Shown here in pieces: positions 1-64,000 of a DNA stretch of 64,000 bases; position 1 is the stretch's first letter; each line of letters begins with the position of its first letter. The notes beneath the pieces were generated by a model that saw only the letters and a program-made list of their open reading frames with translations, ran no database searches and was not told where the DNA came from. A program made the translations under genes and the position numbers. The DNA comes from an uncultured Pelagibacteraceae bacterium (GTDB lineage Bacteria > Pseudomonadota > Alphaproteobacteria > Pelagibacterales > Pelagibacteraceae): contig CACHFM010000001.1 of assembly GCA_902579105.1 (NCBI GenBank), forward strand, positions 62,001 through 126,000, given 5' to 3'.

Positions 1-2
1 CA

Positions 3-818
3 GTAATATCTGGATTTGCTTTTAATAAAAGAGTTTTAATTCAAGGATATCATGGAACTGGAAAATCTACACATATAGAACAAATTGCAGCACGTCTTAA
101 TTGGCCTTGTATAAGAGTTAACTTAGATAGTCATATAAGCAGAATAGATTTAATTGGAAAAGATGCAATTATTTTAAAAGATGGCAAACAAGTCACAGAA
201 TTTAAAGAAGGTATTTTACCATGGTCTATACAAAATCCAGTTGCACTTGTTTTTGACGAATATGATGCAGGAAGACCAGATGTAATGTTTGTAATCCAAA
301 GAGTTTTGGAAGCAGAAGGTAGTTTCACTCTACTTGATAAAAATAAAGTTATTAAACAAAATAAATTTTTTAGATTATTTGCTACTTCAAATACTGTAGG
401 GCTTGGTGATACAACTGGTCTATACCATGGTACACAGCAAATAAATCAAGGACAAATGGATAGATGGAATATTGTTACTACGCTAAACTATCTAAGCCTT
501 GAAAAAGAAATGGAGATCATTTTAGCAAAAAATAAAAACTTTAATAATTTAAAAGGTAAAGAAAAAGTCGCTAACATGATCAAAGTTGCTTCTTTAACTA
601 GAAAAGGTTTTATAGCTGGAGATATTTCTACTGTAATGAGTCCAAGGACTGTTTTGCATTGGGCTGAGAACTCTGAAATTTTTAAAGATACTGGGTACGC
701 TTTCAGAGTTACTTTTCTTAATAAGTGTGACGATATAGAAAAAAGTACTATTGCAGAATATTATCAAAGATGTTTTGGTGATGAATTACCAGAATCATTG
801 ATAAATATTCAAATTTAA
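3..818 (+). CDS. cobS: Cobaltochelatase CobS-like AAA+ ATPase (5' truncated by window edge)
   Basis: Open frame continues upstream of the listed ORF start at 285 to position 3; Walker [10 protein letters not shown] and Walker B-like [23 protein letters not shown] typical of CobS; followed directly by cobT. Confidence 0.9.
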
Positions 819-2630
819 ATGAGTAATAAAGAAACAAATTTAAAAGAAAAATTTAAAATAGCATTAACTTCAACTTCAAAAGTAATTTCGGAGGATTTTG
901 AGATTAAAAAAAAAAATTCTAATAAAAAAAAAAATTATGAATTAAGTAATATAGAAGTAAATAATCTTTCTAACCCAAGTGATTTTATAAAATTGAGAGC
1001 AGAAACCGACTCTAATGCTTTAAAAAAAAAATTTTCTAATGATTTAATTTATAAAAAAAATTTACCCACTAATACTTCTTCAAGATCACTTTATAATATT
1101 GCAGAAAAAATTAGATACGAAGCATTAGGTGGAAAAATGCTTAAGGGTATAGAAAAAAACTTTAATGAAAATTACAAAGAAATTATTAACAATAAAAAAA
1201 AAGACTCCTTAAAAAGTAAAGAAGATGTTCCTATTTTAGAAGCATTTGAACTATACATGCTTAAAAATTTTCATGAAATTAAATTAAATACTTTAACAAA
1301 TAAGATGTTAAATTTTTGGGAAAAAGACTTTGAACAATCAATAGACAAGCATAAAAAATTTTTAAAACAAAACTTAGAAAATCAAGATAATTATAGTTTA
1401 AAATTTTCTCAAATTTTAGAAGAAATGGATATTTTTCAAAATGAAAAAGAAAATGAAAAAAATGAAGAAAATCAAAAACAAGAGCAAAATAATCCTTCAA
1501 ATGATGATCAAAACAACGATAATGAAGATAACAAAGATGAAAATAATGAGCAAGAAACCCAAGCTACTTTGGATGCTGATTACAACATAGATGAATTTAA
1601 TATAAATGAAGAACTACAAGATATCGACTCGAACGAACAAAGTTCAGAACAAATTAATAAAAAAAATATTGATAATATTAATCTTGATTATAAAATCTTT
1701 ACCACTCAATATGATGAAGTTACTAAAGCAGAAAATTTAGAAAATTCTGGTGAAGCAGCAAAGCTTAGAAAAACTTTAGATCAACAACTAATTGGATTTC
1801 AAGATGTTATAACTAAACTTGCAAATAAACTTCAAAGACAATTGCTTGCAAAACAAAATAGGGCTTGGGAATTCGATTTAGAAGAAGGTTTACTTGATAG
1901 TTCTAAGTTACCAAGAATTATTATGGATCCATATAATTCTTTATCATTTAAAAAAGAAAAAGATTTAGATTTTAAAGATACAATTGTAACTTTGCTTATT
2001 GATAATTCTGGTTCGATGAGAGGAAGACCTATTACAATTGCAGCAATTTGTGCTGATATATTGTCAAGAACTCTAGAAAGGTGTTTGGTTAAAGTCGAAA
2101 TTTTAGGCTTTACTACTAAAAATTGGAAAGGTGGGCAAAGTAGAGAACTATGGAATAAAAATTCAAAACCTAAAACTCCTGGAAGATTAAATGATTTAAG
2201 ACACATAATATACAAAGGTGCAGATGCTCAATGGAGACAAGCAAAAAATAATTTAGGACTAATGTTAAAAGAGGGTTTACTTAAAGAAAATATTGACGGA
2301 GAGGCAATCTCATGGGCCTATAATCGAATACAAAAAAGAAAAGAAGAAAGAAAAATATTAATGGTTATTTCTGATGGTGCTCCTGTTGATGACTCTACTC
2401 TATCTGTAAATTCAGGTGACTATTTAGAAAAAAATTTAAAAAAAATAGTAAAATTTATAGAAAATAAAACTGAAATTGAAATTTTAGCAATAGGAATTGG
2501 GCATGATGTCTCTAGATATTATAACAAAGCGATAAAAATTACTGATGTTAACGAATTGGGAGATGTAATGATATCTCAATTAAGTTATTTATTTGACAAA
2601 AAACTTAAAACAAAAAAAAAATTTAATTAA
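819..2630 (+). CDS. cobT: Cobaltochelatase CobT-like subunit with acidic linker and C-terminal VWA domain
   Basis: 603 aa; MIDAS motif [10 protein letters not shown], Asp/Glu/Asn-rich linker, [10 protein letters not shown]-terminus; adjacent to cobS. Confidence 0.9.
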
Positions 2631-3907
2631 ATATTAAATAAATCTTTATTTTCCCATTTAACAATAACTTCTGCTCCATTTCTTGTTTTAGAATTTCTAA
2701 ATTCAATTGATGCAAAATTTTTTTCTAAAAGTGTTTTACCTATAAACAGACCTAATCCTAAACCTGTTTTTGATTTTTCTTGATAATCTTCTGTTCTTAA
2801 ATATGGTTCTCCAATTTTTGACAAAATATCTTTTGGATAACCATCACCGTCATCCTCAATAGTTATTTCTGTCATTTCACTGTCACTTTTAAGATTAATA
2901 TAAATTGTTTCTTTAGAAAATTTATTAGCATTTCCAATAAAATTTCTTAATCCATAAACTATTTCGATTGATTTGGTAATCTTTTTAGAATTTGAATCTT
3001 GATCAAAATTAAAAATAAATTTTTTTTTACTAATTTCTTTAAATGTAGAAATAATTTCATTCAAATAATCCCTCATTCTTAAATCTTTATCAATAAAATC
3101 GTCTTCTTCTACAGGATTTAAACTTAAACGTTTTAAAATTTGATTACATCTTTCAACTTGGCTTGACAATAATTCAATATCTTTTTCAATTTCTTTTTTT
3201 CCTTTAAATTGTCGAGAAAGTTCATGAGTAATTATTTTAATCGTTGAAAGTGGAGTCCCTAAAGAATGCGCAGCTGCGGCGGCTTGACCACCTAAAGACA
3301 ATAACTCATGCTCTTGAGCCATAACTTCTTCCATTTTTGCTAAGGCTTCCTTTCTTAATCTAGACTGATTTCCAAATGTCATTGCAAAATAATTTAAGAA
3401 AACAAGAGCGATTATTAAAGCAATCGGTATAGAATAATAATAATAAGGACTCACATGAAAATGAATACTTAATGGATAAGGTAAATCTTTAGAAAAAAAA
3501 GTTAAAAGAATAATAAAGTTAGCGGTTAAAAAAACAAGCAAAGTATTTGTTTTAAAGCTTAAATTTGAGGAAGAAAATACACTAGGAATAATTAAAAAAA
3601 TTATAAATGGATTGATAATTCCTCCAGTTAAATAAAGTAAAATACTTAATTGCAAAATATCAATTAATAAAAAAATAAACGCTGATTTATCTGATAATTG
3701 AGTTTTATTATAATTAAAGATTAAATATAAATTACTTAAAATTCCTAAAATTATAACTATATTTGATAAAATAAAATCAAATTTAAAATTTAAGATAAAA
3801 TATACAAAATTTACAGCAATAAACTGACCAATAATTCCGATCCATCTTAAATTTACATAAGTTGATTTTTTAAATGAATGGTATTTTGAAGTTTCAAAAA
3901 ACTTCAT
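2627..3907 (-). CDS. regB: RegB/PrrB/ActS-like sensor histidine kinase
   Basis: Six-TM-like N-terminus with GGIINPF (redox box type GGxxNPF), H-box [22 protein letters not shown] cysteine, HATPase [15 protein letters not shown]. Confidence 0.85.
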
Positions 3908-3909
3908 TT

Positions 3910-5976
<2,067 letters not shown>

Positions 5977-6137
5977 TTATAATTTTGGAAAAATTTATTA
6001 TATCATTTTTTAATTATAATTGTTGAATAAATTAGCCTAATTAAAAGACAGAAATTAAAGATAAAGTCTTTAATAATTAATTGACCATAAATGTAAGTGT
6101 TGTTTTTAATTTGTTCTAATTTAAACTTAAAAATATA

Positions 6138-6818
6138 ATGAATTATGTTCATCTTGGAGCTTGTATTGGGGATTGGGACAATAAGTGTGGATTTACCAAA
6201 TTTATAAAAAATAATTGTAGCGCTGATGATAAAATTTTTTTAATAGAAGCAAATCCAAAAAATATTATTAAATTAAGAAAGAGTTATAAAAATTTTAAAA
6301 ACGCGAAAATTTTTAATCTAGGCGTTTCTATAAAAAAAAATAAAAAATCATCATTTTTTTTTACTGAAGATGATGCGCCTCACTATAAAATTTGTTCTTT
6401 AAATAGAGACCATGTTTTAAAACATTACCCAAATTCAATTATAAAAAAATTTAAAATAGATACTATTACAATAAATAATTTATTTAAAAATTACATAAAG
6501 GAAAAAAATATTGATTTTTTAAGTATTGATATTGAAGGTATAGATTATGAAGTATTAACTGCAATTAATTTAAATAAATATAATATACAGAATATTTCTA
6601 TTGAACATCTTCATTTAACTAAAATACAAAAAAAAAATTTACTAAAATATTTAGAAATAAATGGATATTCTTATTGTGGTTTCGGATATGATCACAATAA
6701 CTTTGATTTTCTTTTTAAAAAAAAAAAAATTTTTTTTAATAGAATGTTTGCGAAACTTCTAACAATTATAAGTAAAAAACATTTACATATTCTCAATTTT
6801 TTCATTTTAAAAAATTAA
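6138..6818 (+). CDS. FkbM family methyltransferase
   Basis: LIEANPKNIIKLRKSYKNFKNAKIFNLGVS and IDTITINNLFKNYIKEKNIDFLSIDIEGIDYEVL are FkbM-type motifs. Confidence 0.8.
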   Translation: MNYVHLGACIGDWDNKCGFTKFIKNNCSADDKIFLIEANPKNIIKLRKSYKNFKNAKIFNLGVSIKKNKKSSFFFTEDDAPHYKICSLNRDHVLKHYPNSIIKKFKIDTITINNLFKNYIKEKNIDFLSIDIEGIDYEVLTAINLNKYNIQNISIEHLHLTKIQKKNLLKYLEINGYSYCGFGYDHNNFDFLFKKKKIFFNRMFAKLLTIISKKHLHILNFFILKN

Positions 6819-6829
6819 GTTTTAATAAA

Positions 6830-6919
6830 TGGCGGAGAGAATGGGATTCGAACCCATGAAAGAATTGCTCCTTTACACGCTTTCCAAGCGTGCGCCTTCA
6901 ACCACTCGGCCACCTCTCC
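6830..6919 (-). tRNA. tRNA-Ser (anticodon GGA)
   Basis: Reverse complement GGAGAGGTGGCCGAGTGG...CACGCTTGGAAAGCGTG...GGTTCGAATCCC...TCTCTCCGCCA; long variable arm; CCA encoded. Confidence 0.95.
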
Positions 6920-6927
6920 GAATATAT

Positions 6928-7737
6928 TTAAATAATAAATTCACTAAATTTTTCTAAATTATCTAAAATATATTTTGGAAAATTTTTATTTAATTTAATT
7001 TTTTCATATTTGTGACCTCTCTCAAATAAATCTTGTCTATTTTTAATTTTTTTTTCAATAATATTTGGTGAACTATATCTATCTCCAGAAAATTCTGAGT
7101 GGGCAAAAGTTTTTAATTTTAAAGAAATTTCTTCAGGAGACATAATATTATTAAAGTGCCAACCTGCATTATAAAAAAGTTCAATATTTTTTTCTTTATC
7201 AAATCTATAAAATTTATACTTTAAATTTTTTGATCTTACTTTTTGTCTCATAAAATCAATTGACTTAAGATTTTTTTTTTTACAAACTCTAGATCCTTCC
7301 CAAGGAGACTCATGTGGATTATATAAATTTAATTTAAAATTATAAAAATCTTGTAAAAATATTCCGTATTTCCTTTTTAAGCTAAAATTATTTAATAATT
7401 CAGGTCTTATAATTTCATCAGGATCTGAAAAAAAAATATAATCATTTGGTTCAGCAAAATTTAAGTAACTAAGCAAATATTCTCTTTGAATTGCTTGTTT
7501 TTCCCATCTATCTGTCTTTTTGGGGAAAGGATCTGAATTTAAAAAATACTTAATTTTTTTTTCATCATAATAGTTTTTCCAAACAAAATTTTTCTTTTTT
7601 TTATTTCCTTTATGATCATATTCTGACTCACACACTACAAAATAGTCAACTTGATTAAATAAAATATTATACCTCAATTCAAACATAAAATTATTATCAA
7701 AAAAGGTTATGCAATCTATAATTTTATTTTTAAGCAT
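6928..7737 (-). CDS. Glycosyltransferase family 17-like protein
   Basis: [78 protein letters not shown] are GT17-like motifs. Confidence 0.8.
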
Positions 7738-8758
7738 TAAGCCAGCTTTCTAAAATGTTAGTATTAACTATAGTTTCTTCAATTGTAACAGCTGGGTAAA
7801 AAGGTTCATTTTTACCTTCCAAAATATTTTTACTAATTTCATTAATCTCATAAGAATATATATTCTTTTCATATTTATTTTTAATTAATTCCTTTTTTCC
7901 ATTAATAATTTTTATAACCTCAGTCTTTCCTGTCCAGGAGCTATTAATTAACAAATTTCCTTTTTCACAATAAATTATAGTATATGATCCTAAAGAATTC
8001 TTGAATGACGATTTAATTTTTGAAGTAAAACTATCATCAAAACATAATTCTGCTTCAGCATCAATATCAACGCCAGTAAAATTAATTTCTTTTTTAACAT
8101 TTTTTAATTTAAATTTTTTATAATTAACTCCATCAATCATCGAGGCAATTAAAAGGCTAAAAGAAGTTGGATAGCCGCCTAGATCTAGTATACACCCCCC
8201 ACCTAATTCTTTACTAAATAATCTATTATTAGTATCTATTTTTTTATTCTTCTCAAAAAAGAAAAATTTTTTCTTAGTTAATATATTTTTACAAAAAGAT
8301 GACTCCATAGAAATTACATCACCAAGTTCATTGCTTTTAATAATTTCAAGTGATTTCCTAATTTGAGGATTATATCTATACATATATCCTTCTGTAAAAA
8401 ACAAATTTTTATTTAAGATTTTTTCTTTTATTACTTCTGCATGATCTAGCTTAAGAAAGGCTGGTTTTTCAACTAAAATTTTTTTATTTTTTTCAATACA
8501 TTTATCTACCCATTCATAATGTAAATTATTGGGCAGAGCTATGTATACAATATCAACATCGTTACATTTTAATAAATCTTCATAATTTTTGAAAATATAA
8601 TTTTCACTTATTTCATACCTATTTTTAAAGTATTTCAATTTTGAATCATTTGAACTCGAAACAGCTAAAAGTTTTGAATTCTCTAAACCAAAAAATCCTT
8701 CTGAAAAGCTTTGGGCAATATTTCCTAAGCCGATAATTCCCCAATTTATTTTTTTCAT
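7730..8758 (-). CDS. Gfo/Idh/MocA family oxidoreductase
   Basis: N-terminal Rossmann INWGIIGLGNIAQSF; VDIVYIALPNNLHYEW; ILVEKPAFL. Confidence 0.9.
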   Translation of the reverse strand: MKKINWGIIGLGNIAQSFSEGFFGLENSKLLAVSSSNDSKLKYFKNRYEISENYIFKNYEDLLKCNDVDIVYIALPNNLHYEWVDKCIEKNKKILVEKPAFLKLDHAEVIKEKILNKNLFFTEGYMYRYNPQIRKSLEIIKSNELGDVISMESSFCKNILTKKKFFFFEKNKKIDTNNRLFSKELGGGCILDLGGYPTSFSLLIASMIDGVNYKKFKLKNVKKEINFTGVDIDAEAELCFDDSFTSKIKSSFKNSLGSYTIIYCEKGNLLINSSWTGKTEVIKIINGKKELIKNKYEKNIYSYEINEISKNILEGKNEPFYPAVTIEETIVNTNILESWLNA

Positions 8759-8761
8759 AAA

Positions 8762-10567
8762 TTATTCTTTTTGTATCTTAAGTACTCCTATAAAAGCTTC
8801 TTGTGGAATTTCTACTCTTCCGAATTGTTTTGATCGAGCTTTTCCTTTTTTTTGTTTTTCTAGTAATTTTCTCTTCCTATCAGTGGCGCCGCCGCCGTGT
8901 ATTTTTGTTAACACATCTTTTTTAAATCCTTTGATAGTTTCTCTAGCAATAATTTTTCCTCCTATTGCGGCTTGAACTGGAATCATAAAATTATGCCTTG
9001 GTATTAAGTCTTTTAATTTTTCACAAACTTCCCTTCCAGTCCTTTGAGCAAAATCTTTATGTATCATCATTGCTAAAGCATCAACTGGCTCGCTATTTAC
9101 TAAAATTCCCAATTTAACTAAATCTCCTTCTCTATGTTCAATAATTTCATAATCAAAACTAGCATAGCCACTAGTCATTGATTTTAATCGATCATTAAAG
9201 TCAAATACAACTTCATTTAGAGGTAGTTCATAATTTACCACAGCTCTATTTCCTGAATAACTTAAGTTAGTTTGTATACCTCTTTTATCCTGGCACATTT
9301 TTATTATAGAACCTAAGTACTGATCTGGTGTGATTACTGTTGCTTTAATCCAAGGCTCCTCAATAAATTTGATTAATGTAGGATTAGGTAAACTTGATGG
9401 ATTTTGTAATTCAATCACACTGCCATTATTAAGATGCACTTTGTACACAACTCCTGGAGTTGTTGTTAATAAATTTACATCAAATTCTCTTTCTAATCTT
9501 TCTGTAATAATTTCAAGATGAAGCAGACCCAAAAATCCACATCTAAATCCCAAACCTAAAGCTGAAGATGATTCAGGTTCAAATGAAAAACTTGCATCAT
9601 TTAGTTGAAGTTTGGCTAAACCATCTTTTAATTTTTGATATTCTGAACTATCAACTGGAAACAATCCACAAAATACAACCGGTTTACTAGGTTTAAAACC
9701 TGGTAAAGCTTCTTTTAACGACTTTGTTGCATCACATATAGTATCACCAACTTTTGTATCAGATAATACTTTTATTCCTGTCGTTATAAATCCTATTTCA
9801 CCAGTACTTAACTCATTTATATCGGTTGGCTTTGGAGTAAAAACTCCAACTTTCTCAACAATATATTCTTGATTTGTAGACATCATTTTAATTTTCATAT
9901 TCTTTAAAAGTTTTCCATCAATAACTCTAACAAGAATTACTACGCCTAAATAAGTGTCGTACCAACTATCAACTAATAAACATCTCAAATCTGCTGAAAT
10001 TTCTCCTTTTGGTGCTGGCAAAGTTGTAATTATTTGTTCTAAAATATCTTCTATGCCTTCTCCTGTTTTTCCAGAACAAGGAATTGCACTTTTAGTATCA
10101 ATGCCTATAACTTCTTCGATTTGTTTTTTTGTTCTTTCTAAATCAGATGCTGGCAAATCTACCTTATTTAAGACTGGAACTATTTCATGATTAGTATCTA
10201 ATGCTTGATAAACATTTGCTAAAGTTTGAGCTTCAACTCCTTGTGTACTATCAACAATTAAAATTGAACCTTCACAGGCATATAGAGATCTGCTAACTTC
10301 ATAACTAAAATCTACATGTCCTGGTGTATCAATTATATTTAAAATATAATTTTTGCCATCCTTAGCTTTATAATTTAATTTTACTGTTTGTGCTTTAATT
10401 GTTATTCCTCTCTCACGTTCAATATCCATCGAATCAAGTACTTGAGCCTTCATTTCTCTTTCTGTAAGACCGCCACAACTATGGATTATTCTGTCTGCAA
10501 TTGTAGATTTACCATGATCAATATGGGCAATAATTGCAAAATTTCTAATATTGTCGATTGAACTCAT
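8762..10567 (-). CDS. lepA: Elongation factor 4 (LepA)
   Basis: [35 protein letters not shown]-terminal [25 protein letters not shown]. Confidence 0.97.
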
Positions 10568-10572
10568 TTGCC

Positions 10573-12981
10573 TTAGGAACGAATTTTGGCGCCAGTTTTA
10601 TTTTCAACTGTTTTTATAATTAAGTTATTTATACTTTCTAAATCACTGTCATTTAATGTTTTTTTAGATGATTGAATGGTTACATTTAATGCAATAGATT
10701 TTTTTTCTAAAGGAATATTTTCTCCTTCATAAACATCAAATACTTTTACTGATTTAATTAATTCTTTATCAGTTGAAGTAATTATGTTTATTAAATCTTG
10801 AACTTTAATATTTTTATCTACAACAAAAGCAAAATCTCTTTCGGATTTTTGGTAATCCGAATATTCAAAATTAGATTTTTGATCTTTAAGTTTTAATTTA
10901 TTATCTTTTAAGTGATCTAAATATATCTCTAAAATAACTAAAGCTTCAGTTTTAATATCAAGCTTTTTTAGTATATTTGGATGTATTTCTCCAAAATAAG
11001 CTACGGGCTCTAAATCATCTTTATCTAAATAAAGTGAACCTGACTTTCCAGGATGGTAATAAGATGGCGATTTATCTCTAATAAAAAAACTATTTTTATC
11101 ATATCCTGCTTCAACTAATGTTTGAATTAGGTCTTTTTTTGCATCAAATACATCAACCAATCTATTTTTTTCATTCCAATTTAATCTAGATATTTTCCCA
11201 GATTTAATAGCTCCAATCACAGTTAGCTGTTGTCCTGGTTCGTTACCTTCAAAAATTGGACCAATTTCAAACAGAGAGATATCTTTAAATCCTCTATCTA
11301 AATTTTTTTTTATATAAAACATTAAATTTGGAAATATAGAATTTCTCAAAACATCCAAATCTGAACTTATTGGATTTACTATTTTAATTTCTTTATATTT
11401 CTCTTTGAATAATTGATTTATTTTAGAATCTGTAAAAGACCAAGTTATAGTTTCACAATATCCTTTTGATGCCACTGAACGCTGAAGAAAATGAAAAAGT
11501 TTTTGTTTTTTATTTAATGTATCTTTAATTCTTATTTTCTCTGGCTCGATTGTCTTAATATTATCATATCCTTTAATTCTTACTATTTCTTCTACAATAT
11601 CAATAGTTTGGGTTATGTCAGGTCTCCACGTAGGTATTGTCAATTCTAATTCATATTTTTTTTTTATTATTTTGAAACCTAAATTATTTAAAATTTTTAT
11701 TATTTCATTCTCATTAATTTTAAAGCCTGCAATTTTTTCAAATAAAGATATTTTAAATATAATTTTACTTTTTGTATCTTTTTTAATTTTTTGAACGTCA
11801 AATTTACTAATTTTTCCTCCACAAATTTCAGTAATTAGCTCTGCTGCTTTTGTTAATCCTAATTCAATAGATTTTGGATCTATTCCTCTTTCAAATCTAA
11901 ACTTTGCATCAGTATCTAAGTTCAATATTTTTGATGTCTTTCTTATTGATCTAGGATTAAAATAAGCAGACTCTAAAAGAATATTTTTTGTACTAAATTC
12001 TGTACCAGTGCGAGTACCACCAATTATTCCTCCTAAACCTAAAATACCTGACTTATCAGATATAACACACATATCATCCTCCAACTGATATTCTTTGTTA
12101 TCTAATGCTTCAAAAGTTTCTCCTTTTTTAGAATTTCTTACAATAATTTCTTTATCAATTTTATCAGCATCATAAGCATGAAGTGGTCTATTTAAATCAA
12201 TCATAATATAATTTGTAATATCAACTATTGAAGAGATTGATTTTTGACCTAAAGACTCTATTTTATCTTTTAACCATTTTGGACTTTCTTTATTTGATAC
12301 TCCTTTAATCAAACAACTTCCAAACATAGTACAACCTTGATTTTTATCTTTTACAATTGAGACTTTAATATTTTGAGAACTATTTTTTTTTATTTTTTTA
12401 CTTGAAATCTTTTTTAATTTCCCAGTTCCAGCAGCTGCAAGGTCTCTTGCTATACCTCTAATACCTAAACAATCAGGACGATTGGGAGTTATCGATAAGT
12501 CAACAATTTTTGTACTAGTACCCTTAAAAAAAGCTTTGCCTATTTGATTTGAATATTTGGCTTGTTTTAGCTCAGTTATACCTTCACTTTCTTCAGATAT
12601 ATTTAATTCAGATTCAGAGCATAACATCCCATAAGAAGTAACTCCTCTAATCTTACTTACTGCAAGTTTCATTTTATTTTTTGGAATTATTGAACCTGGA
12701 CCAGCATAGACAGTTAAAAGATCTTTTCTTGCATTTGGTGCACCACATACGACTTTAACTGTACTTTCTTGTCCTACATCAACATCACATACTTTTAATC
12801 TGTCAGCATTTGGGTGTTGTTCAACATTAATTATTTTAGCAATTTTAAAGCTATCAATCTCAGAAATTACATTTCCAAAACTCTCTACTTCAAGTCCAAT
12901 ATCTGTAAGTTTTTCAATTATTTTATTATCTTTATATTTTGTTTCTAAATGTTCTTTAAGCCAAGGTATAGTGAATTTCAT
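10573..12981 (-). CDS. pheT: Phenylalanyl-tRNA synthetase beta subunit
   Basis: 802 aa; [26 protein letters not shown]-terminal FDX-ACB domain; downstream of pheS with 4-bp overlap. Confidence 0.97.
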
Positions 12982-14045
12982 CTGCTAAGACCTCTATAAT
13001 TTGATGGAACGTCCAAAGGATCAAAACCAAAATGATTTAGCCATCTATAATCTGTCTCAAAAAAAGCTCTTAAATCATTTATACCATATTTAAGCATTCC
13101 AAGCCTATCAATACCAATGCCAAAAGCATATCCCTGATATTTGTCTGGGTTTACATTTACATTTTTTAGTACATTTGGATGTACCATTCCACATCCTAGA
13201 ATCTCTAACCATTTATTACCTTCACCAATAACTATTTTTCCATTTTTCAGTTCGTAACCAATATCTACCTCAGCAGATGGTTCAGTAAAAGGAAAATGAC
13301 TTGGTCTAAATCTCATTTTTATTTTGTCTACTTCAAAAAATGATTTTATAAAATAATTTAAACAACCTTTTAAATGTCCCATATTTATATCTTTATCAAT
13401 ATGAAGTCCCTCTACCTGATGAAACATTGGAGAATGAGTTTGATCACTATCTGATCTGTAAGTTCTTCCAGGAGCAATAATTTTAAAAGGTGGTTTGCCT
13501 TTTAACATAGTTCTTACTTGCACTGGAGAAGTGTGTGTTCTTAATAATAATTCTTTATTATCATCCAAATAAAAAGTATCATGCATATCTCTTGCTGGAT
13601 GATTGTCTGGAGTATTTAATGCAGTAAAATTGTAATATTCTTTCTCAACATCTGGTCCTTCCTCGACACTAAAACCAATTTCTGAAAATATTGATGATAT
13701 TTCGTCAATTACTTGTGAAACAGGATGAATTTTTCCTTGATTAATATCTCTTTCAGGTAAAGTTACATCGACTTTTTCATTTTTAAGCTTAGAGTTTATT
13801 TCTTTATTTTCAATTTCTTGAAATTTATTGTTTAATTTTTCTTGAAGTTCTTCCTTTGCTAAATTTAAATCTGATGCAAAATTCTTTCTTTCACTAGACT
13901 CCATTGAACCAAGTTTTTTAAATAAATTTGAAATTGTTCCATTTTTACCAAATAATTCAGTTTTAATTTTATTTACATTTTCAATATTTAAATCACCACT
14001 TAACTTATCTAAATATTCATCTTTAATTTTTTTTATATCGGACAT
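12978..14045 (-). CDS. pheS: Phenylalanyl-tRNA synthetase alpha subunit
   Basis: [51 protein letters not shown]. Confidence 0.97.
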
Positions 14046-14088
14046 AATTGTAGAATATTTGTTAACTTTAGAAAAACAACAATGAAAA

Positions 14089-14445
14089 TTAATTCAATGC
14101 TGATTGTGCTTTTTGCACAATTGTTTTAAAGGCTTCTGGGCTATCATAAGCAATTTCGGCAAGAATTTTTCTATCTATTGCAATACCACACTTATTTAAT
14201 CCATTTATAAATTTAGAGTAAGTTAAGCCTTCTGCTCTAACGCCAGCATTGATTCTTTGTATCCACAATGATTTAAAATCTCTTTTTTTATTTCTTCTAT
14301 CTCTATAAGCATATTGCATTGACTTTTCCATCGCTTGCTTTGCAACTCTTATAGTATTTTTTCTTCTACCCCATTGACCTTTAACAGCCTTTAAAACTTT
14401 TTTATGTTTAGCTTTGCTTGTTACACCTCTTTTAACTCTTGCCAT
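14089..14445 (-). CDS. rplT: 50S ribosomal protein L20
   Basis: [30 protein letters not shown]; operon context. Confidence 0.98.
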
Positions 14446-14447
14446 TT

Positions 14448-14654
14448 TTAACCTCTTAGACTGTAAGGCATATACGATTTAACTATTTTTCCATCTTGCT
14501 TAGACATCGTTGTTGTGCCTCTTAATTTTCTTATTTGAGAATTCGTTCTTTTGATCATGCCATGTCTTTTACCAGCTTGAGCACTAATAACTTTACCCTT
14601 TGCAGATATTTTAAATCTTTTTTTTGCTGAGCTTTTTGTTTTAAGTTTTGGCAT
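14448..14654 (-). CDS. rpmI: 50S ribosomal protein L35
   Basis: [22 protein letters not shown]; operon context. Confidence 0.97.
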
Positions 14655-14707
14655 ATTTCTGCGGAGTTATACAAAGATTGATATAAATTTACAACCTCAA
14701 TTAAGGC

Positions 14708-15253
14708 CTATAAAGGTTGAATTACCATAATCATTTGCTTTCCGTCAAACTTAGGATCTGATTCTACCTTGCCAATTTCTTTCATATCTTCCTTAATTTT
14801 ACCCATTAGTTCATTTCCTAAATGCGAATGTTGAAGTTCCCGACCTTTAAATCTAATTGTAAATTTTACTTTATCACCTTTAGCAATAAATTTTTTTGCA
14901 TTTTTAACTTTAAATTCATAATCATGAGTTTCTGTAACTGGCCTCATTTTAATTTCTTTCAATAAAACAATTTTTTGTTTCTTCTTTGCAAGATTGGCTT
15001 TCTTTTGAGCATCATATTTAAATTTACCCATATCCATTATTTTACATACAGGTGGATTCGTATTAGCTGCAATTTCAATTAAATCTAATCCTTGATTTTT
15101 CGCCATTGAGATTGCTTCATTAGTATTCATTACTCCAAGATTTTCACCATCACTTGCAATAACTTGTACGTCTGGAGAAGAAATCCTATTATTAGATCTT
15201 GGACCCTTGTCCTTAGTTCTTCTTTGAAAATAATTTTTTTTAAAATCTACCAC
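14708..15253 (-). CDS. infC: Translation initiation factor IF-3
   Basis: GENLGVMNTNEAISMAKNQGLDLIEIAANTNPPVCKIMDMGKFKY; operon context. Confidence 0.96.
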   Translation of the reverse strand: MVDFKKNYFQRRTKDKGPRSNNRISSPDVQVIASDGENLGVMNTNEAISMAKNQGLDLIEIAANTNPPVCKIMDMGKFKYDAQKKANLAKKKQKIVLLKEIKMRPVTETHDYEFKVKNAKKFIAKGDKVKFTIRFKGRELQHSHLGNELMGKIKEDMKEIGKVESDPKFDGKQMIMVIQPL

Positions 15254-17173
15254 TTATTTTGATGATGCTTTGTTTAAAGCAGAGAAAGTTTTTAAGAACA
15301 AATTCAAATCTATATTTTCTTGTTTATTAGAGTCTAATCTTCTAATCGTTACAGAATTAGAGTCAACTTCTTTTTTACCACAAATTAATAAAAGAGGTAT
15401 TTTTGCTAGAGAATGATCTCTAATTTTATAATTTAAATTTTGATTTTTTAAATCTACTGCAGAACTAATGCCTGCATTTTTTATTTTTTTAGATACTTCA
15501 ACTGCGTAATCATTAAATTCCTCTGAGATAGGTATTACCATTGTCTGCAAAGGAGATATCCAGAAAGGAAACTTACCTGCATAGTTTTCAATTAGAATTC
15601 CAACAAATCTCTCTAAAGAACCAAATAACGCTCTATGTAGCATAACTGGAACTTTTTTAGTTCCGTCTTTATCAATATATGATGCATCCAATCTTCCAGG
15701 TAAGTTTAAATCAACCTGTAAAGTTCCACATTGCCAATCTCTACCGATTGCATCTCTTAAAACAAATTCAATTTTTGGACCATAAAATGCTCCCTCACCC
15801 TTATTAATACTATATTCTAACTTGGAAGCTTTTACTGCTTCAAGCAAAGAAGCCTCTGCTTTATCCCAAATTTTATCATCTCCAACTCTTACCTCTGGTC
15901 TATCAGCATATTTAAGAATTACATTTTCAAAACCAAGATCTTTATAAATATCTAAAATTAAATTAGTTACCTCTAAACATTCACTAGTAATTTGATCTTC
16001 AGAACAAAATATATGAGCATCATCTTGAGTGAACGCTCTTACCCTTAATAATCCATGTAAGGCTCCAGATGGTTCATACCGATGTACTTTTCCAAATTCT
16101 GCAATACGTAAAGGAAGATCTCTATAACTTTTTAAACCTTGATTAAATACTTGAATATGCCCAGGACAATTCATTGGTTTAATTGCAAATACTTTTTCAT
16201 CAGGAGTTTCTGAAGTATACATATTTTCTCCATATTTTTCCCAATGCCCAGATTTTTCCCATAGTTGTCTATCTAATATTTCTGGTGTATTTACCTCTCT
16301 ATAACCGGCAGCATCTTGTCTACTTCTCATATAGTTAATTAATTTCTGAAATAGGGCCCATCCCTTTTCATGCCAAAATACTGATCCAGGACTTTCTTCT
16401 CTAAAATGAAATAGGTTCATTTCTTTTCCAAGTTTTCTATGATCTCTTTTTTCAGCTTCTTCAATTCTTTTCAAATAATCTTCTAGTTCTTTTTGATTTG
16501 CCCAACTAGTTCCATAAATTCTTTGAAGCATTTCATTATTTGAGTCTCCTCTCCAATATGCACCTGAAACTTTCATTAATTTAAATGCTTTACCAATTTT
16601 TCCAGATGAAACTAAATGAGGACCCCTGCATAAATCGTACCAATTTTCCCCATGATGATAAACAGAAAGTTCTTCATTTCCCGGAATACTTTCAATTATT
16701 TCAGCTTTATATTTTTCACCAATCTTCATAAAATGACTAATTGCTTTTTCTCTTTCCCAAACTTCTCTTCTTGTTTTAACATCTTTGTCAATTATTTCAG
16801 ACATTCTTTTTTCAATCTTTTTAAGATCATCATTTGTGAATGGTTCCTTTCTGGCAAAATCATAATAAAATCCATTTTCTATAACTGGTCCAATTGTTAC
16901 TTGAGTGCCTGGATATAATTCTTGAACAGCCATAGCCATTATATGTGCTGTATCATGTCTAATAACCTCTAATCCTTCAGGGTCTTTTGAAGTAAAAATT
17001 TTAACAGCGCTGTCTTTATTTATTTCAAAATATAAATCTTTAAGTTCACCATCTACACTAATTATAAGTGCTTGTTTGGCTAATGATTTACTAATTTTTT
17101 CTGCTACTTCTATCCCAGTAACTTTGTTAGGGAAATCAATACTGTTTCCATCTGGTAATGTTATTGTAGGCAT
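15254..17173 (-). CDS. thrS: Threonyl-tRNA synthetase
   Basis: TGS domain, HDTAHIMAMAVQELYP, KPMNCPGHIQVF, VMLHRALFGSLERFVGILIENYAGKFPFW. Confidence 0.97.
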   Translation of the reverse strand: MPTITLPDGNSIDFPNKVTGIEVAEKISKSLAKQALIISVDGELKDLYFEINKDSAVKIFTSKDPEGLEVIRHDTAHIMAMAVQELYPGTQVTIGPVIENGFYYDFARKEPFTNDDLKKIEKRMSEIIDKDVKTRREVWEREKAISHFMKIGEKYKAEIIESIPGNEELSVYHHGENWYDLCRGPHLVSSGKIGKAFKLMKVSGAYWRGDSNNEMLQRIYGTSWANQKELEDYLKRIEEAEKRDHRKLGKEMNLFHFREESPGSVFWHEKGWALFQKLINYMRSRQDAAGYREVNTPEILDRQLWEKSGHWEKYGENMYTSETPDEKVFAIKPMNCPGHIQVFNQGLKSYRDLPLRIAEFGKVHRYEPSGALHGLLRVRAFTQDDAHIFCSEDQITSECLEVTNLILDIYKDLGFENVILKYADRPEVRVGDDKIWDKAEASLLEAVKASKLEYSINKGEGAFYGPKIEFVLRDAIGRDWQCGTLQVDLNLPGRLDASYIDKDGTKKVPVMLHRALFGSLERFVGILIENYAGKFPFWISPLQTMVIPISEEFNDYAVEVSKKIKNAGISSAVDLKNQNLNYKIRDHSLAKIPLLLICGKKEVDSNSVTIRRLDSNKQENIDLNLFLKTFSALNKASSK

Positions 17174-18328
17174 TTAATTTAATATTCTTTTATACTCTGA
17201 ATAAGTAGAAAAGCACATTTTTTCAACATTAAATTTTTGAATTATATTTTTTCTTCCTTCAATACCAATTGTTTTTAACGATGATTCGTCCAAAGACAGT
17301 AATTTTAAAATTTTTTGACTTAATGCTTTTGAATTACCAGACTCAAATAAAAAACCAGTTTTATCGTCAATTATCGTTTCATTAGATCCACCAATATTAC
17401 TTGCTATTATTGGCTTTTCCATTGACTGGGCTTCTACAGCAACTCTACCAAAAGCTTCTGGTTCTATCGAGGCTGATACTACAATATCTGAAATTTTATA
17501 AGCTAAAGCCATATCTTTACAAGAATCAATAAATTTTATTTGATTCATCATTCTATATTGTTCAGTCAGTCTAATAAGTTTTTTTTTATATAAATCTCTA
17601 CCTTGATCACTTCCAAGGATAATTGCATAAAAAGCCTCGTAGCCAAGTTCAGTATTTACTAAATTAATAGCTTCGATAAAAAGCTCTTGTCCTTTCCATG
17701 AAGTAAGTCTTCCAGGTAATAAAATTATTTTTTTATCTTTCTCGATTTCCCATTTTGTTAATAATTTTTTTTCATCACTTTCTAATTTTGTGGTTGGATC
17801 AAAATAATCAACATTGATACCTCTAAATATAACTAAAAGTTTTTTTTTATTATCAAGATATTTAGAATAATTTTCTTTAATATGTGAAAAAATGAAATTA
17901 GATCCAGCTATAATCAAACTTGATCTAACCATTACTGAATTATAAAACTTTTTAAAATTATTTTTAAAATTATAAGTACCATGAAAAGTCGTAACAAATT
18001 TTCTACCAGTAATCATTGTAGCTAAGAAACAAGACCATGCAGGAGCTCTACTTCTGGCGTGCACTATTGAAATATTGTTAAATAAAATAATTCCAACTAA
18101 AGCTAAAAAATTAAAAAATATTAATATTGGATTCTTACTGTTAACAGGTAATCTAATGACTTTAACTTTTTTTTTATTAACAAATTTTAATAATTCACCT
18201 CCACTTGTCACTATAAACGAACCACAATTATTCTCAGATAAATAATGAGCAATATCATAACACCCTGTTTCTGCTCCTCCATAACCTAACTTTGGTATTA
18301 CTTGCAAAACTTTTAAATTAGATGTCAT
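17174..18328 (-). CDS. Glycosyltransferase family 4/1 (LPS/exopolysaccharide type)
   Basis: VIPKLGYGGAETGCYDIAHYL, LLPGRLTSWKGQELFIEA, PEAFGRVAVEAQSMEKPIIASNIGGSNETI. Confidence 0.85.
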   Translation of the reverse strand: MTSNLKVLQVIPKLGYGGAETGCYDIAHYLSENNCGSFIVTSGGELLKFVNKKKVKVIRLPVNSKNPILIFFNFLALVGIILFNNISIVHARSRAPAWSCFLATMITGRKFVTTFHGTYNFKNNFKKFYNSVMVRSSLIIAGSNFIFSHIKENYSKYLDNKKKLLVIFRGINVDYFDPTTKLESDEKKLLTKWEIEKDKKIILLPGRLTSWKGQELFIEAINLVNTELGYEAFYAIILGSDQGRDLYKKKLIRLTEQYRMMNQIKFIDSCKDMALAYKISDIVVSASIEPEAFGRVAVEAQSMEKPIIASNIGGSNETIIDDKTGFLFESGNSKALSQKILKLLSLDESSLKTIGIEGRKNIIQKFNVEKMCFSTYSEYKRILN

Positions 18329-18370
18329 CTGTTATAATTATATATTATTAGATGAATCATATAAATCATT

Positions 18371-19114
18371 ATGACAAATTTCAGATATCATAAAATCACA
18401 AAAACTAGGAAAATTAGATATATTTCTAAAATTTATAAAAATTCTTCATTTATTGTTTTTTTACATGGCTTTATGTCAGACTTAGAAGGGGAGAAACCTA
18501 AATCATTTTTAAATTTTGCTAAAAAAAATAAATTAAGCTTTTTAGCTCTAGAATATTCAGGACACGGTAAATCTTCAGGAGTTTTTACAAAAGGAAATAT
18601 TACTAAATGGAGTAATGAAACATCTATTTTAATAAAAAAAATTATAAAAAAAAAAGATTTTATAATTATTGGCTCAAGTATGGGTGCATGGATTTCATTA
18701 AAACAACTTCAAATATTTAAAAACCAAATTAGTGGTTTCTTAGGAATTGGCTCTGCTCCTGAATTTTTGGAAAAACTAATGTGGAAAAAATTCACAAAAA
18801 AAATGAAAACTGAAATAATAAAAAAAGGAATTTATTATCTAAAACATGGAGATTATGAATATCCCATAACTCTTCAATTAATTAATGATGGAAGAAAAAA
18901 CAAGGTTTTAAATAAAAAAACAAATTTAAAGATAAATGTCACCATGATTCATGGACAAAAAGATGAAGTTGTTCCAGTCTCATATTCAAGAAAAGTTTTA
19001 AAAATTTTTAAAAAAGCAAAAAAAAAATTAGTAATAATTAAAAATGGTGATCATAGTTTATCAAAAAAGAAATATCTTAAAATAATATTAAAAGAACTTA
19101 AATTAATTATTTAG
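18371..19114 (+). CDS. Alpha/beta hydrolase
   Basis: LHGFMSDLEG, GHGKSSG, nucleophile elbow IIGSSMGAWIS, C-terminal NGDHSLS. Confidence 0.82.
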   Translation: MTNFRYHKITKTRKIRYISKIYKNSSFIVFLHGFMSDLEGEKPKSFLNFAKKNKLSFLALEYSGHGKSSGVFTKGNITKWSNETSILIKKIIKKKDFIIIGSSMGAWISLKQLQIFKNQISGFLGIGSAPEFLEKLMWKKFTKKMKTEIIKKGIYYLKHGDYEYPITLQLINDGRKNKVLNKKTNLKINVTMIHGQKDEVVPVSYSRKVLKIFKKAKKKLVIIKNGDHSLSKKKYLKIILKELKLII

Positions 19115-22100
19115 CTTACTGCTTTTATATTGTTTTTTAAAGTTATTGGGTTTTTAAGTTTTTTTAACATTTCTTTTGGACAAACTTGTACAAAATTTTT
19201 TATTTCATCATTAAAGTTTTCAATTATATCTCCTGATAAAATTGATTGAGTTTCATTATGATGTTCTAGCACTAAATTTCTTAAAAAACTTTTCCAATAT
19301 TCAGTCTCTACATTTTGCCAAACAACTGAATCATTATTAACTTTTTTTTCAAATTCTTTTGTTTTATCATAAATAAAAGCGATTCCTCCTGTCATACCTG
19401 CAGCAAAATTATCTCCTACATCTCCAAGAACAACAACTGTTCCACCTGTCATGTATTCACAACCATTTGAATCACACCCTTCAATGACTGAAGTTGCACC
19501 TGAATTTCTTACTGCAAATCTGTCTCCTGCTTGTCCAGCAGCAAAAAGTTTTCCTGATGTTGCACCATAAAGAACTGTATTTCCTATAATAGTATTTTCT
19601 TTAGAAATTAAATTACTTTCATCTGAAAGTTTAATTGAAATTGTTGCACCAGATAATCCTTTTCCAACATAATCGTTTGCATCACCTTTAAGTATAAGTT
19701 TCAAACCTTTCATAGAAAAAGCACCAAAAGATTGCCCTGCAGAACCTTTAAAATTCAAAGTTAAAAAATTATTTTCCAATTTCTCATATCCATATTTATT
19801 GTACAAATTGTGCGATATTCTTGTGCCTACGGCTCTATTGGTATTTTTAATTATAAACTCTTTTTCAACTTTTTGTGAGTTGTCTAAAAAACTTTCAATT
19901 TCAGGCCATATTTGTTGATCTAAAGTATCCGGTACCTTATTAATTTCTTGATTTTCACAATATCGTTTATTGTTTCCTGGATCTGCTTGCACAAATAATG
20001 GATTTAAATCTAGATCATCTAAATTTGATGAACCTTTATTAACTTGCATTAATAAATCAGTTCTTCCGATTATATCATTTAGAGATTTAAAACCAATTTC
20101 AGCTAATATTTCTCTTACCTCTGTCGCAATAAAAGTAAATAAATTTACTACCTTATCAGGTGTACCTGAAAATTTTTCTCTCAATTTTTCATCCTGGGTA
20201 CAAACTCCTACTGGACATGTGTTTGAGTGACATTGTCTAACCATAATACATCCCATAGCAACTAAAGCTGTAGTAGCAACTCCGTACTCTTCGGCACCCA
20301 TCATTGCTGCAATTACAACATCTCTTCCGGTTTTAATACCACCATCAGTTCTTAAAGTAACTTTATGTCTTAAATTATTTAGTGTTAATACTTGATTAGC
20401 TTCTGTAAGTCCCATCTCCCAAGGTATACCAACATATTTGACACTTGTTTGAGGAGTAGCTCCTGTTCCTCCATTGTGACCTGAAATAAGAATAATGTCA
20501 GCCTTAGCTTTAGCAACTCCAGCTGCTATAGTTCCAACACCGGAAGAAGCAACTAGCTTAACTCCTATTCTAGCCTTTGGATTAACTTGTTTTAAATCAT
20601 AAATTAATTGAGCTAAGTCTTCTATTGAATAAATATCATGATGAGGTGGAGGAGAAATTAGTGTAACACCAGGTGTTGAGTGTCTTAATCTGGCAATTTC
20701 ATCGGTAACTTTAAAACCTGGTAACTGACCACCTTCACCAGGCTTTGCTCCTTGGGCGATTTTAATCTCAATTTCATTACAATTATTGAGATAATTTATT
20801 GTTACACCAAATCGTGCAGAAGCAATTTGCTTTACTCTAGAGTTTGCACTATCTCCACTATCCATAACCTTAAATCTATTTTCATCTTCACCACCTTCTC
20901 CACTACATGAGGCTCCTTTAATTCTATTCATACCTATTGCTAATGTTTCATGAGCTTCTTTTGATAAAGCTCCATGTGACATGCTTCCACTACCAAATCT
21001 TTTTAATATTTTTTCTATTGGCTCAACTTCAGATAATTCAATTGATGGACCTAGTTTTTTTTTTCGAAAATTAATTAAATCTCTTAAGTTGATTGGTGGT
21101 AAATTATATATACCTTCAACATATTTTTTATATGCTGAATATGAGTTTGATCCTACTGCACTTTGTAGTAAATGAATAAGTGTACCCTGATATTGATGAG
21201 TTTCACCATTTTTTCTGTATCTATAAATACCTCCAATGGGAAGAACTTTTTCTGTACTTTCAAATGCTTCTTTGTGAATCTGACGTATTTTTTTTTCAAT
21301 ACCTGTAAGTCCAATTCCTGAAATTTTAGAAGTTACTCCTGGAAAATAATCATCAACTATAGTTCTACTTAATCCAACAGTTTCAAAATTACATCCTCCT
21401 CTATAAGAACTTAACACTGATATTCCCATTTTGGACATTATTTTCAAAAGACCTGCGTTTACAGATTTTATATATCTCTGAATACAATCATCAAAACTAT
21501 ACTTTCCAAACAATTTCTTTTCATATCTTTGATATAAACTATCAAAAGCTAAATAAGGATTAACTGTTGTTGCACCTACTCCTATTAATGCAGCAAATGA
21601 ATGAGTATCTAAAGCTTCACCTGATTGAACATTAATCGAAACATATCCTCTTAATTTTTTTTCTATTAAAAAAGTATTAATAGCTCCAATACATAATAAC
21701 ATTGGCATTGGTAATTTATTAGATGAAAGTTCTTTATCACTTAAGATTAATTGTGTTATACCTTGCCTAACAGCAATTTCAGACTCTTTCTGAATTCTTT
21801 CAATTGCACTTAACAAATTTTCTTCATAAAAAAATGTACAATCTATAATCAATGAATTATTACCAAAGAAATTTGTAAATTTATTAAACTGTGAATTTGA
21901 TAATATTGGACTATTTAAAACATAAATATTTTCTTCAGTTAAAGTGTCAAAATCTAGTATATTTCCTAAATTTCCAAATCTAGTTTTTAAACTCATAACT
22001 TTATTTTCACGCAGTGAGTCAATTGGAGGATTTGTTACCTGGCTAAAATTTTGTCTAAAAAAGTGATAAAGTGGTCTATATTTATCAGATAATACTGCTA

Positions 22101-23619
22101 ATGGTGTATCATCTCCCATTGAACCAGTTGCTTCTTTTGCATCCTCAGCCATTGGATGTAAAATTAATTCTAAATCTTCTAAACTAATTCCAAATGTATG
22201 TTGTCTTCTTCTTAAATCTTCTCCATCAAAATTATTCTTCTCATTAGAAATATTTAATTTTTCATCTAAATCAATAATTTGCGAATTAAAGTGTTTAAAT
22301 TCCTTGGCTAAATAATCTTTAATTTTGTCATTTGAAAAAACTTTACCTTTCTCTATTCTAACTCCTATAATCTCGCCTGGGCCTAGTCTTCCTTTAGATA
22401 AAATCTTTTTTTCGTTTAGTTCTATCATTCCAGTTTCAGATCCAGCAAAAATAAGTTTATCTTTAGTTATTGCATATCTAAGAGGTCTTAATCCATTTCT
22501 ATCATTTGCAGCAATGACCCATTCATTATCTGTTGCTGCTATTGCAGCAGGCCCATCCCATGGCTCCATTGTGCTATTCAAAAAATTAAATAACTGCTGA
22601 TGATTTTTTGAGAGAGTTTTGTTTTTTTTTGACCATGCATCTGGAATTAACATTAATTTAGCTAAAGGAGCAGGTTGACCTGACTTATTCAACAATTCAA
22701 AAACATTATCTAATGCTGCTGAATCGGAAACTCCTTTTTGAATTACTGGTTTTAAATTTTCTATATTTTCAAAAAGTGGGCTACTCATTTCTTCTTCATG
22801 AACTTTCATCCAATTTTTATTTCCTTTATAAGTATTTATTTCGCCGTTATGAGCAACTGCTCTAAATGGTTGAGCTAAACTCCAGCTAGGTGCAGTATTG
22901 GTTGAAAATCTTTGGTGAAAAATTGCATATCTTGATATAAATCTTTTGTCTTTTAAATCTAAAAAAAAATCAGATATTGCTTCAGCTAAAAACATTCCCT
23001 TATAAATAATTGACTTAGAGCTAATGGAACAAATATAAAAATTATTTAAAGATAAATTAAAAGCTTTATTTTCTATTTTTTTTCTTGTTTCATAGATTTT
23101 TCTTTCTAATTCTTTATCAACTAAATTTAAATCATTTGGTTTAAATAATACCTGAATAATTTCAGGCATTGTTTGAAGAGCTTTTTCACCTAAAACTTTT
23201 GGGTTTACAGGAACTTGTCTCCAACCATAAATACTAAAATCATTTTTTGTTAATTCACTTTCAACAATTGTTTTGCAGTTTTCTTGTGAAGAATAATCAT
23301 TTCTTGGTAAAAAAATCATTCCAACACAAATTTCAGATTTATCATAGTCGTGTCCCGTAACTTGTATTTTTTCTATGAAAAAATCCTTTGGAATTTCCAA
23401 ATGTATTCCTGCACCATCCCCTGTTTTTCCGTCAGCATCAACTGCTCCACGGTGCCAGACGGCTTTTAAGGCCTCAATACCATACTCAACAACTGCTCTT
23501 GATTTTTTTCCCTCCGTAGAAGCTATCAATCCAACGCCACATGCATCATGTTCCATTTCACTACAATAAACATGATTCTTAGTGAGTAATTCTAAATTTT
23601 TTTTATAGTTTTTTATCAT
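19111..23619 (-). CDS. gltB: Glutamate synthase (NADPH) large subunit
   Basis: 1502 aa; CGVGLIAS catalytic N-terminal Cys, SGHNGGTGATPQTS, NTCPVGVCTQD cluster motif; followed by gltD. Confidence 0.97.
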   Translation of the reverse strand: MIKNYKKNLELLTKNHVYCSEMEHDACGVGLIASTEGKKSRAVVEYGIEALKAVWHRGAVDADGKTGDGAGIHLEIPKDFFIEKIQVTGHDYDKSEICVGMIFLPRNDYSSQENCKTIVESELTKNDFSIYGWRQVPVNPKVLGEKALQTMPEIIQVLFKPNDLNLVDKELERKIYETRKKIENKAFNLSLNNFYICSISSKSIIYKGMFLAEAISDFFLDLKDKRFISRYAIFHQRFSTNTAPSWSLAQPFRAVAHNGEINTYKGNKNWMKVHEEEMSSPLFENIENLKPVIQKGVSDSAALDNVFELLNKSGQPAPLAKLMLIPDAWSKKNKTLSKNHQQLFNFLNSTMEPWDGPAAIAATDNEWVIAANDRNGLRPLRYAITKDKLIFAGSETGMIELNEKKILSKGRLGPGEIIGVRIEKGKVFSNDKIKDYLAKEFKHFNSQIIDLDEKLNISNEKNNFDGEDLRRRQHTFGISLEDLELILHPMAEDAKEATGSMGDDTPLAVLSDKYRPLYHFFRQNFSQVTNPPIDSLRENKVMSLKTRFGNLGNILDFDTLTEENIYVLNSPILSNSQFNKFTNFFGNNSLIIDCTFFYEENLLSAIERIQKESEIAVRQGITQLILSDKELSSNKLPMPMLLCIGAINTFLIEKKLRGYVSINVQSGEALDTHSFAALIGVGATTVNPYLAFDSLYQRYEKKLFGKYSFDDCIQRYIKSVNAGLLKIMSKMGISVLSSYRGGCNFETVGLSRTIVDDYFPGVTSKISGIGLTGIEKKIRQIHKEAFESTEKVLPIGGIYRYRKNGETHQYQGTLIHLLQSAVGSNSYSAYKKYVEGIYNLPPINLRDLINFRKKKLGPSIELSEVEPIEKILKRFGSGSMSHGALSKEAHETLAIGMNRIKGASCSGEGGEDENRFKVMDSGDSANSRVKQIASARFGVTINYLNNCNEIEIKIAQGAKPGEGGQLPGFKVTDEIARLRHSTPGVTLISPPPHHDIYSIEDLAQLIYDLKQVNPKARIGVKLVASSGVGTIAAGVAKAKADIILISGHNGGTGATPQTSVKYVGIPWEMGLTEANQVLTLNNLRHKVTLRTDGGIKTGRDVVIAAMMGAEEYGVATTALVAMGCIMVRQCHSNTCPVGVCTQDEKLREKFSGTPDKVVNLFTFIATEVREILAEIGFKSLNDIIGRTDLLMQVNKGSSNLDDLDLNPLFVQADPGNNKRYCENQEINKVPDTLDQQIWPEIESFLDNSQKVEKEFIIKNTNRAVGTRISHNLYNKYGYEKLENNFLTLNFKGSAGQSFGAFSMKGLKLILKGDANDYVGKGLSGATISIKLSDESNLISKENTIIGNTVLYGATSGKLFAAGQAGDRFAVRNSGATSVIEGCDSNGCEYMTGGTVVVLGDVGDNFAAGMTGGIAFIYDKTKEFEKKVNNDSVVWQNVETEYWKSFLRNLVLEHHNETQSILSGDIIENFNDEIKNFVQVCPKEMLKKLKNPITLKNNIKAVS

Positions 23620-25055
23620 GCTACTTTTATTTTTTTTAATTCATTATTTTCAAGATAAGTCTTTATTGAATAAGCAACTTCTCTACCATCTTTTATGGCC
23701 CACACAACTAAAGATGCACCTCTAACAATATCTCCTGCAGCAAAAACACCGTTTAAATTTGTTTCCATAGTATCAAAATCTGCTTTTATAGTTCCCCATT
23801 TAGTCACTTGAAGTTCTTTTGCATCAAACAATAACGGTAAATTTTCTGGATCAAAACCAAGAGCTTTGATTACCATATCTGCTTTGATTTCAAATTCAGA
23901 ACCTTCTTTTATTTCTGGCCTTCTTCTGCCTGACTCATCTGGCTTACCTAGTTCAATTTGATCTACAATTAAATTTTCAACTTTATTTTTACCTTTAAAT
24001 TCTTTTGGGCTTGATAACCAAACAAATTCAACACCCTCTTCTTCTGCATTCGCAACTTCTCTGGCTGAACCTGGCATATTTTCTTTATCTCTTCTATATA
24101 AACATTTTACAGATTTTGCCTTTTGTCTAACAGATGTTCTTACACAGTCCATTGCTGTATCTCCACCACCAATAACTATAACATCTTTGCCTTCAGCATT
24201 AAGTATACCTTTATCAAATAATTCAACTTTATCTCCTAAACCTTTTTTATTTGACGCAGTTAGAAATTCCATTGCTGGAAAAATATTATCTAGATCTTTT
24301 CCAGGCAAATCTATCTCTCTTGGTTTATAAACCCCAGTTGCAATTAAAATAGCATCATGTTTTTTCCTCAGTTGATCTAAAGTTGCATCTTTACCAACTT
24401 CAAAATTTTGAACGAATTCTATTCCACTTTCTTTTAAAAGTTTTGTTCTTCTCTCAACAACATATTTTTCTAGTTTAAAATTTGGTATACCATAAATCAG
24501 CAAACCACCTGCTCTATCATATCTATCGTAAATAGTAATTTTATAACCATTTTTTCTTAATTGTTCTGCAGCTGCTAAGCCTGCTGGTCCAGCTCCAATT
24601 ATACCAACATTCTGATCTTTTTCATATTCTACTGAAATTGGTTTAACCCATCCTTGTTCCCAAGCATTATCAGTTATGTATTTTTCCATTGAACCGATAG
24701 TAACTGTTCCATGACCAGATTGTTCAATTACACAATTTCCTTCACACAATCTATCTTGAGGACATATTCTACCACAAACTTCAGGCATATTGTTTGTACT
24801 TTGAGCTAATTCGTAAGCTTCTTTCAGTCTGCCTTCAGCTGTTAGTTTAAGCCAATCAGGAATATTATTGCTTAAAGGACAGTGAACTTGACAAAAAGGT
24901 ACTCCACATTGAGAACATCTACTTGATTGCTCTTTAGCTTTTTCGGTTATAAATTCATCATAAATCTCATTAAAATCTTTTTTTCGGTTATCAACTTCCC
25001 TTTTAGGTGGGTTTTGTTGACCTATTTTTACGAATTTTAACATTTTATCAGGCAT
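23616..25055 (-). CDS. gltD: Glutamate synthase small subunit
   Basis: SSRCSQCGVPFCQVHCPLSNNIPDW, GAGPAGLAAAEQLRKNGY, VIGGGDTAMDCVRTS. Confidence 0.97.
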   Translation of the reverse strand: MPDKMLKFVKIGQQNPPKREVDNRKKDFNEIYDEFITEKAKEQSSRCSQCGVPFCQVHCPLSNNIPDWLKLTAEGRLKEAYELAQSTNNMPEVCGRICPQDRLCEGNCVIEQSGHGTVTIGSMEKYITDNAWEQGWVKPISVEYEKDQNVGIIGAGPAGLAAAEQLRKNGYKITIYDRYDRAGGLLIYGIPNFKLEKYVVERRTKLLKESGIEFVQNFEVGKDATLDQLRKKHDAILIATGVYKPREIDLPGKDLDNIFPAMEFLTASNKKGLGDKVELFDKGILNAEGKDVIVIGGGDTAMDCVRTSVRQKAKSVKCLYRRDKENMPGSAREVANAEEEGVEFVWLSSPKEFKGKNKVENLIVDQIELGKPDESGRRRPEIKEGSEFEIKADMVIKALGFDPENLPLLFDAKELQVTKWGTIKADFDTMETNLNGVFAAGDIVRGASLVVWAIKDGREVAYSIKTYLENNELKKIKVA

Positions 25056-25109
25056 AAATTTTAAAAATTTTTATTAAAATATACATTGTTTTTATTAATT
25101 AAACCCAAA

Positions 25110-25138
25110 AATAGGTCAGTTAATATGACCTTATTTTT
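25110..25138. promoter_or_regulatory. Inverted repeat followed by T-run in the divergent gltD/uppP spacer
   Basis: AATAGGTCA-GTTAATA-TGACCTTATTTTTTT. Confidence 0.5.
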
Positions 25139-25237
25139 TTATTTTCTTACATAAATTATGGTTTTTTAATTATTGCATAGCTAATATGATCAAATCGAAT
25201 TGTTTTAAATGAATATTTTTTAAGTTACGTAGGTGAG

Positions 25238-26005
25238 ATGTATGAAAATATTATAGAAGTTATAATTCTTTCAGCAATACAAGGTATATCAGAATTCTTA
25301 CCCATAAGCTCTTCTGCACATCTAATTCTAGTATCAAGTCTATATGAATTTAAATCTAACTCTTTATTAATTGATATCAGTCTACACCTAGGATCTTTAT
25401 TTGCTATAATTTATTTTTTTCGCAAAGATTTATTAGATATTAAACATAATAAAAGACTTTTAAGCTTAATTATTCTAGGCTCAATTCCTCTGATGGTCTT
25501 TGGATATATTTTATATTCAACAGATTTAATTTATAACTTAAGAAATATTAAAGTAATCGCTTGGACAACTTTAATATTTGGAATTATTTTATATATAGCT
25601 GACCAAAGTCGTTTTGATAAAAAAATTTCTACAAACTTAAATTTTCAAACAATTTTTTTTATAAGTTTTTTTCAAATACTTTCTCTAATACCAGGTGTGA
25701 GTAGAGCGGGAATTACAATAACAGCAGCAAGAATTTTAAAATTTAATAGAGTAGACTCAAGCAAAATATCATTTTTGCTTTCTATACCTGCGCTTTCTGG
25801 TGCAAGCTTTCTTGGATTAAAAGATGTATTTAAAGAATCTATTGAGTTCAATTATTTAATCTTTATTGCTATAGTTTCTTCTTTTATTTTTTCTTTTATA
25901 ACAGTTAAGTTTTTTTTAAATTATATTAATAAATTTTCTATGAATGCATTTGTAATTTATAGAATTATTATAGCATTAATTATATTTGTAATTATTTATA
26001 ATTAG
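25238..26005 (+). CDS. uppP: Undecaprenyl-diphosphatase (BacA/UppP)
   Basis: AIQGISEFLPISSSAHLIL and IPGVSRAGITITAARIL motifs. Confidence 0.95.
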   Translation: MYENIIEVIILSAIQGISEFLPISSSAHLILVSSLYEFKSNSLLIDISLHLGSLFAIIYFFRKDLLDIKHNKRLLSLIILGSIPLMVFGYILYSTDLIYNLRNIKVIAWTTLIFGIILYIADQSRFDKKISTNLNFQTIFFISFFQILSLIPGVSRAGITITAARILKFNRVDSSKISFLLSIPALSGASFLGLKDVFKESIEFNYLIFIAIVSSFIFSFITVKFFLNYINKFSMNAFVIYRIIIALIIFVIIYN

Positions 26006-26888
26006 TTTTTTTAATACTTGGAGCCAATTGAGAGAAGATAACTGCGATCAATATTAAAAAACATCCTACAATATTATTTATATTTAATATTTGTTCTAAA
26101 ATTATCCAGGCTGCAATTGCAGCAAATACACCTTCTAAAGAATAAATTATTGCAGCAGGTGCTTCCTCTATATTTTTTTGAGCAAACATTTGTAATGTAA
26201 AAGCGATACCTCCTGATAAAACTCCAGCATATATTATTGAATAGCTTTCTAATAAAATATTCGAAATTATAATATCTTCAAATATATACGATGAAATAAC
26301 TGATAGTGTTGCAACCAGTAACCCTTGCAAAGCAGAATAAAATATTGGAATATCAAACGTCTCCATAAATTTTCCAGCAAAAATTATATGGAGAGCCCAA
26401 AATATAGAACATAAAATTACAAGTGCATCACCCTTCATAATTTCTGAGTCTGAAAAATTACTTAAAAGATAAACTCCATATATGCAAAGACCTATAGAAG
26501 GCCAAATACTCCAATGAACTTTTTGTGAATAAATGAAAAATAATAAAATTGGCACTAGAGGTACATAAAATACTGTAAAAAAAGCTGCATTTGCAACATT
26601 AGTGTATTGAAGTGCGGCCTGCTGTAAAGATGTTCCTAAAAATAAAGATATTCCCATTATAAATAAATATTTAAAAAACTTTTTTCTATTTAATTGAATT
26701 TCTGTAAATATTTTTTTTCTTTCAAAAATTAATGCAAACGGCAATATTGTGAAAAAACCAACAAAAAAACGTGCTGCATTAAAAGTTAATGGACCTATAT
26801 TGTCCATACCTGTGTCTTGAGCAATAAAAGCTGTTCCCCAAATAAAAGTAATTATTAAAGCACAAATCAAAGAAAAAGATTTTGTCAT
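25992..26888 (-). CDS. EamA/DMT superfamily transporter
   Basis: About 10 TM segments; FIWGTAFIAQ, AAIIYSLEGVFAAIAAWIILEQ. Confidence 0.88.
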   Translation of the reverse strand: MTKSFSLICALIITFIWGTAFIAQDTGMDNIGPLTFNAARFFVGFFTILPFALIFERKKIFTEIQLNRKKFFKYLFIMGISLFLGTSLQQAALQYTNVANAAFFTVFYVPLVPILLFFIYSQKVHWSIWPSIGLCIYGVYLLSNFSDSEIMKGDALVILCSIFWALHIIFAGKFMETFDIPIFYSALQGLLVATLSVISSYIFEDIIISNILLESYSIIYAGVLSGGIAFTLQMFAQKNIEEAPAAIIYSLEGVFAAIAAWIILEQILNINNIVGCFLILIAVIFSQLAPSIKKTNYK

Positions 26889-26913
26889 ATTTGACTTAAA
26901 AAATTAAAATAAT

Positions 26914-28011
26914 TTAATATAGACTATTAATTTTGCAGACACTTTCAAAATCTTCCATATTAATATAACAACCAGCCATTTTTCTTTTACCTTTAAATGA
27001 TCCTCTGCCATGTAAAACTCTCCAATTATTAAAAATTAATAACTCACCTGATTTTAAAGTATGTCTCCATTGAAATTCTGGTGAATTTGCCAAACTATCA
27101 AATTTTTTTATAGCTTTATAAAATTTAATCATTAATTTATTTTCAATTCTAAATTCTGTACGATCATAATTATTAAAGCTTACTTGAATTAATTCTTTAT
27201 TGGAATTTAATTTAAAAATTGGTCTTTTTGCTTCTAATATAACACCATCTCCAACATACTTTCCTGGTACTTCTATATTTGAAAGAATATCAAAAATTTC
27301 TTTGTCATCATTTTTAATTACTTCAGCAATTTTAAAACCATCAACCATTATAGAGTCTCCTCCTGTAGCATTATAATCACAACATAATAATAGCTGGAGA
27401 CCTGGGGCATCATTGCTATAAGTAGAGTCTGTATGAGGTCTAAGTTCATCTTGCGTATAAGCACTATCAGCCATATCTTCATTAGACTCAAAATTCCATA
27501 AACCTCCAAATATAGAATTTCTCACATATCCTATTTTATTTGCAATTGACTCGACAGTTTCTATTTGTGTTTTACAGTTTTTTATTACACAAAAACCAAT
27601 ATCATATAAATTTTTTAAAAAAAATTTAAAACCTTTTTTTGATAAAATGTCATTATAATTTAGAAAAACTTGACTGCTAATATCTTTTTTTTTCCATAAT
27701 ATATGTTTGTGATTAAAGATATTTTTTTTCAAAGAATTATTTGATAAAAATTCAGTAGAATATCTAATGACTTTCTTTGAGTCTGACCACAAAATTTTAA
27801 TATATTTACCATTATCAATTATAGAAGCTTCTTTAATAAATAATTTCGAACTTAATGATGCTGTATATGTTTTTCTTTGATTGCTTCTATAGTCCCAATT
27901 TTCCTCATCTTTAGCGTTGTCTCTTAACCATATATTTGGAAATTTATCTTCAAGTTTGTTTTTAAATTTTACATATAAACTATCTGGTAAAATTTTAATA
28001 CTATCTATCAT
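26914..28011 (-). CDS. Gamma-butyrobetaine dioxygenase-like Fe(II)/2-oxoglutarate oxygenase (TauD/BBOX1 superfamily)
   Basis: N-terminal FPNIWLRDNAKDEENW (DUF971-like), iron ligands LRPHTDSTYS and VLHGRGSF. Confidence 0.85.
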   Translation of the reverse strand: MIDSIKILPDSLYVKFKNKLEDKFPNIWLRDNAKDEENWDYRSNQRKTYTASLSSKLFIKEASIIDNGKYIKILWSDSKKVIRYSTEFLSNNSLKKNIFNHKHILWKKKDISSQVFLNYNDILSKKGFKFFLKNLYDIGFCVIKNCKTQIETVESIANKIGYVRNSIFGGLWNFESNEDMADSAYTQDELRPHTDSTYSNDAPGLQLLLCCDYNATGGDSIMVDGFKIAEVIKNDDKEIFDILSNIEVPGKYVGDGVILEAKRPIFKLNSNKELIQVSFNNYDRTEFRIENKLMIKFYKAIKKFDSLANSPEFQWRHTLKSGELLIFNNWRVLHGRGSFKGKRKMAGCYINMEDFESVCKINSLY

Positions 28012-28041
28012 TTTTTAAATTTAAAATACTTTATTATAAAA

Positions 28042-28983
28042 TTATATTGCTAATTTATATGCAAAATTTCTACCAAGATTATCTTTTAAATCATTATTAA
28101 ATCTTGCTGCCTCTGCTCCATCAATTATTCTATGATCATAAGATAAAGAAATCGGCAACATAGTTCTTATTTGAAATTTTCCATTTATTAATATTTGTTT
28201 TTTTTGAGATTTTCCTATACCTAAAATTGCTACCTCAGGATAATTTATTATTGGCGTAAAAAAAGATCCTCCTATTCCTCCTAAGCTTGTAATGGTCATA
28301 GATCCACCAAATAATTCTTTTTTATCAATTTTAAGATTCCTACAAAGTTCACTTAATTCTTTTAGTTCTTTGCTAATTGATAAAATTTTTTTTGTATTAG
28401 CATTTCTTATCTTGGGAACCATTAATCCATTTGGAGTATCGACTGCTACTCCTACATGATAATATTTTTTTAGTATCATTTTACCATTTGTAATATCGTC
28501 AATTGAGGAATTAAAATTTGGAAATTTTTTTAATGAGGCAACTAATGCTTTTATAATAAAAGCTAAAGGAGTAATTTTTATTTTTTCTCCAGAATAAATA
28601 TTAGTTAAAGTACTCCTAAAATTATCCATTTCTGTAATATCTACTTCATCATGATTTGTTACATGAGGAATTGTTGTCCAAGAATTAACTAAGTACGTAG
28701 AAGCTAACTTTTTTACTCTAGGAATATCTTTAATTTCAATTTCACCAAAATCAAAATGTTCAAATTCATTTTTAATTTTATTAGATTTACTTTCTTTGAT
28801 CTCAGAAACATTCATCATTTTGGAGGAAATAAAATTTTTAACATCATCCTCAACTACTCTTCCACCTCTCTGACTCCCAGACACTTGATTTATATTTATA
28901 CCCATTTCTCTTGCAAATTTTCTAGTTTTAGGACTTGCGGATGAAGGTTGATTTAAATTCTTTTGCTTTTCAAAATCTGACAT
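28042..28983 (-). CDS. aceF: Pyruvate dehydrogenase E2 (dihydrolipoamide acetyltransferase) lacking a lipoyl domain
   Basis: Starts directly with a peripheral subunit-binding domain (SPKTRKFAREMGININQVSGSQRGGRVVEDDVKNF) then the catalytic domain with SLSYDHRIIDGAEAARF; start placed at MSDFEKQ (28983) rather than the longer listed ORF start that overlaps aceE. Confidence 0.9.
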   Translation of the reverse strand: MSDFEKQKNLNQPSSASPKTRKFAREMGININQVSGSQRGGRVVEDDVKNFISSKMMNVSEIKESKSNKIKNEFEHFDFGEIEIKDIPRVKKLASTYLVNSWTTIPHVTNHDEVDITEMDNFRSTLTNIYSGEKIKITPLAFIIKALVASLKKFPNFNSSIDDITNGKMILKKYYHVGVAVDTPNGLMVPKIRNANTKKILSISKELKELSELCRNLKIDKKELFGGSMTITSLGGIGGSFFTPIINYPEVAILGIGKSQKKQILINGKFQIRTMLPISLSYDHRIIDGAEAARFNNDLKDNLGRNFAYKLAI

Positions 28984-28984
28984 T

Positions 28985-31900
28985 TTATAATTTAGTAGGC
29001 ATAGGTTTATTAACATCAATATTATATTTTTTCATTGCCTCTTTTGAATATTTTGACGCTATTAACTGTTCTTTTGCAAGTATGCTTAAGCCATAAACAA
29101 CAAAGTGTTCTTTATCCACCTCAAAAAATTTTCTAAGGTTTTTTCTAGTGTCACTTCTACCAAAACCATCGGTACCTAAAGAATAAAAACTTTTATTTAT
29201 ATATGGTCTAATTTGATCTGAATTCATTCTCATATAATCTGAGGCAGCCATTATCGGACCTTCAGTTTTTCCCAAACATTCTTCAACATAGGAAACTTTT
29301 TGATCTTTATCTGGATTTAAGAGATTATATCTTTCAATTTCCATTGCATCTTTTCTAAGCTCATTAAAACTAGTGACACTCCAGATTTCACTATCAATAT
29401 GATATTCATTTTGTAGAACTTCTGCTGCAGACATCATCTCTCTTAAAATTGTACCAGAGCCTAAAAGTTGGATTTTAGTTTTTTTATATTTTTTAAACTC
29501 TTTAATTTTGTACATTCCTTTAAGTATTCCTTTTTCACAATTTTTATCCTTTGGCATTTCAGGATGTGGATAATTTTCATTCATCGTAGTTATGTAATAA
29601 AATACATTTTCTTTTTTCTCATGCATTCTTCTCATGCCTTCTCTAAATATTACCGCAATCTCATAGTGAAATGTTGGATCATATGAAACACAATTAGGTA
29701 TTGTTGAAGCAATCAAATGACTATGTCCATCTTGATGTTGTAATCCTTCACCAGCTAAAGTTGTTCTTCCTGCAGTAGCGCCAATTAAAAAACCTCTAGC
29801 TTGACTATCTCCTGCCGCCCAAGCAAAATCTCCCACCCTTTGAAAACCAAACATAGAATAAAATAAGTAAATAGGAATCATTTCTATATCATGATTTGTA
29901 TAAGATGTTGCGGCTGCTATCCATGAGGACATTGCTCCTGCTTCAGTAATTCCTTCTTCTAAAACTTGTCCACTTTTTTCTTCACGATAAGAAGTTAATT
30001 GAGCTGCGTCCTCTGGTTCATACTTCTGTCCCTCATGAGCATATATACCTAATTTTTGAAAAAAACCTTCCATTCCAAATGTTCTTGCTTCATCAGGTAT
30101 TATTGGAACTAATCTTGAAGAAATATTTTTATCTCTCAATAAGTTTGTAAGTATTCTAACCAATGCCATTGTAGTAGACATCTCTTTCTCACCAGTTGAA
30201 ATCTTCATAGATTCGAAAATGTCTTTTGGAGGTGTTATTATAGGTTTTGCAAAGGTTGAGCGCTCAGGCAAGAAACCTCCTAGATTAATTCTTCTTTCTT
30301 TTATATATTTAATTTCAGGTGAATTTTCTTTTGGTTTAAAATATTCAATATTTCTTACCTGTTCATCGGTTAATGGAACGTCAAATCGATCTCTGTAATA
30401 CATTAAATCATCTACATCTAATTTTTTTGTTTGATGAGTAGTATTTACACTTTCGCCAGATTTTCCCATTCCATAACCTTTAATAGTCTTTGCAATAATA
30501 ACCGTTGGACTACCAATATTTTTTGATGCTTTATCATAGGCAGCGTAAACCTTGTGAGGATCATGACCACCTCTGTTTAGTCTCCAAATATCTTTATCTG
30601 ATAAACTTGAAACCAATTCTAAAGTTTCAGGATATTTTCCAAAAAATTTTTCTCTTACAAAAGCTCCATCTCTTGCTTTCATTGCTTGATACTCACCATC
30701 GACTGTTTCATTCATAATTTTTATTAAATGACCAGTTTTATCGTTTGCAATTAAAGAGTCCCAATACGAGCCCCAAATTACTTTTAGCACATTCCATCCT
30801 GCCCCTCGAAAAATACCTTCCAATTCTTGAATAATTTTTCCATTTCCTCTTACGGGGCCATCTAATCTTTGTAAATTACAATTAACTACAAATATTAAGT
30901 TATCTAATTTTTCTCGTGAGGCTAAACCAATAGCTCCCAAAGACTCTGGTTCATCCATTTCTCCATCTCCTAAAAATGCCCAAACTTTTCTACCTTCATC
31001 TTTAATAAATCCTCTATTAATCAAATATTTCATGTATCTAGCTTGATAAATTGCAAGCATAGGTCCTAAACCCATTGAGACAGTTGGAAATTGCCAAAAC
31101 TTAGGCATTAACCAAGGATGTGGGTATGAAGAAAGTCCTCCAGACTTTACTTCTTGTCTAAAACTATCTAAATGTTTTTCATTTAATCTGCCTTCTAAAT
31201 AAGCTCTAGCATACATGCCTGGAGCACTATGACCTTGAAAATAGATTAGATCTCCACCAAATTTATTATTTTTTGCTCTCCAAAAATGATTCATCCCTAC
31301 ATCATATAATGTAGCAGCCGATGCAAATGTTCCTATATGTCCACCAAGTTCAGGAAATTTTTTATTTGCTCTAACTACCATTGCTGCTGCATTCCATCTT
31401 ATTAAAGATCTTATTCTCCTTTCAATATTTTGATCACCATTAGATTTTACTTCCGCTTCATGTGGAATTGTATTTATATATGGGGTATTTTGTGTATAAG
31501 GAATATTTACACCTTCACGATATGACTTGTTAATTAATTCTTTAATAAGAAAATGTGCTCTTTGATTTCCATCTTTCGAAATAACTGCTGACAAAGATTC
31601 TAGCCAATCTTGAGTTTCCAAAGGATCAATATCTTCATTATCTGTTACTTGAATAATTGACTCTTTTTTTTCTATATCTTGTTTTTTAATAGTTGTTGTT
31701 TCTTTTTTTTTCTCTATGGCTGCAGCTTCTGCTTGTCTAATAATACTTTCGGTATCTTTTGGAATAGATTTTTTGGAATTATCTTCATGAGATGAGGCAA
31801 TTATTAAAAGTAAATCCCCTTCAGAAACTTTATCACCAATTTTAACCTCTACAGTTTCTATTTTTCCAGATAATGTTGAAGGAATTTCTATGCTGGATTT

Positions 31901-32023
31901 GTCACTTTCAATTGTAACTACTGGATCATTTGCTTTTATTTGATCACCAGGCTTTACAAGTACTTCTATTACCTCAACATTCTCGAATTCACCGATATCA
32001 GGAACAATTAATTTTTGACTCAT
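28985..32023 (-). CDS. aceE: Pyruvate dehydrogenase E1 (homodimeric AceE type) with N-terminal lipoyl domain
   Basis: 1012 aa; N-terminal lipoyl domain PDIGEFENVEVIEVLVKPGDQI...TIESDKSSIEIPS; then AceE core DPLETQDWLESL...GHIGTFASAATLYDVGMNHFWRA...WAFLGDGEMDEPES. Confidence 0.95.
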   Translation of the reverse strand: MSQKLIVPDIGEFENVEVIEVLVKPGDQIKANDPVVTIESDKSSIEIPSTLSGKIETVEVKIGDKVSEGDLLLIIASSHEDNSKKSIPKDTESIIRQAEAAAIEKKKETTTIKKQDIEKKESIIQVTDNEDIDPLETQDWLESLSAVISKDGNQRAHFLIKELINKSYREGVNIPYTQNTPYINTIPHEAEVKSNGDQNIERRIRSLIRWNAAAMVVRANKKFPELGGHIGTFASAATLYDVGMNHFWRAKNNKFGGDLIYFQGHSAPGMYARAYLEGRLNEKHLDSFRQEVKSGGLSSYPHPWLMPKFWQFPTVSMGLGPMLAIYQARYMKYLINRGFIKDEGRKVWAFLGDGEMDEPESLGAIGLASREKLDNLIFVVNCNLQRLDGPVRGNGKIIQELEGIFRGAGWNVLKVIWGSYWDSLIANDKTGHLIKIMNETVDGEYQAMKARDGAFVREKFFGKYPETLELVSSLSDKDIWRLNRGGHDPHKVYAAYDKASKNIGSPTVIIAKTIKGYGMGKSGESVNTTHQTKKLDVDDLMYYRDRFDVPLTDEQVRNIEYFKPKENSPEIKYIKERRINLGGFLPERSTFAKPIITPPKDIFESMKISTGEKEMSTTMALVRILTNLLRDKNISSRLVPIIPDEARTFGMEGFFQKLGIYAHEGQKYEPEDAAQLTSYREEKSGQVLEEGITEAGAMSSWIAAATSYTNHDIEMIPIYLFYSMFGFQRVGDFAWAAGDSQARGFLIGATAGRTTLAGEGLQHQDGHSHLIASTIPNCVSYDPTFHYEIAVIFREGMRRMHEKKENVFYYITTMNENYPHPEMPKDKNCEKGILKGMYKIKEFKKYKKTKIQLLGSGTILREMMSAAEVLQNEYHIDSEIWSVTSFNELRKDAMEIERYNLLNPDKDQKVSYVEECLGKTEGPIMAASDYMRMNSDQIRPYINKSFYSLGTDGFGRSDTRKNLRKFFEVDKEHFVVYGLSILAKEQLIASKYSKEAMKKYNIDVNKPMPTKL

Positions 32024-32102
32024 TAATAACTCAACATAATATTTTATATGTTAAATTACACCAAAAACTTTGATATATAGAGTAAATTATTAAGTTAAGT
32101 AT

Positions 32103-32179
32103 GGACCGCTGGCCAAATTGGATAAGGCGCTCGGCTACGAACCGGGAGATTCCAGATTCGAGTTCTGGGCGGTCCACCA
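32103..32179 (+). tRNA. tRNA-Arg (anticodon ACG)
   Basis: GGACCGCTGGCCAAATTGGATAAGGCGCTCGGCTACGAACCGGGAGATTCCAGATTCGAGTTCTGGGCGGTCCACCA; anticodon loop CTACGAA; CCA encoded. Confidence 0.95.
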
Positions 32180-32192
32180 AAAAGGGATTTAT

Positions 32193-32291
32193 ATGTTTGA
32201 TTGGTTTTTTAAAATATCATTACAAAAGTCAGTAATATATTTTTTTATAATTGCATTTATAATTTTATTAATTTTAACTTATCTATTATAA
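32193..32291 (+). CDS. Putative 32-aa single-TM peptide
   Basis: MFDWFFKISLQKSVIYFFIIAFIILLILTYLL; fills most of the gap between tRNA-Arg and the thioesterase gene; not in the ORF track because of length. Confidence 0.4.
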   Translation: MFDWFFKISLQKSVIYFFIIAFIILLILTYLL

Positions 32292-32297
32292 AAAAAT

Positions 32298-32705
32298 ATG
32301 AGTGAGGAATTTCAACAAATTAGTATAAAACCTGGTTTTATGAAACACAATGGTGGTGTTTTATTTAAAAAAATATCAGAAACAGAATACCAATTTAAAT
32401 CTAAAATTAATGAAAATCATTTAAATGCGGCAGGAATAACTCATGGAGGATATTTATCTGCTTTAATCGACTCTGGGGCAGGAACTGCAGCTCATAGAGC
32501 AGCTGATAATATGCCATGTGTAACTATTTCTCTAGATCTAAAATTTATTGGGTCATCTAAAATAGGTGATGAAATAATTGGATATACAAAAATTTTAAAG
32601 AAAACAAATACTCTTGTATTCCTATTTTGTGAACTAAAATGTAATAATAAAATTATAACTTCAGCATCAGGAGTGTGGAAAATTTTAAAAATCAGACCCA
32701 CTTAA
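32298..32705 (+). CDS. PaaI-like hotdog thioesterase
   Basis: HLNAAGITHGGYLSALIDSGAGTAAHRA is a hotdog HGG signature. Confidence 0.85.
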   Translation: MSEEFQQISIKPGFMKHNGGVLFKKISETEYQFKSKINENHLNAAGITHGGYLSALIDSGAGTAAHRAADNMPCVTISLDLKFIGSSKIGDEIIGYTKILKKTNTLVFLFCELKCNNKIITSASGVWKILKIRPT

Positions 32706-32818
32706 TTTAATCCTCACTGTAAAAATATCTAATTTTACCAATATTCAATTGATAAAAGTTATCCACAGCCAATATATTAATTTGAAATATTTCAAAATTT
32801 CAGATCAAATACAACTTA

Positions 32819-33853
32819 ATGAGAATTGAAGAAGATTTAAAACTAGATTATTCAGATGTTTTGTTTAGACCTAAGCGAAGCACTTTAGCAAGTCGTAAAG
32901 AAGTAAATTTAATGAGAACCTACAGATTTAAATATAGTAATCATGAATGGTCAGGAATTCCGATTATGGCAGCTAATATGGATGGAGTAGGTGAACTAGG
33001 TATAGCAGAAAAACTATCAGAATTTGGAATGATTACCTGTTTGACAAAACAACATGATATAAAAAAATTAAAACAATTCAAAAAGATTAAACCAATTTAT
33101 AAAAATATTGCTTTAAGTATTGGTATCAAAAAAGAAGATTTTGATAATCTAAACAAAGTATTAAAAGAATATAATTTTTTTAATTTTATTTGTATAGATG
33201 TTGCAAATGGTTATTCAGAACATTTTAGTAAATTTGTAAAATCTGTTAGAGATAAATATCCAACTAAAACTATAATTGCTGGGAATGTTGTTACCGCTGA
33301 TATGGCGCAAGAACTAGTTTTAAGTGGAGCTGATATTGTAAAAGTTGGTATTGGACCAGGAAGTGTTTGTACAACTAGAATTCAAACTGGAGTTGGTTAC
33401 CCACAATTAAGTGCTGTTATGGAATGTGCAGATGCTGCACATGGTCTTGGCGCTCATATTATAGCTGATGGTGGTTGCACATGCCCTGGTGATGTTTCGA
33501 AAGCATTTGGTGGAGGAGCGGATTTTGTAATGCTTGGGGGAATGCTTGCTGGACATGATGAAGGTAACGGTAAAATTATAAAATCAAATGGAAGTAAGTA
33601 TATAGAATTTTATGGATCTAGCTCAATTGTTGCTAATAAAAAGCATTATGGAGGACTTTCTGACTATAGAAGCAGTGAAGGAAGAGCTGTTAGGGTAAAA
33701 TATAGAGGAAAAATAAAAGATACTATTTCAAATATTCTTGGTGGTATTAGAAGTAGTTGTACTTATGTGGGCGCTCCATCATTAAAACAGTTAAGTAAAT
33801 GTACTACATTTGTTAGAGTTTCAAATCAATTTAATCGAACATTTGTAGATTAA
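32819..33853 (+). CDS. guaC: GMP reductase
   Basis: MRIEEDLKLDYSDVLFRPKRSTL, NFICIDVANGYSEHF, VKVGIGPGSVCTTR; resembles bacterial GuaC throughout. Confidence 0.94.
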   Translation: MRIEEDLKLDYSDVLFRPKRSTLASRKEVNLMRTYRFKYSNHEWSGIPIMAANMDGVGELGIAEKLSEFGMITCLTKQHDIKKLKQFKKIKPIYKNIALSIGIKKEDFDNLNKVLKEYNFFNFICIDVANGYSEHFSKFVKSVRDKYPTKTIIAGNVVTADMAQELVLSGADIVKVGIGPGSVCTTRIQTGVGYPQLSAVMECADAAHGLGAHIIADGGCTCPGDVSKAFGGGADFVMLGGMLAGHDEGNGKIIKSNGSKYIEFYGSSSIVANKKHYGGLSDYRSSEGRAVRVKYRGKIKDTISNILGGIRSSCTYVGAPSLKQLSKCTTFVRVSNQFNRTFVD

Positions 33854-36171
33854 ATTTTTCTTTTATAGTTTAAATATCCAAATATGAATAATAATAGAAT
33901 TGCTATTGGATAAACAATTCCTTTATTCGGTCTATTTGAATTTTCAATCTTAAATTCACTGATATAGTCACCCATTTCAAATCCACTTTTTTTAGCTTGT
34001 CCATTCCACTTTAAAGTATCAACAACTATTCTGTTATCTTGTTTTACTAAATTCATACCATATTCTTCCATTCCATACTTGGCCTCAAAAGTATTTTTAT
34101 TAATTACAAATAACTTATATCTTTCTCCATATGGACTAGGCCGTGTAACTTTAAAGCGTACTTCTTTATTCGGATCTAATTTAATCATATTAATTTGATC
34201 AATATCTTTGTAATCATATTTTGGATAAAATTTATTAAGAACAAACTCAGGAGATAGTAAAGAAATTGAAATTATAAGAAAAATTATTATTTCATACCAT
34301 CTTAATCTATTAATAAACCATCCTTGAGTCGCAGACGTAAATACAAGTATACCTACTAATGAAGTGACAATTACAGTTAAACCGTGCCAAATATTTTCAA
34401 TACCTATTAGTAATAATTCATGATTAAATAAAAATACAATTGGAAGAATTCCAGTTCTTAAACTATACCAAAAGGCTTGAAAACCTGTTTTAAGAGGGTC
34501 TCCACCTGAAATTGCTGCAGCAGCATAGGATGCAAGACCTACTGGTGGAGTTACATCAGCCATTAAACCAAAATAAAAAACAAATAAATGAACAGCTATA
34601 ATTGGAAAAATAAAACCAGAAGCATTTCCAACATCAACCAGAACTGTTGCCATTAACGAAGCAACGACTACATAATTTGCGGTAGTTGGTAAACCCATTC
34701 CTAAAAGCAAACATAAAATAATTGTTAAAAATAATAATATTGTAACATTGTCTTTTGCAATAGACTCGATAACTATAATTAAATTTGTACTTAGTCCTGT
34801 AGATCCTACTGCTCCTACAATAATACCTGCTGTAGCTATTGCTATTCCTACACCAACCATATTTAAAGCACCTTTTTCAAAACCAACTATAGTTTGATTA
34901 AACCATGATTTAAGAGCATCTTTTTTATTAGAATCTTTTATCAGTAAATAAATTAAATTTACGAAAATTAATGAAACAGTTGCATAAAAAATAGAATAAG
35001 AAGCTGTAAACCTTAAATAAACTAACATATATATCAGAACAAAGATTGGTATTAAGAAATGAATTCCTGATAAAAATGTCTTTCTTAAATTAGGAACATC
35101 TGAATCATCCATTCCTTTTAAATTTAATTTTAAAGCTTCAAGATGAGAAATATAAAATAAAGCAATATAAGATATTACTGCTGGCAAAAAAGCATGTTTA
35201 ACAACTTCAAAATAAGTAACACCAATAAAACTTGCCATAACAAATGCAGCTGCTCCCATAACTGGAGGCATTATTTGACCATTAACTGAAGACGATACTT
35301 CAATTGCACCTGCTTTTTCCTTAGAAAAACCAGTTTTTTTCATTATTGGAATTGTGAAAGTTCCAGTTGTCACTGTATTTGCTATTGAAGATCCTGATAT
35401 TAAGCCAGTCATACCTGAGCCTAAAATTGCTGCCTTTGCAGGCCCACCTCTCATTTTTCCAACCATTGCAAAAGCCAAATTTAAGAAATATTTTCCACCA
35501 CCTGCAGTTTCTAAAAGTCCACCAAATAAAACAAATAAAAAAATAAAGTCTACTGAAACACCAATCGGAATACCAAATATAGCTTCTTGATCAAGCCACT
35601 GAAAACCAACTAACCTATTTAATGAAAGTCCTCCGTGTGAAATTATTTCTGGAGCATATCTTCCATAATAAGAAAATAATAAAAAGCAAATTGCAATAAT
35701 AACTAATGGTAAACCTATTGCTCTTCTAGTTGCTTCAAGTAAAATTAAAATGCCACAACTACCAATAATTAATTCAATAGGTATTATAAAATTTTCTCCA
35801 ATAGTAATATTTAAAAGTACACCTCCTCTATCAACTAACTGATCATAAAAAAAATAAATATAAAGACATGAAAAAGCCCCTACAAAACTAATTAAAATAT
35901 CAAATATTGAAATTTTTTTTCCTTTATAAATTGGGTGAATCAAAAAAGCTAAAGTTAAAGCAAAACCTAAATGAATAGCTCTTGCTGGTAGACCTTTAAA
36001 CATTCCAATATTAAACATAAAGGGGAAAGGCGAAGCGTACCAAAGCTGGAATAATGACCAAATAATTGCAATTGATGCAACAATTTTTAAATGTAAGCCA
36101 GTAAGATTTTTTGTAGGTGATAGATCCTCTCTAATCTTACTTTTGACTTTTTCACTAATGTTTTGATTCAT
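33850..36171 (-). CDS. TRAP transporter fused small and large permease (TAXI type)
   Basis: 773 aa polytopic; GGLLETAGGGKYFLNLAFAMVGKMRGGPAKAAILGSGMTGLISGSSIANTVTTGTFTIPIMKK, LLLGMGLPTTANYVVVA. Confidence 0.93.
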   Translation of the reverse strand: MNQNISEKVKSKIREDLSPTKNLTGLHLKIVASIAIIWSLFQLWYASPFPFMFNIGMFKGLPARAIHLGFALTLAFLIHPIYKGKKISIFDILISFVGAFSCLYIYFFYDQLVDRGGVLLNITIGENFIIPIELIIGSCGILILLEATRRAIGLPLVIIAICFLLFSYYGRYAPEIISHGGLSLNRLVGFQWLDQEAIFGIPIGVSVDFIFLFVLFGGLLETAGGGKYFLNLAFAMVGKMRGGPAKAAILGSGMTGLISGSSIANTVTTGTFTIPIMKKTGFSKEKAGAIEVSSSVNGQIMPPVMGAAAFVMASFIGVTYFEVVKHAFLPAVISYIALFYISHLEALKLNLKGMDDSDVPNLRKTFLSGIHFLIPIFVLIYMLVYLRFTASYSIFYATVSLIFVNLIYLLIKDSNKKDALKSWFNQTIVGFEKGALNMVGVGIAIATAGIIVGAVGSTGLSTNLIIVIESIAKDNVTILLFLTIILCLLLGMGLPTTANYVVVASLMATVLVDVGNASGFIFPIIAVHLFVFYFGLMADVTPPVGLASYAAAAISGGDPLKTGFQAFWYSLRTGILPIVFLFNHELLLIGIENIWHGLTVIVTSLVGILVFTSATQGWFINRLRWYEIIIFLIISISLLSPEFVLNKFYPKYDYKDIDQINMIKLDPNKEVRFKVTRPSPYGERYKLFVINKNTFEAKYGMEEYGMNLVKQDNRIVVDTLKWNGQAKKSGFEMGDYISEFKIENSNRPNKGIVYPIAILLLFIFGYLNYKRKI

Positions 36172-36195
36172 TATAAAAAAATACTCTATTATAAA

Positions 36196-36226
36196 AAAAA
36201 AGGCCCGATAAAAATCAGGCCTTTTA
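36196..36226. terminator. Intrinsic terminator-like hairpin between TAXI SBP and TRAP permease genes
   Basis: AAAAAAGGCCCGATAAAAATCAGGCCTTTT; GC stem flanked by A/T tracts on both strands. Confidence 0.75.
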
Positions 36227-36245
36227 GTTTAATTCAATGATTTGA

Positions 36246-37250
36246 TTACATTAATCCAACTTCTTTATAGTATCTTTTAGCACCCTCGTGTAAAGGAGCT
36301 GATAATCCATCGGCAATCATATCTTCCTTTTTCAATGGAGCAAAAGCAGGATGTTGTTTTCTAAAATCATCAAAGTTTTCAAATACTGCTTTAACTACTA
36401 AATAAACAAGATCTGCTTCAACTGCATTACTTGTTACAACAGTTGCTTTAACACCAAAAGTAGTAGCATCTTTTTTTTGTCCTGTATATGTACCAGCTGG
36501 TATTACAGCTTTTGCATAATAATCAGCACCATCAATTAAACCTTGAACTTCAGATCCAGTTAAATTTATAGGTGAAGCTTTTGCTGCACAAGTTGCTGCC
36601 TGTTCCATAGCTCCATTTGGAAATCCTACAGAATATCCAAAAGCATCTATTTTTCCATCACATAAAGCTTTAACTTGCTCAGATGAAGTTAACTCGGTAG
36701 TTGATTTGAAGAAACTATTATCAACACCTTTCGCTTTCATAAGCTCTTCCATAGTTCCTCTTTGTCCAGAACCAGGATTACCTATATTAACAACTTTTCC
36801 TTTTAAGCCAGCAAAATCTTTAATTTTTGCTTTTTTTCTAGCCCAAATTTGGAAAGGTTCATTGTGGACTGAAAATACAGCTCTTAAGCCTTTAAACTGT
36901 TTTCCTTCCCATTTACTAGATCCATTTACAGCATGAAATTGCCAGTCTGACTGGGCAACACCAAATTGAAATTCCCCAGCAGCAATTTGACCAATATTAT
37001 AGTTTGATCCACCAGTTGAAGGCGCTGTGCATCTGTAAGCTTTATCTATACCCTTTTTTCTTCCATGTTCTTTAGCAATTGCTGATTTGTGTAACATTTT
37101 ACAAATAGCATTACCCGTTTGGAAATAAACTCCGGTAGGACCTCCGGTTCCTATCGTGAAGAACTCTGCTGATTTTGCAACACTTGTCAAAGACAACGAA
37201 GCAACTAAAATCAGTAAAGCACTTGATAGAGATGTAATTATTTTTTTCAT
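36246..37250 (-). CDS. TAXI family TRAP solute-binding protein
   Basis: Signal peptide, FFTIGTGGPTGVYFQTGNAICKM, FQFGVAQSDWQFHA, VVNIGNPGSGQRGTMEELM. Confidence 0.94.
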   Translation of the reverse strand: MKKIITSLSSALLILVASLSLTSVAKSAEFFTIGTGGPTGVYFQTGNAICKMLHKSAIAKEHGRKKGIDKAYRCTAPSTGGSNYNIGQIAAGEFQFGVAQSDWQFHAVNGSSKWEGKQFKGLRAVFSVHNEPFQIWARKKAKIKDFAGLKGKVVNIGNPGSGQRGTMEELMKAKGVDNSFFKSTTELTSSEQVKALCDGKIDAFGYSVGFPNGAMEQAATCAAKASPINLTGSEVQGLIDGADYYAKAVIPAGTYTGQKKDATTFGVKATVVTSNAVEADLVYLVVKAVFENFDDFRKQHPAFAPLKKEDMIADGLSAPLHEGAKRYYKEVGLM

Positions 37251-37321
37251 GTATTCCTCCCTATATCGTTTTTTTATATTTTAATCTTAACAGGAAATAT
37301 TTGGATATGTATAGTAAGATT

Positions 37322-38548
37322 TTATATTGATTCTGACCATTTTTTTAACTTATCAACACCTTCAACTATTTTAGGTGCAAATTTTAAAATTAAATTATTT
37401 TTTATCATTTGTTCATTTTGGGTTTCTTGCATAAATTTTTTACCATCAAAATCGGTAAAACTTAATCTAACTAACATTCTAGTTTTATCAAATCCAAAGT
37501 CAGATCCTGGTAGCAAAGCTACTCCAGTTTTAATTAATATATCATTACACATCTCAGAAGAGGATTTAAATTTTTTATTTAAAAATTCTGGCATTAAATA
37601 AAAACCTCCTTGAGGTTTGTTAATTAAAATTTTATTTGACTTTAAATTCTCATAAACATATTCGCCTACAGCTTTTAAAATATCTCTAGATTTATCAATA
37701 TATTTTGTATGGTCATTTTCATAAGCTTTTATTGCAGCATATTGAATAGGAGCACTAACAGAAGAAAAAGTTTCACTTGCTAATACATTAATCATACTTC
37801 TAATTTCCTTTAAATCGTTAGGAACTAAAAAATAACCCAGTCTCCACCCTCCAGCTCCACACCATTTACTTAATCCAGTACTGATAATTGTTTTTTCAGG
37901 ACAAAAATTAGAAATTGACTCATAATTATTTTTAAAACTTAATTCAGAATATATTTCATCTGATAAAATAATAAGATTATATTTATTAGCAATATCTGAA
38001 ATTTCTTTTAGATTTTCACAAATTTGACCAGAAGGATTATTTGGTGAATTTAATAAAATTAAATAATTTTTATTTTTATCTTTTAAAATTATTTCTTCAA
38101 TTTCAATAGCTGTTGGAAACCAATTATTTTCTCTTTTAGTTTGTAAAATGTGAGTTTTATTTCTACCTAGAATTGCTTGAGGCATATAAGATACCCAACT
38201 AGGTGCGGGTAATATAATTTCACCATCAAAAATTACATGTAATAAAAACATTAATTCTTTCGAACCAGGTCCAATAATTACATTTTCAGATTTATAGTTA
38301 TAATTTTTTTTATTTGAAGTATATTTTGCAACTGCCTCTCTAAGTTCAGACAGACCCTGTATTGGTAAATATTTGTTTTTATGAGCGTTATTTTTCAATT
38401 CTTGAACAATATCCTCTGGTACTTTAAATGGGGATTGCCCAAAACCAAATTTAAAAATTTTTTTTCCTTTTTTTTCTAGTTCTAGTGATTTTTCATTAAT
38501 TGCTAGAGTAGAAGATGGTTTTAAATTTTTAACTAAATTTTTTAACAT
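37322..38548 (-). CDS. PLP-dependent class I/II aminotransferase
   Basis: LLNSPNNPSGQI, SDEIYSELSF, STGLSKWCGAGGWRLGY. Confidence 0.9.
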   Translation of the reverse strand: MLKNLVKNLKPSSTLAINEKSLELEKKGKKIFKFGFGQSPFKVPEDIVQELKNNAHKNKYLPIQGLSELREAVAKYTSNKKNYNYKSENVIIGPGSKELMFLLHVIFDGEIILPAPSWVSYMPQAILGRNKTHILQTKRENNWFPTAIEIEEIILKDKNKNYLILLNSPNNPSGQICENLKEISDIANKYNLIILSDEIYSELSFKNNYESISNFCPEKTIISTGLSKWCGAGGWRLGYFLVPNDLKEIRSMINVLASETFSSVSAPIQYAAIKAYENDHTKYIDKSRDILKAVGEYVYENLKSNKILINKPQGGFYLMPEFLNKKFKSSSEMCNDILIKTGVALLPGSDFGFDKTRMLVRLSFTDFDGKKFMQETQNEQMIKNNLILKFAPKIVEGVDKLKKWSESI

Positions 38549-40510
38549 TTAATAACTTAATTCTTTAAGATTTTTAAATTGCTTTAATGCTTGTGGATTT
38601 GCTAAAGCCTCTTTATTTTTAATAATATTTCCTTCAATCACATTTTTTACAGCCAATTCAACTATTTTGCCGCTTTTAGTTCTTGGAATATCTTTGACTA
38701 CAATTATTTTACTTGGAACATGTCTTGGAGATGTATTTTTTCTTATTTGATTTTTTATTTTTTTTAATAAATCTTTAGTAAAATTAAATTTTTCATTCAT
38801 CACTATAAATAAAATAACTCTAATATCATTATCCCATGATTGTCCTACTACAATAGATTCTTTTATTTGAGTAAATTTTTCAACCTCTGAATAAATTTCA
38901 GCAGTTCCTAGTCTAACACCTCCTGGATTCAAAGTAGTATCTGATCTTCCATGAATTATAAAGCCTCCTGTATTTTTTATTTCTGCAAAATCACCATGAT
39001 ACCAATTATTGGTAAATCTATTGAAATATGCTTCTTTTAATTTTTTATCATTTTTATCATTCCAAAATTTCAAAGGCATAGAAGGAAAAGGATTTTTACA
39101 AACTAATTCACCTTTTCTATTTTTTACAGACTTACCTTTATCATTAAAAATATCTACATCTAAACCTAACCCATTATTTTGAATTTCACCCCTATGAACT
39201 GGTTGATATAAGTTACCTAGTACAAAACAAGAGACTATATCGGTACCACCTGAAATTGATGATAAATGAACTTTTTTTTTAACGTTTTTATATATGTATT
39301 CAAATCCATCATTTGATAATGGAGAACCAGTTGAACAAATTGTTTTTAAATTATTAAGTTTATATTTATATTTTAATGAAGGATTAAGTTTACGCAGAGC
39401 ATCAATATATTTTGCACTTACCCCTAGCAATGTTATTTTTTCTCTATCAGCGATCTTTAATAATAAATCATTTTTTTTAAACATCGGAGATCCATCAAAT
39501 AAAACTATGGAGGCTTTAGAGGCCAATACACTGACTAGCCAATTCCACATCATCCAGCCACAAGTAGTAAAATAAAAAACATTATCACCCTCTTTTATAT
39601 CACAATGAAGTTGATGTTCTTTTTTATGTTGGATTAGTACTCCTCCAGTTCTATGACAAATACATTTTGGTTTACCTGTGGTACCGCTAGAGTAAAGTAT
39701 TGCAAGTTCATGTTCAAAATCAAAATTAAAGTAATTTATTTTATTAGAATTAATTTTCATTAATTCATTCCACTTAAATATTCTAACTTTTTTAAATTTT
39801 TTGTTATGTTTTATAAAGTTTTTTCCAGGATAATTTGTGATAATAACATTTTTTATAGAAGGTATCGCTTTTAAAATTTCTGGAAGTCTATTTAAAATAT
39901 TTATTTGTTTACCATTATAAAAATATTGATCTGTAATAAATAATATTTTTGGATTAATTTGTGAAAATCTCTCAATTACTCCTTTAACCCCAAAATCAGG
40001 TGAACATGAAGACCATATTGCACCGACTGATGCTGTGGCAATAAAAGCTTCCACAGTTTCAATGGTATTTGGCATATAAGCTGCAACTCTATCTTTTGGT
40101 CTAATTTTTTTATTTTTAAATAATTGTGCTAAATTACTTATATCCTGATTTAATTCTGCCCAACTTCTTTCCTCTCTAAATCCATTTTCGCTAATAAAAG
40201 TTATTGCTTTTTCATTATTATTTTTTGATAATAAATTTTCTGCAAAATTCAATTTGCTATTAGGTAAAAATAAATTTTTATAAAATGTTTTTGATTTTTT
40301 AATTTTTTTAGCACTTTTTATCCCTTTAATTTTAGCAAAATCCCAAAAAGAACTCCAAAATTCTGGAGAATTTTTAATACTCCAATCTAGTATCTTTTTA
40401 TAATTATTATTAAAATTATTATTAAATTTTTTTGAAATATATTTTTCAAAAGCAAAAAGTATTGAATTTTTTTTTTGTATTGAAGATGCTTCCCAAAGTT
40501 TTTTGATCAT
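38549..40510 (-). CDS. Acetoacetyl-CoA synthetase-like AMP-forming ligase
   Basis: N-terminal ACS-like domain, ILYSSGTTGKPKCICHRTGG, WYHGDFAEI, HGRSDTTLNPGGVRLGTAEIY typical of acetoacetate-CoA ligases. Confidence 0.88.
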   Translation of the reverse strand: MIKKLWEASSIQKKNSILFAFEKYISKKFNNNFNNNYKKILDWSIKNSPEFWSSFWDFAKIKGIKSAKKIKKSKTFYKNLFLPNSKLNFAENLLSKNNNEKAITFISENGFREERSWAELNQDISNLAQLFKNKKIRPKDRVAAYMPNTIETVEAFIATASVGAIWSSCSPDFGVKGVIERFSQINPKILFITDQYFYNGKQINILNRLPEILKAIPSIKNVIITNYPGKNFIKHNKKFKKVRIFKWNELMKINSNKINYFNFDFEHELAILYSSGTTGKPKCICHRTGGVLIQHKKEHQLHCDIKEGDNVFYFTTCGWMMWNWLVSVLASKASIVLFDGSPMFKKNDLLLKIADREKITLLGVSAKYIDALRKLNPSLKYKYKLNNLKTICSTGSPLSNDGFEYIYKNVKKKVHLSSISGGTDIVSCFVLGNLYQPVHRGEIQNNGLGLDVDIFNDKGKSVKNRKGELVCKNPFPSMPLKFWNDKNDKKLKEAYFNRFTNNWYHGDFAEIKNTGGFIIHGRSDTTLNPGGVRLGTAEIYSEVEKFTQIKESIVVGQSWDNDIRVILFIVMNEKFNFTKDLLKKIKNQIRKNTSPRHVPSKIIVVKDIPRTKSGKIVELAVKNVIEGNIIKNKEALANPQALKQFKNLKELSY

Positions 40511-40683
40511 ATTTTTTTTAAATTACTATTATAGAATTAATCTTATTTATGTTAATCTAACTATAATTTATAAGTAAAATGAGAACTTTTTATCTGCTGA
40601 TTCGGTCATGTTTTAGCCTATTTTTGTTCTTTAACAGCAACAACATCTGGTAGGTAAAAAATAAAATATACCAAAAGTAGAAT

Positions 40684-43164
40684 ATGTCTAAACATAAAAT
40701 TACAGCTGTTCTTGGTCCTACTAATACTGGCAAAACCCACCTTGCTATAGAAACCATGCTTTCTTTTGATTCTGGCATGATTGGTTTTCCTTTAAGATTA
40801 TTGGCTAGAGAAGTTTATGACAAAGTAATAAAAAAAATTAGTTTAGATAAAGTTGCTTTAATCACAGGTGAAGAAAAAATAATTCCAAATAATGCAAAAT
40901 ATTTTTTATGTACAGTTGAGTCTATGCCAATTGATAAATATTTAGATTTTGTTGGTGTAGACGAAATTCAAATGTGTGCAGATCATGAACGTGGTCATAT
41001 TTTTACTGATAGATTATTAAATATGAGAGGTGAAAAACTCACTATGTTTATGGGTTCTAACACTATTAAAAATATAATATCTAAGTTAGATGATGATGTA
41101 GAATTTATAAATAGAGATCGCTTATCAAGACTTACATACGAAGGTCATAAAAAAATTTCAAGAATAAATAGAAAAACTGCGATAATAGCTTTTTCAGCTG
41201 AAGAAGTTTATGGAATAGCTGAATTAATTAGAAGACAAAAGGGTGGGGCTGCAATTGTAATGGGTTCTCTAAGTCCTAAAACAAGAAATGCTCAAGTAGA
41301 ACTATATCAATCTGGAGATGTTGACTTTTTAGTAGCAACTGATGCTATTGGAATGGGTATTAATATGGACTTAGATAACGTTTATTTTTCTAATCTTAAA
41401 AAATTTGATGGGAAAAAATTAAGAAAACTAAATCTATCTGAAATAGGTCAAATTTCTGGAAGAGCTGGTAGATACTTAAATGATGGAAACTTTGGTATTA
41501 CTGGAGACTGTAAAGAAATAGCTGCAGAAGATGTTGAACTATTAGAAAATCATAAGTTTGAAGAAGTTCGGACTTTATTTTGGAGAAATTCTAATTTAAA
41601 TTTTAATAATCATCTAAGTTTAATTAAATCATTAGAGGAAAAACCTCAAATGAGTTGGTTAAGAAAAATTAATGAATGTGAAGATGAAAAAGCTTTGAAA
41701 TATTTTTTAAAAGATAAGAATTTAATTAATTTACAATTTGACAAAGAAATACTAGGTCTTTTATGGGAATGTTGTCAAATACCAGATTTTGTAAAAAAAA
41801 CTTACGGGAATCACTATGAGGTTATAAGTAATGTTTTTAAGTTTTTAATTAGTAAAAAAGGTCAAATTACTAATGATTTTATGAGATTACAGTTAATAAA
41901 ACTGGATAAATTAGAGGGAAATGTCGATTCTTTATCAAATAGAATTGCAAATGTCAGAACTTGGTCTTATGTTTCAAATAAAAATAATTGGATAGAAAAT
42001 CAAGATTATTGGATTGAAAAAACTAAACTTTTAGAAGATAGACTCTCAGACAGACTTCATGAAGAACTTACAAAAACATTTATTGATAAAAGAGCAAGTA
42101 TTCTTGCTAGAGGTTTAAAACAAGATATGGAATTTAAAACGGAAATTTTAGATAATAATAATATCAAGATTGATGATCAACTTATTGGAAAAATAAACGG
42201 TCTTAAATTAAAACTCGATTTAAAAAAAGGTGCTTTAGAAACTGATATTAAATCACTTAAAAAAGCTGCAAGACAAACTTTAGGACCTGAACTTGAAAAA
42301 AGAATTCAAACTATTATTGATACTGGTCTGATTGAACTAAATGAAGACTTTAAAATTTATTGGAATAGTTTCCCTATAGCAAAATTATCCAAAGGAAATG
42401 ACTATTTAAACCCAAATATTGAACTTGTTGTTGATGAAATAATAGAAGAAAATCAAAAACAAAAATTAAGTGAATATATAAATAAATGGATAAAAAATAA
42501 AATTAGCACAATATTAAAGAGTCTTGTTGATTTAAAAAATCTTAAAGAAAAGAATTCTTCTATTAAAGCCTTAGCTTATCAATTATATGAAAATAATGGA
42601 GTATTAAAAAGAGATCAAGTTTCTGAATACATAAAAAAACTTGGACAAAATGAGAGAAAAATTTTAAGAGATTTAGGAGTAAAATTTGGAAGATATCATA
42701 TTTTTTTATATCAATTAATAAAACCAGAACCTGTATCTTTAAGAACGCTATTATGGAAAAATTTTCATCAGAAATATTATAATTTAAAGCCACCTACTTT
42801 TGGTCTTAATTTTTTAGACGATAAAGACTCTAAAAATAAAAATTTTATGTTGCTTTGTGGATTTGAAAAATTTGATACAATTTTTGTTAGGATTGATATT
42901 TTAGAAAGATTATTTGTGCAAATAATAAACTCAGACTTAAAAGAAAATAAAGAAATAAAAGTAATTCCAGAAATGTTAAATCTTTTAGGTTGTAGCAAAG
43001 ATAATTTCAAAAAACTTTTACAAAAAATGGGGTATAAAATTTTTGATAAAAAAGATGAAATATTTTTTAAATATAACCCTATTAAAAAATTCAAAAAAAA
43101 TGAAAACAAAAAACCTTCTAACGAAAGTCCTTTTAAAATATTAAAAAATTTAAATCTTAATTAA
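40684..43164 (+). CDS. SUV3-like DExH RNA helicase
   Basis: AVLGPTNTGKTHLAIETMLS, IGFPLRLLAREVYD, VDEIQMCADHERGHIFTDRLL, GQISGRAGRY. Confidence 0.9.
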   Translation: MSKHKITAVLGPTNTGKTHLAIETMLSFDSGMIGFPLRLLAREVYDKVIKKISLDKVALITGEEKIIPNNAKYFLCTVESMPIDKYLDFVGVDEIQMCADHERGHIFTDRLLNMRGEKLTMFMGSNTIKNIISKLDDDVEFINRDRLSRLTYEGHKKISRINRKTAIIAFSAEEVYGIAELIRRQKGGAAIVMGSLSPKTRNAQVELYQSGDVDFLVATDAIGMGINMDLDNVYFSNLKKFDGKKLRKLNLSEIGQISGRAGRYLNDGNFGITGDCKEIAAEDVELLENHKFEEVRTLFWRNSNLNFNNHLSLIKSLEEKPQMSWLRKINECEDEKALKYFLKDKNLINLQFDKEILGLLWECCQIPDFVKKTYGNHYEVISNVFKFLISKKGQITNDFMRLQLIKLDKLEGNVDSLSNRIANVRTWSYVSNKNNWIENQDYWIEKTKLLEDRLSDRLHEELTKTFIDKRASILARGLKQDMEFKTEILDNNNIKIDDQLIGKINGLKLKLDLKKGALETDIKSLKKAARQTLGPELEKRIQTIIDTGLIELNEDFKIYWNSFPIAKLSKGNDYLNPNIELVVDEIIEENQKQKLSEYINKWIKNKISTILKSLVDLKNLKEKNSSIKALAYQLYENNGVLKRDQVSEYIKKLGQNERKILRDLGVKFGRYHIFLYQLIKPEPVSLRTLLWKNFHQKYYNLKPPTFGLNFLDDKDSKNKNFMLLCGFEKFDTIFVRIDILERLFVQIINSDLKENKEIKVIPEMLNLLGCSKDNFKKLLQKMGYKIFDKKDEIFFKYNPIKKFKKNENKKPSNESPFKILKNLNLN

Positions 43165-43169
43165 TTATT

Positions 43170-43580
43170 ATGTTTTTTAAAAATGAAGAAAATAAAAAAG
43201 AAAATAATTTTTTAATTAATATTTGTGCATTATTGATTCATGCGGCCAAAATTGATGAAAAATATACTAATAAAGAAGAAGAAATTATTAAGAAAACTCT
43301 TATAGAGTTAGGCATAAATAAAGATAATATAGCAACTACAATTAAAGATGCAAAAATCATAGAAGAAAATTCTATTCAAATTTTAGATTTTACTAAAGAA
43401 GTAAAAAATTTATCAGAACAAGATAAAATTAAAATAGTTGAGGCATTGTGGTCTATTATTTATTCAGACAAAGATGCTGATTTATATGAAACTAATTTAA
43501 TGAGAAGACTTGCAGGATTGCTTTATATTGATAATAAAACTATGGGAGATATTAAGGATAAATTTAAAAAAAAAATATAA
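43170..43580 (+). CDS. TerB-family protein
   Basis: [32 protein letters not shown] and [28 protein letters not shown] resemble TerB helical repeats. Confidence 0.78.
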
Positions 43581-43906
43581 TGACTTATATTGTTAATGAC
43601 AAATGTATTAAATGTAAATTAACTGACTGTGTTGATGTGTGCCCAGTTGATTGCTTTTATGAAGGCAAAAATATGCTTGTAATTAAACCCGATGAGTGTA
43701 TAGATTGTGGCGTTTGCGAACCAGAATGTCCGGTTGATGCGATTACAGCAGATACAGAGCCTGGAAGTGAAAAATGGTTAGAGATCAATACGAAATATTC
43801 AGAGATCTGGCCGAATATAAGTGAGAAAAAAGATCCTCCAGCGGATCATGAGAAATTTAAAAATGAAGAAAATAAGTACGAAAAATATTTTAAAGAAAAT
43901 CTTTAA
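43580..43906 (+). CDS. fdxA: 7Fe ferredoxin FdxA-like
   Basis: [47 protein letters not shown]. Confidence 0.95.
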
Positions 43907-44750
43907 AAGTAAAAATAAAAAAAAAGTTACTAAGCCTAAAACTTCAAAAATAAAAAAAATTACTAAGTCTAAAATTTCAAAAATAAAAAAAGTTAGTAAG
44001 TCTAAAATTTCAAAAATAAAAAAGGTTAATACTAAAAAAATTAAAAAGAAAGCTAAAGTAAATGAAGTAAAAATTGAAACTAAAATAGATAATTTAAGAA
44101 TTCCTAAAAATAATGAAATTAAACCTGAAATTAAAAAGGTAAAAAAACAAGAAACTGCGAAAAAAGAATATAAAATTAAAGATCACGTTGTTTATCCAAA
44201 ACATGGAGTAGGTATAATTAAAGAATTCAAAAAAATTGTAATAGGTGGCATAGATGTAGAATGTTACATTATTGATATTAAGAAAGAAAAATTAGAATTA
44301 AAATTTCCAGTAAACAAACAATCATTACTAAGACCTTTAGCAACTATTAACCAAATAAATAAATGTGTTTCTATTCTTAAAGGCAAACCAAAAATAAAAA
44401 GATCTATGTGGAGTAGAAGAGCCCAAGAATATGAGGCTAAAATTTCATCTGGAAAAATTTATGAATTAGCTGAAGTTGTAAGAGATTTAAATAAAGGTGA
44501 TGATATTATGGTTGATCAATCCTATAGTGAAAGACAATTATTTGAAAAGGCATATGAAAGAATTTTAACTGAATTTCAAGTTGTGCTTGATTTATCATTG
44601 GAAGATTCACAAAAAAAATTAGATAAGGCCCTAAAAAGAAATTTAGATAAACAATCTAAAACTTTAGCTGATACACCGAAAGTTCAAACTACAGATTTGC
44701 CAGAAGAAGAGCCTGTTTCTGAAACAGAAGAAGAGCCTTTAGAGGAATAA
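43863..44750 (+). CDS. carD: CarD family transcriptional regulator with Lys-rich repetitive N-terminal extension
   Basis: [35 protein letters not shown] and [28 protein letters not shown]; start at 43863 (MKKIST) favoured over 43821, but uncertain. Confidence 0.9.
43926..44024 (+). repeat. Three tandem copies of a 33-bp coding repeat in carD
   Basis: Encodes [11 protein letters not shown] / [11 protein letters not shown] / [11 protein letters not shown]; nucleotide units nearly identical. Confidence 0.9.
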
Positions 44751-44757
44751 AAAAAAA

Positions 44758-44792
44758 CGCCTCACATACAAATTGTAATGAGAGGCGCTTTT
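44758..44792. terminator. Bidirectional intrinsic terminator between carD and the basic mini-ORF
   Basis: CGCCTCACATACAAATTGTAATGAGAGGCGCTTTT with an A-run upstream that becomes a T-run on the other strand. Confidence 0.8.
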
Positions 44793-44811
44793 AATAAAGA
44801 TTACTAAGTTA

Positions 44812-44895
44812 CTATCTTCTTCTTCTTTTCTTAGCCTTTTTCTTTTTAGCTTTTTTCTTAGTTTTCTTTGCAGCTTTTTTTCTTCTTTTAGCCAT
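44812..44895 (-). CDS. 27-aa extremely basic Lys/Arg/Ala peptide
   Basis: Read by hand on the minus strand: MAKRRKKAAKKTKKKAKKKKAKKRRRR*; followed by the terminator hairpin at 44758-44792; absent from the ORF track because of length. Confidence 0.7.
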   Translation of the reverse strand: MAKRRKKAAKKTKKKAKKKKAKKRRRR

Positions 44896-45095
44896 CTTTA
44901 GCTCCATGTTAAAGTTAAACGAATCAATTGATTCGTTATTAATATATTTTTATTTTTTTATATAAGTTATGTCAATTCTTTAATTAAATTGAAAAATTAT
45001 TAAAAAATTTTTTTTTATTTTTTATTTTTTTTTAATTTTATTTAATTAATTTAGTTAATGTTTATGCGGATAATATACAACTTAAAAAATATAAT

Positions 45096-46826
45096 TTAAT
45101 AAAGTTTTTCCAATTGATTTTTATATTTTTCTATAACTTTTTTTCTTTTTACTTTCATTGTTGGTGTCATTAAACCATTTTCTATAGAAAAATTTTCGTC
45201 TATTAATTGAATTTTTTTTATTTTTTCTAACAAAGTTAATTTTTTATTAATTTTATCAATTACATTATTAATTTTTTCTTTTTCTTTTAAAAAATCTTTA
45301 CTTGGTACTATTAATGCAACCAAATAATTTTTTTTATCTCCATAAACCATACATTGATCAATTTCTGGTTCATTTGTAATCATATTTTCAATTTTAGCTG
45401 GTGAAATATTGTCTCCTCCTGCGCTTACAATAATATCTTTTTTCCTGTCAGTAATTTTTAAATAACCATCTTCTGGATCTATTTCTCCTATATCACCTGT
45501 ATGAAGCCATCCATCAATAATTACTTTGTCGGTTTCTTCTTTTTTGTTCCAATATCCCAACATTACATTTTCACCTTTAACTAAAATTTCTCCATCATTA
45601 GCAATTTTTACTTTGTTTCCTTTAAAAGGAGGACCAACAGTTTCTACTTTTATCTTGTGTATAGGATTACAACTTACTACTGGGGATGTTTCAGTTAAAC
45701 CATAACCTTGAAGTGTAGGTAGTCCTACAGAATTCAAAAATTCTCCAATTTCTTTATCTAAAGCACCTCCACCAGAAACAAAAGCTTTTAAATTTCCACC
45801 AAACTGCTTTTTTATTTTTTTTCTAACTAATGCTTCAACTATTAAATTTAGTAATTTTTCAGAAAATGTCATTTTTTGATTTAACAATTTTTTTTTACCC
45901 AATCGAAGAGTTGCATGAATTAATTTAGCTTTAAAACCTGTTTGTTTTTTTAGGTTAATATTAATTTTATTATAAAGATTTTGATAAAATCTTGGTACAG
46001 CTGTCATAATTGTAGGTTTTGCTTCAGATATATTTTCTAAAAGTTTTTCAATTTTTTCAGCATAGAAAACTTTTGCTCCAACAGCTATCTGAGCAAATTG
46101 TACACTATGTTCATAGGAATGAGAAAGAGGAAGCCAAGTTAAAAATACTGGTCTTGAATTAAATAATGGTTTCATAATTTCACAAGCTCCTACAAGATTA
46201 TTTAAAATTCCACCATGACTCAAAATTACTCCTTTAGGATTCCCACCAGTTCCTGAAGTATAAATTATACAAGCAGGTGATGTTCTTTTTAATTTATTAT
46301 TTTGGATTTTATCTTCTTCTAATAAAATATTTTTTAATATTGAACTAAAATCCAAATATTTTTCTTTGTCATTTAAATTTAAATTGTTAATTACATTATT
46401 AACTTCATCTAATGTAATAACTTTTTTAATAAAATGTTTTTCATTAATAGTATTACTTAATTTTTTTAGCATTTCATTATTTGAAACTATAACTAAACTA
46501 GGCTCACAATCTTCAATTAAGTACTTATAATCCTCTTCTGTATATGTTGTATAAGCAGGTACCGTAATTCCACCTGATAACATGATTGCTAAATCAGAAA
46601 TAAACCATTCAGGTCTATTCTCTGATACTAAAAGACATCTATCGCCTTCTTTTATGTTTTCTTTTATTGTTTTTGATAGTTTTAAAATATTTTTTTGTGT
46701 TTCTTCCCATGTATATGTTTTTTTATTATTTGGATTTAACCATTCCAAAAAAATACTTTTTTTATTTTGTTTATCTACTTGATAAGAAAATAATTCAATT
46801 AAACTGTTTAAACTATCTAAATTCAT
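45096..46826 (-). CDS. Long-chain acyl-CoA synthetase (AMP-binding)
   Basis: CIIYTSGTGGNPKGVILSHGG, LQGYGLTETSPVVSCNP, GWLHTGDIGEIDPEDGYLKITDRKKDIIVSAGGDNISP. Confidence 0.92.
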   Translation of the reverse strand: MNLDSLNSLIELFSYQVDKQNKKSIFLEWLNPNNKKTYTWEETQKNILKLSKTIKENIKEGDRCLLVSENRPEWFISDLAIMLSGGITVPAYTTYTEEDYKYLIEDCEPSLVIVSNNEMLKKLSNTINEKHFIKKVITLDEVNNVINNLNLNDKEKYLDFSSILKNILLEEDKIQNNKLKRTSPACIIYTSGTGGNPKGVILSHGGILNNLVGACEIMKPLFNSRPVFLTWLPLSHSYEHSVQFAQIAVGAKVFYAEKIEKLLENISEAKPTIMTAVPRFYQNLYNKININLKKQTGFKAKLIHATLRLGKKKLLNQKMTFSEKLLNLIVEALVRKKIKKQFGGNLKAFVSGGGALDKEIGEFLNSVGLPTLQGYGLTETSPVVSCNPIHKIKVETVGPPFKGNKVKIANDGEILVKGENVMLGYWNKKEETDKVIIDGWLHTGDIGEIDPEDGYLKITDRKKDIIVSAGGDNISPAKIENMITNEPEIDQCMVYGDKKNYLVALIVPSKDFLKEKEKINNVIDKINKKLTLLEKIKKIQLIDENFSIENGLMTPTMKVKRKKVIEKYKNQLEKLY

Positions 46827-46833
46827 AATCTTT

Positions 46834-46918
46834 TGGTGGGCGAAGAGAGAATCGAACTCTCACTTCTTGCGAAACACGATTTTGAGTCGTGCGCGTCTAC
46901 CAGTTCCGCCATTCGCCC
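46834..46918 (-). tRNA. tRNA-Leu (anticodon CAA)
   Basis: Reverse complement GGGCGAATGGCGGAACTGGTAGACGCGCACGACTCAAAATCGTG...GAGAGTTCGATTCTCTCTTCGCCCACCA. Confidence 0.94.
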
Positions 46919-46982
46919 TTTATATATTAATTAAATAATATTTTAAATAGTATAAGAACTAAAATTATAATAAAACCAAAAA

Positions 46983-47588
46983 ATGTTTAATAGACTTTAC
47001 AAAAAATGTTTAATTTTAGCAGCACATAAAAGTTCAAATTTTTTTTTGGGCCTTGTATCGTTTGTTGAAAGTTCTTTCTTTCCTATACCTCCAGATGTCA
47101 TGATTATCCCTATGGTTATAGCAAAAAAGAAAAGTTACTTAAAAATCTTTTTTATAGCATCAATATTTTCAGTCTTAGGAGGTGTTTTTGGTTATATGCT
47201 TGGTGCTATCTTTTTTGATTTAGCAATAAATGTAATAGAATTTTATGGATATGAAAACAAAGTTGATATTTTAAAAAATAATTTGTCTGAAGGTGAAGGT
47301 TTTCTTGCTTGGTTGAGTATTCTTTTTTTGGCTGGTTTTACTCCTTTGCCATATAAAGCATTCACTATCGCAAGTGGATTAATCGGTTTCAATATATTAA
47401 TATTTATAATAGTAAGTTTAATATCAAGAAGTCTAAGATTTTTCATTATCTCATATCTATCTTATAAATTTGGTGATTTATTTACAGAATTTATGAATAA
47501 GCATGGATCAAAATGGTTTACTATTTTAGGCTTATTGTTAATTTTAATATTTGTTATCCTTCTTTTAATTTTAAAATTTAATGCTTAA
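46983..47588 (+). CDS. YqaA/DedA-like SNARE-associated membrane protein
   Basis: FVESSFFPIPPDVMIIPMVIA, LAGFTPLPYKAFTIASGLIGFN. Confidence 0.88.
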   Translation: MFNRLYKKCLILAAHKSSNFFLGLVSFVESSFFPIPPDVMIIPMVIAKKKSYLKIFFIASIFSVLGGVFGYMLGAIFFDLAINVIEFYGYENKVDILKNNLSEGEGFLAWLSILFLAGFTPLPYKAFTIASGLIGFNILIFIIVSLISRSLRFFIISYLSYKFGDLFTEFMNKHGSKWFTILGLLLILIFVILLLILKFNA

Positions 47589-48066
47589 TTTAGACAAAAA
47601 AAATTTAATTAAAATTACTTTTTTAGTAAGTTTATTTGCATTAATTTTTGCTTACTTCGTCGAATATGTTCTAGGTTACCAACCTTGCAATCTGTGTTTA
47701 ATTGAAAGAATACCTTACTTGTTAGCACTAATTATAATCATAATTAACTATAAGTTTAATCATTTGGAAAAATATTTAATACTTTTATTAATATTTGTTT
47801 TTTTAACTGGTACATTAATATCATTATATCATTTGGGTATAGAACAAGGTTTTATTGAAGAATCTCCTTTGTGTGATCTAAAAAATAGTTCAAAAATCTT
47901 ATCTAAAGAAGCAATATTAAAACAATTAGAAGAAAGGATTGTTAGCTGCAAAGATGTAGCATTTAAAATTTTTGGTTTTTCACTTACAACTTTTAATATA
48001 ATTATATCTTTAATAATAACTATAGTTTTTACAAAAATATATTTAACACATGAAAAAAACAAATAA
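47581..48066 (+). CDS. dsbB: Disulfide bond formation protein DsbB-like
   Basis: GYQPCNLCLIERIPYLLAL, periplasmic Cys pair (SPLCDL...IVSCKD), four TM segments. Confidence 0.87.
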   Translation: MLNLDKKNLIKITFLVSLFALIFAYFVEYVLGYQPCNLCLIERIPYLLALIIIIINYKFNHLEKYLILLLIFVFLTGTLISLYHLGIEQGFIEESPLCDLKNSSKILSKEAILKQLEERIVSCKDVAFKIFGFSLTTFNIIISLIITIVFTKIYLTHEKNK

Positions 48067-48583
48067 AAAAAAAGTTGAAGAGTTTATAAGAGTGGACCAC
48101 GCTGGCGAGCGTGGTGCTATAAAAATATATGAAGGTCAATTACTAGCTTTAAATACTTTTATTAAAAATGATAAATTAAAAAAAACAATTAAAGATATGA
48201 AAGAGCATGAAAAAGAACATTGTAATTATTTTGAAAATGAAATTAAAAAAAGAAATATTAAACCTACAAAACTATTACCTTTGTGGGATTTATTAGGTAT
48301 TGGATTAGGATTTAGCTCAACTATTCTTGGAAATAAAGCTGCTATGTTATGTACAGCCTCAGTTGAAGAAGTTATCCAAGAGCACTACGCAAATCAAATA
48401 AAACAACTTAATTCAGATGAAAAAAAATTAAAAAATAAAATTATTAAATTCAGAGAAGATGAAATAGCCCATAAAGATATAGCTTATGAAGAAGGTGCAA
48501 CTAAAGAAGGTCTTTATTCAATATTAGATAAAATTATTAAAACAGGTTCAAGAATTGCTATAAATATATCTGAAAAAATCTAA
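48050..48583 (+). CDS. coq7: Coq7-type demethoxyubiquinone hydroxylase
   Basis: IRVDHAGERGAIKIYEGQ, EHEKEHCNYFE, ASVEEVIQEHYANQ, DEIAHKDIAYEEGA di-iron motifs. Confidence 0.94.
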   Translation: MKKTNKKKVEEFIRVDHAGERGAIKIYEGQLLALNTFIKNDKLKKTIKDMKEHEKEHCNYFENEIKKRNIKPTKLLPLWDLLGIGLGFSSTILGNKAAMLCTASVEEVIQEHYANQIKQLNSDEKKLKNKIIKFREDEIAHKDIAYEEGATKEGLYSILDKIIKTGSRIAINISEKI

Positions 48584-49152
48584 GTTTCTAACTCAACATC
48601 CCAATATAAATAATCCATCCAACTTTTGTGCAAAAAGTTTGGGGGGAAATTTTTACCATTTTTATGAAGATCTTCTGTAGAAGGTCTAAACGGATTTTGA
48701 TTTAATTTCATTCCAGAATATTTAAGCAATTTCCCACCTTTTTTTACATTACACAATGAACAAGCAGTAACGACATTGTCCCAATTGGTTTGACCACCTT
48801 TTGATCTTGGTAATAAATGATCAAAAGTTAATTCTTCATTACTTCCACAATATTGGCATGAAAACTTATCTCTTAAAAATACATTAAATCTTGTAAAGCT
48901 TGGTTTTGTTTGAGGTATAATATAATCTTTTAAAGCAATAACACTTGGCAATTGCATAGTAAATGAAGGACTTCTTATAGTTCGATCATAATTACTTACA
49001 ATAATTACTCTTTCTAAAAAAACTGATTTTACAGTATCTTGCCAAGACCATAAAGATAAGGGATAATAACTTAATGGTCTATAGTCCGCATTAAGGACTA
49101 ATGCTGGACATTTTTCTAATGAAACGTCTTGTTCAAAAAAATTATTCATCAA
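48580..49152 (-). CDS. HNH endonuclease
   Basis: FSCQYCGSNEELTFDHLLPRSKGGQTNWDNVVTACSLCNVKKG. Confidence 0.92.
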   Translation of the reverse strand: MMNNFFEQDVSLEKCPALVLNADYRPLSYYPLSLWSWQDTVKSVFLERVIIVSNYDRTIRSPSFTMQLPSVIALKDYIIPQTKPSFTRFNVFLRDKFSCQYCGSNEELTFDHLLPRSKGGQTNWDNVVTACSLCNVKKGGKLLKYSGMKLNQNPFRPSTEDLHKNGKNFPPNFLHKSWMDYLYWDVELET

Positions 49153-49196
49153 TCTTTTTTAACTCAGTTAAGTAATTTTATCAATAATTAGTAATA

Positions 49197-49847
49197 TTAA
49201 AATTTTTTTAAAATATAATTTAGAGCTGTACTTGATGCCTCTATAGGAATATGATGATCACAATTTTTAATTAATAATGTTTGAACCTCTACATTATTTC
49301 TTATTAAAAAATCTTTTGCTTCCAGTAAGTGTGTTGATGGCACTACCTGATCCATATCTCCATGAATCAATAAAGTTTTTGTAGAATTTTTTATTCTATC
49401 CTTTAAATTATCTTTATCAATAATTTTTCCAGAAAATCCTACAATGCAGGAAAAATTTTCTTCTGCAGTAAGTCCAACATTTAATGACATCATGCATCCT
49501 TGACTAAAACCAGATAAACATATTTGATTATTAGTTAAATTAAATTCTTTTCTAATTTCTCTAATAAATTGATTAATTTTATTTTCAGCTTTAATTGACT
49601 GTTGTAATATATATTCAGGATCTTCTTTAGTTAAGTCAAACCATTGATAACCTGAAGGATTTATAGAGCAGGCTTCATGTCCATTTGGACAAATAAATAC
49701 TGTGTTAGGCATATGTCTCTTCCAATTTAAAGATAACATACTTATATCTTTACCGTCTCCTCCATATCCATGAAGTAAAATAACAGCATTCTTAATTTCA
49801 ATTTCTTTTTCAGGTTTAATTATTATGGAATCTAAACAAAATGACAT
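49197..49847 (-). CDS. Alpha/beta hydrolase (carboxylesterase/phospholipase family)
   Basis: VILLHGYGGDGKD, ICLSGFSQGCMMSLNVGL, LLIHGDMDQVVP. Confidence 0.88.
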   Translation of the reverse strand: MSFCLDSIIIKPEKEIEIKNAVILLHGYGGDGKDISMLSLNWKRHMPNTVFICPNGHEACSINPSGYQWFDLTKEDPEYILQQSIKAENKINQFIREIRKEFNLTNNQICLSGFSQGCMMSLNVGLTAEENFSCIVGFSGKIIDKDNLKDRIKNSTKTLLIHGDMDQVVPSTHLLEAKDFLIRNNVEVQTLLIKNCDHHIPIEASSTALNYILKKF

Positions 49848-49853
49848 ATTTAA

Positions 49854-50363
49854 TTAATTATAATCTTTAAGCCAATCAATAAATTTTTTATCATTAAAGT
49901 CAATGGAACCAATTATTCTTGCAAATTCTTCTCCATTCTTATTAATAAATATTGAAGTTGGAATTCCGCGTAATGAAAATATTTTAGAAAGAGTTACTGG
50001 TGCATCAAAGTAAGATTCAAAATTTTTAATATTTAAATTTTTAAAAAAATTATTAACTTTTTTAGGATTTTCTTTACTAATATTAATTGCAAAAATCTTT
50101 AAATTATTTAATTCAGGATTAACTTGAAGTCTATCTAGAGACGGCATTTCTTCTTTGCAAGGTTCACACCAAGTTGCCCAAAAATTTAATATAATTAGAT
50201 TTTCATTAAAATCTTTAATATTAATTTTTTGACTATTTTTGTCTAAAAAAATTACATTATTGTATATTTTTGGGTGTTTATGAATAATAATATTTTTTAT
50301 TTCAGGTAATTCATTGGCCATTACATTTGTTATGAAAAAAATAAATAATATTAAAAATCTCAT
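49854..50363 (-). CDS. TlpA-like thioredoxin family protein
   Basis: Signal peptide; LNFWATWCEPCKEEMPSLDRL; GIPTSIFINKNGE. Confidence 0.9.
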   Translation of the reverse strand: MRFLILFIFFITNVMANELPEIKNIIIHKHPKIYNNVIFLDKNSQKINIKDFNENLIILNFWATWCEPCKEEMPSLDRLQVNPELNNLKIFAINISKENPKKVNNFFKNLNIKNFESYFDAPVTLSKIFSLRGIPTSIFINKNGEEFARIIGSIDFNDKKFIDWLKDYN

Positions 50364-50387
50364 GTTAAATAGGTATAATTAAATATC

Positions 50388-51779
50388 ATGACAAAAAATA
50401 AAAACAACCAGGCAATATGGAACACTCGAATTAAAAAAAGCGCTTCAACTTTATTTCAAAAGGTCGGTAATTCTATAAATATAGATAAAAGACTTTATAA
50501 AGAAGATATCCAAGGATCAATTGCTCATGTCGAAATGTTGTTTAAACAAAAAATAATTTCATTTAAAATTAAAAATAAAATTATCTATGGTTTAAATAAA
50601 ATAGAAAAAGAAATTTCGAATAAAAAATTTGATTTTAATAAGAAATATGAAGATATTCATATAAATATTGAAAAAAGACTTTTCCAAATCATTGGAGAAG
50701 AAGCAGGATATATCCACACAGCAAGATCAAGAAATGATCAAGTAATTACAGATTTTAAAATTTGGATAAGATCTGCAACGAAAGAAATTAATATTAATTT
50801 AGATAAAGTAATTAAAAGTACAATAAAATTAGCTGAAAAAAATATTGATACTATTATGCCTGGTTTTACTCATCTTAAAAATGCTCAAGCTATTTCTTTT
50901 GCTCATTACTTGATGGCTTATGTTGAAATGTTTAGTAGAGACAAAAAAAGATTTTTAAATAATTTAGATAACTTAGAAGAAAGTCCTTTGGGAGTTGCTG
51001 CCTTAGCAGGAACTTCTTTCAACATTGATAGAAATTATACTGCCAAAAAACTTGGTTTTAAAAAACCTACTAATAATTCAATCGATACAGTTTCAGATAG
51101 GGATTTCGTTTTAGATTTTTTATACTCAGTCTCAGTTTGCTCTATGCATATTTCTAGAATTTCTGAAGAGTTGATCATTTGGAATTCAGAAGGTTTTAGC
51201 TTAATAAATTTATCGGATAAAATTGTAACTGGATCATCAATAATGCCACAAAAGAAAAATCCAGATATGCTTGAATATTTAAGAGGAAAAACTGGCAAAA
51301 CTTATGGAAATTTATTTTCTATGCTTACAATTCTAAAAGGTTTGCCAATATCATATTTTAAAGATCTTCAAGATGATAAGGAGATTGTTTTTCAATCTAA
51401 TGATAATCTAATTAATTGTCTTAAAGTATTTGATGAAATTCTAAAAAATTCTAGCTCTAATAAAAAGCGTATGCTAGAACTTGCTAATTCTGGATACATT
51501 ACTGCAACAGACTTAGCTGATTATTTAGTAAAAAATCACTCAATGTCATTTAGAAAAGCTTATCAAAAAACTGCTTCAATAGTTAATTTTGCAGAAAAAA
51601 AGAAAAAAAATCTTGGTGATCTAACAATAGAAGAATTAAAAAAAATTGAACCAAAACTAACAAATGATGTCTTAAAAGTGTTTGATTTAAAGAATTCTAT
51701 TAATTCTAAAAAATCATATGGTGGAACATCTTTTGATAATATTAAAAAAATGATAATGAAATATAAAAAACAAAAATGA
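50388..51779 (+). CDS. argH: Argininosuccinate lyase
   Basis: HTARSRNDQVITDFKIWIR, GSSIMPQKKNPDMLEYLRGKTG. Confidence 0.97.
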   Translation: MTKNKNNQAIWNTRIKKSASTLFQKVGNSINIDKRLYKEDIQGSIAHVEMLFKQKIISFKIKNKIIYGLNKIEKEISNKKFDFNKKYEDIHINIEKRLFQIIGEEAGYIHTARSRNDQVITDFKIWIRSATKEININLDKVIKSTIKLAEKNIDTIMPGFTHLKNAQAISFAHYLMAYVEMFSRDKKRFLNNLDNLEESPLGVAALAGTSFNIDRNYTAKKLGFKKPTNNSIDTVSDRDFVLDFLYSVSVCSMHISRISEELIIWNSEGFSLINLSDKIVTGSSIMPQKKNPDMLEYLRGKTGKTYGNLFSMLTILKGLPISYFKDLQDDKEIVFQSNDNLINCLKVFDEILKNSSSNKKRMLELANSGYITATDLADYLVKNHSMSFRKAYQKTASIVNFAEKKKKNLGDLTIEELKKIEPKLTNDVLKVFDLKNSINSKKSYGGTSFDNIKKMIMKYKKQK

Positions 51780-51907
51780 TTAAAAAAATTTTTCTAACTT
51801 TATTATTTTGTTGCATAATCGTTTCTTGTGGAAAAAAAGGAGAACCAGAATATGATGACCTTAAAAAAAAGGCGAAAATGCAAACTTTCCTCACTAATGA
51901 GGCTTAA
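51776..51907 (+). CDS. Small lipoprotein (YifL/LptM-like)
   Basis: Hand-read ORF MIKKIFLTLLFCCIIVSCGKKGEPEYDDLKKKAKMQTFLTNEA; lipobox IVSC followed by GKKGEPE; ATGA overlap with argH stop; stop abuts lysA start. Confidence 0.8.
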   Translation: MIKKIFLTLLFCCIIVSCGKKGEPEYDDLKKKAKMQTFLTNEA

Positions 51908-53121
51908 TGAAATATATTAATAAAAAACTAAAAATTGAAAGTATTAATATACAAAATATTGCTAAAAAATTTGGTACACCAGCTTATTGCTATTCATACA
52001 AACAATTAAAAGAAAATATTAATAATTTTAAAAAAAATTTTAAATCATTTTCTCCATTAATATGTTTCGCAATTAAATCTAATACTAATGTAAATTTAAT
52101 TAAAGAAATAAAGAAATTTGGATTAGGAGCAGATGTAGTATCAATGGGAGAGCTTATGATGGCTATTAAAGCTGGAATAAATCCAAAAAAAATTATTTTT
52201 TCAGGAGTTGGCAAAACATCTAATGAAATAAGTTATGCAATTGATAAAAAAATATTTTTAATTAATGCTGAGTCAAAAAGCGAAATCATGGAAATTAATA
52301 GAATAGCGAAATTAAAAAGAAAAAAAATACAAATTGGTATTAGATTAAATCCCAATACAGATGCAAAAACTTTAAATCAAATTTCAACTGGAAAAAAAGA
52401 AAACAAATTTGGTGTTAATAAAAAAACATTTTTTGAAATAATTAATAACTTTAAAAATTATAAAAATATTGAACTAAAATGTCTTAGTGTACATATTGGA
52501 AGCCAAATTTTAGATCATAAACCATATGAAAAAATGTTAAATGTTGTAAGCAAAATTTTAAACCAAACAAACCATAAATTTGAATTTATTGATCTAGGAG
52601 GTGGCATGGGTATTTCTTATGATGATAATAGTAAAAAACTTAATTATAAAAAATATAATATTGCAATCAAAAGATTTTTAAAAAATCACAAATCAAAAAT
52701 AATATTTGAACCAGGTAGATCAATCGTAGGAAATATAGGTATTTTGATCTCAAAAATAATTTATATTAAAGAAACTGAAAAAAAAAATTTTATTATTCTA
52801 GATGCGGCTATGAATGATCTAATGAGACCTGCATTATATGGGACTAATCATAAAATATTACCATCAATAAAAACAAATATAAATTCTAAGAAAACTTATG
52901 AATTTGTTGGTCCAATTTGTGAAAGTACAGATAAATTTACAACATTAAAAAATTTTCAAAAATTAAAAGAAAAAGATCTTATCGTAATATGTGATGTTGG
53001 TGCATATGGAATGTCACTAAGCTCCAATTACAATCTAAGACCTAAAGCTATAGAATTATTAATTAAAACATCAAAAATTATAGTTATTAAAAAAAGACAA
53101 AAGCACAAAGATTTAATGTAG
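51907..53121 (+). CDS. lysA: Diaminopimelate decarboxylase
   Basis: FAIKSNTNVNLIKEIKKFGLGADVVSMGEL, SVHIGSQILD, FIDLGGGMGISY, PGRSIVGNIGIL. Confidence 0.96.
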   Translation: MKYINKKLKIESINIQNIAKKFGTPAYCYSYKQLKENINNFKKNFKSFSPLICFAIKSNTNVNLIKEIKKFGLGADVVSMGELMMAIKAGINPKKIIFSGVGKTSNEISYAIDKKIFLINAESKSEIMEINRIAKLKRKKIQIGIRLNPNTDAKTLNQISTGKKENKFGVNKKTFFEIINNFKNYKNIELKCLSVHIGSQILDHKPYEKMLNVVSKILNQTNHKFEFIDLGGGMGISYDDNSKKLNYKKYNIAIKRFLKNHKSKIIFEPGRSIVGNIGILISKIIYIKETEKKNFIILDAAMNDLMRPALYGTNHKILPSIKTNINSKKTYEFVGPICESTDKFTTLKNFQKLKEKDLIVICDVGAYGMSLSSNYNLRPKAIELLIKTSKIIVIKKRQKHKDLM

Positions 53122-53133
53122 CTTTTGATAAAA

Positions 53134-53835
53134 ATGATTAAAAGCTCAATATTTTCAATTTTCTTTTTTACTGGAATAATTATTATTTCATTAATTTTTT
53201 TACCTGCATTTTTTTTACCCCAGAAAATTGTTTTATTTGGAGGAAAATTAATGGGTTATTGGGCTAGTTTTTGTTTAAAGTTTTTTTTATCAACAAAGAT
53301 TATAATTAAGGGCAAAGAGAATATCGTTAGAGATGAAAAATTTTTTATTGCATCATCGCATCAATCAATGTTTGAAACATTTTTCTTACAAACTGTATTT
53401 AATTCACCGGTCTTTATTTTAAAAAAAGAATTACTTCTAATTCCTATTTTTGGTTGGTATTTGAAAAAAATTGGATCTATTTCTATTAAGAGAAATAAAG
53501 TTACGAAAGATAATTTGGGATTTTTTCATGATATTTCTCTATTAATTGCTAATTCAAAACGACCAATTATAATTTTTCCTCAAGGAACAAGAAGTTTACC
53601 TAATGAAAGAACTCCATTTAAGAAAGGAGCTTCAAGAATTTATGAAGAATTAAAAATTACTTGTCAACCAGTTGCGATTAATTCCGGTTATGTTTGGCCT
53701 AAAAAAGGCATAAAGCATAGCAATAGAACTATTACTATTTCAATTTTAAAACCAATAAATGCAGGAATTTCAAAAAATGAATTTATTAAAATTTTAGAAA
53801 ACAATATTTATTCAGAACTTGATTTATTAAACTAA
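53134..53835 (+). CDS. PlsC-like 1-acylglycerol-3-phosphate acyltransferase
   Basis: SSHQSMFETFF, IIIFPQGTRSLPNERTPFKKGASRIYE; ATG at 53134 preferred over the upstream TTG at 53125. Confidence 0.88.
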   Translation: MIKSSIFSIFFFTGIIIISLIFLPAFFLPQKIVLFGGKLMGYWASFCLKFFLSTKIIIKGKENIVRDEKFFIASSHQSMFETFFLQTVFNSPVFILKKELLLIPIFGWYLKKIGSISIKRNKVTKDNLGFFHDISLLIANSKRPIIIFPQGTRSLPNERTPFKKGASRIYEELKITCQPVAINSGYVWPKKGIKHSNRTITISILKPINAGISKNEFIKILENNIYSELDLLN

Positions 53836-54944
53836 CCTTTCATTGGCATTACAACAAATATACTATCAAAGTCTCCTGGATCCTTTATTAAAGCCGGTGA
53901 TCCTGAGTCATTAAAATATATTTCAACTCTTTCTCCGTCTAATTGAGATGCAATATCTATTAAATATTTTGAATTAAAACTTATTTCTAAATCATGATCA
54001 AATTTTACATTTAATGTTTCCTTACCATCTCCACTATTTGAATTATTAACTGAAAGATCCAGTTTATCTTTTGATAAATTAAATTTTACACCATCTTTTT
54101 TATCTAATGATACTGATGCTACTCTATCAACTGAATTTAAAAATAGCTTTAAATCAATCTCTAATTTTTTTTGATTATTTTTAGGTATTACCTGTATATA
54201 ATTTGGAAATTTTCCATCAATAAGTTTAGAAATTAATACACTATTATTTAATTCAAATTTAATTTTAGATTTAATATTAGAGATTTTAACATCTCCATCG
54301 TAACTATCCAGTAATGAACATAACTGAAAAATAGTTTTTTTTGGTAATATAATAGATTCAAAATCAATTTTTTGATCAAGTCTTATTTTTGAAATGGACA
54401 TTCTATGACTATCAGTTGCAACTGCTGTTAAATAATTTTTATCTTCAACTTCATTTTGATGTAAATATATACCACTTAGGTAATGTCTGGTCTCGTCATT
54501 TGAAACTGAAAATTTACACTTATTTAATAATTTTAAAAGTTGTTTTGATTTTATAATAAATTCATTATTATTAAAATTTTCATCCGTTAAAGGAAAATCC
54601 GTTGCACTGATACAGTTTAGATTAAAAATAGATTTTTCAGACTCAACTTGTAGTTTGCTAATATCAGTTAAAGATAAATTAATTTTTTTACCAGAAGAAA
54701 ATTTTCTAACAATATCATACATAATTGAAGAAGTTGTTGTGGTTTTTCCTTCTTCTAATATTTCAACATTATTTAAATGATGAATAAATATTAAATCTAA
54801 ATCTGTAGCTGTAATAGTTAACTTTGAACTACTAGCATCCAATAAAATATTTGATAAAATTGGTAATGTACTTCTTTTTTCAACAACCCCCTGACAATAA
54901 TTTAATGCATGTTGAAGATCTTGTTGATTAACATTAAATTTCAT
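53832..54944 (-). CDS. dnaN: DNA polymerase III beta clamp
   Basis: MKFNVNQQDLQHALNYCQGVVEKRSTLPILSNILLDA; C-terminal PALIKDPGDFDSIFVVMPMKG. Confidence 0.97.
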   Translation of the reverse strand: MKFNVNQQDLQHALNYCQGVVEKRSTLPILSNILLDASSSKLTITATDLDLIFIHHLNNVEILEEGKTTTTSSIMYDIVRKFSSGKKINLSLTDISKLQVESEKSIFNLNCISATDFPLTDENFNNNEFIIKSKQLLKLLNKCKFSVSNDETRHYLSGIYLHQNEVEDKNYLTAVATDSHRMSISKIRLDQKIDFESIILPKKTIFQLCSLLDSYDGDVKISNIKSKIKFELNNSVLISKLIDGKFPNYIQVIPKNNQKKLEIDLKLFLNSVDRVASVSLDKKDGVKFNLSKDKLDLSVNNSNSGDGKETLNVKFDHDLEISFNSKYLIDIASQLDGERVEIYFNDSGSPALIKDPGDFDSIFVVMPMKG

Positions 54945-54945
54945 T

Positions 54946-56355
54946 TTATTTATTATTATATAGTATCTGATTTTTTAACTTATTAATGTTATCAACCATC
55001 TCTAGATCTTTTTGTTTAATCGTTTCGATAGTTTTAACTGAATGAATTATGGTTGTATGATCTCTATTAGAAAATTCTCTACCTATTTCTGGTAAAGACT
55101 TTGATGTTAAAATTTTAGTCAAATAAATAGCGACTTGTCTAGGTCTAACTAAATATCTTGATCTTCTAGAAGATAACATCTCGTTTTTACTTATTTTAAA
55201 AAACTTACAAACTATAGTTTGTATTAAATCTATTGTTACTTTATTTTCAGCTAAATTTATTAGATCCTTTAGGACAACTTTTGTTTCAGATAAATTTGGT
55301 ACTTTGTTATAAATTCTTGAAAATGAAACTACTCTATTTATTGCTCCAACTAACTCTCTTACGCTTGTAGTAATCTCATTACTTATAAAATTTTGAATTT
55401 CTTCAGAAATTTCTAATTGATCAACATATAAACTATTTAACTCTTCTGTTTTCTTTTTAACAATTTTTTTTCTTAGTTCGTTATCTGGTTTTTGAATATC
55501 AACCACTAAACCACCTGAAAATCTTGATTTAATTCTTTCCTGTATTCTTAACAATTTATTTGGTGCTCTATCAGCTGATACAATTATTTGTGAGCCTTTA
55601 TCTAATAGAGAATTAAAAGTATGAAAAAATTCTTCCTGCATAACTTCCTTACCACTAATAAACTGAATATCATCTATCAATAAAATATCTGTATTTCTAA
55701 AATATTCTTTAAATTTTACCATATCGTTTGATTTAATAGATTTAACAAACTGATACATAAAACGCTCTGCAGAAATAAACATTACTTTATTATTTTTTTT
55801 TAATTCTAAACCTATAGAATTTAGTAGATGAGTTTTTCCCATTCCAACTCCTCCATAAATATAAAGTGGATTATAATGAGATATATTTTCTGAAACCTTA
55901 AGAGATGCTTCGTAAGCAAGCTTGTTACTTGAACTAGTTATAAAATTTTCAAATCTTTTATTTGGATCTATTCTATTATACTGAAGATAAGAGTCTTTAA
56001 TAAAAGAAATGTTCTCATTTTTATTAGAATTTTTTTCAATTACTTCTTTCTGAATTTTATCTATTTTTTCATTTACTATTTTAAATTCAATTCTAATTAT
56101 ATCTTTCTTAAAAATTCGAATAATCTGTAAGATTTGATCTAAATATCTTGAAGTAATCCAATCTCTAATAAATCTAGTTGGAACAGACAATAATAAATAA
56201 TTATTAAATTCATCAACAAAGGTTATTTTTCTAAGCCAACTTTCATAAATATCTAAACCTAATTTTATCTTCATTTCATTTTGAACTAAATTCCAGTCAA
56301 AGTTTTCAGATTTAAAATTATTTATATTTTTTTCAGTATTTATTGATTTATTCAT
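54946..56355 (-). CDS. dnaA: Chromosomal replication initiator DnaA
   Basis: NPLYIYGGVGMGKTHLLNSIG, DILLIDDIQFISGKE, RPRQVAIYLTKILTSKSLPEIGREFSNRDHTTIIHSVK. Confidence 0.98.
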   Translation of the reverse strand: MNKSINTEKNINNFKSENFDWNLVQNEMKIKLGLDIYESWLRKITFVDEFNNYLLLSVPTRFIRDWITSRYLDQILQIIRIFKKDIIRIEFKIVNEKIDKIQKEVIEKNSNKNENISFIKDSYLQYNRIDPNKRFENFITSSSNKLAYEASLKVSENISHYNPLYIYGGVGMGKTHLLNSIGLELKKNNKVMFISAERFMYQFVKSIKSNDMVKFKEYFRNTDILLIDDIQFISGKEVMQEEFFHTFNSLLDKGSQIIVSADRAPNKLLRIQERIKSRFSGGLVVDIQKPDNELRKKIVKKKTEELNSLYVDQLEISEEIQNFISNEITTSVRELVGAINRVVSFSRIYNKVPNLSETKVVLKDLINLAENKVTIDLIQTIVCKFFKISKNEMLSSRRSRYLVRPRQVAIYLTKILTSKSLPEIGREFSNRDHTTIIHSVKTIETIKQKDLEMVDNINKLKNQILYNNK

Positions 56356-56658
56356 AACCTATGGGAAAACTCAGTTAGAACTAATTAATAAAATTTGCAA
56401 CAATTATATAAAAAAATTTAAAAAAAAATAAAATCTATGATTGTAGATTTTAATTTAATAAAAAATTTAAAAAAAAAATTTATTTAATTTAAAAAAATTT
56501 AAAATTTAAAATTGAATCAAATGCAGATTGAATCAAATACAAATTGAATTAAGAAGTATTAAATATTTACTAAATCTAAATATAGTAATTTTATTAAATA
56601 ACAGGATATATAGTGTAGATACTAAAAGTTGTTATATTAGTTTTAGAAATTTTATCGT
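56356..56658. other. AT-rich dnaA-rpsT spacer, candidate replication origin/regulatory region
   Basis: About 300 bp of almost pure A/T between dnaA and rpsT; contains an AAAATCTA-TGATTG-TAGATTTT hairpin (56430-56451) and 16-bp repeats (56511-56550). Confidence 0.45.
56511..56550. repeat. 2.5 copies of a 16-bp direct repeat
   Basis: ATTGAATCAAATGCAG / ATTGAATCAAATACAA / ATTGAATT. Confidence 0.75.
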
Positions 56659-56919
56659 CTAGATTGCAGAAATTCTTTTTGTTATTCTCGAAACATTTCT
56701 TGATGCGTTTTTTTTCTTAATAATGCCAGTCTTAGCAACTTTCATTAATTCCGAATTTAGTTTTGGTAAGAATTTTAAAGCCTCTGCTTTCTTCTTATCT
56801 TCAATTAAAATATTCATTTTCTTTAAAGCATTTCTAAATCTACTCTTTCTAGCTTTATTTACCGCTGTTTGCTTAGAAATTCTTCTAATTCTCTTAATTG
56901 CTGATTTTGTGTTTGCCAT
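56659..56919 (-). CDS. rpsT: 30S ribosomal protein S20
   Basis: MANTKSAIKRIRRISKQTAVNKARKSRFRNALKK; start at 56919 rather than the listed 56982. Confidence 0.95.
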   Translation of the reverse strand: MANTKSAIKRIRRISKQTAVNKARKSRFRNALKKMNILIEDKKKAEALKFLPKLNSELMKVAKTGIIKKKNASRNVSRITKRISAI

Positions 56920-56969
56920 GTTTGCAGGGGTATAACTTGAGAATTTAAAGTGGTCAATAAAATAATTAA

Positions 56970-57833
56970 TTATTTTTGACAAGAATCACAAAAAAAAGTT
57001 GATCTATTGGAACTAATCTTTTTTTTTATATAATGTTCACATTTTAAATTTTTACATTTACTTCCTTCTTGCTGATAAACTTTAAAATTTTTTTGAAAAC
57101 CTCCTTTTAATCCTGATATATTTTTAAAATCTCTAATGCTAGATCCTCCCTTACTGATAGCCTTAAGAAGAATTTTTTTAGAATTTAATATTATTCTTTG
57201 ACATTCATTTTTAGTTAATAATTTTGCTTTTTTAAATGGATTTATTCTACTCAAAAATAAAATTTCACTTGCATATATATTGCCAATTCCTGAAACAAAT
57301 CTCTGATCAAGTAAAAAACTTTTTATATCTTTATTTTTATTTTTAAAAAAATTATACACATAAGTTAAATTAAAATTTTTATCAAATGGTTCTGGTCCTA
57401 GATGATTAAATCTTTTTTTTAAGTCCAAGCTATCTTTTATAATTTGAAAAAAACCAAAACGTCTTGGATCATTATAAATTACTTTAAAATTATTAAAAAT
57501 TATTTCTAAATGATTATGTTTTGATGGAAGAAAAGGTGATTGATAAAAACTGGTATTTGTAATTTTATTAATCTTTTTATTATCAACAATATGAATTGTG
57601 CCTGACATACCCAAATGAATTAGACAATAACTACCTTGAGACAAATGTATAATTAAATATTTTGAAAATCTTCCTACTTTAATTATTTTTTTATTATTTA
57701 GATAACTGTTAAAATTTAAAGGTATTTTAAATCTTAAATTCCTATTTCTAATTATTACTTTTTTAACCTTTTTTTGTTTAATTTTTTTATCTAGAGACTT
57801 TCTAACAATTTCTACTTCTGGTAATTCTGGCAT
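56970..57833 (-). CDS. mutM: Formamidopyrimidine-DNA glycosylase
   Basis: N-terminal MPELPEVEIVRKSL; SGIGNIYASEILFLSRINP; C-terminal zinc-finger CKNLKC...CDSCQK. Confidence 0.96.
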   Translation of the reverse strand: MPELPEVEIVRKSLDKKIKQKKVKKVIIRNRNLRFKIPLNFNSYLNNKKIIKVGRFSKYLIIHLSQGSYCLIHLGMSGTIHIVDNKKINKITNTSFYQSPFLPSKHNHLEIIFNNFKVIYNDPRRFGFFQIIKDSLDLKKRFNHLGPEPFDKNFNLTYVYNFFKNKNKDIKSFLLDQRFVSGIGNIYASEILFLSRINPFKKAKLLTKNECQRIILNSKKILLKAISKGGSSIRDFKNISGLKGGFQKNFKVYQQEGSKCKNLKCEHYIKKKISSNRSTFFCDSCQK

Positions 57834-57864
57834 TTGACACTATATTGAATATATATTTTTTTTT

Positions 57865-58569
57865 ATGCAACAAAATCTTCAAAATAAAAAAGGGCTAGTA
57901 GAAGGTGTGTTTAATCAAGTCTACAGCAAATATGACTTGATGAACGACTTTATGTCTCTTGGCATACATCGTTTTTGGAAAAAAAGTCTTATTAATATGA
58001 TGAACCCATCTTTAAATAAAAAATTAATTGATGTTGCATGTGGTACTGGAGATATTGGTAAACTTTTTTTGGATAGTACTAATAAAGATAATAAAATTAC
58101 ATGTATTGATCCAAATAAAGAAATGATAGGGCAAGGAAGACAAAAACTGTCAAAATATAAAAATATTGAATGGATAATCTCTCCAGCAGAAAAATTACCA
58201 TTGCCTAATAATACATTTGATTTTTATACTATTAGTTTTGGTTTACGTAATACTAAAGACCTAAATAAAGCTCTTGCAGAAGCTTATAGAGTATTAAAAC
58301 CTGGTGGTCGTTACTTATGTTTAGAATTTTCTAAAATTCAAAATTCTAATCTAGATTTTATTTATAAAAAATATTCAAAATTTATTCCAATATTGGGGAA
58401 ATTTGTTGTTGGTGAAAAAGAACCTTATAAATATTTGATTGATAGTATTGAAAAATTTGTAAATCAAGATGAATTAATTGAATTAATGAAGAATAATAAA
58501 TTTAAAAAATGTTCTTATAGAAATTTTTCTGGAGGCATTGTGTCAATTCATAGTGGATGGAAATTTTAA
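57865..58569 (+). CDS. ubiE: Ubiquinone/menaquinone methyltransferase
   Basis: VFNQVYSKYDLMNDFMSLGIHRFWKK, VACGTGDIGKLF, VLKPGGRYLCLEFSK. Confidence 0.96.
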   Translation: MQQNLQNKKGLVEGVFNQVYSKYDLMNDFMSLGIHRFWKKSLINMMNPSLNKKLIDVACGTGDIGKLFLDSTNKDNKITCIDPNKEMIGQGRQKLSKYKNIEWIISPAEKLPLPNNTFDFYTISFGLRNTKDLNKALAEAYRVLKPGGRYLCLEFSKIQNSNLDFIYKKYSKFIPILGKFVVGEKEPYKYLIDSIEKFVNQDELIELMKNNKFKKCSYRNFSGGIVSIHSGWKF

Positions 58570-60137
58570 TGATTAATAAGTTTATAATTCTATTTAAATT
58601 AGCAAGAAAAGTTGCAAAATCTGATATCCTTAATATTGCCACTAAATTTAAAAAACCTCCTCTAGTAATTAAATTATTTTTTCAACTCTTATCATTCTCA
58701 TTTAAAAAGAGAGATCAAAATGACTTCAATAAAGATGAAGGTGAAAGACTTTCTGCTTCTTTAGAGTCTATGGGAACAACCTTTATAAAACTAGGACAAT
58801 TCTTAGCCACAAGACCAGATATTATTGGTGAAGAACTATCAAATAAACTTGAAAAATTACAAGATCGTCTCCCACCATTTTCTATTAATCAAGCAAGAGA
58901 AATTATTAAAAATGATCTTGGTGAGGATACATATAATTCAATAATTGACTTAAGTGAACCTGTTGCAGCTGCATCGATTGCTCAAGTTCATAAAGCAAAA
59001 ATAAATGACAATGGAACGATTAAAGATGTGGCAATAAAAATTTTACGACCAGATATTAAAAAAATATTCAATGAAGAAATAGATGCCATAATGCTTTTTG
59101 CTTTCATTATTGAGACTTTAATAAAAAAAACAAAAAGATTGAAACTTGTTGAGGTAGTCTTTTTATTAAAAGAAATAACTAATCTTGAAATGGATCTAAG
59201 ATTTGAAGCGGCAGCTGCTAATGAATATGCAGAAAATACAAAAAACGACACAGGATTTAAAGTTCCTCAAATATATTGGAATTTTACAAGTGAAAATGTA
59301 ATGACATTAGATTGGATTAATGGAATTTCTATAAGAGAAACTGAGGAACTTAAAAGAAGAAAATTAGACCCTAACAAAATTGCTGAAGATATTATTCAAC
59401 ACTTCTTAAGACATGCAGTTAGAGATGGATTTTTTCACGCAGATATGCATCAAGGAAATATTTTTATTGATAATAATGGTCAAATAGCACCTATTGATTT
59501 TGGAATAATGGGTAGACTAGACAAAGCTAGCAAAAGATTTTTAGCTGAAATTTTATTTGGATTTATTCAAAGAGATTATAAAAAAGTTGCAGAAGTTCAT
59601 TTGATAGCAGGTCTGGTGCCTAATAATGTTCCAATTGATGACTTGGCTCAAGCCTTAAGATCAATAGGAGAGCCAATATTTGGACAATCAGTAAAAGACA
59701 TATCTGGTGGTAAACTCTTAAAACAATTATTTGATGTAACTGAAAAGTTTAATATGCAAACTCAACCTCAACTGTTAATGTTACAAAAAACTATGGTAGT
59801 AGTTGAAGGTGTAGCAAGAAAATTAAACCCAGATACAAATATATGGATAACTTCAAAGCCAGTGCTTGAAAGTTGGTTAAAGGAAACAAAAGATCCAATA
59901 AGCAACTTTAATGAAACATTAAAAAATACTTCTGAAGTAATTAAACGATTACCAGAATTTCCAGAAATTATGGATAAAGCTAATCAGGCTTTAACTTTTC
60001 TAGCTAGTGGACAAATTCCTCAAAACTCAAACTCTTATAATGCTTTAAATAATAAAAAATCTGAAATGATTGCTTTTAGAAATCAGTCTATTATTGGATT
60101 ATTAGTTCTTGTAATTTTTGGACTATTGGTATTTTAA
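58569..60137 (+). CDS. ubiB: UbiB family atypical kinase
   Basis: FIKLGQFLATRPDIIGEEL, PVAAASIAQVHKAK, HADMHQGNIFID, PIDFGIMGRLD; ATG overlaps the ubiE stop at 58569. Confidence 0.95.
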   Translation: MINKFIILFKLARKVAKSDILNIATKFKKPPLVIKLFFQLLSFSFKKRDQNDFNKDEGERLSASLESMGTTFIKLGQFLATRPDIIGEELSNKLEKLQDRLPPFSINQAREIIKNDLGEDTYNSIIDLSEPVAAASIAQVHKAKINDNGTIKDVAIKILRPDIKKIFNEEIDAIMLFAFIIETLIKKTKRLKLVEVVFLLKEITNLEMDLRFEAAAANEYAENTKNDTGFKVPQIYWNFTSENVMTLDWINGISIRETEELKRRKLDPNKIAEDIIQHFLRHAVRDGFFHADMHQGNIFIDNNGQIAPIDFGIMGRLDKASKRFLAEILFGFIQRDYKKVAEVHLIAGLVPNNVPIDDLAQALRSIGEPIFGQSVKDISGGKLLKQLFDVTEKFNMQTQPQLLMLQKTMVVVEGVARKLNPDTNIWITSKPVLESWLKETKDPISNFNETLKNTSEVIKRLPEFPEIMDKANQALTFLASGQIPQNSNSYNALNNKKSEMIAFRNQSIIGLLVLVIFGLLVF

Positions 60138-60145
60138 TTCTGCAA

Positions 60146-61351
60146 ATGAAAAATCTGTTAAATAAAAAAATTTTATTCATAATATGTGGAGGTATTTCTG
60201 CATATAAAAGTCTTGAAACAATAAGGCTTTTTAAAAAGAATGGTGCAGAAATAAAAACCATCCTTACTGCGAGTGCAAAAGAATTTGTTACTCCACTTTC
60301 AGTAACATCTCTTTCTCAAGGTAAAGTTTATAGCGATTTATTCAACGTAGAAAATGAATCAGAAATGGATCATATTTCTCTTTCAAGATGGGCTGATGTA
60401 ATTTTGATTGCACCTGCAACGGCAAATACAATCTCAAAATTAGCTCAAGGAACAACTGATGATTTGGCATCAACTGTAGTTTTAGCTTCTGATAAAAATA
60501 TTATTTTAGCTCCTGCAATGAATGTAAGAATGTGGGAGCACCCAACTACTAAAATAAATTTAAAAAAACTTAAAGAATTTGGATATAAAGTAATTGGTCC
60601 AGAAATTGGCGATATGGCATGTGGAGAATATGGTGAGGGTAAAATGTCAGACCCATTAATTATCGCTAAAGAAATAGACAAATATTTTTTAATTCAGAAA
60701 AATAGTAAAAAATTTAAAGCTTTAGTTACAGCAGGTCCAACAAACGAATATATAGATCCTGTTCGATTTATTACAAATAAATCGAGTGGTAAACAAGGAT
60801 ATGAACTAGCTAAATCACTATTAAAAAAAGGTTTTGATACCACGTTAATATCTGGTCCCACTAATCTTGAAATTAATAATGACATTAATCTAATTAAAGT
60901 TGAAACAGCAGATGAAATGTTGGTAGCAACTCAAGAAAACTTACCTGTTGATGTAGCTATATTTTCAGCTGCTGTAGCAGACTTTAAAATTGATAAGAAA
61001 TATCAAATTAAAATTAAGAAACAAGAAAATTTAAATTTAAATTTAGAAAAGAATGTAGACATACTTAACTATATATCTAATCATAATTCAATGAGACCCA
61101 AACTTGTTATAGGATTTGCTGCAGAAACAAATGAAATTAATAAAAATGCAGAAGAAAAATTGAATAAAAAGAATTGTGATTGGATAATTTCTAATGATGT
61201 ATCAGACAAAGATATTGGATTTAATTCTGATTATAATGAAGTTACTATTCATTATAAGAATAAAGATCTTAAAAGAGAAAAACTTTCATATAAAAAAAAA
61301 TCTGGAATATCTGATGAAGTAGTTGATAGAATAATTGATCAATTAAATTAA
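60146..61351 (+). CDS. coaBC: CoaBC bifunctional phosphopantothenoylcysteine decarboxylase/synthetase
   Basis: ICGGISAYKSLE, APAMNVRMWEHP, TAGPTNEYIDPVRFITNKSSGKQGYELA. Confidence 0.96.
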   Translation: MKNLLNKKILFIICGGISAYKSLETIRLFKKNGAEIKTILTASAKEFVTPLSVTSLSQGKVYSDLFNVENESEMDHISLSRWADVILIAPATANTISKLAQGTTDDLASTVVLASDKNIILAPAMNVRMWEHPTTKINLKKLKEFGYKVIGPEIGDMACGEYGEGKMSDPLIIAKEIDKYFLIQKNSKKFKALVTAGPTNEYIDPVRFITNKSSGKQGYELAKSLLKKGFDTTLISGPTNLEINNDINLIKVETADEMLVATQENLPVDVAIFSAAVADFKIDKKYQIKIKKQENLNLNLEKNVDILNYISNHNSMRPKLVIGFAAETNEINKNAEEKLNKKNCDWIISNDVSDKDIGFNSDYNEVTIHYKNKDLKREKLSYKKKSGISDEVVDRIIDQLN

Positions 61352-61788
61352 TGGCAAAAGTTCTTATCAAAAAGTTAGCTTCTTCAGTTGAATTACCCAC
61401 TTATAAAACAGATGGCGCATCAGGGATGGATTTAATGGCCTTCATAAAAGAATCAATAACCCTTAAACCTAATTCATCATGTTTGGTACCAACAGGTATT
61501 TCAGTTGCATTTTCTAGTGATTTTGAAATACAAATAAGACCAAGATCAGGTTTAGCGGCAAAAAACAATATAAGCGTATTAAATACACCTGGAACTATCG
61601 ATAGTGATTATAGAGGAGAAATTAAAGTGATACTTTTTAACCATAGTAATAGTGATTTTTTAATTAACAACAAAGATAGAATAGCACAAATGATTTTAAC
61701 TCCAGTTATAAAAATGGATCTTGAGGAAACAGAAAATCTTCCTGAAACAATTAGAGGAGAGGGTGGATTTGGCTCAACTGGAAAATGA
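61351..61788 (+). CDS. dut: dUTPase
   Basis: GASGMDLMAF, IQIRPRSGLAAKN, PGTIDSDYRGEIKVIL, GEGGFGSTGK. Confidence 0.97.
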   Translation: MAKVLIKKLASSVELPTYKTDGASGMDLMAFIKESITLKPNSSCLVPTGISVAFSSDFEIQIRPRSGLAAKNNISVLNTPGTIDSDYRGEIKVILFNHSNSDFLINNKDRIAQMILTPVIKMDLEETENLPETIRGEGGFGSTGK

Positions 61789-62528
61789 GCAGAAAATTAA
61801 ATAAAAAAGAAATTGAAAAATTTTCAAGACAAATAATCTTAAAAAATATTGGTGTATTAGGACAAAAAAAAATTCTTAGCTCAAAAGTTTTAATAATTGG
61901 AATGGGTGGCCTTGGAAGTCCTGCAGCAGATTTTTTGGCCCGATCTGGTGTTGGAACGCTAGGAATAGTAGACTACGATATTATTAGTCTTTCTAACTTA
62001 CATAGGCAGAGTTTATATGACGAAAAAGAAATAAATCAATCAAAAGTAAAAATGGCCAAAAAAAAATTAAATAAAATTAATTCAAAAGTAAGAGTGAATA
62101 TTTTTAATTTTAAACTTGATAAAAATAAATTTGAAAAAATTATAAAAAAATATGACTATATAATTGATGGTACTGACAATTTTAAAAGTAAATTTTTAAT
62201 AAACGATCTATGCCTTAAACATAAAAAATATCTTGTAACAGGCGCAATAAGTAAGTTTGATGGTCACATTTTTACTTTTGATTTTAGGAACAAAAATATT
62301 GCCTCTTTAAGAGATTTTTACCAAGAGGAAATTATTACAGATGAGGTATTAAATTGTGAATATGAAGGAATATTGGGAACAGTAGCTGGAATAGTTGGAG
62401 TTATGCTTGCAAATGAAGTGTTAAAACAAATTTTAAGTATTGGAAAAAATTTAAACGGATTTATTTTAATTCTAGATTTATTAAATTTAAGTTTTAGAAA
62501 AGTAAAAATAAAAAAAAGAAAAAAGTGA
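61785..62528 (+). CDS. ThiF/MoeB/HesA family E1-like adenylyltransferase
   Basis: SRQIILKNIGVLGQKKILSSKVLIIGMGGLGSPAADFLARSGVG, LSNLHRQSLYDEKEINQSK, DGTDNFKSKFLINDLC. Confidence 0.9.
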   Translation: MSRKLNKKEIEKFSRQIILKNIGVLGQKKILSSKVLIIGMGGLGSPAADFLARSGVGTLGIVDYDIISLSNLHRQSLYDEKEINQSKVKMAKKKLNKINSKVRVNIFNFKLDKNKFEKIIKKYDYIIDGTDNFKSKFLINDLCLKHKKYLVTGAISKFDGHIFTFDFRNKNIASLRDFYQEEIITDEVLNCEYEGILGTVAGIVGVMLANEVLKQILSIGKNLNGFILILDLLNLSFRKVKIKKRKK

Positions 62529-62983
62529 AAATAACATCATCAATAAAAAATATTTTTATATTCACTTTTTTAACATTTCTAATCACTTTTAGTAATGCAG
62601 ATGAGATATTTGTTTCTCTAAAAAAAAATAAAGTGAATGTTCGTTACGGTCCAAGTTTTGACTCAGATGTAAAATATGTTTATAAAAAAATAAATTTACC
62701 ATTAAAGCAGATAGATAAAAAAGAAAATTTTAGAAGAATAATCGATTTAAAAAATAATAGTGGATGGATACATATCTCTCAATTAAAAAAAAATACTTCT
62801 GTCATTGTAACAAATGATAAAATTTTATTTAAAAACCCAACCTCATTTGCAAAACCAATAGCTCAAATTAAAAAAGGGAAATTGCTTATAATTCAAAAAT
62901 GCGAAAAAAAATGGTGTAAAGTAAATGAAAAAAAATTTTCAGGATGGATAAAAAAAAATAATATTTGGGGCGAAGTTAATTAA
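62525..62983 (+). CDS. SH3-domain (bacterial) exported protein, GTG start
   Basis: Signal-like N-terminus; [18 protein letters not shown] and [20 protein letters not shown] bacterial SH3 motifs. Confidence 0.82.
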
Positions 62984-64000
62984 GATCAAAACGATCTAGA
63001 TTCATAACTTTTGTCCAGGCAGAAACAAAATCTTTTACAAATTTTTGAGAAGAATCTTTGCAAGCATAAACTTCTGCAAGAGCTCTCAATTGAGAGTTTG
63101 AACCAAAAATTAGGTCTACTCTTGATCCCTTCCATTTATTTTTATTTGATTTTCTATCTTTACCAATAAAATATTGCTCAGATTTATCAGTTTCTTTCCA
63201 AGTAGTATTCATATCAAGCAAATTAACAAAATAGTCTGTCGACAGAGTACCTGGATTTTTTGTAAAAACTCCATTTTTAGATTTATCATAATTAGTATCT
63301 AAAACTCTCATTCCACCAACAAGAACTGTCATTTCAGGTGCTGTTAGTTGCATTAATTGAGCTTTATCAATTAATTTTTCTTCTGCAGAAACATTTGATT
63401 TACCTTTTTTTTGATAATTTCTAAAACCATCAGCTTGTGGTTCTAACAATCCAAATGAGTGAATATCAGTTTGGTTTTGTCTTGCATCTCCTCTACCAGG
63501 TAAAAATGGAACGTAAACTTTATGACCTGCCCTTTTTGCAGCAATTTCTATTCCTACATTTCCACCTAATACAATAAGGTCTGCCATTGATACTGATTTA
63601 TTTTTTGTATCAAATGATTTCTTAATTTTTTTAAGTGATTTAATAACTTTTGTAAGTTGTTTTGGATTATTAACTTTCCAGCTTTTTTGTGGTTCTAATA
63701 ATATTCTTGCACCATTTGCACCACCTCTTTTATCAGAACCTCTATATGTTGAGGCAGAAGCCCAAGCTGTAGAAACTAGATCCGAAACGGTTATTTTAGA
63801 TTTTAGAATTTTAGATTTTAAATTTTTAATATCTGCTGATTTAAGTTTATATTTTGGTTTATCTATTGGGTCTTGCCAAATAAGTTCTTCTTTAGGAATC
63901 TCACTTCCTAAATAACAAGTTCTTGGACCCATATCTCTATGTGTTAACTTAAACCAAGCTCTTGCAAATGCATCAGCAAACTCATCTGGATTGTTATAAA
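62976..64000 (-). CDS. katG: Catalase-peroxidase KatG, C-terminal part (5' end outside window)
   Basis: Frame continues past the listed ORF start: [45 protein letters not shown]-terminal [16 protein letters not shown]. Confidence 0.93.

Follow-up and report, generated by a model that had tools for sequence, protein, structure and literature searches.

A minus-strand reading frame of 27 codons in 64,000 nt of DNA from an uncultured SAR11 bacterium (the window) is almost certainly a real gene, probably for a minimal histone H1-like polycation, which in the genus Pelagibacter would be repressed by a trans-acting antisense small RNA of the family RF01814 (rhtB sRNA). The host belongs to SAR11 (Pelagibacteraceae), and the same locus is present in named Pelagibacter records. 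SAR11 are the most abundant bacteria of the ocean, with few regulators and a streamlined genome; despite this streamlining, their genomes retain a tiny gene that appears to be served by a dedicated promoter, a hairpin, a ribosome-binding site and a terminator. An earlier note on the same DNA described the peptide and missed its regulatory side, namely a 5' hairpin and a translation start that is exactly antisense to RF01814; the latter finding is new here. No earlier report of such a control region was found in the searched literature.

In the proposed scheme, a short mRNA would be transcribed from the gene's own promoter, carrying a 5'-terminal hairpin and ending at a terminator. Its product, a mini H1-like polycation, would coat or compact nucleic acid without sequence specificity (DNA first; RNA or polyphosphate possible). 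In Pelagibacter, the apical loop of RF01814, AUCUUUAGCUCCC, would pair with the Shine-Dalgarno/start region GGGAGCUAAAGAU, and through this pairing the translation of the mini-protein mRNA would be repressed. If the pairing is true, it provides the first target for RF01814, an sRNA family without a target since 2009, and it means that bacteria have placed an H1-like protein under sRNA control at least twice. The features of the locus are collected in Table 1.

Table 1. Features of the mini-protein locus in the window (positions in nt; position 1 is the first letter of the window)
Feature	Position	Strand	Remarks
CarD-family transcription factor gene carD, convergent neighbour, synteny anchor	43863..44750	+	PF21095/PF02559
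Predicted intrinsic terminator, hairpin + U-tract	44753..44792	-	-18.6 kcal/mol, z -6.5; conserved in orthologues
H1-like Lys/Arg/Ala mini-protein gene, 27 codons	44812..44895	-	ATG 44895, TAG 44812
Translation initiation region GGAGCUAAAGAUGGCUAA	44888..44905	-	18 nt perfectly complementary to the RF01814 loop of its own genome
5'-terminal hairpin AACGAATC-AATT-GATTCGTT	44918..44937	-	-8.2 kcal/mol, z -4.3
-10-like TAAAAAT, A-rich	44946..44952	-	genus-conserved (alignment)
-35 box TTGACA	44970..44975	-	in orthologues of both families
AMP-binding long-chain acyl-CoA ligase-like gene, upstream neighbour, synteny anchor	45096..46826	-	PF00501

The frame translates exactly to MAKRRKKAAKKTKKKAKKKKAKKRRRR* and, after the initiator M, the protein is made solely of K, R, A and T, just as the earlier note had described it. 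The window holds one ORF of 20–60 aa in which K+R reach 70% or more; 40 dinucleotide shuffles of the 64 kb yielded none. A second in-frame ATG lies 12 nt upstream, at 44907, and arises from the window's own ATGGAGC; relatives carry AGGGAGC and no ATG at this site, so position 44895 is taken as the start.

Protein-profile searches fail for this gene, probably from composition bias, and homologues were therefore found by synteny, with carD as the anchor for other genera and for the second family of the order. The same neighbours, an acyl-CoA-ligase-like gene and a convergent carD, flank the gene in all 10 examined genera of the order; outside the order, no K-rich gene adjoins carD at 28 loci taken from other parts of the class. 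By DNA search, about 30 genomes of the genus carry the locus; all their complete copies are intact ORFs, and indels come only in multiples of three. Scanning with the start-site pattern gave 120 Pelagibacteraceae copies, which were chosen through the common motif itself; the pattern matches in three genomes of another genus are orthologues. In total, 171 sequences were assembled (105 distinct ORF DNAs, 67 peptides), encoding proteins of 21–50 aa in the window's family and 40–91 aa in the second family.

The substitution pattern points to a coding frame: pN/pS is 0.15 in frame, vs 4.2 and 0.39 in the shifted frames. Synonymous choice among Lys and Ala codons also keeps A-runs short. The longest A-run averages 7.2, against 10.5 expected, across the 105 ORFs, and 91 of them are individually below the 5% level, although these ORFs are related and hence not independent. 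AAG makes up 29% of the Lys codons in the gene; its share is 10% among the ORFs of the window and 11% in ribosomal genes, so a bias shared by highly expressed genes does not account for the preference. The short A-runs are most simply read as a sign that a translated frame is under selection against slippage. Conservation of the frame in relatives, which the earlier note had named beforehand as the test that could overturn its claim, extends over 10 genera and 171 sequences, so that the claim was not refuted. An order-wide SAR11 gene is, on this evidence, almost certainly real.

The predicted mRNA begins with a conserved structure. The distance from TTGAC to CGAATC is 38–42 nt (mode 40) in nearly all sequences of both families, so the CGAATC hairpin would begin at the predicted transcript start. 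Its left arm, RCGAATC, is invariant and contains a GANTC site. The right arm differs by genus (GATTCG, GATTTG, or another arm such as TTTAAGTGA) and the loop changes in length between genera. An RNA structure is favoured because the hairpin always forms although the right arm varies. A dimeric-repressor operator in place of an RNA hairpin was considered and is disfavoured: the CGAATC-GATTCG spacing is 4–6 nt, and other genera pair with different right arms. The surroundings, described in the earlier note as low-complexity A/T, are indeed A/T-rich, but they are far from featureless, with promoter, conserved 5' hairpin and ribosome-binding site. The strong hairpin with a T-run downstream is likewise real; to call it the gene's own terminator went too far, as it is probably common to the mini-protein gene and carD, because it directly follows the carD stop (44750) and lies between two convergent genes. 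In leaders of the second family (L176–L186), a conserved AACCTCTAACTAAACCC-AAAT-GGGGGGAGAT could sequester the Shine-Dalgarno site.

The composition of the protein places it near bacterial H1-like lysine-rich proteins of the Hc2/AlgP-tail kind. The 58 short peptides consist almost entirely of K/R/A/T/P, with S or G rare, and the short forms carry a charge of +15 to +29 across 21–41 residues. Second-family orthologues (40–91 aa) are H1-like 'KKAAPKKKRKAAKRKPAKKK' proteins, e.g. MEELKVIFAKARKKAKKKAAPKKKRKAAKRKPAKKK..., with KKAAPKKK/KRKPAKK(K) H1-tail repeats, and beyond the N-terminus they lack acidic residues; the H1-like composition proposed in the earlier note is thus well founded. The K/A/P-rich low-complexity composition is shared with the Hc2/AlgP-tail kind, and so is length variation through in-frame gain or loss of repeats (21–91 aa). 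No Pfam, NCBIfam or PHROGs model matches the mini-protein; members of 27, 50 and 85 aa reach no Pfam/NCBIfam family at the curated cut-off, where HMMER bias correction also suppresses such sequences, and no solved-structure chain matches the 27-mer (E up to 10). The earlier note expected ORF callers with length cutoffs to miss the gene; the family libraries do miss it. Standard proteomics would not detect the product, since trypsin destroys a K/R/A/T protein.

Sequence-independent binding of nucleic acid is favoured because the long orthologues have K/A/P H1 repeats, the short forms are near-pure polycations, repeat number varies, and no solved structure or curated family matches. Low-complexity proteins may look alike without common function. 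H1-like nucleic-acid binding by the mini-protein is nonetheless likely, with DNA as the likeliest partner and RNA or polyphosphate as possible ones.

About 1250 marine metagenome sequences underlie the 2009 description of RF01814 as a motif without known function, possibly a terminator or regulator (PMC2704228). It has been known only as an orphan motif, and the mini-protein mRNA is the target proposed here. The element of the window's own genome (G000:C15:3927-4007) scores 77.2 bits, and scores across genomes are 77–88 bits, above the covariance-model cut-off of 55. The Rfam structure gives it an apical loop of 13 nt, and this loop is exactly the reverse complement of GGGAGCUAAAGAU, which runs from the Shine-Dalgarno site to the start codon of the mini-protein mRNA. 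The Shine-Dalgarno/start sequence GGGAGCUAAAGAUG is frozen in the genus Pelagibacter, and the invariant RF01814 loop, encoded elsewhere in the same genomes, is its exact reverse complement. The window reads UGGAGC at the start region, and its own 18-nt match starts one base later.

Among 142 family genomes searched for the start-site motif, 59 of the 114 that belong to the genus show two sites, both with at most one mismatch; the reversed-pattern control hit 0 genomes. The variants CUAAAAAUG and CUGAAGAUG were met in this search. In the window's own genome, the second site (G000:C15:3953-3973) is the RF01814 loop on the opposite strand, and the predicted sRNA strand is the CUUAGCCAUC strand. 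The second site was also considered as a paralogue with a MAKKDY peptide; this was rejected, the peptide not being conserved and the opposite strand being RF01814 (Rfam). Among 27 RF01814 elements, most of which were picked up by the common motif, a 20-nt loop is identical, the stem shows compensatory changes (TT/AA, AT/TT, TA/TA), and about half of the elements have T-tracts after the stem, on the sRNA strand only. One genome that at first seemed to lack the sRNA (G068) does carry RF01814, with a single change at the edge and compensation in the stem. Just upstream of RF01814, a conserved AATGCATTTTTTTT...TGATATATTAT block resembles an sRNA promoter (L233 2330-2430; equivalents in L242-L261). 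A viral origin was rejected: the lone viral contig with the start pattern holds an unrelated ORF, and the sRNA loop occurs in no viral contig.

Across 27 relatives, the start site shows no variation from -10 to +3, the single deviation, at -11, being the window itself; codon 2 is variable, and mean conservation at the ferredoxin start of these genomes is 0.65. The predicted duplex reaches -33.7 kcal/mol in the window's own genome; for 1163 other candidate starts (476 kb), the best value is -27.0 and the mean -9.4, and first-ATG controls in the window give -15.8 at best. With the 13-nt loop, the value is -18.9 at the start site and -18.0 at one other start, in a relative, so further RF01814 targets are possible. 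The genome examined from the nearest genus (G105, 1.06 Mb scanned) has no RF01814-like element, the sRNA-flanking genes lying 26 nt apart with nothing between, and its start site differs (GGGAGAUAAG). The core is invariant in both loop and target, without a compensated partner change, and one edge position follows in 2 genomes. MPK-type genomes have one codon-2 mismatch in the extended pairing, outside the apical loop, and no matching change in the sRNA. The loop is complementary to the target's ribosome-binding site, as in a trans-acting antisense sRNA-mRNA pair, and RF01814 is likely to pair with the mini-protein mRNA. That the ribosome-binding site is the exact antisense of the sRNA suggests that this RNA switches the gene off.

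The SAR11 arrangement resembles HctA-IhtA in design only; neither membership nor common descent is claimed. In Chlamydia, the trans-encoded sRNA IhtA represses translation of the H1-like HctA (Hc1), and one IhtA loop matches the first 6 nt of the hctA ORF (PMC3469542). Both systems combine an H1-like protein with a trans-encoded sRNA, one loop of which is complementary to the start of the mRNA; repression is shown in Chlamydia, and in SAR11 it is proposed. HctA is larger and has an N-terminal dimerisation domain, unlike the SAR11 mini-protein, and the 6-nt IhtA match at the ORF start compares with 13–18 nt over Shine-Dalgarno site and AUG in SAR11. SAR11 is not known to have a developmental cycle, unlike Chlamydia. 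The bacterial lysine-rich H1-like proteins Hc2 (PMC2848022) and AlgP (PMC9239181) share with the SAR11 proteins K/A/P(R,T) repeats, a length that varies by repeat number, and a basic part without acidic residues. They measure 165–352 aa, vs 21–50 aa in one SAR11 family and 40–91 aa in the other; the SAR11 proteins, unlike them, match no library model and have conserved synteny with carD.

GANTC, present in the hairpin's left arm, is the CcrM site. The window's genome encodes a GcrA homologue (119.6 bits) and an N6_N4 methylase, and SAR11 carries CcrM (PMC3973325). The window holds 232 GANTC sites where 238 are expected, so it shows no notable depletion. Coupling of the gene to GcrA/CcrM through the hairpin site is only a lead. 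In a wider and rather doubtful version, control would have two layers: the GANTC (GcrA/CcrM) site at the transcript start would couple the mini-histone to replication, and Pelagibacter RF01814 would block the start codon, the whole forming an independently evolved counterpart of HctA-IhtA.

Frame conservation essentially refutes the view that the ORF arose by chance from A-rich sequence over a non-coding RNA whose hairpins are the real feature: the region is A/T-rich and the codons are simple, but indels are only in-frame, pN/pS is low, codon choice limits A-runs, and orthologues of up to 91 aa keep the same synteny. It is distinctly improbable that the product is a supernumerary ribosomal mini-protein, neutralising rRNA, and not a nucleoid protein. 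The ribosomal mini-proteins bTHX, bL37 and bS22 (20–45 aa, very basic) are similar in size and charge, and the predicted promoter, Shine-Dalgarno site and short dedicated mRNA would suit such a role. However, their sequences are fixed, whereas the SAR11 protein runs from 21 to 91 aa with repeat number and has few fixed residues, and such variation in the repeats speaks against a protein that fills one fixed pocket of the ribosome; in addition, no solved chain matches, the neighbours are not ribosomal genes, and Ala and Lys codon usage differs from that of ribosomal genes. There is also little probability that the partner is polyphosphate or RNA, which would make the protein an AlgP-like condensing polycation and not a chromosome binder. 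AlgP, an H1-like KPAA-repeat protein, does associate with polyP granules (PMC9239181), and nothing obvious in a pure polycation would make it specific for DNA, but polyP genes were not seen linked at the locus.

As for the 14–20 nt common to the start site and RF01814, it is unlikely that they form an element of other purpose, such as an rhtB attenuator or a shared protein-binding site. RF01814 immediately precedes rhtB, shares its strand and may end in a T-tract, in keeping with its description as a possible terminator or regulator (PMC2704228). Against this, the invariant apical loop covers exactly the stretch from Shine-Dalgarno site to the AU of AUG, in antisense; moreover, element and frozen start site co-occur in one genus, and in the nearest genus the element is absent and the site different. 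Both points favour sRNA-mRNA pairing.

Several minor observations concern the neighbourhood and other proteins. A FecR-like protein in several Pelagibacter genomes (L158 111-1085; also L159-L162; 'GTLGSRGTEFQT' stretch) has an H1-like C-terminal tail of 100–150 residues with KKATKKKA/KKPKKK. A tRNA gene (46837-46918 of the window, minus strand, 58.5 bits) lies upstream of the AMP-ligase gene. SAR11 CarD bears a Lys-rich N-terminal tail of about 100 residues (43863-44170 of the window) ahead of its RNA-polymerase-interaction domain.
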